Shown in pieces: positions 1 to 33,231 of a stretch of DNA of 33,231 nt (within the stretch, counting starts at the first letter, position 1; the number at the start of each line of letters is the position of its first letter). Both the position numbers and the translations under genes were made by a program. The stretch is from positions 1-33,231 of the forward strand of contig JAFSID010000051.1 of assembly GCA_017439965.1 (NCBI GenBank), read 5' to 3'. Origin of the DNA: Clostridia bacterium (lineage in GTDB: Bacteria > Bacillota > Clostridia > Oscillospirales > SIG627). The notes under the pieces are model-generated. The model was not told the DNA's origin. It searched no databases and saw nothing but the letters and a program-made list of their open reading frames with translations.

Positions 1-408
1 CCGGACATTTTGTTATCGGATGGGGATGTTGTTTGTCTTGGGAATACCAAAATAGAAGTAATAGAAACCCCCGGACACACTGAAGGAACCATATCTTTAT
101 TTTACGAAACCGAAGAAGAAGGCATAAAATATCAGGTTGGAACCTTTGGCGGAGCCGGAGCAAATACCCTTGCTAAAGGTAGATTTGATTATGATAATTG
201 CAGAAGTGATTATTTGGAATCTCTTAATAAATTAAGAAAAAGAACAGTAGATGTATTCATTGGAAATCATGTGTGGAATAATGACACAGAAAGAAAAGCT
301 ATCGCATTGAAAAAGACGGGCGATAATCAATTTATTGATAAAGATATTTGGAGTAAATTTTTGGATTTTTGCGAGAAAAGATTATATGAAACAATCGATA
401 AAGATTAG
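1..408 (+). CDS. Metallo-beta-lactamase-fold hydrolase, C-terminal part (5' end outside window)
   Basis: The reading frame is open from base 1 to a TAG stop at 406-408, so the gene begins upstream of the window. The visible part contains TPGHTEGTISLF, the characteristic metal-binding H-T-x-G turn of metallo-beta-lactamase-fold proteins. Near the end, FIGNHVW supplies a later histidine expected in the fold. About 135 residues are seen, so the HxHxDH motif must lie upstream. Members of this superfamily hydrolyse esters, thioesters, lactams or phosphodiesters; the substrate cannot be told from this fragment. Base composition is AT-rich (TTA, AGA and ATA codons), unlike the operons from 1277 onward, which may mark an acquired region (inference). 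A TTG at 10 is only an internal codon, not a start. Confidence 0.75.
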   Translation, partial: PDILLSDGDVVCLGNTKIEVIETPGHTEGTISLFYETEEEGIKYQVGTFGGAGANTLAKGRFDYDNCRSDYLESLNKLRKRTVDVFIGNHVWNNDTERKAIALKKTGDNQFIDKDIWSKFLDFCEKRLYETIDKD

Positions 409-498
409 TTTTTATTTCTAAATTGACACAAAATATTGCTAAAAAGATTGGCATCCGGATTATTAATGTTTGATATACAAGGGACAAAAAATATCCTG

Positions 499-514
499 AC
501 TTGACAAAATCATA
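499..514. repeat. Left copy of a 16-base direct repeat flanking the DUF1232 gene
   Basis: The 16 bases ACTTGACAAAATCATA occur here and again, identical and in the same orientation, at 1022-1037, one on each side of the gene at 565-1008. Sequence just left of each copy is also related (TATCCTG here, TGTCCCTT there). The repeat contains TTGACA, but no -10 box stands 16-18 bases downstream of either copy, so a promoter role is not supported. Confidence 0.6.
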
Positions 515-564
515 TAAAGAGTGTTGAAAAAAGTCGGAGATTAATACAAAGGAGATAATAGGAA

Positions 565-1008
565 ATGAAAAAAGGAAAAGAAAAAATTAAATTAAGAAAA
601 TGGTACAGACGTGTTTATGAAAAGTGTCTTACCAAAGCCCAAACAATGATGCCGGATAAAAAGAAGATTAGCAATAAAATCAGAAAAGCAAGAAAAATAA
701 TTGAAAGATTACATAATATTCCGCGCTGCGATGCGTTGTCTAAAAATATTTGTAATCTTTGCGATTTGATTTCTGATTATTTAGATAGTACATATACAAA
801 ACTCCCTTTAGCTACAATACTTGCGGCAGTAGCAGGTATACTTTACGTGGTTCTTCCTATTGATGCTCTGGCAGATTTTATTCCTGTGCTTGGATGGTTG
901 GATGATGCTGCTGTTTTGTGGTTTGTTATAGAAACTGAGCAAAAAGATATTAATGAATATCTTGAATGGAAATCTAACCAAGAAAGTAATGAGGAATTGT
1001 TGCGTTAA
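565..1008 (+). CDS. DUF1232 (YkvA-type) small membrane protein
   Basis: This 147-residue protein has a very basic N-terminal half (about residues 1-60, rich in Lys and Arg) and a C-terminal hydrophobic hairpin. The segment from about residue 91 to 120 carries the DUF1232 pattern: a hydrophobic stretch, then Y-V-V-L-P-I-D, D-F-I-P, and G-W-L-D-D. The family is widespread and of unknown function; members are small inner-membrane proteins. The ATG start is well placed, with AAAGGAG about 10 bases upstream (548-554). It stands alone between two identical 16-base repeats, with no close neighbour. Its codons are AT-rich like the fragment at 1-408. The family call is from the motif seen; no function is claimed. 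Confidence 0.8.
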   Translation: MKKGKEKIKLRKWYRRVYEKCLTKAQTMMPDKKKISNKIRKARKIIERLHNIPRCDALSKNICNLCDLISDYLDSTYTKLPLATILAAVAGILYVVLPIDALADFIPVLGWLDDAAVLWFVIETEQKDINEYLEWKSNQESNEELLR

Positions 1009-1021
1009 ATTTTTGTCCCTT

Positions 1022-1037
1022 ACTTGACAAAATCATA
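1022..1037. repeat. Right copy of the 16-base direct repeat flanking the DUF1232 gene
   Basis: Identical to 499-514, starting 13 bases after the DUF1232 stop codon. The pair spans 539 bp from outer edge to outer edge. TTTTTGTCCC at 1010-1019 is also the reverse complement of GGGACAAAAA at 481-490, so short inverted elements sit next to both copies. Confidence 0.6.
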
Positions 1038-1053
1038 AATTGTTTATTAGCTT

Positions 1054-1131
1054 AGGTTTATATATGGACCTATTTATTATTTTGCGTGGACTATATATGG
1101 TCCATATTATATATAACTTATATATAACCTA
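1054..1131. promoter_or_regulatory. Cluster of AT-rich palindromes (operator-like)
   Basis: Two dyads lie in tandem: 1054-1071 (AGGT, TATATA core, ACCT) and 1088-1103 (GGAC, ATATAT core, GTCC). The outermost AGGTTTATATAT at 1054-1065 is also mirrored by ATATATAACCT ending at 1130, so the stretch can fold on itself at several registers. No gene starts within it. It could be a protein-binding cluster or a degenerate transcript end; no known operator was recognised. Confidence 0.35.
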
Positions 1132-1190
1132 AAAATTAATTGTCACTCAGGGCAATTAATTTTTCAAATCCACAAAAGTTTTTGGGGGTA

Positions 1191-1224
1191 AAGGGGGCTT
1201 TTTTCAAAAAGCCTCCTTTTATTG
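1191..1224 (+). terminator. Hairpin, probable terminator for plus-strand transcription
   Basis: Arms 1191-1203 and 1206-1218 pair over 13 bases with one mismatch (AAGGGGGCTTTTT with AAAAAGCCTCCTT). The closing loop is very short, so the inner A-T pairs probably open. A short T run follows on the plus strand. It lies about 180 bases beyond the DUF1232 stop, so assignment to that gene is tentative. Confidence 0.45.
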
Positions 1225-1262
1225 ATAAAATGAAGAAAGCAGACTCAAACGAGTCTGCTTTC
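1222..1262 (-). terminator. Intrinsic terminator of the rimP-truB operon
   Basis: A perfect 12-base stem (GAAAGCAGACTC at 1235-1246 with 1251-1262) closes a 4-base loop. Read on the minus strand it is followed by a T-rich tail (TTCATTTTATC). It starts 15 bases after the truB stop, as expected for the operon end. Confidence 0.85.
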
Positions 1263-1276
1263 AACCGTTTTACCAG

Positions 1277-2191
1277 TCAGACGTCAAACATTTTGATACT
1301 CTTGACGCACTTCTCACCGTCGAGGTCAATTACTTCACCGAGTGCGAAGAAGACGCCGTTTTCGTCATAAAGGCGTACACGCTCGTTTACCTCGGGGAGA
1401 GTTAATTTAGCTCTTGACGAGTAAATTGGCTGACCGTTTCGGGCAAGCTTTGAATAAAAGGGCGCAAGGCGGATTGCCTCAAGCGAATCGAAGAGGCTTT
1501 CGGTCTCAAGAATCAGCTCACCGAGTCTGTCCTCCTCGGCGTATTTCTCTACCTCTTCGAGCGTATAGGCTTTATCAAGCGTGAAATTACCCGACGAAAT
1601 TCGACAAAGACCGCTCATAGCACCGCCGCAGCCGAGCCTTTTGCCGATATCGGCAACGAGCGTACGGATATAAGTACCCTTTGACACCGAAGCGGAAAAT
1701 TGCCACTCGTTATCCGACAGCTTTTCAACATCCCAAATCCTGTCGATATTGATAAGCCTTGCCTCTCGCTCTACCTCAATTCCCTGACGTGCCAGGTCGC
1801 AAAGCTTTTGTCCATTTACCTTCAGAGCAGAATACATAGGAGGTATCTGACGGCTTTCGCCGATAAAAGAATTGATAGCTGAAATTACCTCCGCGTCAGA
1901 AGAGGTTATAGGATGCTCTGCAAGTATTTTGCCGCTCGTATCCTCGGTATCCGTTTCAATTCCGAGCACCATTTTTGCGCGGTAGCACTTGGAATCGGTC
2001 ACGAGAAAGCTACTCGCCTTTACGGCGTTTCCCACAAGTATGGGCAAAACGCCCGTTGCCATAGGGTCGAGTGTACCCGTATGACCAACCTTTTTCGTAT
2101 GGAATATTCTTCGTATTTTGTTAACGGCGTCGTGACTTGTAAAGCCGTCGGGCTTATTGAGTACAAGCACGCCCGAATATTTTTCACTCAT
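1277..2191 (-). CDS. truB: tRNA pseudouridine(55) synthase TruB
   Basis: TruB converts U55 of the tRNA T-loop to pseudouridine in the cytoplasm. The protein begins MSEKYSGVLVLNKPDGFTSH and carries the catalytic motif GHTGTLDPMATGVL, with the nucleophile Asp at residue 42. The motif Y-R-A-K-M-V-L-G follows, and the C-terminal 70 residues resemble the PUA-like tail. Length is 304 residues, normal for the family. The frame is open upstream to 2302, but that extension would run through the terminator at 2214-2252 and overlap nrnA, so the ATG at 2189-2191 is preferred. A GAAGGA sequence lies about 13 bases upstream. It is the last gene of the operon; ribF, a frequent next gene, is absent here. Confidence 0.96.
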   Translation of the reverse strand: MSEKYSGVLVLNKPDGFTSHDAVNKIRRIFHTKKVGHTGTLDPMATGVLPILVGNAVKASSFLVTDSKCYRAKMVLGIETDTEDTSGKILAEHPITSSDAEVISAINSFIGESRQIPPMYSALKVNGQKLCDLARQGIEVEREARLINIDRIWDVEKLSDNEWQFSASVSKGTYIRTLVADIGKRLGCGGAMSGLCRISSGNFTLDKAYTLEEVEKYAEEDRLGELILETESLFDSLEAIRLAPFYSKLARNGQPIYSSRAKLTLPEVNERVRLYDENGVFFALGEVIDLDGEKCVKSIKMFDV

Positions 2192-2213
2192 AAAGCGTCT
2201 CTTTTCCTTCGGG

Positions 2214-2252
2214 GAAAATAAAAAGCCCCGACGGCGTTTGCCGTCAAGGGCT
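2214..2252 (-). terminator. Terminator-like hairpin between nrnA and truB
   Basis: Arms 2224-2235 and 2240-2252 pair (AGCCC and GACGGC on each side, slight bulge) around a GTTT loop. On the minus strand a TTTTTATTTT tract follows. It lies in the 85-base gap between nrnA and truB, so it should lower truB expression relative to upstream genes (inference). Confidence 0.7.
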
Positions 2253-2276
2253 AAAGGCTTTGGCTTGTTTAAGCCC

Positions 2277-3221
2277 TCACCCCAAAATATTGTTTTTTTC
2301 AAGATGGTCGCAAAGTATTCTGACTATCTCCTCGGCGGTTGCGTTAAAGAAACAGCCCGATGCCGAATGATGACCTCCTCCGCCAAACTCCGCGCAGATT
2401 TTCGAGCAGTCAACGCTGTCCGCACTGCGCATTGACACCTTGAAGCCGTCGGGTCTTTCCTTGAGAGTTATACCAAGTAAAACGCCCTCGGGAAGCTTTG
2501 CAAGCTGTTCAACGCCCGCGGTCTCGTTATCGGCAAGACCGATTTTTTCAAGAAGAGCGTTTGTTACGGTTGCAACGGCAACCTTGCCGTCGAAAAGGAA
2601 GATAAGGCTTGAAAGCACCTCTGCCTCAAGGCTTATCTGCTTGCGGCTCTTGGTGATGAAAAGGGGAGTGTTGAGGTAACCGAAGTTACCGTTTGGTGCG
2701 TATTTGCAAAGCCTTGCCACCGTTTCAAAGGTGTTGGCGGTGGTGTTGGAAAACTTAAAGCATCCCGTGTCGGTGGAAATGGCGGTGTAAAGACACTCGG
2801 CAATATATTGGTCAGGCTCAACGCCCAGCTCCTCTATAAGTGCGAAAATAATCTCACCGCAAGCGGCACGGTCAGGCTCACAGTAAAGGTGAGCCGCACT
2901 CAAGGTATTGGTGGAATGGTGGTCGATTGCAAGGTCGATTACCCTGTCACTCGGAAAATCCCCGAGAAGACTCGGTGAGGCAACGTCTACCGTTACGGTA
3001 AATCGTGGGGTGAATACGGGATTGTCAACCTCGTGGATGTAGGCAAAGCTTTTGGGAAGGGTATCGTTTACGGTGACCCTTGCCGTTTTTCCAAGCTTTT
3101 TCAGTGCCGAGGCGAGTGCGTAGGCTGAGCCTAACGCATCGCCGTCGGGATGAATATGCGTGAATATTTCAATATTGTCCGCGCCCTTCAGTAGCTCGGC
3201 TACATCAAAAAGCTTATTCAT
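2277..3221 (-). CDS. nrnA: DHH/DHHA1 phosphoesterase, NrnA-type oligoribonuclease / pAp phosphatase
   Basis: NrnA degrades short RNA oligonucleotides (nanoRNA) and dephosphorylates pAp. The N-terminal DHH domain shows HIHPDGDALGS near the start, VDVAS, IDHHSTN (the DHH motif) and ISTDTGCFKFSNT. The C-terminal DHHA1 domain has FGGGGHHSASGC. Length is 314 residues, as expected. The start is ambiguous between GTG at 3224 and ATG at 3221; the ATG is chosen because GAGG lies 6 bases before it. The gene overlaps the end of rbfA by 8 bases, indicating translational coupling. The rbfA-nrnA-truB order is typical of Firmicutes. Confidence 0.94.
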   Translation of the reverse strand: MNKLFDVAELLKGADNIEIFTHIHPDGDALGSAYALASALKKLGKTARVTVNDTLPKSFAYIHEVDNPVFTPRFTVTVDVASPSLLGDFPSDRVIDLAIDHHSTNTLSAAHLYCEPDRAACGEIIFALIEELGVEPDQYIAECLYTAISTDTGCFKFSNTTANTFETVARLCKYAPNGNFGYLNTPLFITKSRKQISLEAEVLSSLIFLFDGKVAVATVTNALLEKIGLADNETAGVEQLAKLPEGVLLGITLKERPDGFKVSMRSADSVDCSKICAEFGGGGHHSASGCFFNATAEEIVRILCDHLEKNNILG

Positions 3222-3579
3222 CACTTGCCTCGTCTTCGGATTTTACGTCAAGCTCCTTGAGAAGCGCCTCTATTCTTGCGCCGTGCTCTGCCGAGTCGTC
3301 ATACTCAAAGGTAAGCTCGGGAGTAATTCTCAGGTCAAGGTTTTCTGCAAGACAGCGTCTCAAATATCCCTGAGCGCTGTAAAGACCCTTTTTGACCTCC
3401 TTGACGTCTGCATCCATACAGTTAAAATAGACCTTGGCAAACTTCATATCACGGGAAACACGCACCGCGGTGACCGTCACGAATGCCGTAGCGACCCTGG
3501 GATCCTTTACGGTACGGAGGGCTTCACCGAGCACCTGCTTTGCCGCTTCATTGATTCTGTCCTGTCTGAATTTATTCAT
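3214..3579 (-). CDS. rbfA: 30S ribosome-binding factor RbfA
   Basis: RbfA is a small KH-like protein that assists late maturation of the 30S subunit and 16S rRNA 5' end processing. The 121-residue sequence has the family's features: MNKFRQDRINEAAKQ at the start, then DPR, the VTVTAVRVSRDMKFAKVYF strand region, and LAENLDLRITPELTFEYDDS. The length is normal. A GGAG sits 8 bases before the ATG. It begins 12 bases after the infB stop and overlaps nrnA, so it is an internal operon gene. Confidence 0.95.
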   Translation of the reverse strand: MNKFRQDRINEAAKQVLGEALRTVKDPRVATAFVTVTAVRVSRDMKFAKVYFNCMDADVKEVKKGLYSAQGYLRRCLAENLDLRITPELTFEYDDSAEHGARIEALLKELDVKSEDEASDE

Positions 3580-3591
3580 TCTTTTCTCCGA

Positions 3592-6123
3592 TTATCTCTT
3601 TATCTCTTCCATAACGAAGGCTTCAAGGATATCGCCCTCCTTGATGTCGTTGAACTTTTCAAGTCCTACGCCACACTCAAAGCCCTGAGCAACCTCGCGC
3701 GCATCGTCCTTGAATCTCTTGAGAGAGGAGATCTTGTCTTCAAAAATAACGATACCGTCACGGACAACTCGAATTTGTGAGTTACGGGTAATCTTACCGT
3801 CGGTGATGTAGGAGCCTGCAATAACGCCGACGTTAGGTACACGGATGGTCTGGCGCACCTCAGCGTGACCGAGAAGCACCTCCTGATAGGTGGGTGCAAG
3901 CATACCCTTCATAGCGGCTTCAACCTCTTCGATGCATTCGTAAATGATTCGGTAGGTGTGAATGTCAACGTTTGCCTTTGCGGCGGCGTCAAGCGCACGC
4001 TTGTCGGGACGAACGTTAAAGCCTATGATGATAGCGCCCGAGGCATCGGCAAGCATAACGTCGTTTTCATTGATACCGCCTACCGCGTTGTGAATTACGC
4101 GAACGCGGACCTCTTCGTTGGAAAGCTTTTCAAGAGAAGCCTTAACAGCCTCTGCCGAGCCCTGAACGTCTGCCTTAACGACGATGTTAAGCTCCTTGAT
4201 ACCCTCCTTGACCTGATTGAAGAGGTCATTGAGGGATACCTTGCCGTTAGCGTTGAAGGTACGCTCCTTCTCCTCGGCGCGTCTCTCTTCGGCAAGCTCT
4301 CTTGCCATTCTCTCGTCCTTGACGGCGTTGAGGATATCACCTGCCGCAGGTACGTCGGAAAGACCGAGAATCTCAACGGGAACGCTGGGACCTGCAGTCT
4401 TAACGGTTCTGCCTTTATCGTCAAGCATTGCGCGGACACGTCCGACGGTTGTGCCTGCAATGATGTAATCTCCTGCGTGGAGAGTACCGTTCTGCACGAG
4501 AACGGTTGCAACTGCGCCTCTGCCCTTGTCGAGCTTAGCCTCAATTACGATACCTCTCGCCTCGCGGTTGGGGTTAGCCTTAAGCTCGGATACCTCCGCA
4601 ACGAGAAGCACCGACTCAAGAAGGTCGTCAATACCCGTTCTTGCAAGCGCGGAAACGGGTACGCAGATAACGTCACCGCCCCATTCCTCAGGAACGAGGT
4701 CGTACTTGGTGAGCTCCTGCATAATATTATCGGGATTAGCGCCCGGCTTATCCATCTTGTTGATTGCAACGATGATGGAAACGCCTGCCGCCTTTGCGTG
4801 ATTTATAGCCTCAACGGTCTGGGGCATAATACCGTCGTCGGCGGCAACGACGAGAATTGCGATATCGGTTGCCTGAGCTCCTCTTGCACGCATTGCGGTG
4901 AACGCCTCGTGACCGGGAGTGTCAAGGAAGGTGATGTCGCGGCCGTCAATGTTTACGCGGTATGCACCGATGTGCTGAGTAATACCGCCTGCCTCCCCGG
5001 AGGTAACGTTTGCGTGACGGATAGCATCGAGAAGAGAGGTCTTACCGTGGTCAACGTGACCCATTACGCAGACAACGGGAGGACGCTCAACGAGGTCTTC
5101 CTTCTGGTCCTCGGAGGAGTCGATAACCTTCTCCTCGGTGGTAACGACGACTATTCTCTCGGCTCTTGAGCCAAACTCGTCGGCAACGATTGCCGCGGTG
5201 TCAAAGTCGATTGACTGGTTAAGGGTTACGAGCATTCCGAGTCCCATAAGCTTCTTCATAACCTCTGCGGTAGTGATGTGGAGCTCCTTTGCAAGCTCGG
5301 AGACTATCATTTCCTCGGGAAGCTTGATAACCTCGGGAATCTTGGGCTTTTCGGGTGCCTTTGCAGGCTCGGGCTTTCCGCCCTTGCGACGCTTGTCAAA
5401 GCCCTTCTGCTGATTGTTCTTCTTGTTGAATTTCTGTCTGCCGCCGTCTCCGCCGTCGTGTACGTAGTCAAGAAGCTTGTCGTCGTACTTGGAAAGGTCA
5501 ACGCTTGACGTACCTCTTGTATCAACGACACGAATCTCCTTCTTGACGGTGGTATCGGACATAGGAGTGCTCTTGACGTTTCTTTCAAGCTTTACGCCAC
5601 CCTGCTTCTGCGCAGGCTTTTTATCTTCAGCCTTCTTTTCAACGGGCTTCTTTTGCTCGACGGGCTTCTTTTCCTCAACGGGCTTCTTCTCCTCGACGGG
5701 CTTCCTCTCCTCGACGGGCTTCTTCTCCTCGACGGGCTTCTTCTCCTCGACGGGCTTTTTCTCCTCGACGGGCTTCTTCTCCTCGACGGGCTTCTTCTCC
5801 TCAACGGGCTTCTTCTCCTCGACGGGCTTCTTTTCCTCGACGGGCTTCTTTTCCTCGACGGGTTTCTTTTCCTCAACGGGTTTCTCTTCTGCTGCCGTTT
5901 CCTTGTAGGGAGCAAGCTTGATTTCTCCGTTGATGTACTTGTCTATATCTGCAGGCGCGCAAAGACCTGCAAGACGGTAAATGATAAGGTCTGCCTCCTC
6001 CTCGGCAAGAGTCGTTGCCTTAGCGTCAACGAGCCCCTCAACCTGAGTGAGCAATGCTTTATTCTTAACATCGAAATCCTTTGCAAGAGCAGACACTTTA
6101 ATTCTGTTATTTGTTGCTGCCAT
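3592..6123 (-). CDS. infB: Translation initiation factor IF-2
   Basis: IF-2 is the GTPase that places initiator fMet-tRNA on the ribosome. With the ATG at 6123 the protein has 843 residues. An IF2_N domain occupies about residues 1-55. A linker follows with 14 tandem hexapeptides (KPVEEK-type, residues 81-164), and a second IF2_N region lies at about 270-315. The G domain has GHVDHGKT (355-362), DTPGHE (401-406) and NKMD (455-458), and is followed by the usual barrel domains and the C-terminal fMet-tRNA-binding domain. GGAGG lies 8 bases before this ATG; the upstream in-frame TTG at 6138 overlaps that site and is rejected. The repetitive linker is the only unusual part. Confidence 0.97.
5632..5883 (-). 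repeat. In-gene 18-bp tandem repeat (14 units) in the IF-2 linker
   Basis: Fourteen consecutive 18-base units encode K-P-V-E-E-K-type hexapeptides; variants are ERK, EQK and EKK endings near the C-terminal end of the array. The DNA units are nearly identical (differences mostly at third codon positions, such as gac/aac and ttc/ttt), indicating recent expansion or gene-conversion-like homogenisation. Changes of whole units would keep frame. Confidence 0.95.
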
Positions 6124-6142
6124 AAACTGTTCCTCCAATCGT

Positions 6143-6469
6143 TTACACTTCTTGGTGCTCCAAGCTGTTAATCACAAGATTCTTAAAGCCGATATCGGTC
6201 AGCGCAACGCAGGCTACGTTGTGAAGCTTTCCGAGGGCTGCGGCAAGCTCGGACATGGTATAGTCCACGGTTATTGCTTCAGCCTTATAAAACTCACAAG
6301 AGTCAAGCACCTCTTTTTTCGTGTTATCCGAGGTATCACTTGCAAGGATAACGAGGTGTGCGCGACGCTTTTTGACGGTGTCACGGACCTGCTCTGTGCC
6401 GAGTGTCAGCTTACCTGCCACCCGTGCAAGTCCGAGAGTGGATAAAAATTTATTCTGCTTTTGAGACAT
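6143..6469 (-). CDS. rplGA: L7Ae-family ribosomal/K-turn protein YlxQ
   Basis: A 108-residue protein of the L7Ae/L30e/S12e/Gadd45 family, usually called YlxQ between ylxR and infB in Firmicutes. Family hallmarks are [16 protein letters not shown] near the N terminus, [18 protein letters not shown], and the C-terminal [13 protein letters not shown]. Members bind kink-turn RNA; the ribosomal role of YlxQ is not settled. GAGGAGG lies 9 bases before the ATG. The start overlaps the end of ylxR by 20 bases, and infB starts 19 bases after the stop, so expression is tightly coupled. Confidence 0.9.
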
Positions 6470-6725
6470 TCTTCAGTGCCTCCTCAAGCTCGGCAAGAAT
6501 ACTGTCGGGAATGGCACACTCAAAGCTCTTTTCAAGTCTGCGAGCCTTTACAGCCTTCTTGAGACAGTCGGCACTCTTACATATATATGCGCCTCTGCCT
6601 GCCTTCTTGCCCGTTGTATCGAGGGAAATTTCTCCCTCCTTGTTTTTTACTATGCGAACGAGCTCCTGCTTGGGAAAGGAGTTCATACATCCCATGCACT
6701 TTCGTTCGGGTATTTTCTTCATCAT
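6450..6725 (-). CDS. rnpM: YlxR/RnpM family RNA-binding protein (DUF448)
   Basis: A 91-residue protein with the YlxR signature: ERKCMGCMNSFPKQELVRIV at the N terminus and KKAGRGAYIC in the middle, followed by CLKKAVKARRLEKSF. The family includes RnpM, described in Bacillus as an RNase P modulator, which binds RNA. Its position between nusA and ylxQ is conserved. Two ATG codons are adjacent (6725 and 6722); AAGGGA lies about 10 bases upstream of the first. Assignment to the family is secure; the molecular role here is by analogy. Confidence 0.92.
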   Translation of the reverse strand: MMKKIPERKCMGCMNSFPKQELVRIVKNKEGEISLDTTGKKAGRGAYICKSADCLKKAVKARRLEKSFECAIPDSILAELEEALKNVSKAE

Positions 6726-6744
6726 CCGATATCAGTCCCTTGCA

Positions 6745-7794
6745 TTAAAATTGTGATTTGATGTCTATCTTATAGCCGGTTATCTTTGCGGCAAGTCGGG
6801 CGTTCTGACCCTTGTTACCGATAGCCAGCGAAAGCTGATCCTGGGGTACGATTACGGTACAGCCCTTTTCAAGCTTGCCCTCCTCGTTAACGCCGGTGGA
6901 GAGAGAAACCTCTACGACCTGAGCGGGCGAGAGTGCCGCCTTGATAAATTCCTCGGGATTTTCGCTGTACTCGATAATATCTATCTTTTCGCCTGCGATC
7001 TCGTTGGTGATGTTAGTCTTTCTCATTCCCTTAACGCCTATACACGAGCCGATGGGGTCAACGTCCTTGTTGCGACTCCATACGGAAATTTTCGTTCTTG
7101 AGCCCGCTTCACGCGCGATAGAGTGGATGATTACGGTGCCGTCCTGAATTTCGGGTACCTCTAATTCAAAAAGTCTCTTTACAAGACCCGGATGCTTACG
7201 GGATACGATGATCACTGGCTCCTTCGTGTCGGTCTTGATGTCAACGACGTAAACCTTGAGCGCCTGACCCGAGCGGAGAATTTCACCCGGAATCTGCTCG
7301 GACTTGAGAAGGGTAGCCTGATGCTTGCCTATCTCGAGAATGGCGTTGCCCGTGTTCTTGTCAATAAGCACGATGTGAGAGGTGATGATATCGTTCTTCT
7401 TCTCCTCGTACTCGTCGATGAGCATCTGACGCTCAGCCTCACGGATGCCCTGAATGATAACCATCTTTGCAGCCTGAGCCGAGATACGTCCGAAATCCTT
7501 GGTCTTGATTTCCTTTTCGTATACGTCACCGAGCTTGAGCTTTGACTTGATTGCCTTTGCCTGAGAGAGCGTGAGCTGGCAGGTGGGGTCCTCAACCTCT
7601 TCAACTACCGTCCACTGCTCAAAAACTCTTACCTGCTTCTTTTCGCAGTCAAGCATAACTCTGACGTTGCTCTGACCGTTGTACTCCTTCTTGAAGGCGG
7701 TCTGCAATGCCGCTTCTACCTTTTCGAGCATATATTCCTTCGGAATACCGTCCTGCTCGAGCTGTTCAAGTGCTTCGAAAAATTCCTTGTTCAT
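6745..7794 (-). CDS. nusA: Transcription termination/antitermination factor NusA
   Basis: NusA binds RNA polymerase and nascent RNA and modulates pausing, termination and antitermination. The 349 residues fit the short Firmicutes form with no C-terminal acidic repeats. In order there are the N-terminal polymerase-binding domain (MNKEFFEALEQLEQDGIPKE onward), an S1 domain around residues 130-200, and two KH domains, seen at DPIGSCIGVKGMR and at QLSLAIGNKGQNARLAAKIT. AAGGA lies 8 bases before the ATG. It begins 27 bases after rimP ends and is followed by ylxR. Confidence 0.97.
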   Translation of the reverse strand: MNKEFFEALEQLEQDGIPKEYMLEKVEAALQTAFKKEYNGQSNVRVMLDCEKKQVRVFEQWTVVEEVEDPTCQLTLSQAKAIKSKLKLGDVYEKEIKTKDFGRISAQAAKMVIIQGIREAERQMLIDEYEEKKNDIITSHIVLIDKNTGNAILEIGKHQATLLKSEQIPGEILRSGQALKVYVVDIKTDTKEPVIIVSRKHPGLVKRLFELEVPEIQDGTVIIHSIAREAGSRTKISVWSRNKDVDPIGSCIGVKGMRKTNITNEIAGEKIDIIEYSENPEEFIKAALSPAQVVEVSLSTGVNEEGKLEKGCTVIVPQDQLSLAIGNKGQNARLAAKITGYKIDIKSQF

Positions 7795-7821
7795 AATAGC
7801 CGTCCTTTTCTAAAATACTTA

Positions 7822-8319
7822 TTATTCACTAAAAAGCTTATCGTAGTCTACTACTGTTTTTACGGATGCAATCTTGCTTCTCTCAAGGCTCAATTCTCCG
7901 TCACGCTCGAATATGAGAGAGTCGGGGGTGTATGCCTTAAGGGGAAGAATAAAGCTCTTGCCAAGCTCCTCGTGAGGCGCGAAAAGTCTTATCTCTACCT
8001 CTTGTCCGAGATACTTGTCAAGGTGCTTGTCGCAGGTGAGATCACGCTCGAGTCCCGCGCTGGAAACCTCAAGACAGTAGCTGTCCTGAATGGGATCCGC
8101 CTCGTCAAGAATGGGGTTAATTGCGTAGGTTACCTCGGAGCAGTCCTCAATGGTTATCTCTCTGTCGTCACGGTCGAGAGTTATAACGAGGTTGTATTCC
8201 GAGCCCTCCTTCTTGTACTCAACGTCCCAGAGGTCGAAGCCGAGTCCCGTCACGGTCTCTTCAACAAGTGCCCTGACACGCTCTGCAACGTTTTTCTTTG
8301 ACGCTTCTTTTTTTGCCAT
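7822..8319 (-). CDS. rimP: Ribosome maturation factor RimP
   Basis: RimP assists maturation of the 30S subunit. The protein shows the family features VRALVEETVTGLGFDLWDVEY at the N terminus, followed by ITLDRDDREITIEDCSEVT, then YCLEVSSAGLERDL. The ATG at 8319 (165 residues) is chosen because AGGAGGTAATA precedes it directly. A longer frame from 8361 would begin inside the leader hairpin and is rejected. It is the first gene of the operon, downstream of a strong sigma-A promoter and a terminator-like leader hairpin. Confidence 0.94.
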   Translation of the reverse strand: MAKKEASKKNVAERVRALVEETVTGLGFDLWDVEYKKEGSEYNLVITLDRDDREITIEDCSEVTYAINPILDEADPIQDSYCLEVSSAGLERDLTCDKHLDKYLGQEVEIRLFAPHEELGKSFILPLKAYTPDSLIFERDGELSLERSKIASVKTVVDYDKLFSE

Positions 8320-8331
8320 TATTACCTCCTG

Positions 8332-8368
8332 CAAGCAAAAATCAAAGAGAGTGGAAACCACTCTCTTT
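8332..8368 (-). promoter_or_regulatory. Terminator-like hairpin in the rimP leader (possible attenuator)
   Basis: A perfect 11-base stem (8344-8354 with 8358-8368) closes a 3-base loop. On the minus strand it is followed by GATTTTTGC, then by the rimP ribosome binding site. It lies within the predicted leader (about 8389 to 8320), so it could terminate some transcripts before rimP. No alternative antiterminator pairing was worked out. Confidence 0.6.
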
Positions 8369-8395
8369 CATCCTTTGTATTCATACTTCGGAAAT

Positions 8396-8424
8396 ATTAT
8401 AACACATCTTTTATGAAAAATCAA
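8396..8424 (-). promoter_or_regulatory. Sigma-A promoter of the rimP-nusA-infB-truB operon
   Basis: On the minus strand TTGATT (8419-8424) and TATAAT (8396-8401) are separated by exactly 17 bases. The expected start is near 8389, giving a leader of about 70 bases before the rimP ATG. Confidence 0.85.
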
Positions 8425-8452
8425 CCCTTTTTTGAAAAAATGCCGTATTTCC

Positions 8453-9718
8453 TTACTTTTTAATAATTCTTGACTCTAAATAGAAGCGCTTGTCCCATGC
8501 ATCTCCCATCGAGAAGGTCTTTCTCGGAAGCGCTCCGTCACAGATAACGGTGGGGAAGAAGGAATCCTTCGAGATAACGGGGAGAATAAAGCCTGCGTTA
8601 CCCTTTTCCGCGCCGAGACGGTAAACGACGTCCTCTCCGTGAATGTAGTCTACTCTTCCGCCGTTTTCCTTGATGTAATCATCAATGAATTTCTGGAGAG
8701 AGCCTACGGTGAGGTTGGAACTCGGATTGGCAATTCCAATCTCCTCACGACCCTTTTCGGTGACCATAATAAATTTCTGCTCAGCCTTGTCGGAAAGCTC
8801 GTAATACTCGGACAAAGCATAGCGCATTTTGTCTGCGTCGATGTCAAACACAACTCTGTGTATAGCCTCAAATTCAAGGGAGGCATCGTGGAGGTTTACA
8901 AGCTCGCAGAGAGCGTAGCGCGCGGGATGAGTATCATACTCCTCGGGAGAAAGGGTTTCTTTAACGAGTCTCCAGCACTCCTTTGCGGTTGCAAGAGAAT
9001 GGTTTCCGTCACCTACGGCAAGCTGAAGCACGCCCTTGTCCGTAACGCCGTATTTCTCCTTGAATACCGTCTCGTCGGCAAGACGGGCAAGCTCGGCGTC
9101 GATTCTCTTTTCCTCGCTCTCGTCAACGAGGTAGCCCTTAACAGAGCCTGAATTTTGCATAAGCGTGAAGTCGTAGGCTATATCAAAGCTATTCTTTTTA
9201 GCCTCAAGAGGCTCGATGACTCTTTTTTCCGCGTCGTCGATAAGAAGCATAATATGAGGAAGCTCAAGCCTTGCGTTTTTGCGTATCTTAACGCGGGGAG
9301 GTATTCTCTCAAGCACCGTGCCCTCGGTCGCGCGAATCTTGGACTGTGAGCCCTTGTTGTAATCGTATTCCTCCAGGTCAACGACGCCCATAAGACCTCG
9401 GCGGATTTTTCCGTTACGCTGAGTGCGTTCAACGTATATATATTTGGAGACGGACGGAGCAAAAATACCCTCGTCTAAATATTTCTCCATATTGGCGTTT
9501 ATGCTCTTGATTCTTTCGTCACTGTCTCCGTCTTCAAGGTATATCTCGGGGAAGGTCAGGTGAAGGGTGGAGGGAGCGTTACCTACGAGGGAGGAAACCT
9601 CGCTCCAGTATTCAGGCTCGGAGGTGTATTGGTCGCAGGCAACTACACTCCATTTCGTCATATCGACGTCTTTTTTCGGAAGAAGTATATTTCCTGCGGA
9701 AAAGGTTTTTTTACTCAT
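8453..9718 (-). CDS. DUF1015 family protein
   Basis: A 421-residue cytosolic protein (no signal peptide or membrane span) matching the DUF1015 pattern. Recognisable parts are the N-terminal FSAGNILLPK...WSVVACDQYTSEPEYW, the middle ERIPPRVKIRK, LPHIMLLIDD, and the hallmark VGDGNHSLATAK around residues 234-245. The family is common in Firmicutes and its function is not established. GGAG lies about 9 bases before the ATG, and a strong promoter lies upstream. It is transcribed alone and points at the rimP promoter; no clear terminator was found in the short gap between its stop and that promoter, so some read-through is possible. Confidence 0.88.
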   Translation of the reverse strand: MSKKTFSAGNILLPKKDVDMTKWSVVACDQYTSEPEYWSEVSSLVGNAPSTLHLTFPEIYLEDGDSDERIKSINANMEKYLDEGIFAPSVSKYIYVERTQRNGKIRRGLMGVVDLEEYDYNKGSQSKIRATEGTVLERIPPRVKIRKNARLELPHIMLLIDDAEKRVIEPLEAKKNSFDIAYDFTLMQNSGSVKGYLVDESEEKRIDAELARLADETVFKEKYGVTDKGVLQLAVGDGNHSLATAKECWRLVKETLSPEEYDTHPARYALCELVNLHDASLEFEAIHRVVFDIDADKMRYALSEYYELSDKAEQKFIMVTEKGREEIGIANPSSNLTVGSLQKFIDDYIKENGGRVDYIHGEDVVYRLGAEKGNAGFILPVISKDSFFPTVICDGALPRKTFSMGDAWDKRFYLESRIIKK

Positions 9719-9750
9719 TGTCGGACTCCTTTTAATAAAATCTTTTGAAT

Positions 9751-9779
9751 ATTATACATTAATAAAAGGGAATAGTCAA
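9751..9779 (-). promoter_or_regulatory. Sigma-A promoter of the DUF1015 gene
   Basis: On the minus strand TTGACT (9774-9779) and TATAAT (9751-9756) are spaced by 17 bases. It starts transcription roughly 25 bases before the ATG of the DUF1015 gene. Confidence 0.85.
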
Positions 9780-9791
9780 CTGCATTTTGAC

Positions 9792-9826
9792 AAAAAAGAG
9801 CGGGCAGAGCCGTTGTGACTCTGCCC
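9792..9826 (-). terminator. Intrinsic terminator after the SLH protein gene
   Basis: GGGCAGAG (9802-9809) pairs with CTCTGCCC (9819-9826). On the minus strand the stem is followed by GCTCTTTTTTG. It lies 8 bases past the SLH gene stop and just upstream of the DUF1015 promoter. Confidence 0.9.
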
Positions 9827-9833
9827 GATTCGT

Positions 9834-12800
9834 TTAGTTGGTGATTTCCTGACCTGAGAAGCCGAAAACGAGCTTTGCACGGGTAGGTGCAGAGGTTTGC
9901 GCTTCTCCTGTATAGGTTGCGGTGAATCTGCCCGCGCCAACATTAAGAGTACCTGTTACGCTGTCAAGCTTCTTTGGGATTCTGTCGTTGTCGAAGATAT
10001 ACGCTTCACCAGTCAAGGGGTCGTACTCAATGTACTCGCCTGAGTTGAGAGTGGTGTTGAAGGTTACCGAGCTTGAGCCAACGGTGACGGTGGGATTCTT
10101 AACGGGAGCGTTAATATGCTCGTACGCCATAATCTCACCGACACAAGCCTGATCACCCGTACCCGTAGTGCGAATGGTTACGTTTTCGATGTTTGTGAAG
10201 TATACGGTTACTCGATAGGTGGGATATGCCGCGCCTGTTGTGGTGATACCGTCGAATTTGTACTTGTTGATATCGTATTCCGCGTTGTCCGCATCAAGCA
10301 GCACGACGTCACGCCAGCCATCAAAGTTAAGGTCTATGAAATAGTCAATGTGTCCGCCCGTTTCTCCCGAGGCAATTCCTGAGCTAAGGCTTATGAGCAT
10401 TGCGTCACCGTCTTTGCCCGTACCCTTTACGGGGAAGGAGAGAGCCATATTGTTGCTCATATCAACCTTTATGCTCTGCGAAAGCTTTTGCTCGGAAAGA
10501 GTCTTGGTGCTGTCAAGCTTGAAGAGAGAAATGGGGTTATTGAACTCGGTTGAGTATCTTGCCTCAATTCTCACGAAGGGATTCTGTGCCGAGAAGGGAT
10601 TGTTGCCCGTAAAGGAATTGAAATTGCCCTTTGCATTTCCTAAATTAGCCTCTGAGTAATACATCTGGAGGAAGGCATATTCGCCCGGCTTCTTTTCAAT
10701 TATTTTGAATTCTCCGCCGAGGTCGATTACCTTCTGCTTAGCTTCCTCTGTGAAGTAGTTTGATCTGCGGATAGTTGAATAATATTTGTTGTAGTATTCA
10801 AGGTTGTGCCTCAAATGAGGACTATTCTCAATGTTTGAGGGCGAGAAGTTGCTTATAACGTTTGACATATTATAGACGACCGAAGCAACGCCGAAGTAGT
10901 CAATATCGTCGTGGAAGAGGGTCTTTTCAATGACGTTTTTCATACGCGTTGGCGACGCAACGTCGGGATAGAAGTGTATCCAGCCGAGCGTTGGCGTGTA
11001 TCCTGATGCAATGGATCTGAGGTTTGATTCAATGTGATTTTTGAAGAAGTTCTTGTAGCTTCTGTGGGGAGTATCCCAAGCGCCTACTCTTGCTCTTACG
11101 TTCCATATCTGAGGACCTGTCATTGCGGAGTCCTCAACGATGGGGTCGGTCTTACATTGCGAGAGGGTTCTCTGTAAAAACATCTGGAAGTAGTACCATA
11201 TCTCCGAGCTTGGAACGTGTCTTCCGAGACCGTCCATAGCGTCGAAGTATATCATATCAAAGCCACCCTTGTTATATGCCTCTGCAATTCTGTCCGCTAC
11301 GTGATAGAAAAGCTCCGAGCCGATAACGGGACAGAAGTGGTTGAAGTAGCCCGAGAGGTGATAAATTTTAGCGCCCTCGTAATGTCTTGCAATTTCCGTA
11401 CCGCACTGACCTCTCTTTACGTTTATGAAGCCTTCTGTGGTACCCTGACCGACGTGGATTATCTCCTCGTCAATAAGCACGTAACGGCTGTTCTTGTAGA
11501 AGAAGCTGTATGTGTTATCGAAATTCGTTGCATCCTCAACGGTGGGGAGGTTTGAACGTGTTCTTGAAATATCCTTGCGGAGAGTGTAAACGTCGTCCAT
11601 TACCTCAAGCTGCTTTTGCCACTTGGGATTTGAGAGAATCTCGGTGGAGGCGTAGTCAATATAGTATCCGTAGGTGTGCAGACCCGTGTCAACGCCTGCC
11701 TCGTCAAGCCTTGAGCCTATTTCCTTGTAGTAATCCTCTACCTTGCCTGATTCAACGACGGGGAAGGAGAAATCACCCTGAATGAAGGAGTTCATACCCT
11801 TGGCAACGTCTATCTGTTCAAAGCCGTACAAGTCCTTAACCTCGATGTAGGAGTCGATAAGGTCGTGCTGTACCGAGGATACTATAACGTAATCCGAGGT
11901 GTTTTCGGGAGCGTCGAAGGTGTAAGGACCTGCCTTGTCGCTTGCAAGTCCGACGCTTCTGTCGATAGCGTCCGCAACCTTCTTGAGCTTGTCAAGATAG
12001 GAGTCCTTGTGAGAGAGCACGACACCGACCTTTGCACCCATCGTGCCTGCATCAAAGTTTGAGTAAGCAACGCCGAGTGAGGTCTTGGTTACGTTCAAGC
12101 CGTATGCATTGTAATAGGTGTATGCGGTCATACCCATTCCGCCGAAGCGGTAATCGTTATTTTCGTCCAATGGGTCAAGAACGGTGTTGATATTTGCAAA
12201 GCCTACCGAGTATGACTTGGGCGAAAGCTCGGAATTGATTTCAAAGGAAATGAAGTCGTCCTCAACGTCAACGAGCATATAAACCGCCTCGCCGTTGCGG
12301 AAGGTGAACTTGATCTGATTGCCGTCGATTGAGCATTTGCTGGGAGGAATTTTTGAGCTGTCTGCGAGGGTTATGTAAGCAAACTCGGTCTGGGTGGCTC
12401 CAAGCACGCTCTCGCCGTTTGCAAGGTTTATAGCCTCAAGAAGCTTTCCGTTCTTCTTTGAAATGCTGAGCTTTATATGGCTGTTGGCAATGTCAATGGT
12501 TGATGAGGTCTCGGTAACTCCGTCAAGAGACGCGGTAAAGTAGCTGTCTCCGTGAACGTTTGAGTTGGAAGCCATTATAATATTGTAAAGTGCCCAATGG
12601 CTCTTGGAATCGGAGAATACGTTGTAGCCGTTGGTGGTGCTGACGGTTTTTTCCGAAACCTTGAGGCCGAGGAGACGGTTGATGACCGTTACTACCTCTG
12701 CTCTGGTGATGGTGTTGTCGGGTCTGAAGGTGTTATCCTCGTAGCCGTTAACGATACCCGCATTTGCCGCCTCGATTATGGAATCGTAGTAAAAATGCTC

Positions 12801-14276
12801 GGAGGTAACGTCGGCAAATTCCGAAATGCTGTTCTTTGCTGCAAGCGAGGACGCCTTTACCGCAAGGTCAACGAATTCCGCACGGGTAATAGGCTCGTTG
12901 GGCTTGTAGGTGGTGCTTTCGTTACGGTAGAAGAAATCCGACTGGTCAAGATATGCTATTGCGTTGTAGAACCAGTCACCCGTCTTAACGTCCTCAAAGC
13001 GTGTTACGTAGCCGTCGGGGATGGCTTGTGTTTTGAGAAGGAGACGGGCAAATATAGTACAAGCCTCGGCTCTCGTCATATTGGCGTTGGGACGGAAGGT
13101 GTTACCCTCATAGCCCAAAATATACGCGCTGTTTTCACCGTTGTAAACGGTTTGTATCTTCGGGAACTTGTAAACCTTTACGGGCTCGCCGAGCTCACAT
13201 ATATTATCGAGCTTGACGGTCTTTACGGAATCGTCAAGGTAGCCCTTGCCTGCGGAGTAGTAGCAGAAGGTTATCTCCTTGTTGTCGGGAGAAATTTCGG
13301 TAAGTATAGTAAGAGGACCGTAGCCTAAGTCGAAGTTTCCTGCGGTCGGATTTGCCGATGCTACCGCAACGTCGTAGCCGTTTTGTGTAGTAAGCTTGGT
13401 GGTGACTATGGTGGGTACGGTGGTGTGTGCGGTTATTACCGCAAGAAGATTATCGTGCTTTGCAAGACACTTATTCCAGAGCTGGTCACCGTCGTGGGGG
13501 TTGCCAATGTTGGCGATATTGATACCGCGCACAACGGTATTGTAGCCCGCAAGATTCATACCGTTATCCCAGTCCCACATGGTGTACATATTTCCGTTGT
13601 TGTCAATGAGAGAGTGGGTGAATACGATTATTCTCTTATCGGGATGAGCGGACATCTCGGTGTTAAACCAGTTGATTACCTCAGCTCTCGGAAAGGTCTC
13701 GAGCTGAGCGACAACGTAGGATGCGCCGTTGTTTTCAACTATCGTGTAGTAGTTCTCGTCGTTGAGCGCGGTGTAGCTTACCATATCCGAGGAAAGCTTT
13801 TCAACGGGCATTGCATCCGATGCAAAGGTGCTTCTGTAAAAGCCGTCGGAGAAGTGGTCCTGGTAGGAGAGGGTGAAGCCGTAGGGGATTCCCTCGTCTT
13901 TGAATATTTCGGCAAAGCCTGCAAGCTGCTTGAATTGCTTCTTCCACGCCTCGTCGTTTTCGCAGAGAGAATAAAGGTCGTCCTTGGTCATACCCTGCGC
14001 TACCGTATTGGAGTAATTGTAGGTGGAGAGGTTTGCAAAGCGTCCCATAAAGGAAACGTACTTGATATTGTACTCCTTACAATCCTCAGCAAGATAGTAG
14101 CAAGCATCCTCGACTAAAACGGGCTTTCTGCCGTTTTCAAGAAAGTTCTTCGTTCCGTTGAAGCTGGCAACGTAAAAGGTGCCGTCGTCGGACTTTTCAA
14201 GCGGAACGATACCTGCGTACGCCGTCACCGTAAGAAGTGACGCAAGTAGGATAATTACCGTTAAAAGCTTTTTCAT
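9834..14276 (-). CDS. Large secreted SLH-domain protein with degenerate phosphoesterase-like and glycoside-hydrolase-like regions
   Basis: A 1480-residue exported surface protein. Residues 1-21 are a signal peptide ending in AYA. Residues 30-350 resemble a calcineurin-like phosphoesterase: RIIVFTHSL at about 215, DGDQLWNKCLAKH at about 262-274, and ITAHTT at about 281. The expected early D-x-H and G-D metal ligands are not evident, so activity is doubtful. Three SLH repeats at about 371-415, 426-477 and 486-537 (TRAE motifs) should anchor it to cell-wall polymers. Residues 590-760 look like a beta-sandwich. Residues 790-1150 look like a TIM-barrel hydrolase, with FDMIYFDAMDG at 1006-1016. The C-terminal part is beta-rich with a CBM-like stretch. 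Its start overlaps the hydrolase stop by 4 bases (ATGA), with GGAG upstream. The substrate is unknown; a glycan is likely (inference). Confidence 0.8.
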   Translation of the reverse strand: MKKLLTVIILLASLLTVTAYAGIVPLEKSDDGTFYVASFNGTKNFLENGRKPVLVEDACYYLAEDCKEYNIKYVSFMGRFANLSTYNYSNTVAQGMTKDDLYSLCENDEAWKKQFKQLAGFAEIFKDEGIPYGFTLSYQDHFSDGFYRSTFASDAMPVEKLSSDMVSYTALNDENYYTIVENNGASYVVAQLETFPRAEVINWFNTEMSAHPDKRIIVFTHSLIDNNGNMYTMWDWDNGMNLAGYNTVVRGINIANIGNPHDGDQLWNKCLAKHDNLLAVITAHTTVPTIVTTKLTTQNGYDVAVASANPTAGNFDLGYGPLTILTEISPDNKEITFCYYSAGKGYLDDSVKTVKLDNICELGEPVKVYKFPKIQTVYNGENSAYILGYEGNTFRPNANMTRAEACTIFARLLLKTQAIPDGYVTRFEDVKTGDWFYNAIAYLDQSDFFYRNESTTYKPNEPITRAEFVDLAVKASSLAAKNSISEFADVTSEHFYYDSIIEAANAGIVNGYEDNTFRPDNTITRAEVVTVINRLLGLKVSEKTVSTTNGYNVFSDSKSHWALYNIIMASNSNVHGDSYFTASLDGVTETSSTIDIANSHIKLSISKKNGKLLEAINLANGESVLGATQTEFAYITLADSSKIPPSKCSIDGNQIKFTFRNGEAVYMLVDVEDDFISFEINSELSPKSYSVGFANINTVLDPLDENNDYRFGGMGMTAYTYYNAYGLNVTKTSLGVAYSNFDAGTMGAKVGVVLSHKDSYLDKLKKVADAIDRSVGLASDKAGPYTFDAPENTSDYVIVSSVQHDLIDSYIEVKDLYGFEQIDVAKGMNSFIQGDFSFPVVESGKVEDYYKEIGSRLDEAGVDTGLHTYGYYIDYASTEILSNPKWQKQLEVMDDVYTLRKDISRTRSNLPTVEDATNFDNTYSFFYKNSRYVLIDEEIIHVGQGTTEGFINVKRGQCGTEIARHYEGAKIYHLSGYFNHFCPVIGSELFYHVADRIAEAYNKGGFDMIYFDAMDGLGRHVPSSEIWYYFQMFLQRTLSQCKTDPIVEDSAMTGPQIWNVRARVGAWDTPHRSYKNFFKNHIESNLRSIASGYTPTLGWIHFYPDVASPTRMKNVIEKTLFHDDIDYFGVASVVYNMSNVISNFSPSNIENSPHLRHNLEYYNKYYSTIRRSNYFTEEAKQKVIDLGGEFKIIEKKPGEYAFLQMYYSEANLGNAKGNFNSFTGNNPFSAQNPFVRIEARYSTEFNNPISLFKLDSTKTLSEQKLSQSIKVDMSNNMALSFPVKGTGKDGDAMLISLSSGIASGETGGHIDYFIDLNFDGWRDVVLLDADNAEYDINKYKFDGITTTGAAYPTYRVTVYFTNIENVTIRTTGTGDQACVGEIMAYEHINAPVKNPTVTVGSSSVTFNTTLNSGEYIEYDPLTGEAYIFDNDRIPKKLDSVTGTLNVGAGRFTATYTGEAQTSAPTRAKLVFGFSGQEITN

Positions 14277-15190
14277 ATTGTTTCTCCTTTAAAAAATTTT
14301 TTTAATTCCTCAATATATTTTTCGGGGTCTACGGGATAGGCAAGTCCGTGTCCCGCGCCCTCTATAATGACGAGCCTTTTGCGTGAAGCACAAGCGTCAT
14401 AGCTCTCCCGACTCATATCACACGGGACGAAGCCGTCCGAGTCGCCGTGGAAGAATATCACGGGAAGAGAGGTTTTTTTCAGAGCCTCCGTACAGTCGGC
14501 ACGCTTTACGTCAAAGCCTCCGAAAAGCCTTCCCGAGAGTCTGACGAGCGGATAAGCGATTGCTACGGGAAGACACATATCACGAATGACCTTTTTGATT
14601 ATTTTCTCGGCGCTTGAGTATCCGCAATCGGCAAGCACGCCTATCACGTTTTTGGGAAGAGGCATTGCCGACGCAAGCATAACGGTTGAAGCGCCCATTG
14701 ATATTCCCGTGAGAATGATTTCGGCATTCGGGTTTATGCTGTCTGTTATGAATTTTACCCATATCGGCACGTCAAGACTCTCCTTGACACCGAAGGTGAT
14801 TACCCGTCCGTCACTTGAGCCACCGCCTCGGTTGTTGACGATGAGCGCGCTGTGTCCCAGCCTCCTCGAACGAAGCACTCCTCCCGAGAGGTCACTCTCG
14901 GCACAGCCTCGGTATCCGTGAAGCATAAGCTCTATGGGAGCGTCGGGGGAGTATTCGTAGTATTTTCCGCGTAGCGTCAAGCCGTCGTGAGAGATTACCT
15001 CGACCTCACGGCAGGGGAGTGAGTCAACCTCACGGCGATAGGAGAGAAGCACATCCTTCCATTTTTCGTAGATTTCACCGTTTGGCAGAGTGGGATTCCT
15101 TTTACGCTTGGGAGAATAAAATGCCATATAAAAGCATACGAGCAACAGAATAAAAAATAAAATAAGTATTATACTCGGAATAATGTACAT
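14273..15190 (-). CDS. Membrane-anchored alpha/beta hydrolase
   Basis: A 305-residue serine hydrolase of the alpha/beta superfamily. Residues 1-25 form a membrane anchor followed by a basic KRKR stretch, so the catalytic domain may be outside the membrane or at its inner face. HGYRG (91-95) forms the oxyanion region, GISMGAS holds the nucleophile Ser164, HGDSDGFVP supplies Asp252, and GAGHGLAY supplies His281. This arrangement is typical of peptidase S9-like or esterase-like proteins; the substrate is not predictable. AAAGGTG lies about 5 bases before the ATG, and a strong promoter lies upstream. It is coupled by a 4-base overlap to the large SLH protein, suggesting joint expression. Confidence 0.88.
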   Translation of the reverse strand: MYIIPSIILILFFILLLVCFYMAFYSPKRKRNPTLPNGEIYEKWKDVLLSYRREVDSLPCREVEVISHDGLTLRGKYYEYSPDAPIELMLHGYRGCAESDLSGGVLRSRRLGHSALIVNNRGGGSSDGRVITFGVKESLDVPIWVKFITDSINPNAEIILTGISMGASTVMLASAMPLPKNVIGVLADCGYSSAEKIIKKVIRDMCLPVAIAYPLVRLSGRLFGGFDVKRADCTEALKKTSLPVIFFHGDSDGFVPCDMSRESYDACASRKRLVIIEGAGHGLAYPVDPEKYIEELKKFFKGETI

Positions 15191-15221
15191 AAAGCACCTT
15201 TGACGAAATTAGGTTTTTGTA

Positions 15222-15250
15222 ATTATACCATATAATAGGGTGCTTTTCAA
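15222..15250 (-). promoter_or_regulatory. Sigma-A promoter of the hydrolase-SLH operon
   Basis: On the minus strand TTGAAA (15245-15250) and TATAAT (15222-15227) are spaced by 17 bases, about 30 bases before the hydrolase start codon. Confidence 0.85.
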
Positions 15251-15337
15251 GGGGATATAATTACCTATTTTTTATTATAACCGTTGTTGCGTATAATTTC
15301 TACAACAATACAGCCTATTTTTTGTATTATTTCGACT

Positions 15338-15392
15338 CAAAATAAAAAAGGGGCTGTAAAAAACTTAGTTAGAGTTTTTTACAGCCTCTTTT
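15338..15392 (-). terminator. Strong terminator hairpin of the oxidoreductase operon
   Basis: Arms 15346-15365 and 15373-15392 pair over 20 bases with one mismatch around a 7-base loop. On the minus strand it is followed by a CCCCTTTTTTATTTT tail. T runs also occur on the plus side, so it may act in both directions. Confidence 0.85.
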
Positions 15393-15412
15393 CAGTAGAT
15401 AGGAAAAAACGC

Positions 15413-15534
15413 TCCAGACCGCCAAAAACATATGATTTATTCGAGAAAACTCATTTTTGAGTTTTTACCTTAATATTTATCTGTTTAATAAACAGTCTCA
15501 TTTGCTTATGCTTTCTTGTTTTTGGCGGTCTGGA
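15413..15534. repeat. 122-bp element with 18-base perfect terminal inverted repeats
   Basis: TCCAGACCGCCAAAAACA at 15413-15430 is exactly complementary to 15517-15534. Just outside lie an A run (left) and a T run (right), which extend the pairing. The 86-base interior holds two smaller hairpins: AAAACTCA at 15446-15453 with 15458-15465, and CTGTTTA at 15481-15487 with 15489-15495. It could be a MITE-like element or a structured 3' untranslated region. No target-site duplication was evident. Confidence 0.6.
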
Positions 15535-15562
15535 CTTTTTTTACATCTCCTTTAAATTAGCC

Positions 15563-16375
15563 TTATACGTTTAACCATTCCCCCGGCAGCTTATAAGCCT
15601 TGAGAATAGCGTCTCTTATCTTCATTGCCTTGAGAGTTTCTTCCGTGTCAAAGGGAAGGGCTCCCGTCTTGAAGAAATCGAGAATTGTGGAAATCAGCGT
15701 GGGGAAGAATTTTGAGGTAACGGCTTGATAGCCCTTGTCACCGCAAACGGTAAAGGGAAGGTAAGGGGAGTATATACCCGTCCACCTGCCACCGTTGTCA
15801 AAGGCAACCGTCCATATTATCTGATTGCCCTGAGTGTCAAGCTTTATCGCCATAGGCTCAGCCTTTACGGTCTTGACTGCCATTTCTATCTGGTGGATAA
15901 CGTACTCCTCAAGATTTGAGCCACCGCCCGTGGTGATAAGATTCTGACTTTCCGCGACCGTCTCAAGCTCACTTGCGTATCTCAGCGCCGAGGTGCTGAA
16001 GAATTTAGTGCCGTATTGCTTTGCAAGGCTGAATATTTCAGCCGCCTCCTCGTAGCTCGGTGTGAAGGTCTTGTCAATATAGGTGTTTTTTCCGTGCTTG
16101 AGCACCTCTTTTGCGTATTCAAGATGCTTTTCGGGATTCGACGGTGAAAGTATGATAATAAAGTCACTCTTCTCGCAAAGCTCCGCAAGAGTGTTACATT
16201 TTTCCACACCGTATTTTTCACACCACTCGTCAGTGTTGACGTTATCAACGGGAGATACGTATTCCTCTGCCCAGGCGTATTTTACGCAAAGCTCGTCGGA
16301 CGCTTCCTTTATCCAAGCGGGATAATTGTTTGCGTGCCATTCGCTGAGGTAATAATCGACGAAGCCTATATTCAT
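15563..16375 (-). CDS. Gfo/Idh/MocA-like oxidoreductase (Rossmann-fold, atypical)
   Basis: A 270-residue protein that by order and content resembles the Gfo/Idh/MocA dehydrogenases. SDFIIILSPSNPEKHLEYAKEVLKHGKNTYIDKTF (residues 70-105) corresponds to the conserved strand-helix and the EKP-like motif, here DKT. The N terminus (MNIGFVDYYLSEWHANNYP) lacks the usual G-x-G-x-x-G dinucleotide loop, and the protein is shorter than the usual 330-380 residues. NAD(P) binding is therefore uncertain. Its start overlaps the stop of the canonical oxidoreductase upstream by 4 bases, so the two are translated together and probably act on the same sugar or cyclitol pathway (inference). Confidence 0.75.
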   Translation of the reverse strand: MNIGFVDYYLSEWHANNYPAWIKEASDELCVKYAWAEEYVSPVDNVNTDEWCEKYGVEKCNTLAELCEKSDFIIILSPSNPEKHLEYAKEVLKHGKNTYIDKTFTPSYEEAAEIFSLAKQYGTKFFSTSALRYASELETVAESQNLITTGGGSNLEEYVIHQIEMAVKTVKAEPMAIKLDTQGNQIIWTVAFDNGGRWTGIYSPYLPFTVCGDKGYQAVTSKFFPTLISTILDFFKTGALPFDTEETLKAMKIRDAILKAYKLPGEWLNV

Positions 16376-17430
16376 AATTCTATCTCTCTTCCTGCTTCAG
16401 CGGACTTGTAAAGGGTGTCGAGAAGCTTCATGGTTTCAAGGATGTTGGAAATATGATTTCTGTTCTTCACGCCCGTCTTGACAGATTCCACAAACGCCTC
16501 GTTTTCACGGAGATACATATTCGGGATGTCGTATTCGGGAGTTATCGTTTCAAGCGTGCTTCCGTCGTAAATTTCGAATTTTCCGCCGTAGGTAAGTCTT
16601 GCGCCTGCCTTGTCACCGAGAAAATCTATAAACATTTCGCTCTTGTTGATATTCTGTGCCCAGGCACCGTTGAAGGAGATGCTCGCCTTATCCGTTCTTA
16701 CGTAGCCCGTGATAAAATCGTCAACGTCGTTGGTGCCGTTTTCTATATCCTTCGTCTCCTCTGCCCACATACCGACGTATTTGTAGGATTTCATATCCTT
16801 AGCCATTTCACTGTACGCGTCGCAGGTGACGTTCTTAAGCTTCGCGTTGCCGAGGATGTAAAGAATGAGGTCGAAGAAGTGTACGCCCCAGTCTATAAGC
16901 ACACCGCCGCCCGACATTGCCTTGGTTGTAAAGGCTCCTCCGAGTCCGGGGATAGCGCGGAAGCCTCTGAAGGAGCAGTAAACGTGATAAAGCTTGCCGA
17001 AGCGTCCCTGTCTGTTAAGTTCCTCAAGCATTTCGACCGACTTGTGAAAACGGTTGCACACGCCGATGTTGAGTATCTTGCCCTGCTTTTCAGCCTCCTC
17101 TGCCATTTCGCAGGAAAGCTCGTAGCTTACCGTAACGGGCTTCTCGCACATTACGTGCTTTCCCGCCTTGAGTGCCGCCATCGTGACAACGTAATGAGCG
17201 TAATTCGGAGTAAGCACGAATACCGCGTCAACCTCGGGATCCTTCAAGGCAACCTCGTAATCCGTGATTGCGTTTTCTACAAAGGAATATTTAGCCTTTA
17301 TTGCCTCTGCCTTTTCTAAAATAAGGTCGCAGGCATACTTTACTCTTATGCCCTCCATTTTTGCAAAAGCGGGAAAATGAGCGTTGTTCGCTATTCTTCC
17401 GCATCCGATTACCGCTATAACCGTACTCAT
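16372..17430 (-). CDS. Gfo/Idh/MocA family NAD(P)-dependent oxidoreductase
   Basis: This 352-residue enzyme belongs to the Gfo/Idh/MocA family, which oxidises or reduces hydroxyls of sugars and inositols with NAD(P). The N-terminal Rossmann domain has IAVIGCGRIANNAHFPAF. The family signature GKHVMCEKPVTVS supplies the active-site Lys region, and WGVHFFDLILY lies in the C-terminal catalytic domain. The ATG at 17430 is preferred because GGAGG lies 9 bases before it and the protein begins directly with the nucleotide-binding strand. An upstream open frame to 17586 would run through both divergent promoters. It is divergent from an AraC-type regulator, which probably controls it. The substrate is not known. 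Confidence 0.92.
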   Translation of the reverse strand: MSTVIAVIGCGRIANNAHFPAFAKMEGIRVKYACDLILEKAEAIKAKYSFVENAITDYEVALKDPEVDAVFVLTPNYAHYVVTMAALKAGKHVMCEKPVTVSYELSCEMAEEAEKQGKILNIGVCNRFHKSVEMLEELNRQGRFGKLYHVYCSFRGFRAIPGLGGAFTTKAMSGGGVLIDWGVHFFDLILYILGNAKLKNVTCDAYSEMAKDMKSYKYVGMWAEETKDIENGTNDVDDFITGYVRTDKASISFNGAWAQNINKSEMFIDFLGDKAGARLTYGGKFEIYDGSTLETITPEYDIPNMYLRENEAFVESVKTGVKNRNHISNILETMKLLDTLYKSAEAGREIEL

Positions 17431-17457
17431 ATCTGATACCTCCGTATTTTTTTCTTC

Positions 17458-17486
17458 ATTATATACCCACCCGAGTGTATTGAGAA
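17458..17486 (-). promoter_or_regulatory. Promoter of the oxidoreductase operon with an overlapping dyad
   Basis: On the minus strand a consensus TATAAT (17458-17463) follows a weak -35, TTCTCA (17481-17486), at 17 bases. A dyad TGAGA-ATGC-TCTCA at 17481-17494 covers the -35 region. A weak -35 with an adjacent dyad suits an activator-dependent promoter; the AraC-type protein encoded next door is the natural candidate (inference). Confidence 0.6.
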
Positions 17487-17558
17487 TGCTCTCACTTTGT
17501 ATAAAAGATGTCTTTATTTTGGCTTTTGCCGTTTTTTTGAATTTATTCTCCAAAATAC

Positions 17559-17587
17559 TTGACTCTTTTTTTGTATTTTGATACAAT
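17559..17587 (+). promoter_or_regulatory. Promoter of the AraC-type regulator gene
   Basis: TTGACT (17559-17564) and TACAAT (17582-17587) are spaced by 17 bases. The expected start is about 17593-17595, essentially at the ribosome binding site of the regulator gene. Confidence 0.75.
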
Positions 17588-17608
17588 CACATAAAGGAGG
17601 TGGCGTTT

Positions 17609-18454
17609 TTGTACAAGTATCACATAGATTATCAAAGCTTCAATAATCCCGTCTATTATCAAAGCACTCTGTTTATTCAACTCGGAAGGCTGTGGTTTTC
17701 TCCGTCGGGGGTTATGGGTAAGCACGCTCACGGAAATCTTTATGAGCTTACCGTCATTACCGACGGAAAGGGTACGCTGTATACCAACGACGTGCCGACA
17801 GCGGTGTCAAAGGGGGATATATATCTGTCATACCCAGGTGACTTCCACGAAATACGCTCGTCGGAGGATGAGCCTATGAAGTATGACTTTTTTGCCTTTA
17901 ACACAAAAAACGAAAGGCTTCAGGAGGAGCTTAAGAGAATCGTTGCGCTTTACGGGTGCGACGAAAGAGTGTTCCGTGACTCTAAGGTGAGCTCTGCTAT
18001 ATCAAACGCAATTGCCGAATATCCTTCAAAAGAAGAGTATCACGACGAGCTTCTTGCACTTATTTTCGAGCAGATAATTTATTACACCGTCAGAGGCTTC
18101 AAGGCGGATAAGCCCTCCTCACAGAGTAAATATACCGTGTCGGCAGACGAGCTTTGCTATCAGATGATGCACTATATAGATACCAACGTATACGATATTG
18201 AAAAGCTCTCCGAGCTTGCCGAGGTATTTAATTACAATTACAGCTATCTTTCCGACGTTTTTCGCAGGACTACGGGAAATACCCTCAACGGTTATTATCA
18301 GGCAAGACGGCTTGATACAGCCGCCCTCCTTCTTTCCGAGAAAAAGCTACGCGTCAATAAAATTGCCGAAATGCTTAAATATTCCTCGCTGTATTCCTTT
18401 AGCAAGGCGTTTAAGAGCAGATTCGGTGTTTCTCCGAAAAGCTATCGGCAATAA
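17609..18454 (+). CDS. AraC-family transcriptional regulator with cupin sensor domain
   Basis: A 281-residue one-component regulator. The N-terminal cupin-like domain (about residues 25-100) has the HAHGNLYELTVITDGKGTLY pattern and GDIYLSYPGDFHEI, as in sugar-sensing AraC proteins. The C-terminal 100 residues form the AraC DNA-binding domain with two helix-turn-helix motifs; the second is marked by KIAEMLKYSSLYSFSKAFK and ends in GVSPKSYRQ. AAAGGAGG is at 17593-17600. A GTG at 17600 would overlap this site, so the TTG at 17609 (8 bases after it) is the better start. It is divergent from two sugar-type oxidoreductases and likely regulates them (inference). Confidence 0.9.
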   Translation: MYKYHIDYQSFNNPVYYQSTLFIQLGRLWFSPSGVMGKHAHGNLYELTVITDGKGTLYTNDVPTAVSKGDIYLSYPGDFHEIRSSEDEPMKYDFFAFNTKNERLQEELKRIVALYGCDERVFRDSKVSSAISNAIAEYPSKEEYHDELLALIFEQIIYYTVRGFKADKPSSQSKYTVSADELCYQMMHYIDTNVYDIEKLSELAEVFNYNYSYLSDVFRRTTGNTLNGYYQARRLDTAALLLSEKKLRVNKIAEMLKYSSLYSFSKAFKSRFGVSPKSYRQ

Positions 18455-18467
18455 GATATATAAACTC

Positions 18468-18496
18468 TTGATTTTTGAAAAAATGTTTAGTATAAT
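18468..18496 (+). promoter_or_regulatory. Sigma-A promoter of the acyltransferase gene
   Basis: TTGATT (18468-18473) and TATAAT (18491-18496) are spaced by 17 bases, about 45 bases before the start codon at 18541. Confidence 0.85.
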
Positions 18497-18540
18497 GTGT
18501 TCACCACACCTCGTGCTGAAATTGACAATCGGAGATTTTT

Positions 18541-19797
18541 ATGAATAATATTGACGTAAATTACAAGAACAAAAAACGCTATAAAACCGCTAAATACCCT
18601 ATCCGTCAGCCTCTGTTTTTTACGGGACTTATCTGGCTTCTTTGCAAAATAGACCTGATGAACAAGGATTATAAAATCGACAAAATCAATATGGAGGGAC
18701 TCAAGCCTCCGTATATCGTGCTTTCAAATCATATGTATTTTATCGACTTCAAGCTTGCCGCAATGATTACGGGTCTTAGCCGAGTCAATAACGTCGTGAG
18801 CATTGACGGATATTACCGCCGTCCCTGGCTTATGGAGCTTATCGGCGCTATCTGTACCAGAAAATATACGATGGACCTCCATCTTTTAAAATCAATCCGC
18901 AAGGTCATTTCCCGTGGGGATATACTTTTTATGTATCCCGAGGCACGCTATTCGCCCTGCGGTATCAATTCGTATATTCCCGAGTCGGTCGGTATGCTTG
19001 TAAAGAGACTTAAGGTGCCCGTGGTAACCATCGTTCATCACGGAAACCACCTTTATTCTCCCTTCTGGAATTTCAGAAAAAAGAGAAGGGTGCCCTTTCA
19101 TACCGTTGCCACTCAGCTTCTGACTCCCGAGGATATCAATTCGATGACCGATGCGGAGATAAACGCAAAAATACGTGAGGCTATGACCTACGACGAGTAT
19201 AAATATCAGAAGGAGAATAACATTCTCGTGACCGAGCCGTTTCGCGCTGAGGGACTTCACAAGGTGCTTTATCAGTGCCCTCACTGTAAGACCGAGTCGA
19301 AAATGGCGTCCGAGGGTGCGGAGCTTTTCTGCCGTGAGTGCGGAAAGCGTTGGAGAATGAACGAGGACGGCACTCTTACCGCTCACGACGGAGAGACCGA
19401 ATTTTCTCATATTCCCGATTGGTTTTTGTGGGAGCGTGAGCAGGTCAAGGCGCAAATCGAGAGGGGAGAGTACTTCTTTGAGGACGAGGTGGAGGTTTAT
19501 TCCTTCCCGAGATGCTACCGCTTTATTCCGCTTGGAAGGGCGCGTGTGACTCACGATGCCGAGCGGGGCTTCGTGCTTGAGGGAGAATATCGCGGAGAGC
19601 GTTATTATATTAACCGAGAGCCTCTTCAGATGAACAGCCTTCACGTTGAGTACGATTATTGCTATATAAAGCCCTTTGATTGCTTTGATATATCCACAGA
19701 AAACGATTCCTTTTACTGTTATCCCACCCGTGAAAACGTTATTACGAAGCTTGCCTTTGCAACCGAGATAATATACGAAAAGAATATGAATAAATAA
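18541..19797 (+). CDS. PlsC-like acyltransferase with zinc ribbon and C-terminal extension
   Basis: The N-terminal half is a lysophospholipid acyltransferase (PlsC) domain, which transfers an acyl group to a glycerolipid at the membrane. SNHMYFID gives the catalytic HX4D pair (His64, Asp69), and MYPEARYSP (about 132-139) is the substrate-binding E-x-R motif. A hydrophobic stretch at about residues 24-36 may touch the membrane. At residues 246-267 four cysteines (C-x2-C and C-x2-C) form a zinc ribbon. A further 150 residues follow, ending in a region with many Tyr and Phe. The protein is 418 residues, against about 200-250 for a plain PlsC. CGGAG precedes the ATG, which has its own promoter. 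The acyl acceptor is unknown. Confidence 0.85.
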   Translation: MNNIDVNYKNKKRYKTAKYPIRQPLFFTGLIWLLCKIDLMNKDYKIDKINMEGLKPPYIVLSNHMYFIDFKLAAMITGLSRVNNVVSIDGYYRRPWLMELIGAICTRKYTMDLHLLKSIRKVISRGDILFMYPEARYSPCGINSYIPESVGMLVKRLKVPVVTIVHHGNHLYSPFWNFRKKRRVPFHTVATQLLTPEDINSMTDAEINAKIREAMTYDEYKYQKENNILVTEPFRAEGLHKVLYQCPHCKTESKMASEGAELFCRECGKRWRMNEDGTLTAHDGETEFSHIPDWFLWEREQVKAQIERGEYFFEDEVEVYSFPRCYRFIPLGRARVTHDAERGFVLEGEYRGERYYINREPLQMNSLHVEYDYCYIKPFDCFDISTENDSFYCYPTRENVITKLAFATEIIYEKNMNK

Positions 19798-19800
19798 AGC

Positions 19801-19836
19801 GTGAGGTCTCGGTGATGCCGAGACTCTTCACTTTTC
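19801..19836 (+). terminator. Terminator after the acyltransferase gene
   Basis: GTCTCGG-type arms (19806-19812 with 19818-19824), extended by GTGA/TCAC outside, form a stem followed by TTTTCGC. The U-tract is short, so strength is moderate. Confidence 0.6.
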
Positions 19837-19911
19837 GCAAACTTTTTTCCGAGATTTTTCCTGAGGCAGAGAGTACAATATAGCCGTAGAAATAATTAAG
19901 GAGAAAAAGAA

Positions 19912-21117
19912 ATGAAAGAGATTGTTGGAATACATAATAAGGCTGTCTGCTTCACCGATTTAATTGAGGACGTTGCAATCGAGCAGATACGTGAGCTTTG
20001 CAACACCGAGGCGTACGGTGATACCAGAATACGCATAATGCCCGACGTTCACGCAGGTAAGGGCTGTACCATTGGTACTACTATGACGGTTACCGATAAA
20101 ATATCACCCTCGCTTGTGGGAGTTGATATCGGCTGCGGAATGTACACGGTTTACCTTGGCAAAATTGATATTGACCTTGAGCGCTTTGACGAGGCGGCTC
20201 ATTCGATTCCCTGCGGTACGAAAACGCGGGAGGGAAGGCTTGAGAGATTTGACCTTGAGTCCCTTCACTGTTACAGAAGTCTTCGTGATACCCGACGTCT
20301 TGAGCGGAGCATAGGTACGCTTGGCGGAGGTAATCATTTTATTGAGCTTGATGCGGACGACGAGGGGAACAAGTATCTTGTGATACATTCGGGCAGCCGT
20401 AATCTCGGCACGCAGGTGGCGGATATTTATCAGAGGCTTGCGGTGGATATAAATCTTTACGGCGCTGATTATTTTGAGAAGCGTGACGAGCTTATCCGCA
20501 CCTATAAGGCGGAGGGCAGAAGGGCTGAGATTCAGGATGCCCTCAAGCAGATGGCGCTTGAGAGGGTTGCAAGAGATACCACTCTTCCGCCCGACCTTTG
20601 CTACCTTGAGGGGAAAAATATGGGGGATTATCTTCACGACGTCGATATCTGTCAGCGCTGTGCTACCCGTAACCGTGAGAAAATGGCTGAGCTTCTCGTT
20701 GAGATGACTGGTCTTGAGCCGCTTGACGCCTTTCATACGGTGCATAACTATATTGACGTTGACGAGATGATTTTAAGAAAGGGCGCCGTTTCGGCTCATA
20801 AGGGAGAGAGACTTCTTATACCCATCAATATGCGTGACGGCGCGCTTGTTTGTGTCGGTCGCGGTAACGAGGATTGGAATTTCTCCGCTCCTCACGGCGC
20901 GGGCAGACTTATGTCACGCAGCGACGCCTTTGCAACTCTCTCGATGGAGGAGTATTCAAGGCAGATGGAGGGAATATTCTCCACCTGCATAAACGAGTAT
21001 ACCCTTGACGAGTCTCCTATGGCGTACAAGAGCCTTGAGGATATCGTTGAGAATATAACCGCTACCGCAGATATAATCTGCCGTATTAAGCCTATATATA
21101 ATTTTAAAGCGTGTTGA
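19912..21117 (+). CDS. rtcB: RNA-splicing ligase RtcB
   Basis: RtcB is a Mn2+- and GTP-dependent ligase that joins 2',3'-cyclic-phosphate or 3'-phosphate RNA ends to 5'-OH ends, used in RNA repair. The 401-residue protein has the full set of motifs. These are MPDVHAGKGCTIGTT, VGVDIGCGM (Cys75), GGGNHFIEL (His142), VIHSGSRNLG (His159), TVHNYID (His278), and SAPHGAGR with the guanylylated His328. All expected metal and nucleotide ligands appear intact. AAGGAG lies about 9 bases before the ATG. It is followed after 9 bases by a YgjP-type metallopeptidase gene in the same operon. No archease gene is nearby. A weak TACAAT at about 19875 is the only promoter hint. Confidence 0.96.
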   Translation: MKEIVGIHNKAVCFTDLIEDVAIEQIRELCNTEAYGDTRIRIMPDVHAGKGCTIGTTMTVTDKISPSLVGVDIGCGMYTVYLGKIDIDLERFDEAAHSIPCGTKTREGRLERFDLESLHCYRSLRDTRRLERSIGTLGGGNHFIELDADDEGNKYLVIHSGSRNLGTQVADIYQRLAVDINLYGADYFEKRDELIRTYKAEGRRAEIQDALKQMALERVARDTTLPPDLCYLEGKNMGDYLHDVDICQRCATRNREKMAELLVEMTGLEPLDAFHTVHNYIDVDEMILRKGAVSAHKGERLLIPINMRDGALVCVGRGNEDWNFSAPHGAGRLMSRSDAFATLSMEEYSRQMEGIFSTCINEYTLDESPMAYKSLEDIVENITATADIICRIKPIYNFKAC

Positions 21118-21126
21118 GGAGCTTCG

Positions 21127-21816
21127 ATGATTCGTACGGTCGTGTATAACGGACGGGAGATAGCCTATGAGCTTACCCGTAAGCGAGTTAAAAATATTAA
21201 TTTGAGAATAAGGTCCGACGGTAGCGTTACCGTGTCTGCAAGCCCGTCGGTGAGCGTTAAGAGTATCGAGACGTTTATTCTGTCAAGGGCGGATTATATA
21301 TTATCCGTAATTGATAAGCTTTCGGAAAGGGAGGAGCGTTATCCGAGACTCTCCGAGTTTTCAAGCGGAGAAAAATTCTCGCTTTTCGGGGAGATAGTAA
21401 CTCTTATTGTCGAGAAGGGAAAAAAGAATGTTACATACGACAAAAATGTCCTGCGTGTCAGGCGCCCTGACAACTCCTCCTGCGAGAAGATGACAACCGA
21501 ATGGCTTAACGCTTACTGTCGTGAGACCGTCGAAAAAATCTGTCGGGAATACTATCCTTATTTTAAGGAATACTGCCCTGTGTTTCCGACCCTTCGCTTC
21601 CGTAAAATGACGTCCCGTTGGGGAAACTGTCAGACGCGTGATAAGATTATCACCTTCAACTACGATTTGATACGTGCACCTATACCGTTTGTGGAATACG
21701 TTGTTCTGCACGAGCTTACTCATTTTGCTGAGCCCAATCACTCCTCTCGCTTTTATTCGGTCGTGTCACGTCTTATGCCCGATTGGAAAAAGCGTGACGG
21801 TCTTATGAAATATTGA
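21127..21816 (+). CDS. YgjP-type (DUF45, SprT-like) M48-like metallopeptidase
   Basis: A 229-residue soluble zinc peptidase of the YgjP family. The HELTH motif (His195, Glu196, His199) is followed by NHSSRFY with a further metal-binding His at 205. The family signatures RKMTSRWGNC and ITFNYDLIRAP precede it. The start is set by GAGG about 7 bases upstream and by the N-terminal NGREIAYELTRKRVKNINLRI pattern. Related genes often stand alone; here it is the second gene of a two-gene operon with rtcB, spacing 9 bases. A strong terminator follows. Cellular substrates are not known. Confidence 0.9.
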   Translation: MIRTVVYNGREIAYELTRKRVKNINLRIRSDGSVTVSASPSVSVKSIETFILSRADYILSVIDKLSEREERYPRLSEFSSGEKFSLFGEIVTLIVEKGKKNVTYDKNVLRVRRPDNSSCEKMTTEWLNAYCRETVEKICREYYPYFKEYCPVFPTLRFRKMTSRWGNCQTRDKIITFNYDLIRAPIPFVEYVVLHELTHFAEPNHSSRFYSVVSRLMPDWKKRDGLMKY

Positions 21817-21890
21817 CGCGGGATTGTAGTAGGATACGTGATTTATACTGAAACACCGTTGAATTTAATAAACACCTTATCAAAAAAATT

Positions 21891-21930
21891 AAAAACTAAA
21901 AAGAGTGGGTTGAAAAACTCACTCTTTTTT
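21891..21930. terminator. Bidirectional intrinsic terminator between ygjP and the invertible segment
   Basis: Arms 21899-21911 and 21916-21928 pair over 13 bases with one mismatch around a GAAA loop. On the plus strand a T run follows; on the minus strand the stem is followed by a TTAGTTTTTAATTTT tract. It ends rtcB-ygjP transcription. It would also stop leftward transcription from the promoter at 22008-22036, about 100 bases after its start. Confidence 0.9.
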
Positions 21931-21957
21931 GTATGTATAAGGATATTACTTTTTGTG

Positions 21958-21982
21958 TAGAACTTTTACTTCTAAACGATAC
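21958..21982. repeat. Left inverted repeat / recombination site
   Basis: 25 bases beginning TAGAACTTTTAC and ending AAACGATAC, exactly complementary to 23332-23356. The core can be read as left arm 21954-21962 (TGTGTAGAA), spacer 21963-21969, right arm 21970-21978 (TTCTAAACG). The outer arm departs from perfect symmetry at two of nine bases. Confidence 0.9.
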
Positions 21983-22007
21983 ATAATTATTAATAATTCG
22001 ACATTAT

Positions 22008-22036
22008 ATTATAACATTATATGAATAATTTGTCAA
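22008..22036 (-). promoter_or_regulatory. Perfect sigma-A consensus promoter inside the invertible segment, facing left
   Basis: On the minus strand TTGACA (22031-22036) and TATAAT (22008-22013) match consensus at all twelve positions with a 17-base spacer. Transcription should start near 22001 and leave the segment through the left repeat. If the segment inverts, the same promoter would start near 23313 and read into the Tad operon. Confidence 0.85.
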
Positions 22037-22043
22037 CAAATTA

Positions 22044-22052
22044 TGATATAAT
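22044..22052 (+). promoter_or_regulatory. Extended -10 promoter for the recombinase gene
   Basis: TGATATAAT at 22044-22052 is an extended -10 element (TG-n-TATAAT) reading toward the recombinase; no good -35 is present. It is back-to-back with the leftward consensus promoter; a near-palindrome at 22027-22042 (AATTTGT-CA-ACAAATT) covers the leftward -35 and ends just upstream of the -10, and could be a shared operator. Confidence 0.5.
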
Positions 22053-22123
22053 TTCAAACTTTTCGTCAAATTGTATGCAAAAATCACATATTTATACACT
22101 TTTTTTATTTTATGTTTATTTTG

Positions 22124-22142
22124 ATGGTCAAATAAATGGTCA
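22124..22142. repeat. Tandem ATGGTCA motif, possible recombinase arm site (left)
   Basis: Two direct copies of ATGGTCA, 12 bases apart, within a 19-base stretch that recurs with one difference at 23275-23293 in the same orientation. The recombinase has an N-terminal AP2-like arm-binding domain, and such proteins bind paired short direct repeats near the ends of their elements. Confidence 0.45.
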
Positions 22143-22160
22143 AAAGAAAGGATGATTAAA

Positions 22161-23342
22161 ATGTCACGACGCGGAGACAACATTCACAAAAGAACTGACG
22201 GAAGATGGGAGGGAAGGTATAAAAGCGGTGTGAAGCCTAACGGAAAAATAAGGTATAGCTCTGTATATGCACATTCTTATACAGAGTGTAAGAGGAGGCT
22301 TGAGGCTGCAAAAAAACTGTGTATTCCCAAAAGGGCTTGCGACACAACTTTTTCAGATATTATCGACAAATGGTTAGAAAGCAAGAGAATGTGTATGAAG
22401 CTTGCAACATATACGAAATATTCAGGCTTAATCAACACTCATATCAAACCGTCTCTCGGAAATATAAAAATATCCCAAATTAACGTCGATATGATTAACG
22501 CATTTTTGAGAGAAAAAACAGAAAAGGGGTCTGTAAAAAAGCATGCACCGTTATCAGCCTCTTATGTCAGAACTATGTCAATAATCATCAGCTCGGCTAT
22601 AAAGTATTCATCTGATGAACGTTTGACAAGTCAATTAAAAAGCATATACAAGCCGATAATACCCAAAAAGGCAATCAGTAGCATTTCAAGAGAATGCGAA
22701 GCAAGGCTTATGAAGGCGCTGGTTTCCGAGAATAGTACCGTTGCAATCGGAACAATGCTTGGATTACAAATGGGATTACGCATACGAGAAATTTGTGCAC
22801 TTAAATGGGAATGCGTTGACCTTGAAAACAATATGATTCGTATTGAAAGCAGCGTTGTCAGAGTCAACTCAGGCCTTGAAAAACCTAAATCCATTCTGAT
22901 TTTAGACACTCCAAAAACAAGCTCTTCAATAAGACAAATACCCATACCAAACGGCTTGAAAAAGCTACTTGCAGACAAATTTTTATCACGAAAGTCAGAT
23001 TTTGTAGTATCAGACAAGGATGGCTTCTGCGGAACAAGAGTCTTTGATTACAAATATCGAAGCTTACTAAAAAAACACAATTTGCCGAATTATAACTTTC
23101 ATCTTTTGAGGCACACCTTTGCGACGCGGTGTGCAGAATCAGGAATGGACGCAAAAACCTTGAGCGTTTTACTTGGCCATTCAACAGCCTCGATATCATT
23201 AAACCTCTACGTTCATCCATCCGTTCAGGTGATGAAGGAATACTTGGATTTTATTTACGATTCGACGAGTATTAATGGTCAAATCAATGGTCAGCAAACA
23301 AGAAAAATAACATTAAAAGGTCAAAAAAACGGTATCGTTTAG
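22161..23342 (+). CDS. Tyrosine recombinase (integrase family) within the inverted repeats
   Basis: A 393-residue site-specific recombinase. The N terminus (DGRWEGRYKSGVKPNGKIRY, then SVYAHSYTECKRRLEAAK) resembles the AP2-like arm-binding domain of Tn916-type integrases. A SAM-like core-binding domain covers about residues 60-160. The catalytic domain has Arg207 (GLRIREICALKW), Lys252 (TPKTSSS), HLLRHTF with His314 and Arg317, His340 (LLGHS) and the nucleophile Tyr350 (NLYVH). All catalytic residues are present. The ATG at 22161 stands 8 bases after AAAGGA; the ATG at 22152 overlaps that site. The stop codon lies in the right inverted repeat. There are no other mobile-element genes, so a DNA-inversion role is favoured over integration (inference). 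Confidence 0.93.
   Translation: MSRRGDNIHKRTDGRWEGRYKSGVKPNGKIRYSSVYAHSYTECKRRLEAAKKLCIPKRACDTTFSDIIDKWLESKRMCMKLATYTKYSGLINTHIKPSLGNIKISQINVDMINAFLREKTEKGSVKKHAPLSASYVRTMSIIISSAIKYSSDERLTSQLKSIYKPIIPKKAISSISRECEARLMKALVSENSTVAIGTMLGLQMGLRIREICALKWECVDLENNMIRIESSVVRVNSGLEKPKSILILDTPKTSSSIRQIPIPNGLKKLLADKFLSRKSDFVVSDKDGFCGTRVFDYKYRSLLKKHNLPNYNFHLLRHTFATRCAESGMDAKTLSVLLGHSTASISLNLYVHPSVQVMKEYLDFIYDSTSINGQINGQQTRKITLKGQKNGIV
23275..23293. repeat. Tandem ATGGTCA motif, possible recombinase arm site (right)
   Basis: Matches 22124-22142 at 18 of 19 bases in direct orientation. It lies in the 3' coding end of the recombinase, where it encodes INGQING-type residues. A further GGTCAAA is at about 23319. 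Confidence 0.45.
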
Positions 23343-23356
23343 AAGTAAAAGTTCTA
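23332..23356. repeat. Right inverted repeat / recombination site
   Basis: 25 bases starting GTATCGTTTAG, the exact reverse complement of 21958-21982. The core site reads CGTTTAGAA (23336-23344), spacer GTAAAAG (23345-23351), TTCTAAACG (23352-23360), a perfect 9-base dyad. The recombinase TAG stop is at 23340-23342. In RNA the dyad would form a 9-bp hairpin in the leader of the pilus operon. Confidence 0.9.
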
Positions 23357-23384
23357 AACGGTATATTTAAAGAGGTATTTGATT

Positions 23385-23456
23385 ATGAAAATTAAACTTG
23401 CAATACTTGAAAAGACGTGGCGTATCTCAATAAAATCGTGTCTGTGTTCAGTGTAA
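23385..23456 (+). pseudogene. Displaced 5' end of the CpaE-like gene (apparent -1 frameshift)
   Basis: The ATG at 23385 is preceded by AAAGAGG at 9 bases, a good ribosome binding site. It encodes MKIKLAILEK, the typical first strand of a receiver-like domain, and then leaves frame to a TAA at 23454-23456. The CpaE-like frame continues in the -1 register: re-reading the G at 23414 gives GAC-GTG-GCG, that is D-V-A-Y-L-N-K. One missing G in the AAAAG-ACG stretch at about 23411-23416 explains both frames. Confidence 0.7.
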
Positions 23457-24448
23457 AATATGCTGATAAGTTTGAAATTTATTCCTTTACAGATCCCGAG
23501 GTTGCCTTGGCAAGTCTTGATGATGCCAGAATTGACGTTCTTATTTCAAACGATGCGTTTGAAATAGACGTCAGAGCCTTGCCCAAGCGTTGTGGATTTG
23601 CATATCTCGTTGATTCCGCTGATATAAATCTCGAAAATGACCAAAGGGCTATTTGTAAATTCCAGAAGGCAGACCTTATATACAGACAGATTCTCAGCGT
23701 ATATTCCGAAAAGGCGGGAAGTATTTCCGGCTTGAAATTCGGTGAGGACAGCACGAAAATAATAATATTCAACTCTGTAAGCGGTGGTACCGGTGCGTCA
23801 AGCATGGCTGCTGCGGCTTCTATATACTTTGCTTCAAAGAACCAAAAAACGCTTTATCTTAATCTTGAAAAATTCGGCTCGTCGGATTTGTTCTTCTCAG
23901 GTGAAGGGCAGTTCGATATGAGTGACGTTATTTTCGCACTTAAGAGCAAAAAGACTAATTTGCCACTTAAGCTCGAAAGCTCCGTAAAGCAAGATGCGAG
24001 AGGCGTTTATTATTATTCTCAGCCCAAAATCGCTCTTGATATGCTGGAGCTTGGGAACGACGAGATTATTAAGCTTATCTCCGAGCTTAAGCTTACCGGC
24101 TCATATGATTACATAATTATTGATACCGACTTTGCCTTGAACAAGGACAGCATTAAGATTTGCAAGATGGCGTATTCGGTAGTTTGGGTATCCGACGGCT
24201 CGGAAATATCCAACGAAAAAACCTTCAGAGCATACAATGCAGTTTCAACGCTTGAGGCAGATGCAGAGTCGCCTCTCCCCAACAGACTTTGTATCGCTTA
24301 CAACAAATTCAGCAACAAGACCTCAAAGGTGCTTGACGATATCGGAATTAAGAATATCGGCGGCGCTCCGAGATACGAGCACGCAACGACGCAGCAGATT
24401 CTTGAGCAGCTTTGTACGAAGAGCGAAATATTCGATAAGATTATTTAA
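23417..24448 (+). CDS. CpaE/TadZ-like pilus-assembly ATPase (N-terminal receiver-like, C-terminal ParA/MinD-like)
   Basis: CpaE/TadZ proteins place the Tad pilus machine at the cell pole or membrane. From the GTG at 23417 there are 343 residues, but the natural start is probably the ATG at 23385 with a one-base frameshift near 23414. The N-terminal 90 residues are receiver-like (SVFSVKYADKFEIYSFTDPEVAL). KIIIFNSVSGGTGASSMAAA is the deviant Walker A of a MinD/ParA-type domain and lacks the usual Lys, as in some CpaE-like proteins. DYIIIDTDFALNKD matches the Walker B region, and VVWVSDGSEIS follows. The GTG has only a weak ribosome binding site. It is the first gene of the pilus operon, 12 bases before cpaF. 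Confidence 0.8.
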   Translation: MAYLNKIVSVFSVKYADKFEIYSFTDPEVALASLDDARIDVLISNDAFEIDVRALPKRCGFAYLVDSADINLENDQRAICKFQKADLIYRQILSVYSEKAGSISGLKFGEDSTKIIIFNSVSGGTGASSMAAAASIYFASKNQKTLYLNLEKFGSSDLFFSGEGQFDMSDVIFALKSKKTNLPLKLESSVKQDARGVYYYSQPKIALDMLELGNDEIIKLISELKLTGSYDYIIIDTDFALNKDSIKICKMAYSVVWVSDGSEISNEKTFRAYNAVSTLEADAESPLPNRLCIAYNKFSNKTSKVLDDIGIKNIGGAPRYEHATTQQILEQLCTKSEIFDKII

Positions 24449-24460
24449 CGGAGTAGCGAT

Positions 24461-25690
24461 ATGGATTGGGATTTATTTGTATTAGAGGTAAAAAAGTACG
24501 TTACCGAAAATCTTCCGTTGAGTAAGATGGAGGATGACGAGCTTCAGGCTAAGATTGAGGAGATAGTCTCCGAAAAAATAGGCGGAAGATACTGTCCGAT
24601 TGATCAGAAGGTAGCAATAGTCGAGCAGGTATACAGCTCAATAAGAGGCTTCGGCCTTCTCGATTCGATAATCAAGGACGACACCATAACGGAGGTTATG
24701 ATAAACGGTCCCGATAATATTTTTATCGAGCAGAGCGGTCGTTTGTTCAAGCTTGACAAGCAGTTTGAAAGCCAGCGAAAGCTTGAGGACGTAATACAGC
24801 GAATCGTAGGTCTTGCAGGACGAGAGGTAAACCAGGCAAATCCTATATGTGATACAAGACTTCCCGACGGCTCTCGTGTAAACGTTGTTTTGCCTCCGAT
24901 TGCACTTTGCGGTCCTACGCTTACGATACGAAAGTTTTCAAAGACCCCTATGACGATTGAAAGGCTTATAGCGTACGGCTCTATAACTCAGGAGATAGCC
25001 GACGTCTTAGAGCTTTTGGTTAAAGCAAAATACAACATATTTATCGCGGGCGGAACAGGATCGGGTAAAACAACCTTCCTGAACGCACTTTCGAACTATA
25101 TTCCTAAGGACGAGCGTATAATCACGATTGAGGACTCTGCGGAGCTTCAGATTACGGGCGTTGAAAACCTTGTAAGCCTTGAAACGAGAAACGCTAACGC
25201 TTCCGGTGCGGGACAGATAACCATCCGAGACCTTATCAAGTCCTCTCTCCGTATGAGACCTGAGCGAATAGTAGTCGGTGAGGTTCGTGGCGGTGAGGCA
25301 CTTGATATGCTCCAGGCAATGAATACGGGTCACGACGGATCGCTTTCAACGGGTCACGCAAACTCTACCGAGGATATGCTCAGCCGTCTTGAAACAATGG
25401 TGCTTCAGGGTGCTGCGGGACTTCCGCTTGAAGCTATCCGCCAGCAGATAGCCTCTGCGGTAGATATAATCATCCACCTTTCACGTCTGCGTGATAAATC
25501 GAGAAAGACCATGGAGATAACCGAGGTCGTCGGTTATGAAAACGGTCAGATCATTCTCAATCCCCTTTACGTTTTTGAGGAGGATGAGAAGAGTACTCTC
25601 GAAAAGGTTTCGGGTAGCCTTAACAGAACTAAGAATCCGATGATAAATGTCCATAAGCTCAGACTATCGGGCTTTAAAACAGAAATATGA
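24461..25690 (+). CDS. cpaF: Tad pilus secretion ATPase CpaF/TadA
   Basis: CpaF is the hexameric ATPase that powers Tad pilus assembly at the cytoplasmic membrane. The 409-residue protein has an N-terminal domain (VMINGPDNIFIEQSGRLF at about 79-96), a Walker A IAGGTGSGKTTF (residues 195-206), IITIEDSAELQ, and the secretion-ATPase signature RPERIVVGEVRGGEALDML with the Asp/Glu box. GHDGSLSTGHANS supplies the His box. CGGAG lies about 9 bases before the ATG. It follows the CpaE-like gene and precedes tadB with 9-12 base gaps. Confidence 0.96.
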   Translation: MDWDLFVLEVKKYVTENLPLSKMEDDELQAKIEEIVSEKIGGRYCPIDQKVAIVEQVYSSIRGFGLLDSIIKDDTITEVMINGPDNIFIEQSGRLFKLDKQFESQRKLEDVIQRIVGLAGREVNQANPICDTRLPDGSRVNVVLPPIALCGPTLTIRKFSKTPMTIERLIAYGSITQEIADVLELLVKAKYNIFIAGGTGSGKTTFLNALSNYIPKDERIITIEDSAELQITGVENLVSLETRNANASGAGQITIRDLIKSSLRMRPERIVVGEVRGGEALDMLQAMNTGHDGSLSTGHANSTEDMLSRLETMVLQGAAGLPLEAIRQQIASAVDIIIHLSRLRDKSRKTMEITEVVGYENGQIILNPLYVFEEDEKSTLEKVSGSLNRTKNPMINVHKLRLSGFKTEI

Positions 25691-25699
25691 GGTGTTGAT

Positions 25700-26560
25700 A
25701 TGGCTTTGTTTAAAAAAGAAAAAAAGGTGCTTGAGCCTCAGTATTATACTTCCGCTACGAATATTCCTACATATAATTATAGGGTTTATTATATGACAAC
25801 AATTGAAAAGGTCGGGTATTTTTTACTGGCGTTTGTTGTCGGTGCCTTGGTGGGCTATTTGTTTTACGGCGGAATCGGTAAAAACGAATTCGGTCAGCCT
25901 ACGGCACTTACCTGGATATTGAACATTACGATTTCCACAATTGTGGGTATAGTTGCAGGACTTTTGTTCGTTCCTATGAGACGTAAGGCTATTATTGACA
26001 AAAAGAGGATATCACTTAACCGTCAGTTCAGAGATATGCTTGAGGCGTTCAATACGTCTCTCGGTGCAGGAAAAAACGTAAACGATTCGTTCTTTTCCGT
26101 TTATGAGGACCTTAAGATACAGTATCCCGAGGATGCCTTTATATTAAAGGAGCTTGAGGTAGTTATTTCGGCTATTCATAACAACGTTGCCATTGAAACG
26201 GTTCTTGACGATTTGGGAGACAGAAGCGGTAACGATGATATAAAGAGCTTTGCAAACGTATTCAAAATCTGTTATCACAAGGGCGGTAATATCAAGGACG
26301 TTATCAGAAACACCCGTGAGATTCTCAGCGATAAAATGGAAATATCCGAGGATATCGAGACTCTTGTAACCTCAAACAAGCTTGAGCAGAACATAATGAC
26401 GGTTATGCCCGTTGCGTTGATTGGACTTATAAAGATGACGAGCCCCGATTTTGCGGCGAACTTCGTTTCTCCTGCGGGAATACTTTCCACAACGATTGGT
26501 ATTGTAATATTTATAGTGGCTTACTTTATCGGTAAAGCCGTGCTTGATATTAAAATGTAA
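25700..26560 (+). CDS. tadB: Tad pilus platform protein TadB (T2SSF)
   Basis: An inner-membrane platform protein of the type II secretion F family, 286 residues. Two membrane segments lie at about residues 36-58 and 70-92. The T2SSF cytoplasmic domain follows (QFRDMLEAFNTSLGAGKNVNDSFF; then HKGGNIKDVIRNT). Two further hydrophobic segments lie near residues 230-280. TadB works with TadC and the CpaF ATPase to assemble the pilus. GAGGT lies about 8 bases before the ATG. The distinction between TadB and TadC rests on gene order. Confidence 0.9.
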   Translation: MALFKKEKKVLEPQYYTSATNIPTYNYRVYYMTTIEKVGYFLLAFVVGALVGYLFYGGIGKNEFGQPTALTWILNITISTIVGIVAGLLFVPMRRKAIIDKKRISLNRQFRDMLEAFNTSLGAGKNVNDSFFSVYEDLKIQYPEDAFILKELEVVISAIHNNVAIETVLDDLGDRSGNDDIKSFANVFKICYHKGGNIKDVIRNTREILSDKMEISEDIETLVTSNKLEQNIMTVMPVALIGLIKMTSPDFAANFVSPAGILSTTIGIVIFIVAYFIGKAVLDIKM

Positions 26561-26572
26561 GGAGGCTTTCAA

Positions 26573-27448
26573 ATGTTAGGCTTGGATATGTTGGATTATG
26601 CAATAATAGCTTTGGGAGCTATATCCTTTGTTGTATGGTTACTGTTTCACCTTAAGGGCTTAAAGTACAGCTCGATGTTTGAGCCTCTTGACGACAAGGA
26701 ATATCCCTTAAAGGATATTTACGGCTTGGGATATGCAATTCTCGAAACTATTAAGTATAAGTATAAAAGCAAGGGCGACAGAAAGCTTCGCCAGGAGCTT
26801 GAAATCATTTACGGAAATAAGTACAGTGAGTACTATCTGAGAGTAATACATTCTCAGCAGATTGCAATGGCGTTTACCGTGTTTGTGTTTGGTCTCGCTT
26901 TTTATGGGTTGGCCGATGACCCTGTTGCACTTCTTCTCGGAGTTATGTTTGCGGCACTCGCTTATTACTATTTCGGAACAGTTACGTCAAAGAAGATACT
27001 TAAGCGCTCAGACGAACTGCTTGGAGATTTTTCCGAGGTTGTATCAAAGCTTGCTCTTCTTACCAATGCAGGTATGATTTTGAGAGAGGCTTGGTATGAG
27101 GTCGCATACGGCGGAGAAGGCGTAATATATACCGAAATGCAAATTGCTTACGAGGAAATGAACAACGGAGTAGCTGAGATAGATGCAGTTTATAATTTTG
27201 GTACCCGCTGTATGATTCCTGAAATAAAGAAGTTTACCTCGACAATAGTACAGGGTATGACCAAGGGTAGCAGTGAGCTTGTCGATATGCTCCAGCAACA
27301 GAGCAAGGAGGTTTGGCAGCTCAAGAAGCAGCTTGTACGCCGTGCAGGTGAAAAGGCTGCAAGCAAGCTGTTAATTCCTATATGTATAATGTTTGTCGGT
27401 ATACTTATCGTTATTATCGTTCCTATTTTTGCAAATATAGGAGTTTAA
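26573..27448 (+). CDS. tadC: Tad pilus platform protein TadC (T2SSF)
   Basis: The second T2SSF-family platform protein, 291 residues. Hydrophobic segments lie at about residues 7-26, 97-115, 118-137 and 268-289. The central cytoplasmic domain has KRSDELLGDFSEVVSKLALLTNAGM and MTKGSSELVDMLQQQSKEVW. AAGGAGG is 8 bases before the ATG, 12 bases after tadB. The pairing with tadB downstream of cpaF is the standard Tad arrangement. Confidence 0.9.
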   Translation: MLGLDMLDYAIIALGAISFVVWLLFHLKGLKYSSMFEPLDDKEYPLKDIYGLGYAILETIKYKYKSKGDRKLRQELEIIYGNKYSEYYLRVIHSQQIAMAFTVFVFGLAFYGLADDPVALLLGVMFAALAYYYFGTVTSKKILKRSDELLGDFSEVVSKLALLTNAGMILREAWYEVAYGGEGVIYTEMQIAYEEMNNGVAEIDAVYNFGTRCMIPEIKKFTSTIVQGMTKGSSELVDMLQQQSKEVWQLKKQLVRRAGEKAASKLLIPICIMFVGILIVIIVPIFANIGV

Positions 27449-27501
27449 TTTCGGCTAATATTTTTTATATAGCAATTTAAAAAGAAAGGAGGATAAATGT
27501 A

Positions 27502-27717
27502 ATGCAGAATTTAAGACTTATGGGCTTTATCGTGAAATCTAAGATTCAGAAATTCTTTTCCGAGGAAAAGGGTGCTGTTGATATCGTAGCAATAATAATA
27601 CTTATCGGCATTGCGATTGCTTTAGCACTTCTTTTCAAAGATAAGATTGTTGGAATCGTTAATGGATTGCTCAAAGATTTGCCCGATACCAAAGACATCT
27701 ACAACGTGGGTGAGTAA
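27502..27717 (+). CDS. Flp1-like type IVb pilin (probable major pilin)
   Basis: A 71-residue protein with the layout of a Flp-type pilin. A basic/polar leader ends in FFSEEKG, then comes AVDIVAIIILIGIAIALALLF, one hydrophobic segment, then a short polar tail. It fits the Flp1-like class common in Clostridia. Processing would fall after the Gly of EEKG by analogy with prepilins; the acidic residue expected near +5 is replaced by Asp at +3. An AAAGGAGG lies 9 bases before the ATG, the best ribosome binding site of the operon. A 13-base hairpin follows the stop. Both suit a highly expressed structural subunit (inference). Confidence 0.85.
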   Translation: MQNLRLMGFIVKSKIQKFFSEEKGAVDIVAIIILIGIAIALALLFKDKIVGIVNGLLKDLPDTKDIYNVGE

Positions 27718-27727
27718 TAGTCGCTTT

Positions 27728-27770
27728 TCGATAAGGGAGCGTTTGTTAAGACGTAATGCTCCCTTATCGA
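27728..27770 (+). promoter_or_regulatory. Stem-loop between the pilin gene and the TadE-like gene
   Basis: TCGATAAGGGAGC (27728-27740) pairs perfectly with 27758-27770 around a 17-base loop. No T run follows directly, so it is a poor intrinsic terminator. A 3' hairpin that protects or processes the pilin mRNA, or partial termination, would be consistent with its position. Confidence 0.6.
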
Positions 27771-27822
27771 TCTTGCGAACTCAAAAATAATTTGTTTGAT
27801 TTTACCTGAAAGGATAATAAAA

Positions 27823-28485
27823 ATGATAGATTTTTTTGAAAAAACCAAAAGCGAAAGGGCCGCTGTTACGATAGTGGAATCGGCTATCGTTTTTCCTGTT
27901 ATGTTTATTATCCTGCTTTTTCTTATGTATATGGGAAATGCTTATTACGTAAAGGCGCAGGTTGATGCAATAGTTGTTGAAAATGCCATAGCGGGCGCAA
28001 ACTACTGTGCAGACCCTATACTTGAGAGCATTAAGAGAAACGGCGGTGCAGTTCCTTCGGTTAAGAAGCTTGAGGTTGAGCCGTACAGATATTTTATCGG
28101 CGGTATGGACGACGTGGAGGATTATATCGCTGACAGAGTGAAAAAACAGATAGACTCGTCCACTATATCTATTTTGGGCGAGATGTCTCCTGATTTGAAA
28201 ACGAGTAAGTCAAATATTGCAAAGTTTAATAATTATATACTTTATTCTACCTTTTCCGTTAACGTAAAATACGATATCACCTTCCCGATAAGACTTTTGG
28301 GAAGTAAAGAGCCAACAGTGATGAGAGTAAACTCATATGCCGAGATAGCCGTTAGTGACACCTCTGAGTTTATCCGTAACACTGATATGGTAATAGATTA
28401 TTTCGGCGATTCTAAGGCGGGAACGACCATCAAGGGCGCATTCGATAAAATAAATGAAGTTTTGCAAACGTTCGCATCAAAATAA
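27823..28485 (+). CDS. TadE-like pseudopilin
   Basis: A 220-residue protein of the TadE type. The leader MIDFFEKTKSERAAVTIVESAIVFPVMF holds the membrane segment with a Glu at about residue 19, as in TadE pseudopilins. A beta-rich extracellular domain of some 180 residues follows. The frame is open to 27796, but the ATG at 27823 with AAAGGA upstream gives the normal short leader and is preferred. It is followed after 15 bases by a very large relative with the same leader type. It is thought to be a minor pilus component or assembly factor. Confidence 0.85.
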   Translation: MIDFFEKTKSERAAVTIVESAIVFPVMFIILLFLMYMGNAYYVKAQVDAIVVENAIAGANYCADPILESIKRNGGAVPSVKKLEVEPYRYFIGGMDDVEDYIADRVKKQIDSSTISILGEMSPDLKTSKSNIAKFNNYILYSTFSVNVKYDITFPIRLLGSKEPTVMRVNSYAEIAVSDTSEFIRNTDMVIDYFGDSKAGTTIKGAFDKINEVLQTFASK

Positions 28486-28500
28486 AAAGGAGGATGTAAA

Positions 28501-31500
28501 ATGAGATTTTTTGAAAAGACCAAGGGCGCAATCTCTATATTTTTGGCAATTCTGCTTCTTCCTATGATGACTCTTGCTGCGGCGTTTGTTGATGCAGGCA
28601 AGGTTAAGCTTGCCAAGGGAATGGCAGAGTCGGCGGGAGACCTTGCCCTGAATACCGCACTTACAAATTATGACAGCGACCTTAAGGAGCTTTACGGTCT
28701 TATGGCAACCGCGCAGAGTACCGATGACCTGTTTAACAAGTTGCCAGATTATTTTATGACATCAATTACCTCCTCCGGTGTGAGCGAGGAGGATGCCTTG
28801 ACCTACGTTGAGCAGATTATGGCACAGCTCGGATTGGTTTCCGAAAGCAATGACGTATCCGATATTATGAATATGGAGGTTGCGGATTTTGCCGTTAAGA
28901 AGCTGAGCAATGCAAATCTTGCCAACCCCACTCTTATAAAGAAGCAGATTGTTGACTTTATGAAGTACAGATCTCCCATCAATACGGGTCTCAGCTTCAT
29001 TTCTTCACTTAAAAGCTTTACGACCTTAAAGCAACAAACCAAGCTTATTGAGAAAAAGCAGGATTATTACGAGGCTCAGCAGACCGTAATGGAGGATTTG
29101 CAGAAGGCTTGGTCCTTTGTTAAGGCGTATAACAATACTGAAGTTGCACTGAATCCGAATTATGTACAGACTGTTTCGGATAATATTGAAATAATTAAAA
29201 ATGGAGGCAAAATTGGTAATTGGGATTATTATGGCTATACAAATAACAACAATACCAATAATACCAATAATGAGTACGTAAGACCTAAAGGATATGCCTA
29301 TTTATTTATATGGGATATATATGACGTGTATGTGGATTTTTCTACTACACAAAACATTCAATATGAATACAGATTAGGAAGCAAAGATCTTCTATATAAC
29401 GTTCCCGCGGAAGGAAGGGCTAAAAATAAAGTAGAGGAGCGTGATTATCCTACTATTTATTTGAGTGAGAGTGATAGACAATATACATTTGAAGATTACT
29501 GTGGTATGTACTACAACAAAGAAAAGGGGTACGAGAATCTTCCGACTGTTGAGGATTTTAAAACTTTGTTATCCAATTTCTTTGCTGAGGTAACTGCAAT
29601 TAATAATCTTACGAGTATAATAGCCCAAAAAACTGACACTGATGACAACGACTATGAGTTGCGATATTTCGTTAATGCAATGCGTGGCACAGAAGGCGTT
29701 GATGATTATTCCAGACACATATATAATATGTACAATTATTATCAGAGGATTAAGGCGGCTAGTATATGGGTAGAACAATATGATTATGAAAAGCCTGAGC
29801 CTCAAGAGTCAACACAGGACGAAGAAGAAACTGACGGAGATGAAGTACAGGAAAAAAGTATATCTTCCAAGGATATATTGAACACTATTATTGAACTTAA
29901 TTCAAATAGTCATCAAACGGGCAAATTAGGAATATCTAAATGGCTCGCTAATGCAGAAAAAGAGTTCAATAAGATAATGACCAATCTTGAGGTTGTTCAG
30001 AGCTTTGCTGAGATAGACTCCTCGGAAAAAGCGTATACGACGCATAAAGAATCAGTTAACATAATACAGGTAGAGCTGATTCATGCAGCAGACGAGATTT
30101 TGGCTTACGAAAACGAGCTAAAAAAGGCTAAGACGGCACTTGAAAAGGCAATAGAGTATTTAAATGCTGCTAAAGGCAAGCTTAACGGAACTGTGGCAAC
30201 TGCTAAAAGCGAATGGAATACCGCGGCTAATAATTCGGCTATACAGGATACAAGCCTTGCCAAGCAGGACAAGGCGGAGATAGACCAGCTTGACAAGTAT
30301 TTGAACGTTGACAATATAGATAAGCTTATTACGCGTCTTACAAACGTTAAGAATGATATAGACGCTGTAATAACCGAAATGAGAAAGTACACATTCTGCG
30401 GTAAATATTACGGTGAGTTAAAAAGCACTGATGATATGATTAAGGCTTTTGAATCTACCGGTAAGAAATCCGACTTTTTTAACTTAACTGCTAAAAAGTC
30501 TGATTTGAGAAGCTTTGTAGGTGGATTAATAGCGACTCACAGTAGCTCCGGAAAAATTACTTGGCCAAAAGAAAACGGTCATGAGCCTAACCTTAATTTG
30601 AGTAAGACCACACTCTATTCGTATCTTTCATCAAAATTTGCAAATGTCGGCGCTGCTGAGATGAATGAAGGTTCACCAACACCCTCGACCGATACGGGCG
30701 AGGATACCGAAAACGGAAAAACTCTGTACAAGAAGATCAAGAGTACATCCGAGACGGAAGCCAGCTCATTGAAAAAGGGCAACGAAGATGAGAATAGCGA
30801 TAAAAAGGACGAGGATAAGGAGAAACTTATCGAATTTAAGGATTTGCCTAACATGCCTTCGAAGAATACCGTAGTTGGAGGCGGTAAGGAATTTGAAGTA
30901 AATGAAACAATTGACACCTCGGCCGATAGCGGTATTTCTTCAGCCTCCTCGTCACTTGACAGTATGTTTGGTGATGACTTCCTGGGTAAGCTGGGAGATC
31001 TCGGAACGGATATAAGAGACGCCCTGTACGTTTCCGATTACGTTATGAGTATGTTCAGCTATGATACAATCGAGAAGGAATATAAGGAGGACAATAAGGG
31101 TAAGTTAGGTGAAAATCACGAAATAGAGGACGGTGACCTTCAGACTCTTACAAAATGTAATATAAATACGAAAAACAATTACGCTTATCGCAACGAGGTA
31201 GAATATATAATCTACGGAGGCACATATGCGGGCAACAGCGCTAAGGCGTATGCTTCTATTTTCGGAATACGCTTTGGCTTTAACGTCGTTTACGCCTTTG
31301 CTACCTCTGAGATCCGTGACAGTGCTCTCGCTATTGCAACGCCGATTTCGGCGGCAACTCTCGGAATTATACCCGTGCCTCTTATTCAGGCGGTTATAAT
31401 CATAGGTATTGCCTGCTGTGAATCGGGAATAGATATTGCCGAGCTTGCTAACGGCAAAAAAATACCTCTCTATAAAAATTCAAAAACTTGGAACTGTTCA

Positions 31501-32565
31501 ATTACAGGATTGGTTAATAAGGCAAAGGGCGTAGCAGAAGCGGAGTTGAAGAAAGCTGCAACGCATATTGTGGACGAGGGCGTTAATAAGCTTAACGGGC
31601 TTCTGGATATGGCGGATGAGGAAATAACTGCAAATATAGAAGCCTATGGAGACGACGCGGTATCCGCGGTTACTTCAGCTTATGATAATTTAATTACCGA
31701 GAATGCCAATCTTGCCATACAGCAGCTTACCACCTACGTAAACACCGCCGTTCAGGAAGCTCTTTGTCTTGAGGAAGGGGAAACCTACGATACTAAAAAG
31801 ACCAAGGTGATTGAGTGGGTGAAATCCGAGCTGAATTCCTGGGGAGCACAGTTTACGGGGGACGACATTGCTTCGATCGTTAAGCGTGAGGCTGTTAAGG
31901 TAATAGTCAATAATAGCGACAGCTTTATAAAGGGGCTTTTTGATGAGCTGGAAAAAACCGCGAAAAATGGAACGGGTGTGGATATCGGTAAAACGATTGA
32001 AGATATTACTTCGGGCGCAACGGTAGACGCACTTGGTGGTGCGGTTATGGAAAAAATAACTAAGATTAGAGATGAAATAAAAAAACAATTAGACACAGGT
32101 GTTGCTGAGGTGAAAAATTTTAAGGATCAGATAAAATCCGATATTGAGGCGTCGATTGAAAACGGAGCCCAGGACCTTAAGAATACCATCAACAGTAAGC
32201 TTGACGGTATGTTCGGAGGAGATGGCACGGGTAGTGCTCAGGGCGGTGCCTCAACGGGTATGGCATCCTTCTTCTCCTTCAGCTACAGTGATTATCTGAG
32301 ACTGTTTCTGCTTATTGGTACCTTTGCCAACGAGGAAAAGGTGCTTCTCAGAACCGCCGACGTTATTCAGGCGAATATGTCCAAGATGATTAAAAAGGAC
32401 GACGGCTATAAGCTGTCCGACTCGGCAGTCTACGTCAAGGCTACAGCCGATATTCAGGTAAAGCCCACGCTGCTCGCGCTCCCGTTTTTTGCAAGCGTGG
32501 AGAATAATTCAATACACAATTCAAATTGGTATACGATATCCTACAGCGGTATAGCGGGATATTAA
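28501..32565 (+). CDS. Very large TadG/pseudopilin-like surface protein (DUF5702-like)
   Basis: A 1354-residue protein whose leader resembles the TadE-like one. MRFFEKTKGAISIFLAILLL opens a single N-terminal membrane segment (about residues 10-33), and AGKVKLAKGMAESAGDLALN follows. This start matches the DUF5702 type that often ends Tad operons in Clostridia. Residues 70-210 are helical. A variable, Asn/Tyr/Asp-rich part covers about 217-540. Coiled-coil-like helices lie at 500-620, an acidic/Ser-rich linker at about 720-790, and a hydrophobic patch near 945-975. Long helical segments and a Gly-rich stretch precede the C terminus. AAAAGGAGG is 6 bases before the ATG. The size suggests a pilus-tip or adhesin role (inference). 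Base composition of the middle part differs. Confidence 0.78.
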   Translation: MRFFEKTKGAISIFLAILLLPMMTLAAAFVDAGKVKLAKGMAESAGDLALNTALTNYDSDLKELYGLMATAQSTDDLFNKLPDYFMTSITSSGVSEEDALTYVEQIMAQLGLVSESNDVSDIMNMEVADFAVKKLSNANLANPTLIKKQIVDFMKYRSPINTGLSFISSLKSFTTLKQQTKLIEKKQDYYEAQQTVMEDLQKAWSFVKAYNNTEVALNPNYVQTVSDNIEIIKNGGKIGNWDYYGYTNNNNTNNTNNEYVRPKGYAYLFIWDIYDVYVDFSTTQNIQYEYRLGSKDLLYNVPAEGRAKNKVEERDYPTIYLSESDRQYTFEDYCGMYYNKEKGYENLPTVEDFKTLLSNFFAEVTAINNLTSIIAQKTDTDDNDYELRYFVNAMRGTEGVDDYSRHIYNMYNYYQRIKAASIWVEQYDYEKPEPQESTQDEEETDGDEVQEKSISSKDILNTIIELNSNSHQTGKLGISKWLANAEKEFNKIMTNLEVVQSFAEIDSSEKAYTTHKESVNIIQVELIHAADEILAYENELKKAKTALEKAIEYLNAAKGKLNGTVATAKSEWNTAANNSAIQDTSLAKQDKAEIDQLDKYLNVDNIDKLITRLTNVKNDIDAVITEMRKYTFCGKYYGELKSTDDMIKAFESTGKKSDFFNLTAKKSDLRSFVGGLIATHSSSGKITWPKENGHEPNLNLSKTTLYSYLSSKFANVGAAEMNEGSPTPSTDTGEDTENGKTLYKKIKSTSETEASSLKKGNEDENSDKKDEDKEKLIEFKDLPNMPSKNTVVGGGKEFEVNETIDTSADSGISSASSSLDSMFGDDFLGKLGDLGTDIRDALYVSDYVMSMFSYDTIEKEYKEDNKGKLGENHEIEDGDLQTLTKCNINTKNNYAYRNEVEYIIYGGTYAGNSAKAYASIFGIRFGFNVVYAFATSEIRDSALAIATPISAATLGIIPVPLIQAVIIIGIACCESGIDIAELANGKKIPLYKNSKTWNCSITGLVNKAKGVAEAELKKAATHIVDEGVNKLNGLLDMADEEITANIEAYGDDAVSAVTSAYDNLITENANLAIQQLTTYVNTAVQEALCLEEGETYDTKKTKVIEWVKSELNSWGAQFTGDDIASIVKREAVKVIVNNSDSFIKGLFDELEKTAKNGTGVDIGKTIEDITSGATVDALGGAVMEKITKIRDEIKKQLDTGVAEVKNFKDQIKSDIEASIENGAQDLKNTINSKLDGMFGGDGTGSAQGGASTGMASFFSFSYSDYLRLFLLIGTFANEEKVLLRTADVIQANMSKMIKKDDGYKLSDSAVYVKATADIQVKPTLLALPFFASVENNSIHNSNWYTISYSGIAGY

Positions 32566-32580
32566 AAAGGAGAAAAGCAT

Positions 32581-33231
32581 ATGAAAAGAATACTTATAAT
32601 CGCAATGACACTGCTTATTACGGCTCTTTGTATCACTGCCTGCAGCGGCGGAGGCACCGAGGAAAATATAAAGGAGCCAAGCGAGGAGGTAATTCAGCCT
32701 GTTGAAAAAGAGGAGGAGAAGGAACCCGAGACGGTTGTTGAAGAGGAGAAAAATGAGTTACTCCCTTATACGTATAAGGTGCCTTACGATGGATATAAGG
32801 TTTACGTTGATATACCAGAATATCCTCAGGTAGCATCCGGTTATACTCGAATATATCCCGATGGATTAAACAAATTTGTTTCGTTTGCGGTTTTTACTGA
32901 TGGCGAGGCATCTGATGCAAAATCAGCGTTTGATTTGATTTATAAAGATTTTAAACCAGCAGTTGATGATTATATTTTCATAGATGCAGAGAACATAACT
33001 GAGACGGAAAATCTGGAAGTAAACGGTATTCCCGTATACAGATTTAAGGGAACTGTTACAGCAGGTACATTTAGGGTGTGTGAGCATTATATTTACGGAT
33101 ATTCCTTCGTATTCGACAATCTGCCCTGCGCAATTATCGGTATCGTAACCGATAAGGATCAGCCCCAGGAGGAGATAGACAGCGTTACCGAAATCGTTGA
33201 CGAAATGATCAAGACCGTAAGAGGCGAGTAT
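32581..33231 (+). CDS. Lipoprotein of the pilus operon (3' end outside window)
   Basis: The frame is open from the ATG at 32581 to the end of the window, 217 residues so far, with no stop. MKRILIIAMTLLITALCITAC is a lipoprotein signal with lipobox I-T-A-C and the lipidated Cys at 21. A Glu/Lys-rich linker (about 27-58) and a compact beta-rich domain follow (YKVPYDGYKVYVDIPEY, GIPVYRFKGTVTAGTFRV, AIIGIVTD). AAGGAG lies about 9 bases before the ATG, and the gap to the previous gene is 15 bases, so it belongs to the operon. It is a cell-surface lipoprotein of unknown role, perhaps anchoring or regulating the pilus (inference). Confidence 0.85.
   Translation, partial: MKRILIIAMTLLITALCITACSGGGTEENIKEPSEEVIQPVEKEEEKEPETVVEEEKNELLPYTYKVPYDGYKVYVDIPEYPQVASGYTRIYPDGLNKFVSFAVFTDGEASDAKSAFDLIYKDFKPAVDDYIFIDAENITETENLEVNGIPVYRFKGTVTAGTFRVCEHYIYGYSFVFDNLPCAIIGIVTDKDQPQEEIDSVTEIVDEMIKTVRGEY

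Follow-up and report, generated by a model that had tools for sequence, protein, structure and literature searches.

In the Hin/fljBA system of Salmonella, a promoter and the recombinase gene lie inside an invertible segment, and an adjacent surface-structure operon is turned on or off by the inversion. In E. coli, the type 1 pilus operon is served by the invertible promoter of fimS, on which FimB and FimE act, and the recombinase genes are located outside the invertible segment. The fimS segment is given as 314 bp in the literature. According to PMC5903667, recombinases are occasionally situated inside the invertible segment, Hin being named as an example, and PMC11868660 describes Hin as a serine recombinase. 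The former paper also reports, for RecV of Clostridioides difficile, inversions before surface operons. PMC11892184 describes inverton group 139, associated with invertase group 35, which comprises 33 invertons (32 from Clostridia) and is linked to a tyrosine-type integrase group; orientation shifts of this group were detected in reads, and its linkage counts refer to integrases which intersect the inverton or lie up to 5 kb away.

In our study, a window of 33,231 nucleotides from a Clostridia bacterium (the whole stretch of DNA that was analysed) was found to contain a 1,399-bp segment which, judging from its sequence features, is very probably a self-contained promoter-inversion cassette, likely inverting to connect a promoter with a Tad pilus operon or to disconnect it (Table 1). 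Like Hin/fljBA, it has a recombinase gene and a predicted promoter inside the segment and a surface-structure operon beside it, whereas its enzyme is a tyrosine recombinase (Phage_integrase) that is related to Int of the 6emy type and whose sites have 7-bp spacers. With fimS it shares a tyrosine recombinase, a predicted invertible promoter and a pilus operon, but its own recombinase gene lies within the 1.4-kb segment and the operon is one for Tad-type pili. The RecV switches are likewise found in Clostridia with a tyrosine recombinase; however, RecV serves several switches, whereas every cassette of the window type has a recombinase and a spacer to itself. Two examples of group 139 in PMC11892184 measure 257 and 255 bp, which leaves no room for an integrase, in contrast to the 1,399 bp of the window segment with its integrase inside; the two were set apart by these features, and the window adds to the group 139 picture segments that contain their own integrase. 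The integrases of Tn916 and Tn1549 are the nearest solved relatives (E 1.9e-14) and share the N-terminal extension and the tandem arm-type repeats, whereas the window segment is without transfer or excisionase genes, has sites and spacers set for inversion and carries a predicted outward promoter. The proposed switch of the window is therefore Hin-like in layout and fimS-like in chemistry and belongs to neither by family, being a single gene for a Tn1549-Int-like enzyme. The earlier note on this DNA had remarked that such an arrangement with a Tad operon was undescribed and, in agreement with it, no description of an inversion switch of a Tad operon was found in the open-licence PubMed Central literature. 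The sole paper found by queries on Tad-pilus inversion, PMC9187656, deals with bifidobacterial sortase pili.

Table 1. Features of the predicted cassette and its neighbours, in window coordinates.
Feature	Position	Strand	Remarks
Hairpin with T-runs on both strands	21890..21937		just outside left repeat; predicted terminator
Left inverted repeat / candidate recombination site	21958..21982	+	spacer CTTTTAC at 21963-21969
Predicted outward-pointing promoter	22008..22036	-	TTGACA-17-TATAAT with TG extension, 12/12
Two TGGTCAAA repeats, 12 nt apart	22125..22144	+	candidate arm-type integrase binding sites, 5' side
Tyrosine recombinase (integrase) gene	22152..23342	+	396 aa; start at 22161 suggested by homologues
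Two TGGTCA repeats, 12 nt apart	23276..23295	+	within 3' end of integrase gene; candidate arm-type sites, 3' side
Right inverted repeat / candidate recombination site	23332..23356	+	spacer at 23345-23351; overlaps end of integrase gene
tadZ, first gene of Tad operon	23385..24448	+	ATG 28 nt past right repeat; open frame listed 23417-24448
tadA (T2SSE ATPase)	24461..25690	+	Pfam
tadB-like	25700..26560	+	by position; without Pfam match
tadC (T2SSF)	26573..27448	+	Pfam
tadE-like	27796..28485	+	Pfam
Large DUF5702 protein, Tad operon	28501..32565	+	DUF5702

The earlier note had described 25-bp perfect inverted repeats around one tyrosine recombinase gene, which were confirmed to the base, and dyad cores with 7-bp spacers that are reverse complements of each other (CTTTTAC on the left, GTAAAAG on the right), which were confirmed as well. 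The two repeats form a perfect inverted pair of 25 bp each and span 1,399 nt from end to end, and the longer arms at 21955-21982 and 23332-23359 show 96% complementarity over 28 nt. The dyad of the left repeat is TAGAA-N7-TTCTA and that of the right repeat is wider (TATCGTTTAGAA-N7-TTCTAAACGGTA, 92% over 12 nt). By chance, such a perfect 25-bp pair would not be expected in a sequence of 33 kb, the approximate estimate (n^2/2 divided by 4^25) being <1e-6. In the genome of the window (2.44 Mb, 106 contigs), no further copies of the site were found above control, the site being present at these two places only; TTTAGAA-N7-TTCTAAA with up to 2 mismatches gave 16 forward matches against 38 for the reversed control.

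The integrase ORF matched the Pfam families Phage_integrase and Phage_int_SAM_3. The only other ORFs between the repeats are two antisense frames (128 and 111 aa) overlapping it, and no transfer, excision, cargo or other mobility genes were present there in the ORF list. As read from the alignment, the recombinase of the window carries the tyrosine-recombinase catalytic residues: R210, K255, H317, R320, H343 and Y353 are invariant across 34 aligned integrases, and we take them to fill the catalytic roles of R, K, H-x-x-R, H and Y on the basis of alignment to Int (6emy) and of the known active site of tyrosine recombinases. At position 212, two residues past the catalytic R210, the window has R whereas all 33 other aligned homologues have G, and this allele may therefore be weak. 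The closest solved relatives are the Int chains 6emy, 6en0 and 6emz (E 1.9e-14 to 6.9e-14), which we take to be Tn1549 Int. One integrase match of this family was found in the window's own genome at E<=1e-30.

The earlier note had also inferred that the segment carries a promoter, and a perfect extended sigma-A consensus was located at 22036-22008 on the minus strand, 25 bp inside the left repeat and aimed outward, leftward from tad. It is predicted to be a promoter by its consensus match: among the promoter-like sites in 2.1 kb (9, with 7.7 expected in shuffles), it is the sole one with 12/12. The outward score of the window is 13.5 and the inward score 8.5, and a weak plus-strand match (9/12) overlaps the right repeat. 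A promoter inside the segment pointing right into tad was rejected as a candidate, as the strong consensus sits on the minus strand. The hairpin outside the left repeat has RNA-folding z values of -2.9 on the minus strand and -4.1 on the plus strand. It was not among the matches of a simple terminator scan, which also gave no terminator between the integrase gene and tad. In the sequenced orientation it is predicted to stop transcription from the outward promoter. Beyond it lie the YgjP and RtcB genes, YgjP being convergent. On the other side of the segment, the downstream genes matched the TadZ, T2SSE (TadA), T2SSF (TadC) and TadE families, which confirmed the previous assignment of a neighbouring Tad pilus operon. 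The gap between the right repeat and the tadZ ATG contains AGAGG. The tadZ gene has an apparent single-base frameshift near 23413, and an intact copy of 354 aa exists.

For the proposed mechanism, the recombinase would pair its two core sites and exchange strands across the 7-bp spacer, and the exchange would invert the whole segment, including the recombinase gene. The sequenced orientation is predicted to be OFF for tad because the promoter points away, toward the hairpin, and would fire into this terminator-like structure. After inversion, transcription from the promoter would cross the repeat and enter tadZ, with 78 nt from the -10 element to the ATG by arithmetic (50 to the outer edge of the repeat plus 28), and the operon is predicted to be ON, as at the L136 locus discussed below.

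Related cassettes were collected in two sets. For the first, 394 genomes of the order were searched, 29 had a match at E<=1e-60 and 37 loci were examined; for the second, genome contigs were searched with a profile of the 34-sequence alignment, and the best 80 of at least 580 relatives gave 79 loci. Integrase identity in both sets was 31-51%. Together with the window, and after removal of five duplicate contigs (L085, L088, L098, L107 and L131), 112 loci were obtained, which are not independent, some being from close relatives or the same genome. Flanking inverted repeats with a score of at least 15 were found at 36/37 loci of the first set, 61/79 of the second and 93/112 without duplicates. 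The earlier note had regarded direct-orientation sites showing excision as evidence that would speak against inversion; this received little support, and excision via direct repeats was rejected, direct repeats reaching the same score at 13/79 loci of the second set against 61/79 for inverted ones. The 92 cassette lengths were mostly 1.34-1.6 kb (range 1,217-1,811), and the half-site consensus is approximately TTTCGTAGAA. The 7-bp spacer is inverted-identical at both ends in 91 of 93 cassettes, with 84 distinct spacers; the figures for repeats and inverted spacers are partly circular because the sites were found as inverted repeats, whereas the spacer diversity is not. Up to four cassettes occur per genome, at different loci, and in 8/8 genomes with two or more compared the spacers differ between the cassettes, which are therefore predicted to flip independently.

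The promoter arrangement was found to be frequent in this family. Promoters were counted in 91 of the 93 cassettes (L066 and L080 were left out, their 5' region being too short). The best outward score was at least 11 in 64/91 and below 11 in 27/91, whereas the best inward score reached 11 in 5/91; the means were 11.6 outward, 9.2 inward and 8.9 in shuffles. In 56 of the 78 cassettes with an outward score of at least 10.5, the -10 element ends 20-45 bp inside the repeat. The Enterococcus cassettes L148 and L157 have outward scores of 10.5 and 9.5, far from the repeat. Moreover, tandem [GC]GTCA motifs 11-13 nt apart are present in the 5' region of 43/91 cassettes, near the 3' end in 37/91 and at both ends in 20/91, compared with <=0.1 in shuffles and 0/91 in a mid-gene control. 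These motifs are candidate arm-type sites of an integrase which would bind two kinds of site, and this reading fits with the nearest solved relatives being the Int chains named above.

By simple ORF calling, an outward gene within 1 kb was found on the integrase-3' side only in 43 of the 93 cassettes (predicted OFF), on the promoter side only in 24 (predicted ON), on both sides in 21 and on neither in 5. Terminator-like hairpins are located outside the promoter-side repeat in 11/41 OFF-type loci, against 0.8 in shuffles and 1/43 on the other side. The ON-type loci have such hairpins on both sides (5/24 and 6/23), and insulation is therefore suggested for only part of the family.

Ten loci were found to be on the side of a tad operon: the window, L048, L051, L061, L062, L070, L087, L092 (Candidatus Soleaferrea massiliensis), L093 and L136 (Ruminiclostridium sp. 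RGIG8806). L062 is without a repeat above threshold; in eight of the other nine the integrase gene is co-oriented with tad (predicted OFF), and in L136 it is opposite (predicted ON). At L136 a 12/12 promoter reads into tadZ, which is the geometry predicted for the flipped window. The activity of the L136 integrase is less sure because it is shorter (320 aa) and its N-terminal domain is absent. In the integrase tree, a 22-row clade (SH-aLRT 99) that also contains cassettes of other operons includes nine of the ten tad-linked rows, and tad linkage needs 7 label changes (shuffled mean 9.7, with 2/500 as low). A single origin of tad linkage is not given by this tree, the tad rows being intermixed with other operons. 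Among 22 genomes of the window's own family, including its own, 3 had an integrase match at E<=1e-30, the others being of 29-31% identity, and a TadZ homologue at E<=1e-15 was present in 1 of 21, the window's own genome. Three families searched for more tad-linked cassettes yielded few new loci; five of these were inspected, and none had a tad gene within its 1.5-kb flanks. In a phage collection, 13 records had an integrase match, those listed being at most 34% identical, and a nucleotide search with the L136 cassette gave no match.

The inversion claimed by the earlier note is supported by the matching spacers, by the tad loci of both orientations (8 versus 1, in different organisms), by a pair of orthologous loci and by one contig of a close relative. 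The orthologous loci L165 (G430) and L166 (G456, on the same contig as L095) come from one genus. The strand of alignment is the same for their left flanks (90.8%) and for their right flanks (75.0%), and opposite for the cassettes in between (92.0%); the breakpoints fall within the repeats, and both integrase ORFs are open. The opposite orientation that the earlier note proposed to look for in related genomes was thus found, as an inversion at the repeats between collinear flanks. The L165 and L166 integrases are about 40% identical to that of the window, and these cassettes are situated beside another operon. In a comparison of L053 with L094/L095, the cassettes agree in strand and the operon-side flank is on opposite strands up to the repeat; no alignment was obtained for the other flank. 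At the level of the family, both orientations occur in assembled genomes, as seen in the L165/L166 orthologues and in the tad loci of different organisms. Orientation is shared in the orthologous sets L055/L056, L073/L075, L094/L095 and L068/L127/L074. In Enterococcus raffinosus plasmids, no strain-level flip was seen: a single orientation was found in 3/3 records in one comparison, the query's own counted, and in 4/4 records containing most of the query in a second (own counted; one 83% identical), whereas for the cassette L188 only the query's own full record was available. In strain Er676 one flank occurs on its own, the match ending short of the repeat, and no clean empty site was seen in this one record.

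For the species of the window itself, a single contig bears on the coexistence of orientations. An integrase with 99% identity (P0002; four residues differ, with G at 212) lies on a contig whose size, 1,399 nt, equals exactly the length of the segment with both perfect repeats; the two were compared by this size. If both orientations coexist in a population, its assembly graph would be expected to be interrupted where the repeats end on their outer sides, which would yield such a contig. A multicopy element as the cause of this contig is less likely, the integrase being single-copy in the genome of the window, although the source sample of the contig may have had more copies. Among the homologues listed, the longest contig was of 1,350-1,650 nt for 28 of 120 integrases, P0002 among them, and 9 of 120 TadZ proteins (p = 0.001), and within contigs of 1.0-2.5 kb the corresponding fractions were 28/37 and 9/37 (p = 2e-5), the listed TadZ homologues being closer relatives than the listed integrase homologues. 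The size of about 1.4 kb may account for isolated short contigs of such segments in metagenomes.

Other explanations of the locus were also weighed. The segment could be a minimal mobile element of the Tn916/Tn1549 type, the repeats being its ends and the integrase excising and inserting it without any flipping. Its nearest solved relatives (6emy, 6en0 and 6emz, presumably Tn1549 Int), the arm-type repeats at both ends in 20/91 cassettes and the presence of up to four cassettes at different loci of a genome would agree with this, as would the mixing of tad rows with other-operon rows in the tree, according to which cassettes or their neighbours have moved. However, the integrase is the only mobility gene in the segment, and the spacers are inverted-matching in 91/93 cassettes whereas the coupling sequences of Tn916-like insertions normally differ. 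Moreover, the cassette alone is inverted between the collinear flanks of L165 and L166, the outward promoter is frequent across the family and the L136 cassette is without a nucleotide match in the phage collection, so a mobile element has very little probability. It is also quite improbable that the polarity is the reverse of the proposed one, in which case the sequenced orientation would be ON, tad would be transcribed by read-through out of the integrase gene and the outward promoter would serve something else. The inward promoter before the integrase gene is poor, both in the window (8.5 versus 13.5) and in the family (5/91 versus 64/91), terminator-like hairpins lie past the outward promoter in 11/41 OFF-type loci, and leftward there is no obvious second target, YgjP being convergent. 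These observations stand against the co-orientation of integrase and tad with no terminator found between them by the simple scan, the sequenced orientation being shared by 8/9 repeat-bearing tad loci, and the weak 9/12 plus-strand match over the right repeat.

The R212 allele and the tadZ frameshift indicate either that the switch of this strain is impaired or that the assembly contains errors. In the former case the switch could be a relic, locked by its integrase allele or without effect because of the frameshifted tadZ. The G in 33/33 aligned homologues and the known intact 354-aa TadZ point in this direction, but the 99%-identical P0002 has G, and close kin therefore own ordinary copies. 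All the catalytic residues (R, K, H-R, H and Y) are present, the sites remain perfect repeats, and both R212 and the frameshift could be assembly errors; a relic is hence considered unlikely, although it carries more weight than the explanations above. The promoter-inversion cassette remains the preferred reading of the 1,399-bp segment.

Beyond the window, we consider it reasonably probable that a large unrecognised family of portable one-gene switches, each made up of a Tn1549-like integrase gene, an outward promoter and paired sites and having a 7-bp spacer private to it within its genome, exists across Clostridia, reaching Enterococcus, before surface operons and regulators. In our view, an isolated gene annotated as a 'site-specific integrase' in a gut Clostridia genome can easily be mistaken for phage or transposon debris, and we predict that many such genes are single-gene switches for the phase variation of surface structures, Tad pili among them. 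By the rule of an outward promoter at the integrase 5' side with matching spacers, the ON or OFF state could be deduced for any assembled genome, and the differences between spacers allow a direct test of whether several switches in one cell act independently. If such a family is real, one cell would flip many surface systems independently, with Tad pili, FHA/FtsK operons, LRR, SpaA, SLH and VWA proteins and regulators as the targets. Pfam was run on 30 chosen of about 110 adjacent genes and on nine proteins of L095, L136 and the window, and 5 of the 30 chosen genes had no Pfam match. Among the products with a match were FHA and FtsK/SpoIIIE proteins, a PP2C phosphatase, an S26 peptidase, a glycosyltransferase, a helicase and NRPS domains. 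Regulators were represented by LytTR response regulators and by the TetR type, and a serine recombinase as well as a Cas12f1-like TNB domain were also identified. The surface-type products were BspA-type LRR proteins with dockerin, SpaA/LPXTG, SLH and VWA proteins.

The genes adjoining the cassettes at other loci of the same integrase family (L-numbers) were compared, and a single cluster was found to contain the first genes next to the cassettes of L047, L049, L086, L091, L094 and L095. Pfam searches have identified FHA domains in the members from L049 and L095, and at L095 the FHA gene is followed by a PP2C phosphatase gene. This gene cluster is a putative second recurrent target of the cassettes. 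The nearest genes on the promoter side (the integrase 5' end) of L140 and L161 also fall into a common cluster; that of L140 encodes a large serine recombinase, and two site-specific recombinase systems lie side by side at this locus.

Among the matches listed, longest contigs with lengths of 2,660, 29,824, 41,385 and 58,110 nt recur in both the integrase and the TadZ homologue lists, and these equal lengths suggest that further cassettes may be linked to tad.

Members of the family were also found on plasmids (table). The sixth of the Enterococcus loci, L190, has a repeat score of only 12 (family threshold 15), and signal-peptidase or WxL-protein genes adjoin L185 and L190. The integrase of L191 lies between two tyrosine-type recombinase genes and three genes annotated as recombinase family protein, and the cassette of L192 has a dockerin protein on one side and an S26 signal peptidase on the other.

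Features and plasmid loci of the integrase family
Locus	Replicon	Position	Feature
L185-L190	Enterococcus raffinosus and E. gilvus megaplasmids		cassettes with repeat scores of 25-26 at all loci but L190
L191	Ruminococcus albus 7 pRUMAL02	134316-145419	locus with a family integrase; weak flanking repeat, score 15
L192	Vescimonas fastidiosa pMM35_02		cassette with 29-bp perfect repeats
L136		9968-10930	integrase
Window		22152-23342	integrase
Window		23385-23420	apparent tadZ frameshift near 23413

The cassettes of L136 and L108 are shorter (1,217 and 1,250 bp). The L136 integrase lacks the N-terminal domain and keeps the catalytic domain, and the L108 match likewise starts only at residue 67. 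In the window integrase, residue 212 is arginine, the aligned position being glycine in all 33 homologues, and the alignment places it next to the catalytic Arg motif. As regards the window tadZ, an intact TadZ copy of 354 aa is present in the protein database and is identical to the whole 343-aa product of the open frame in the window.
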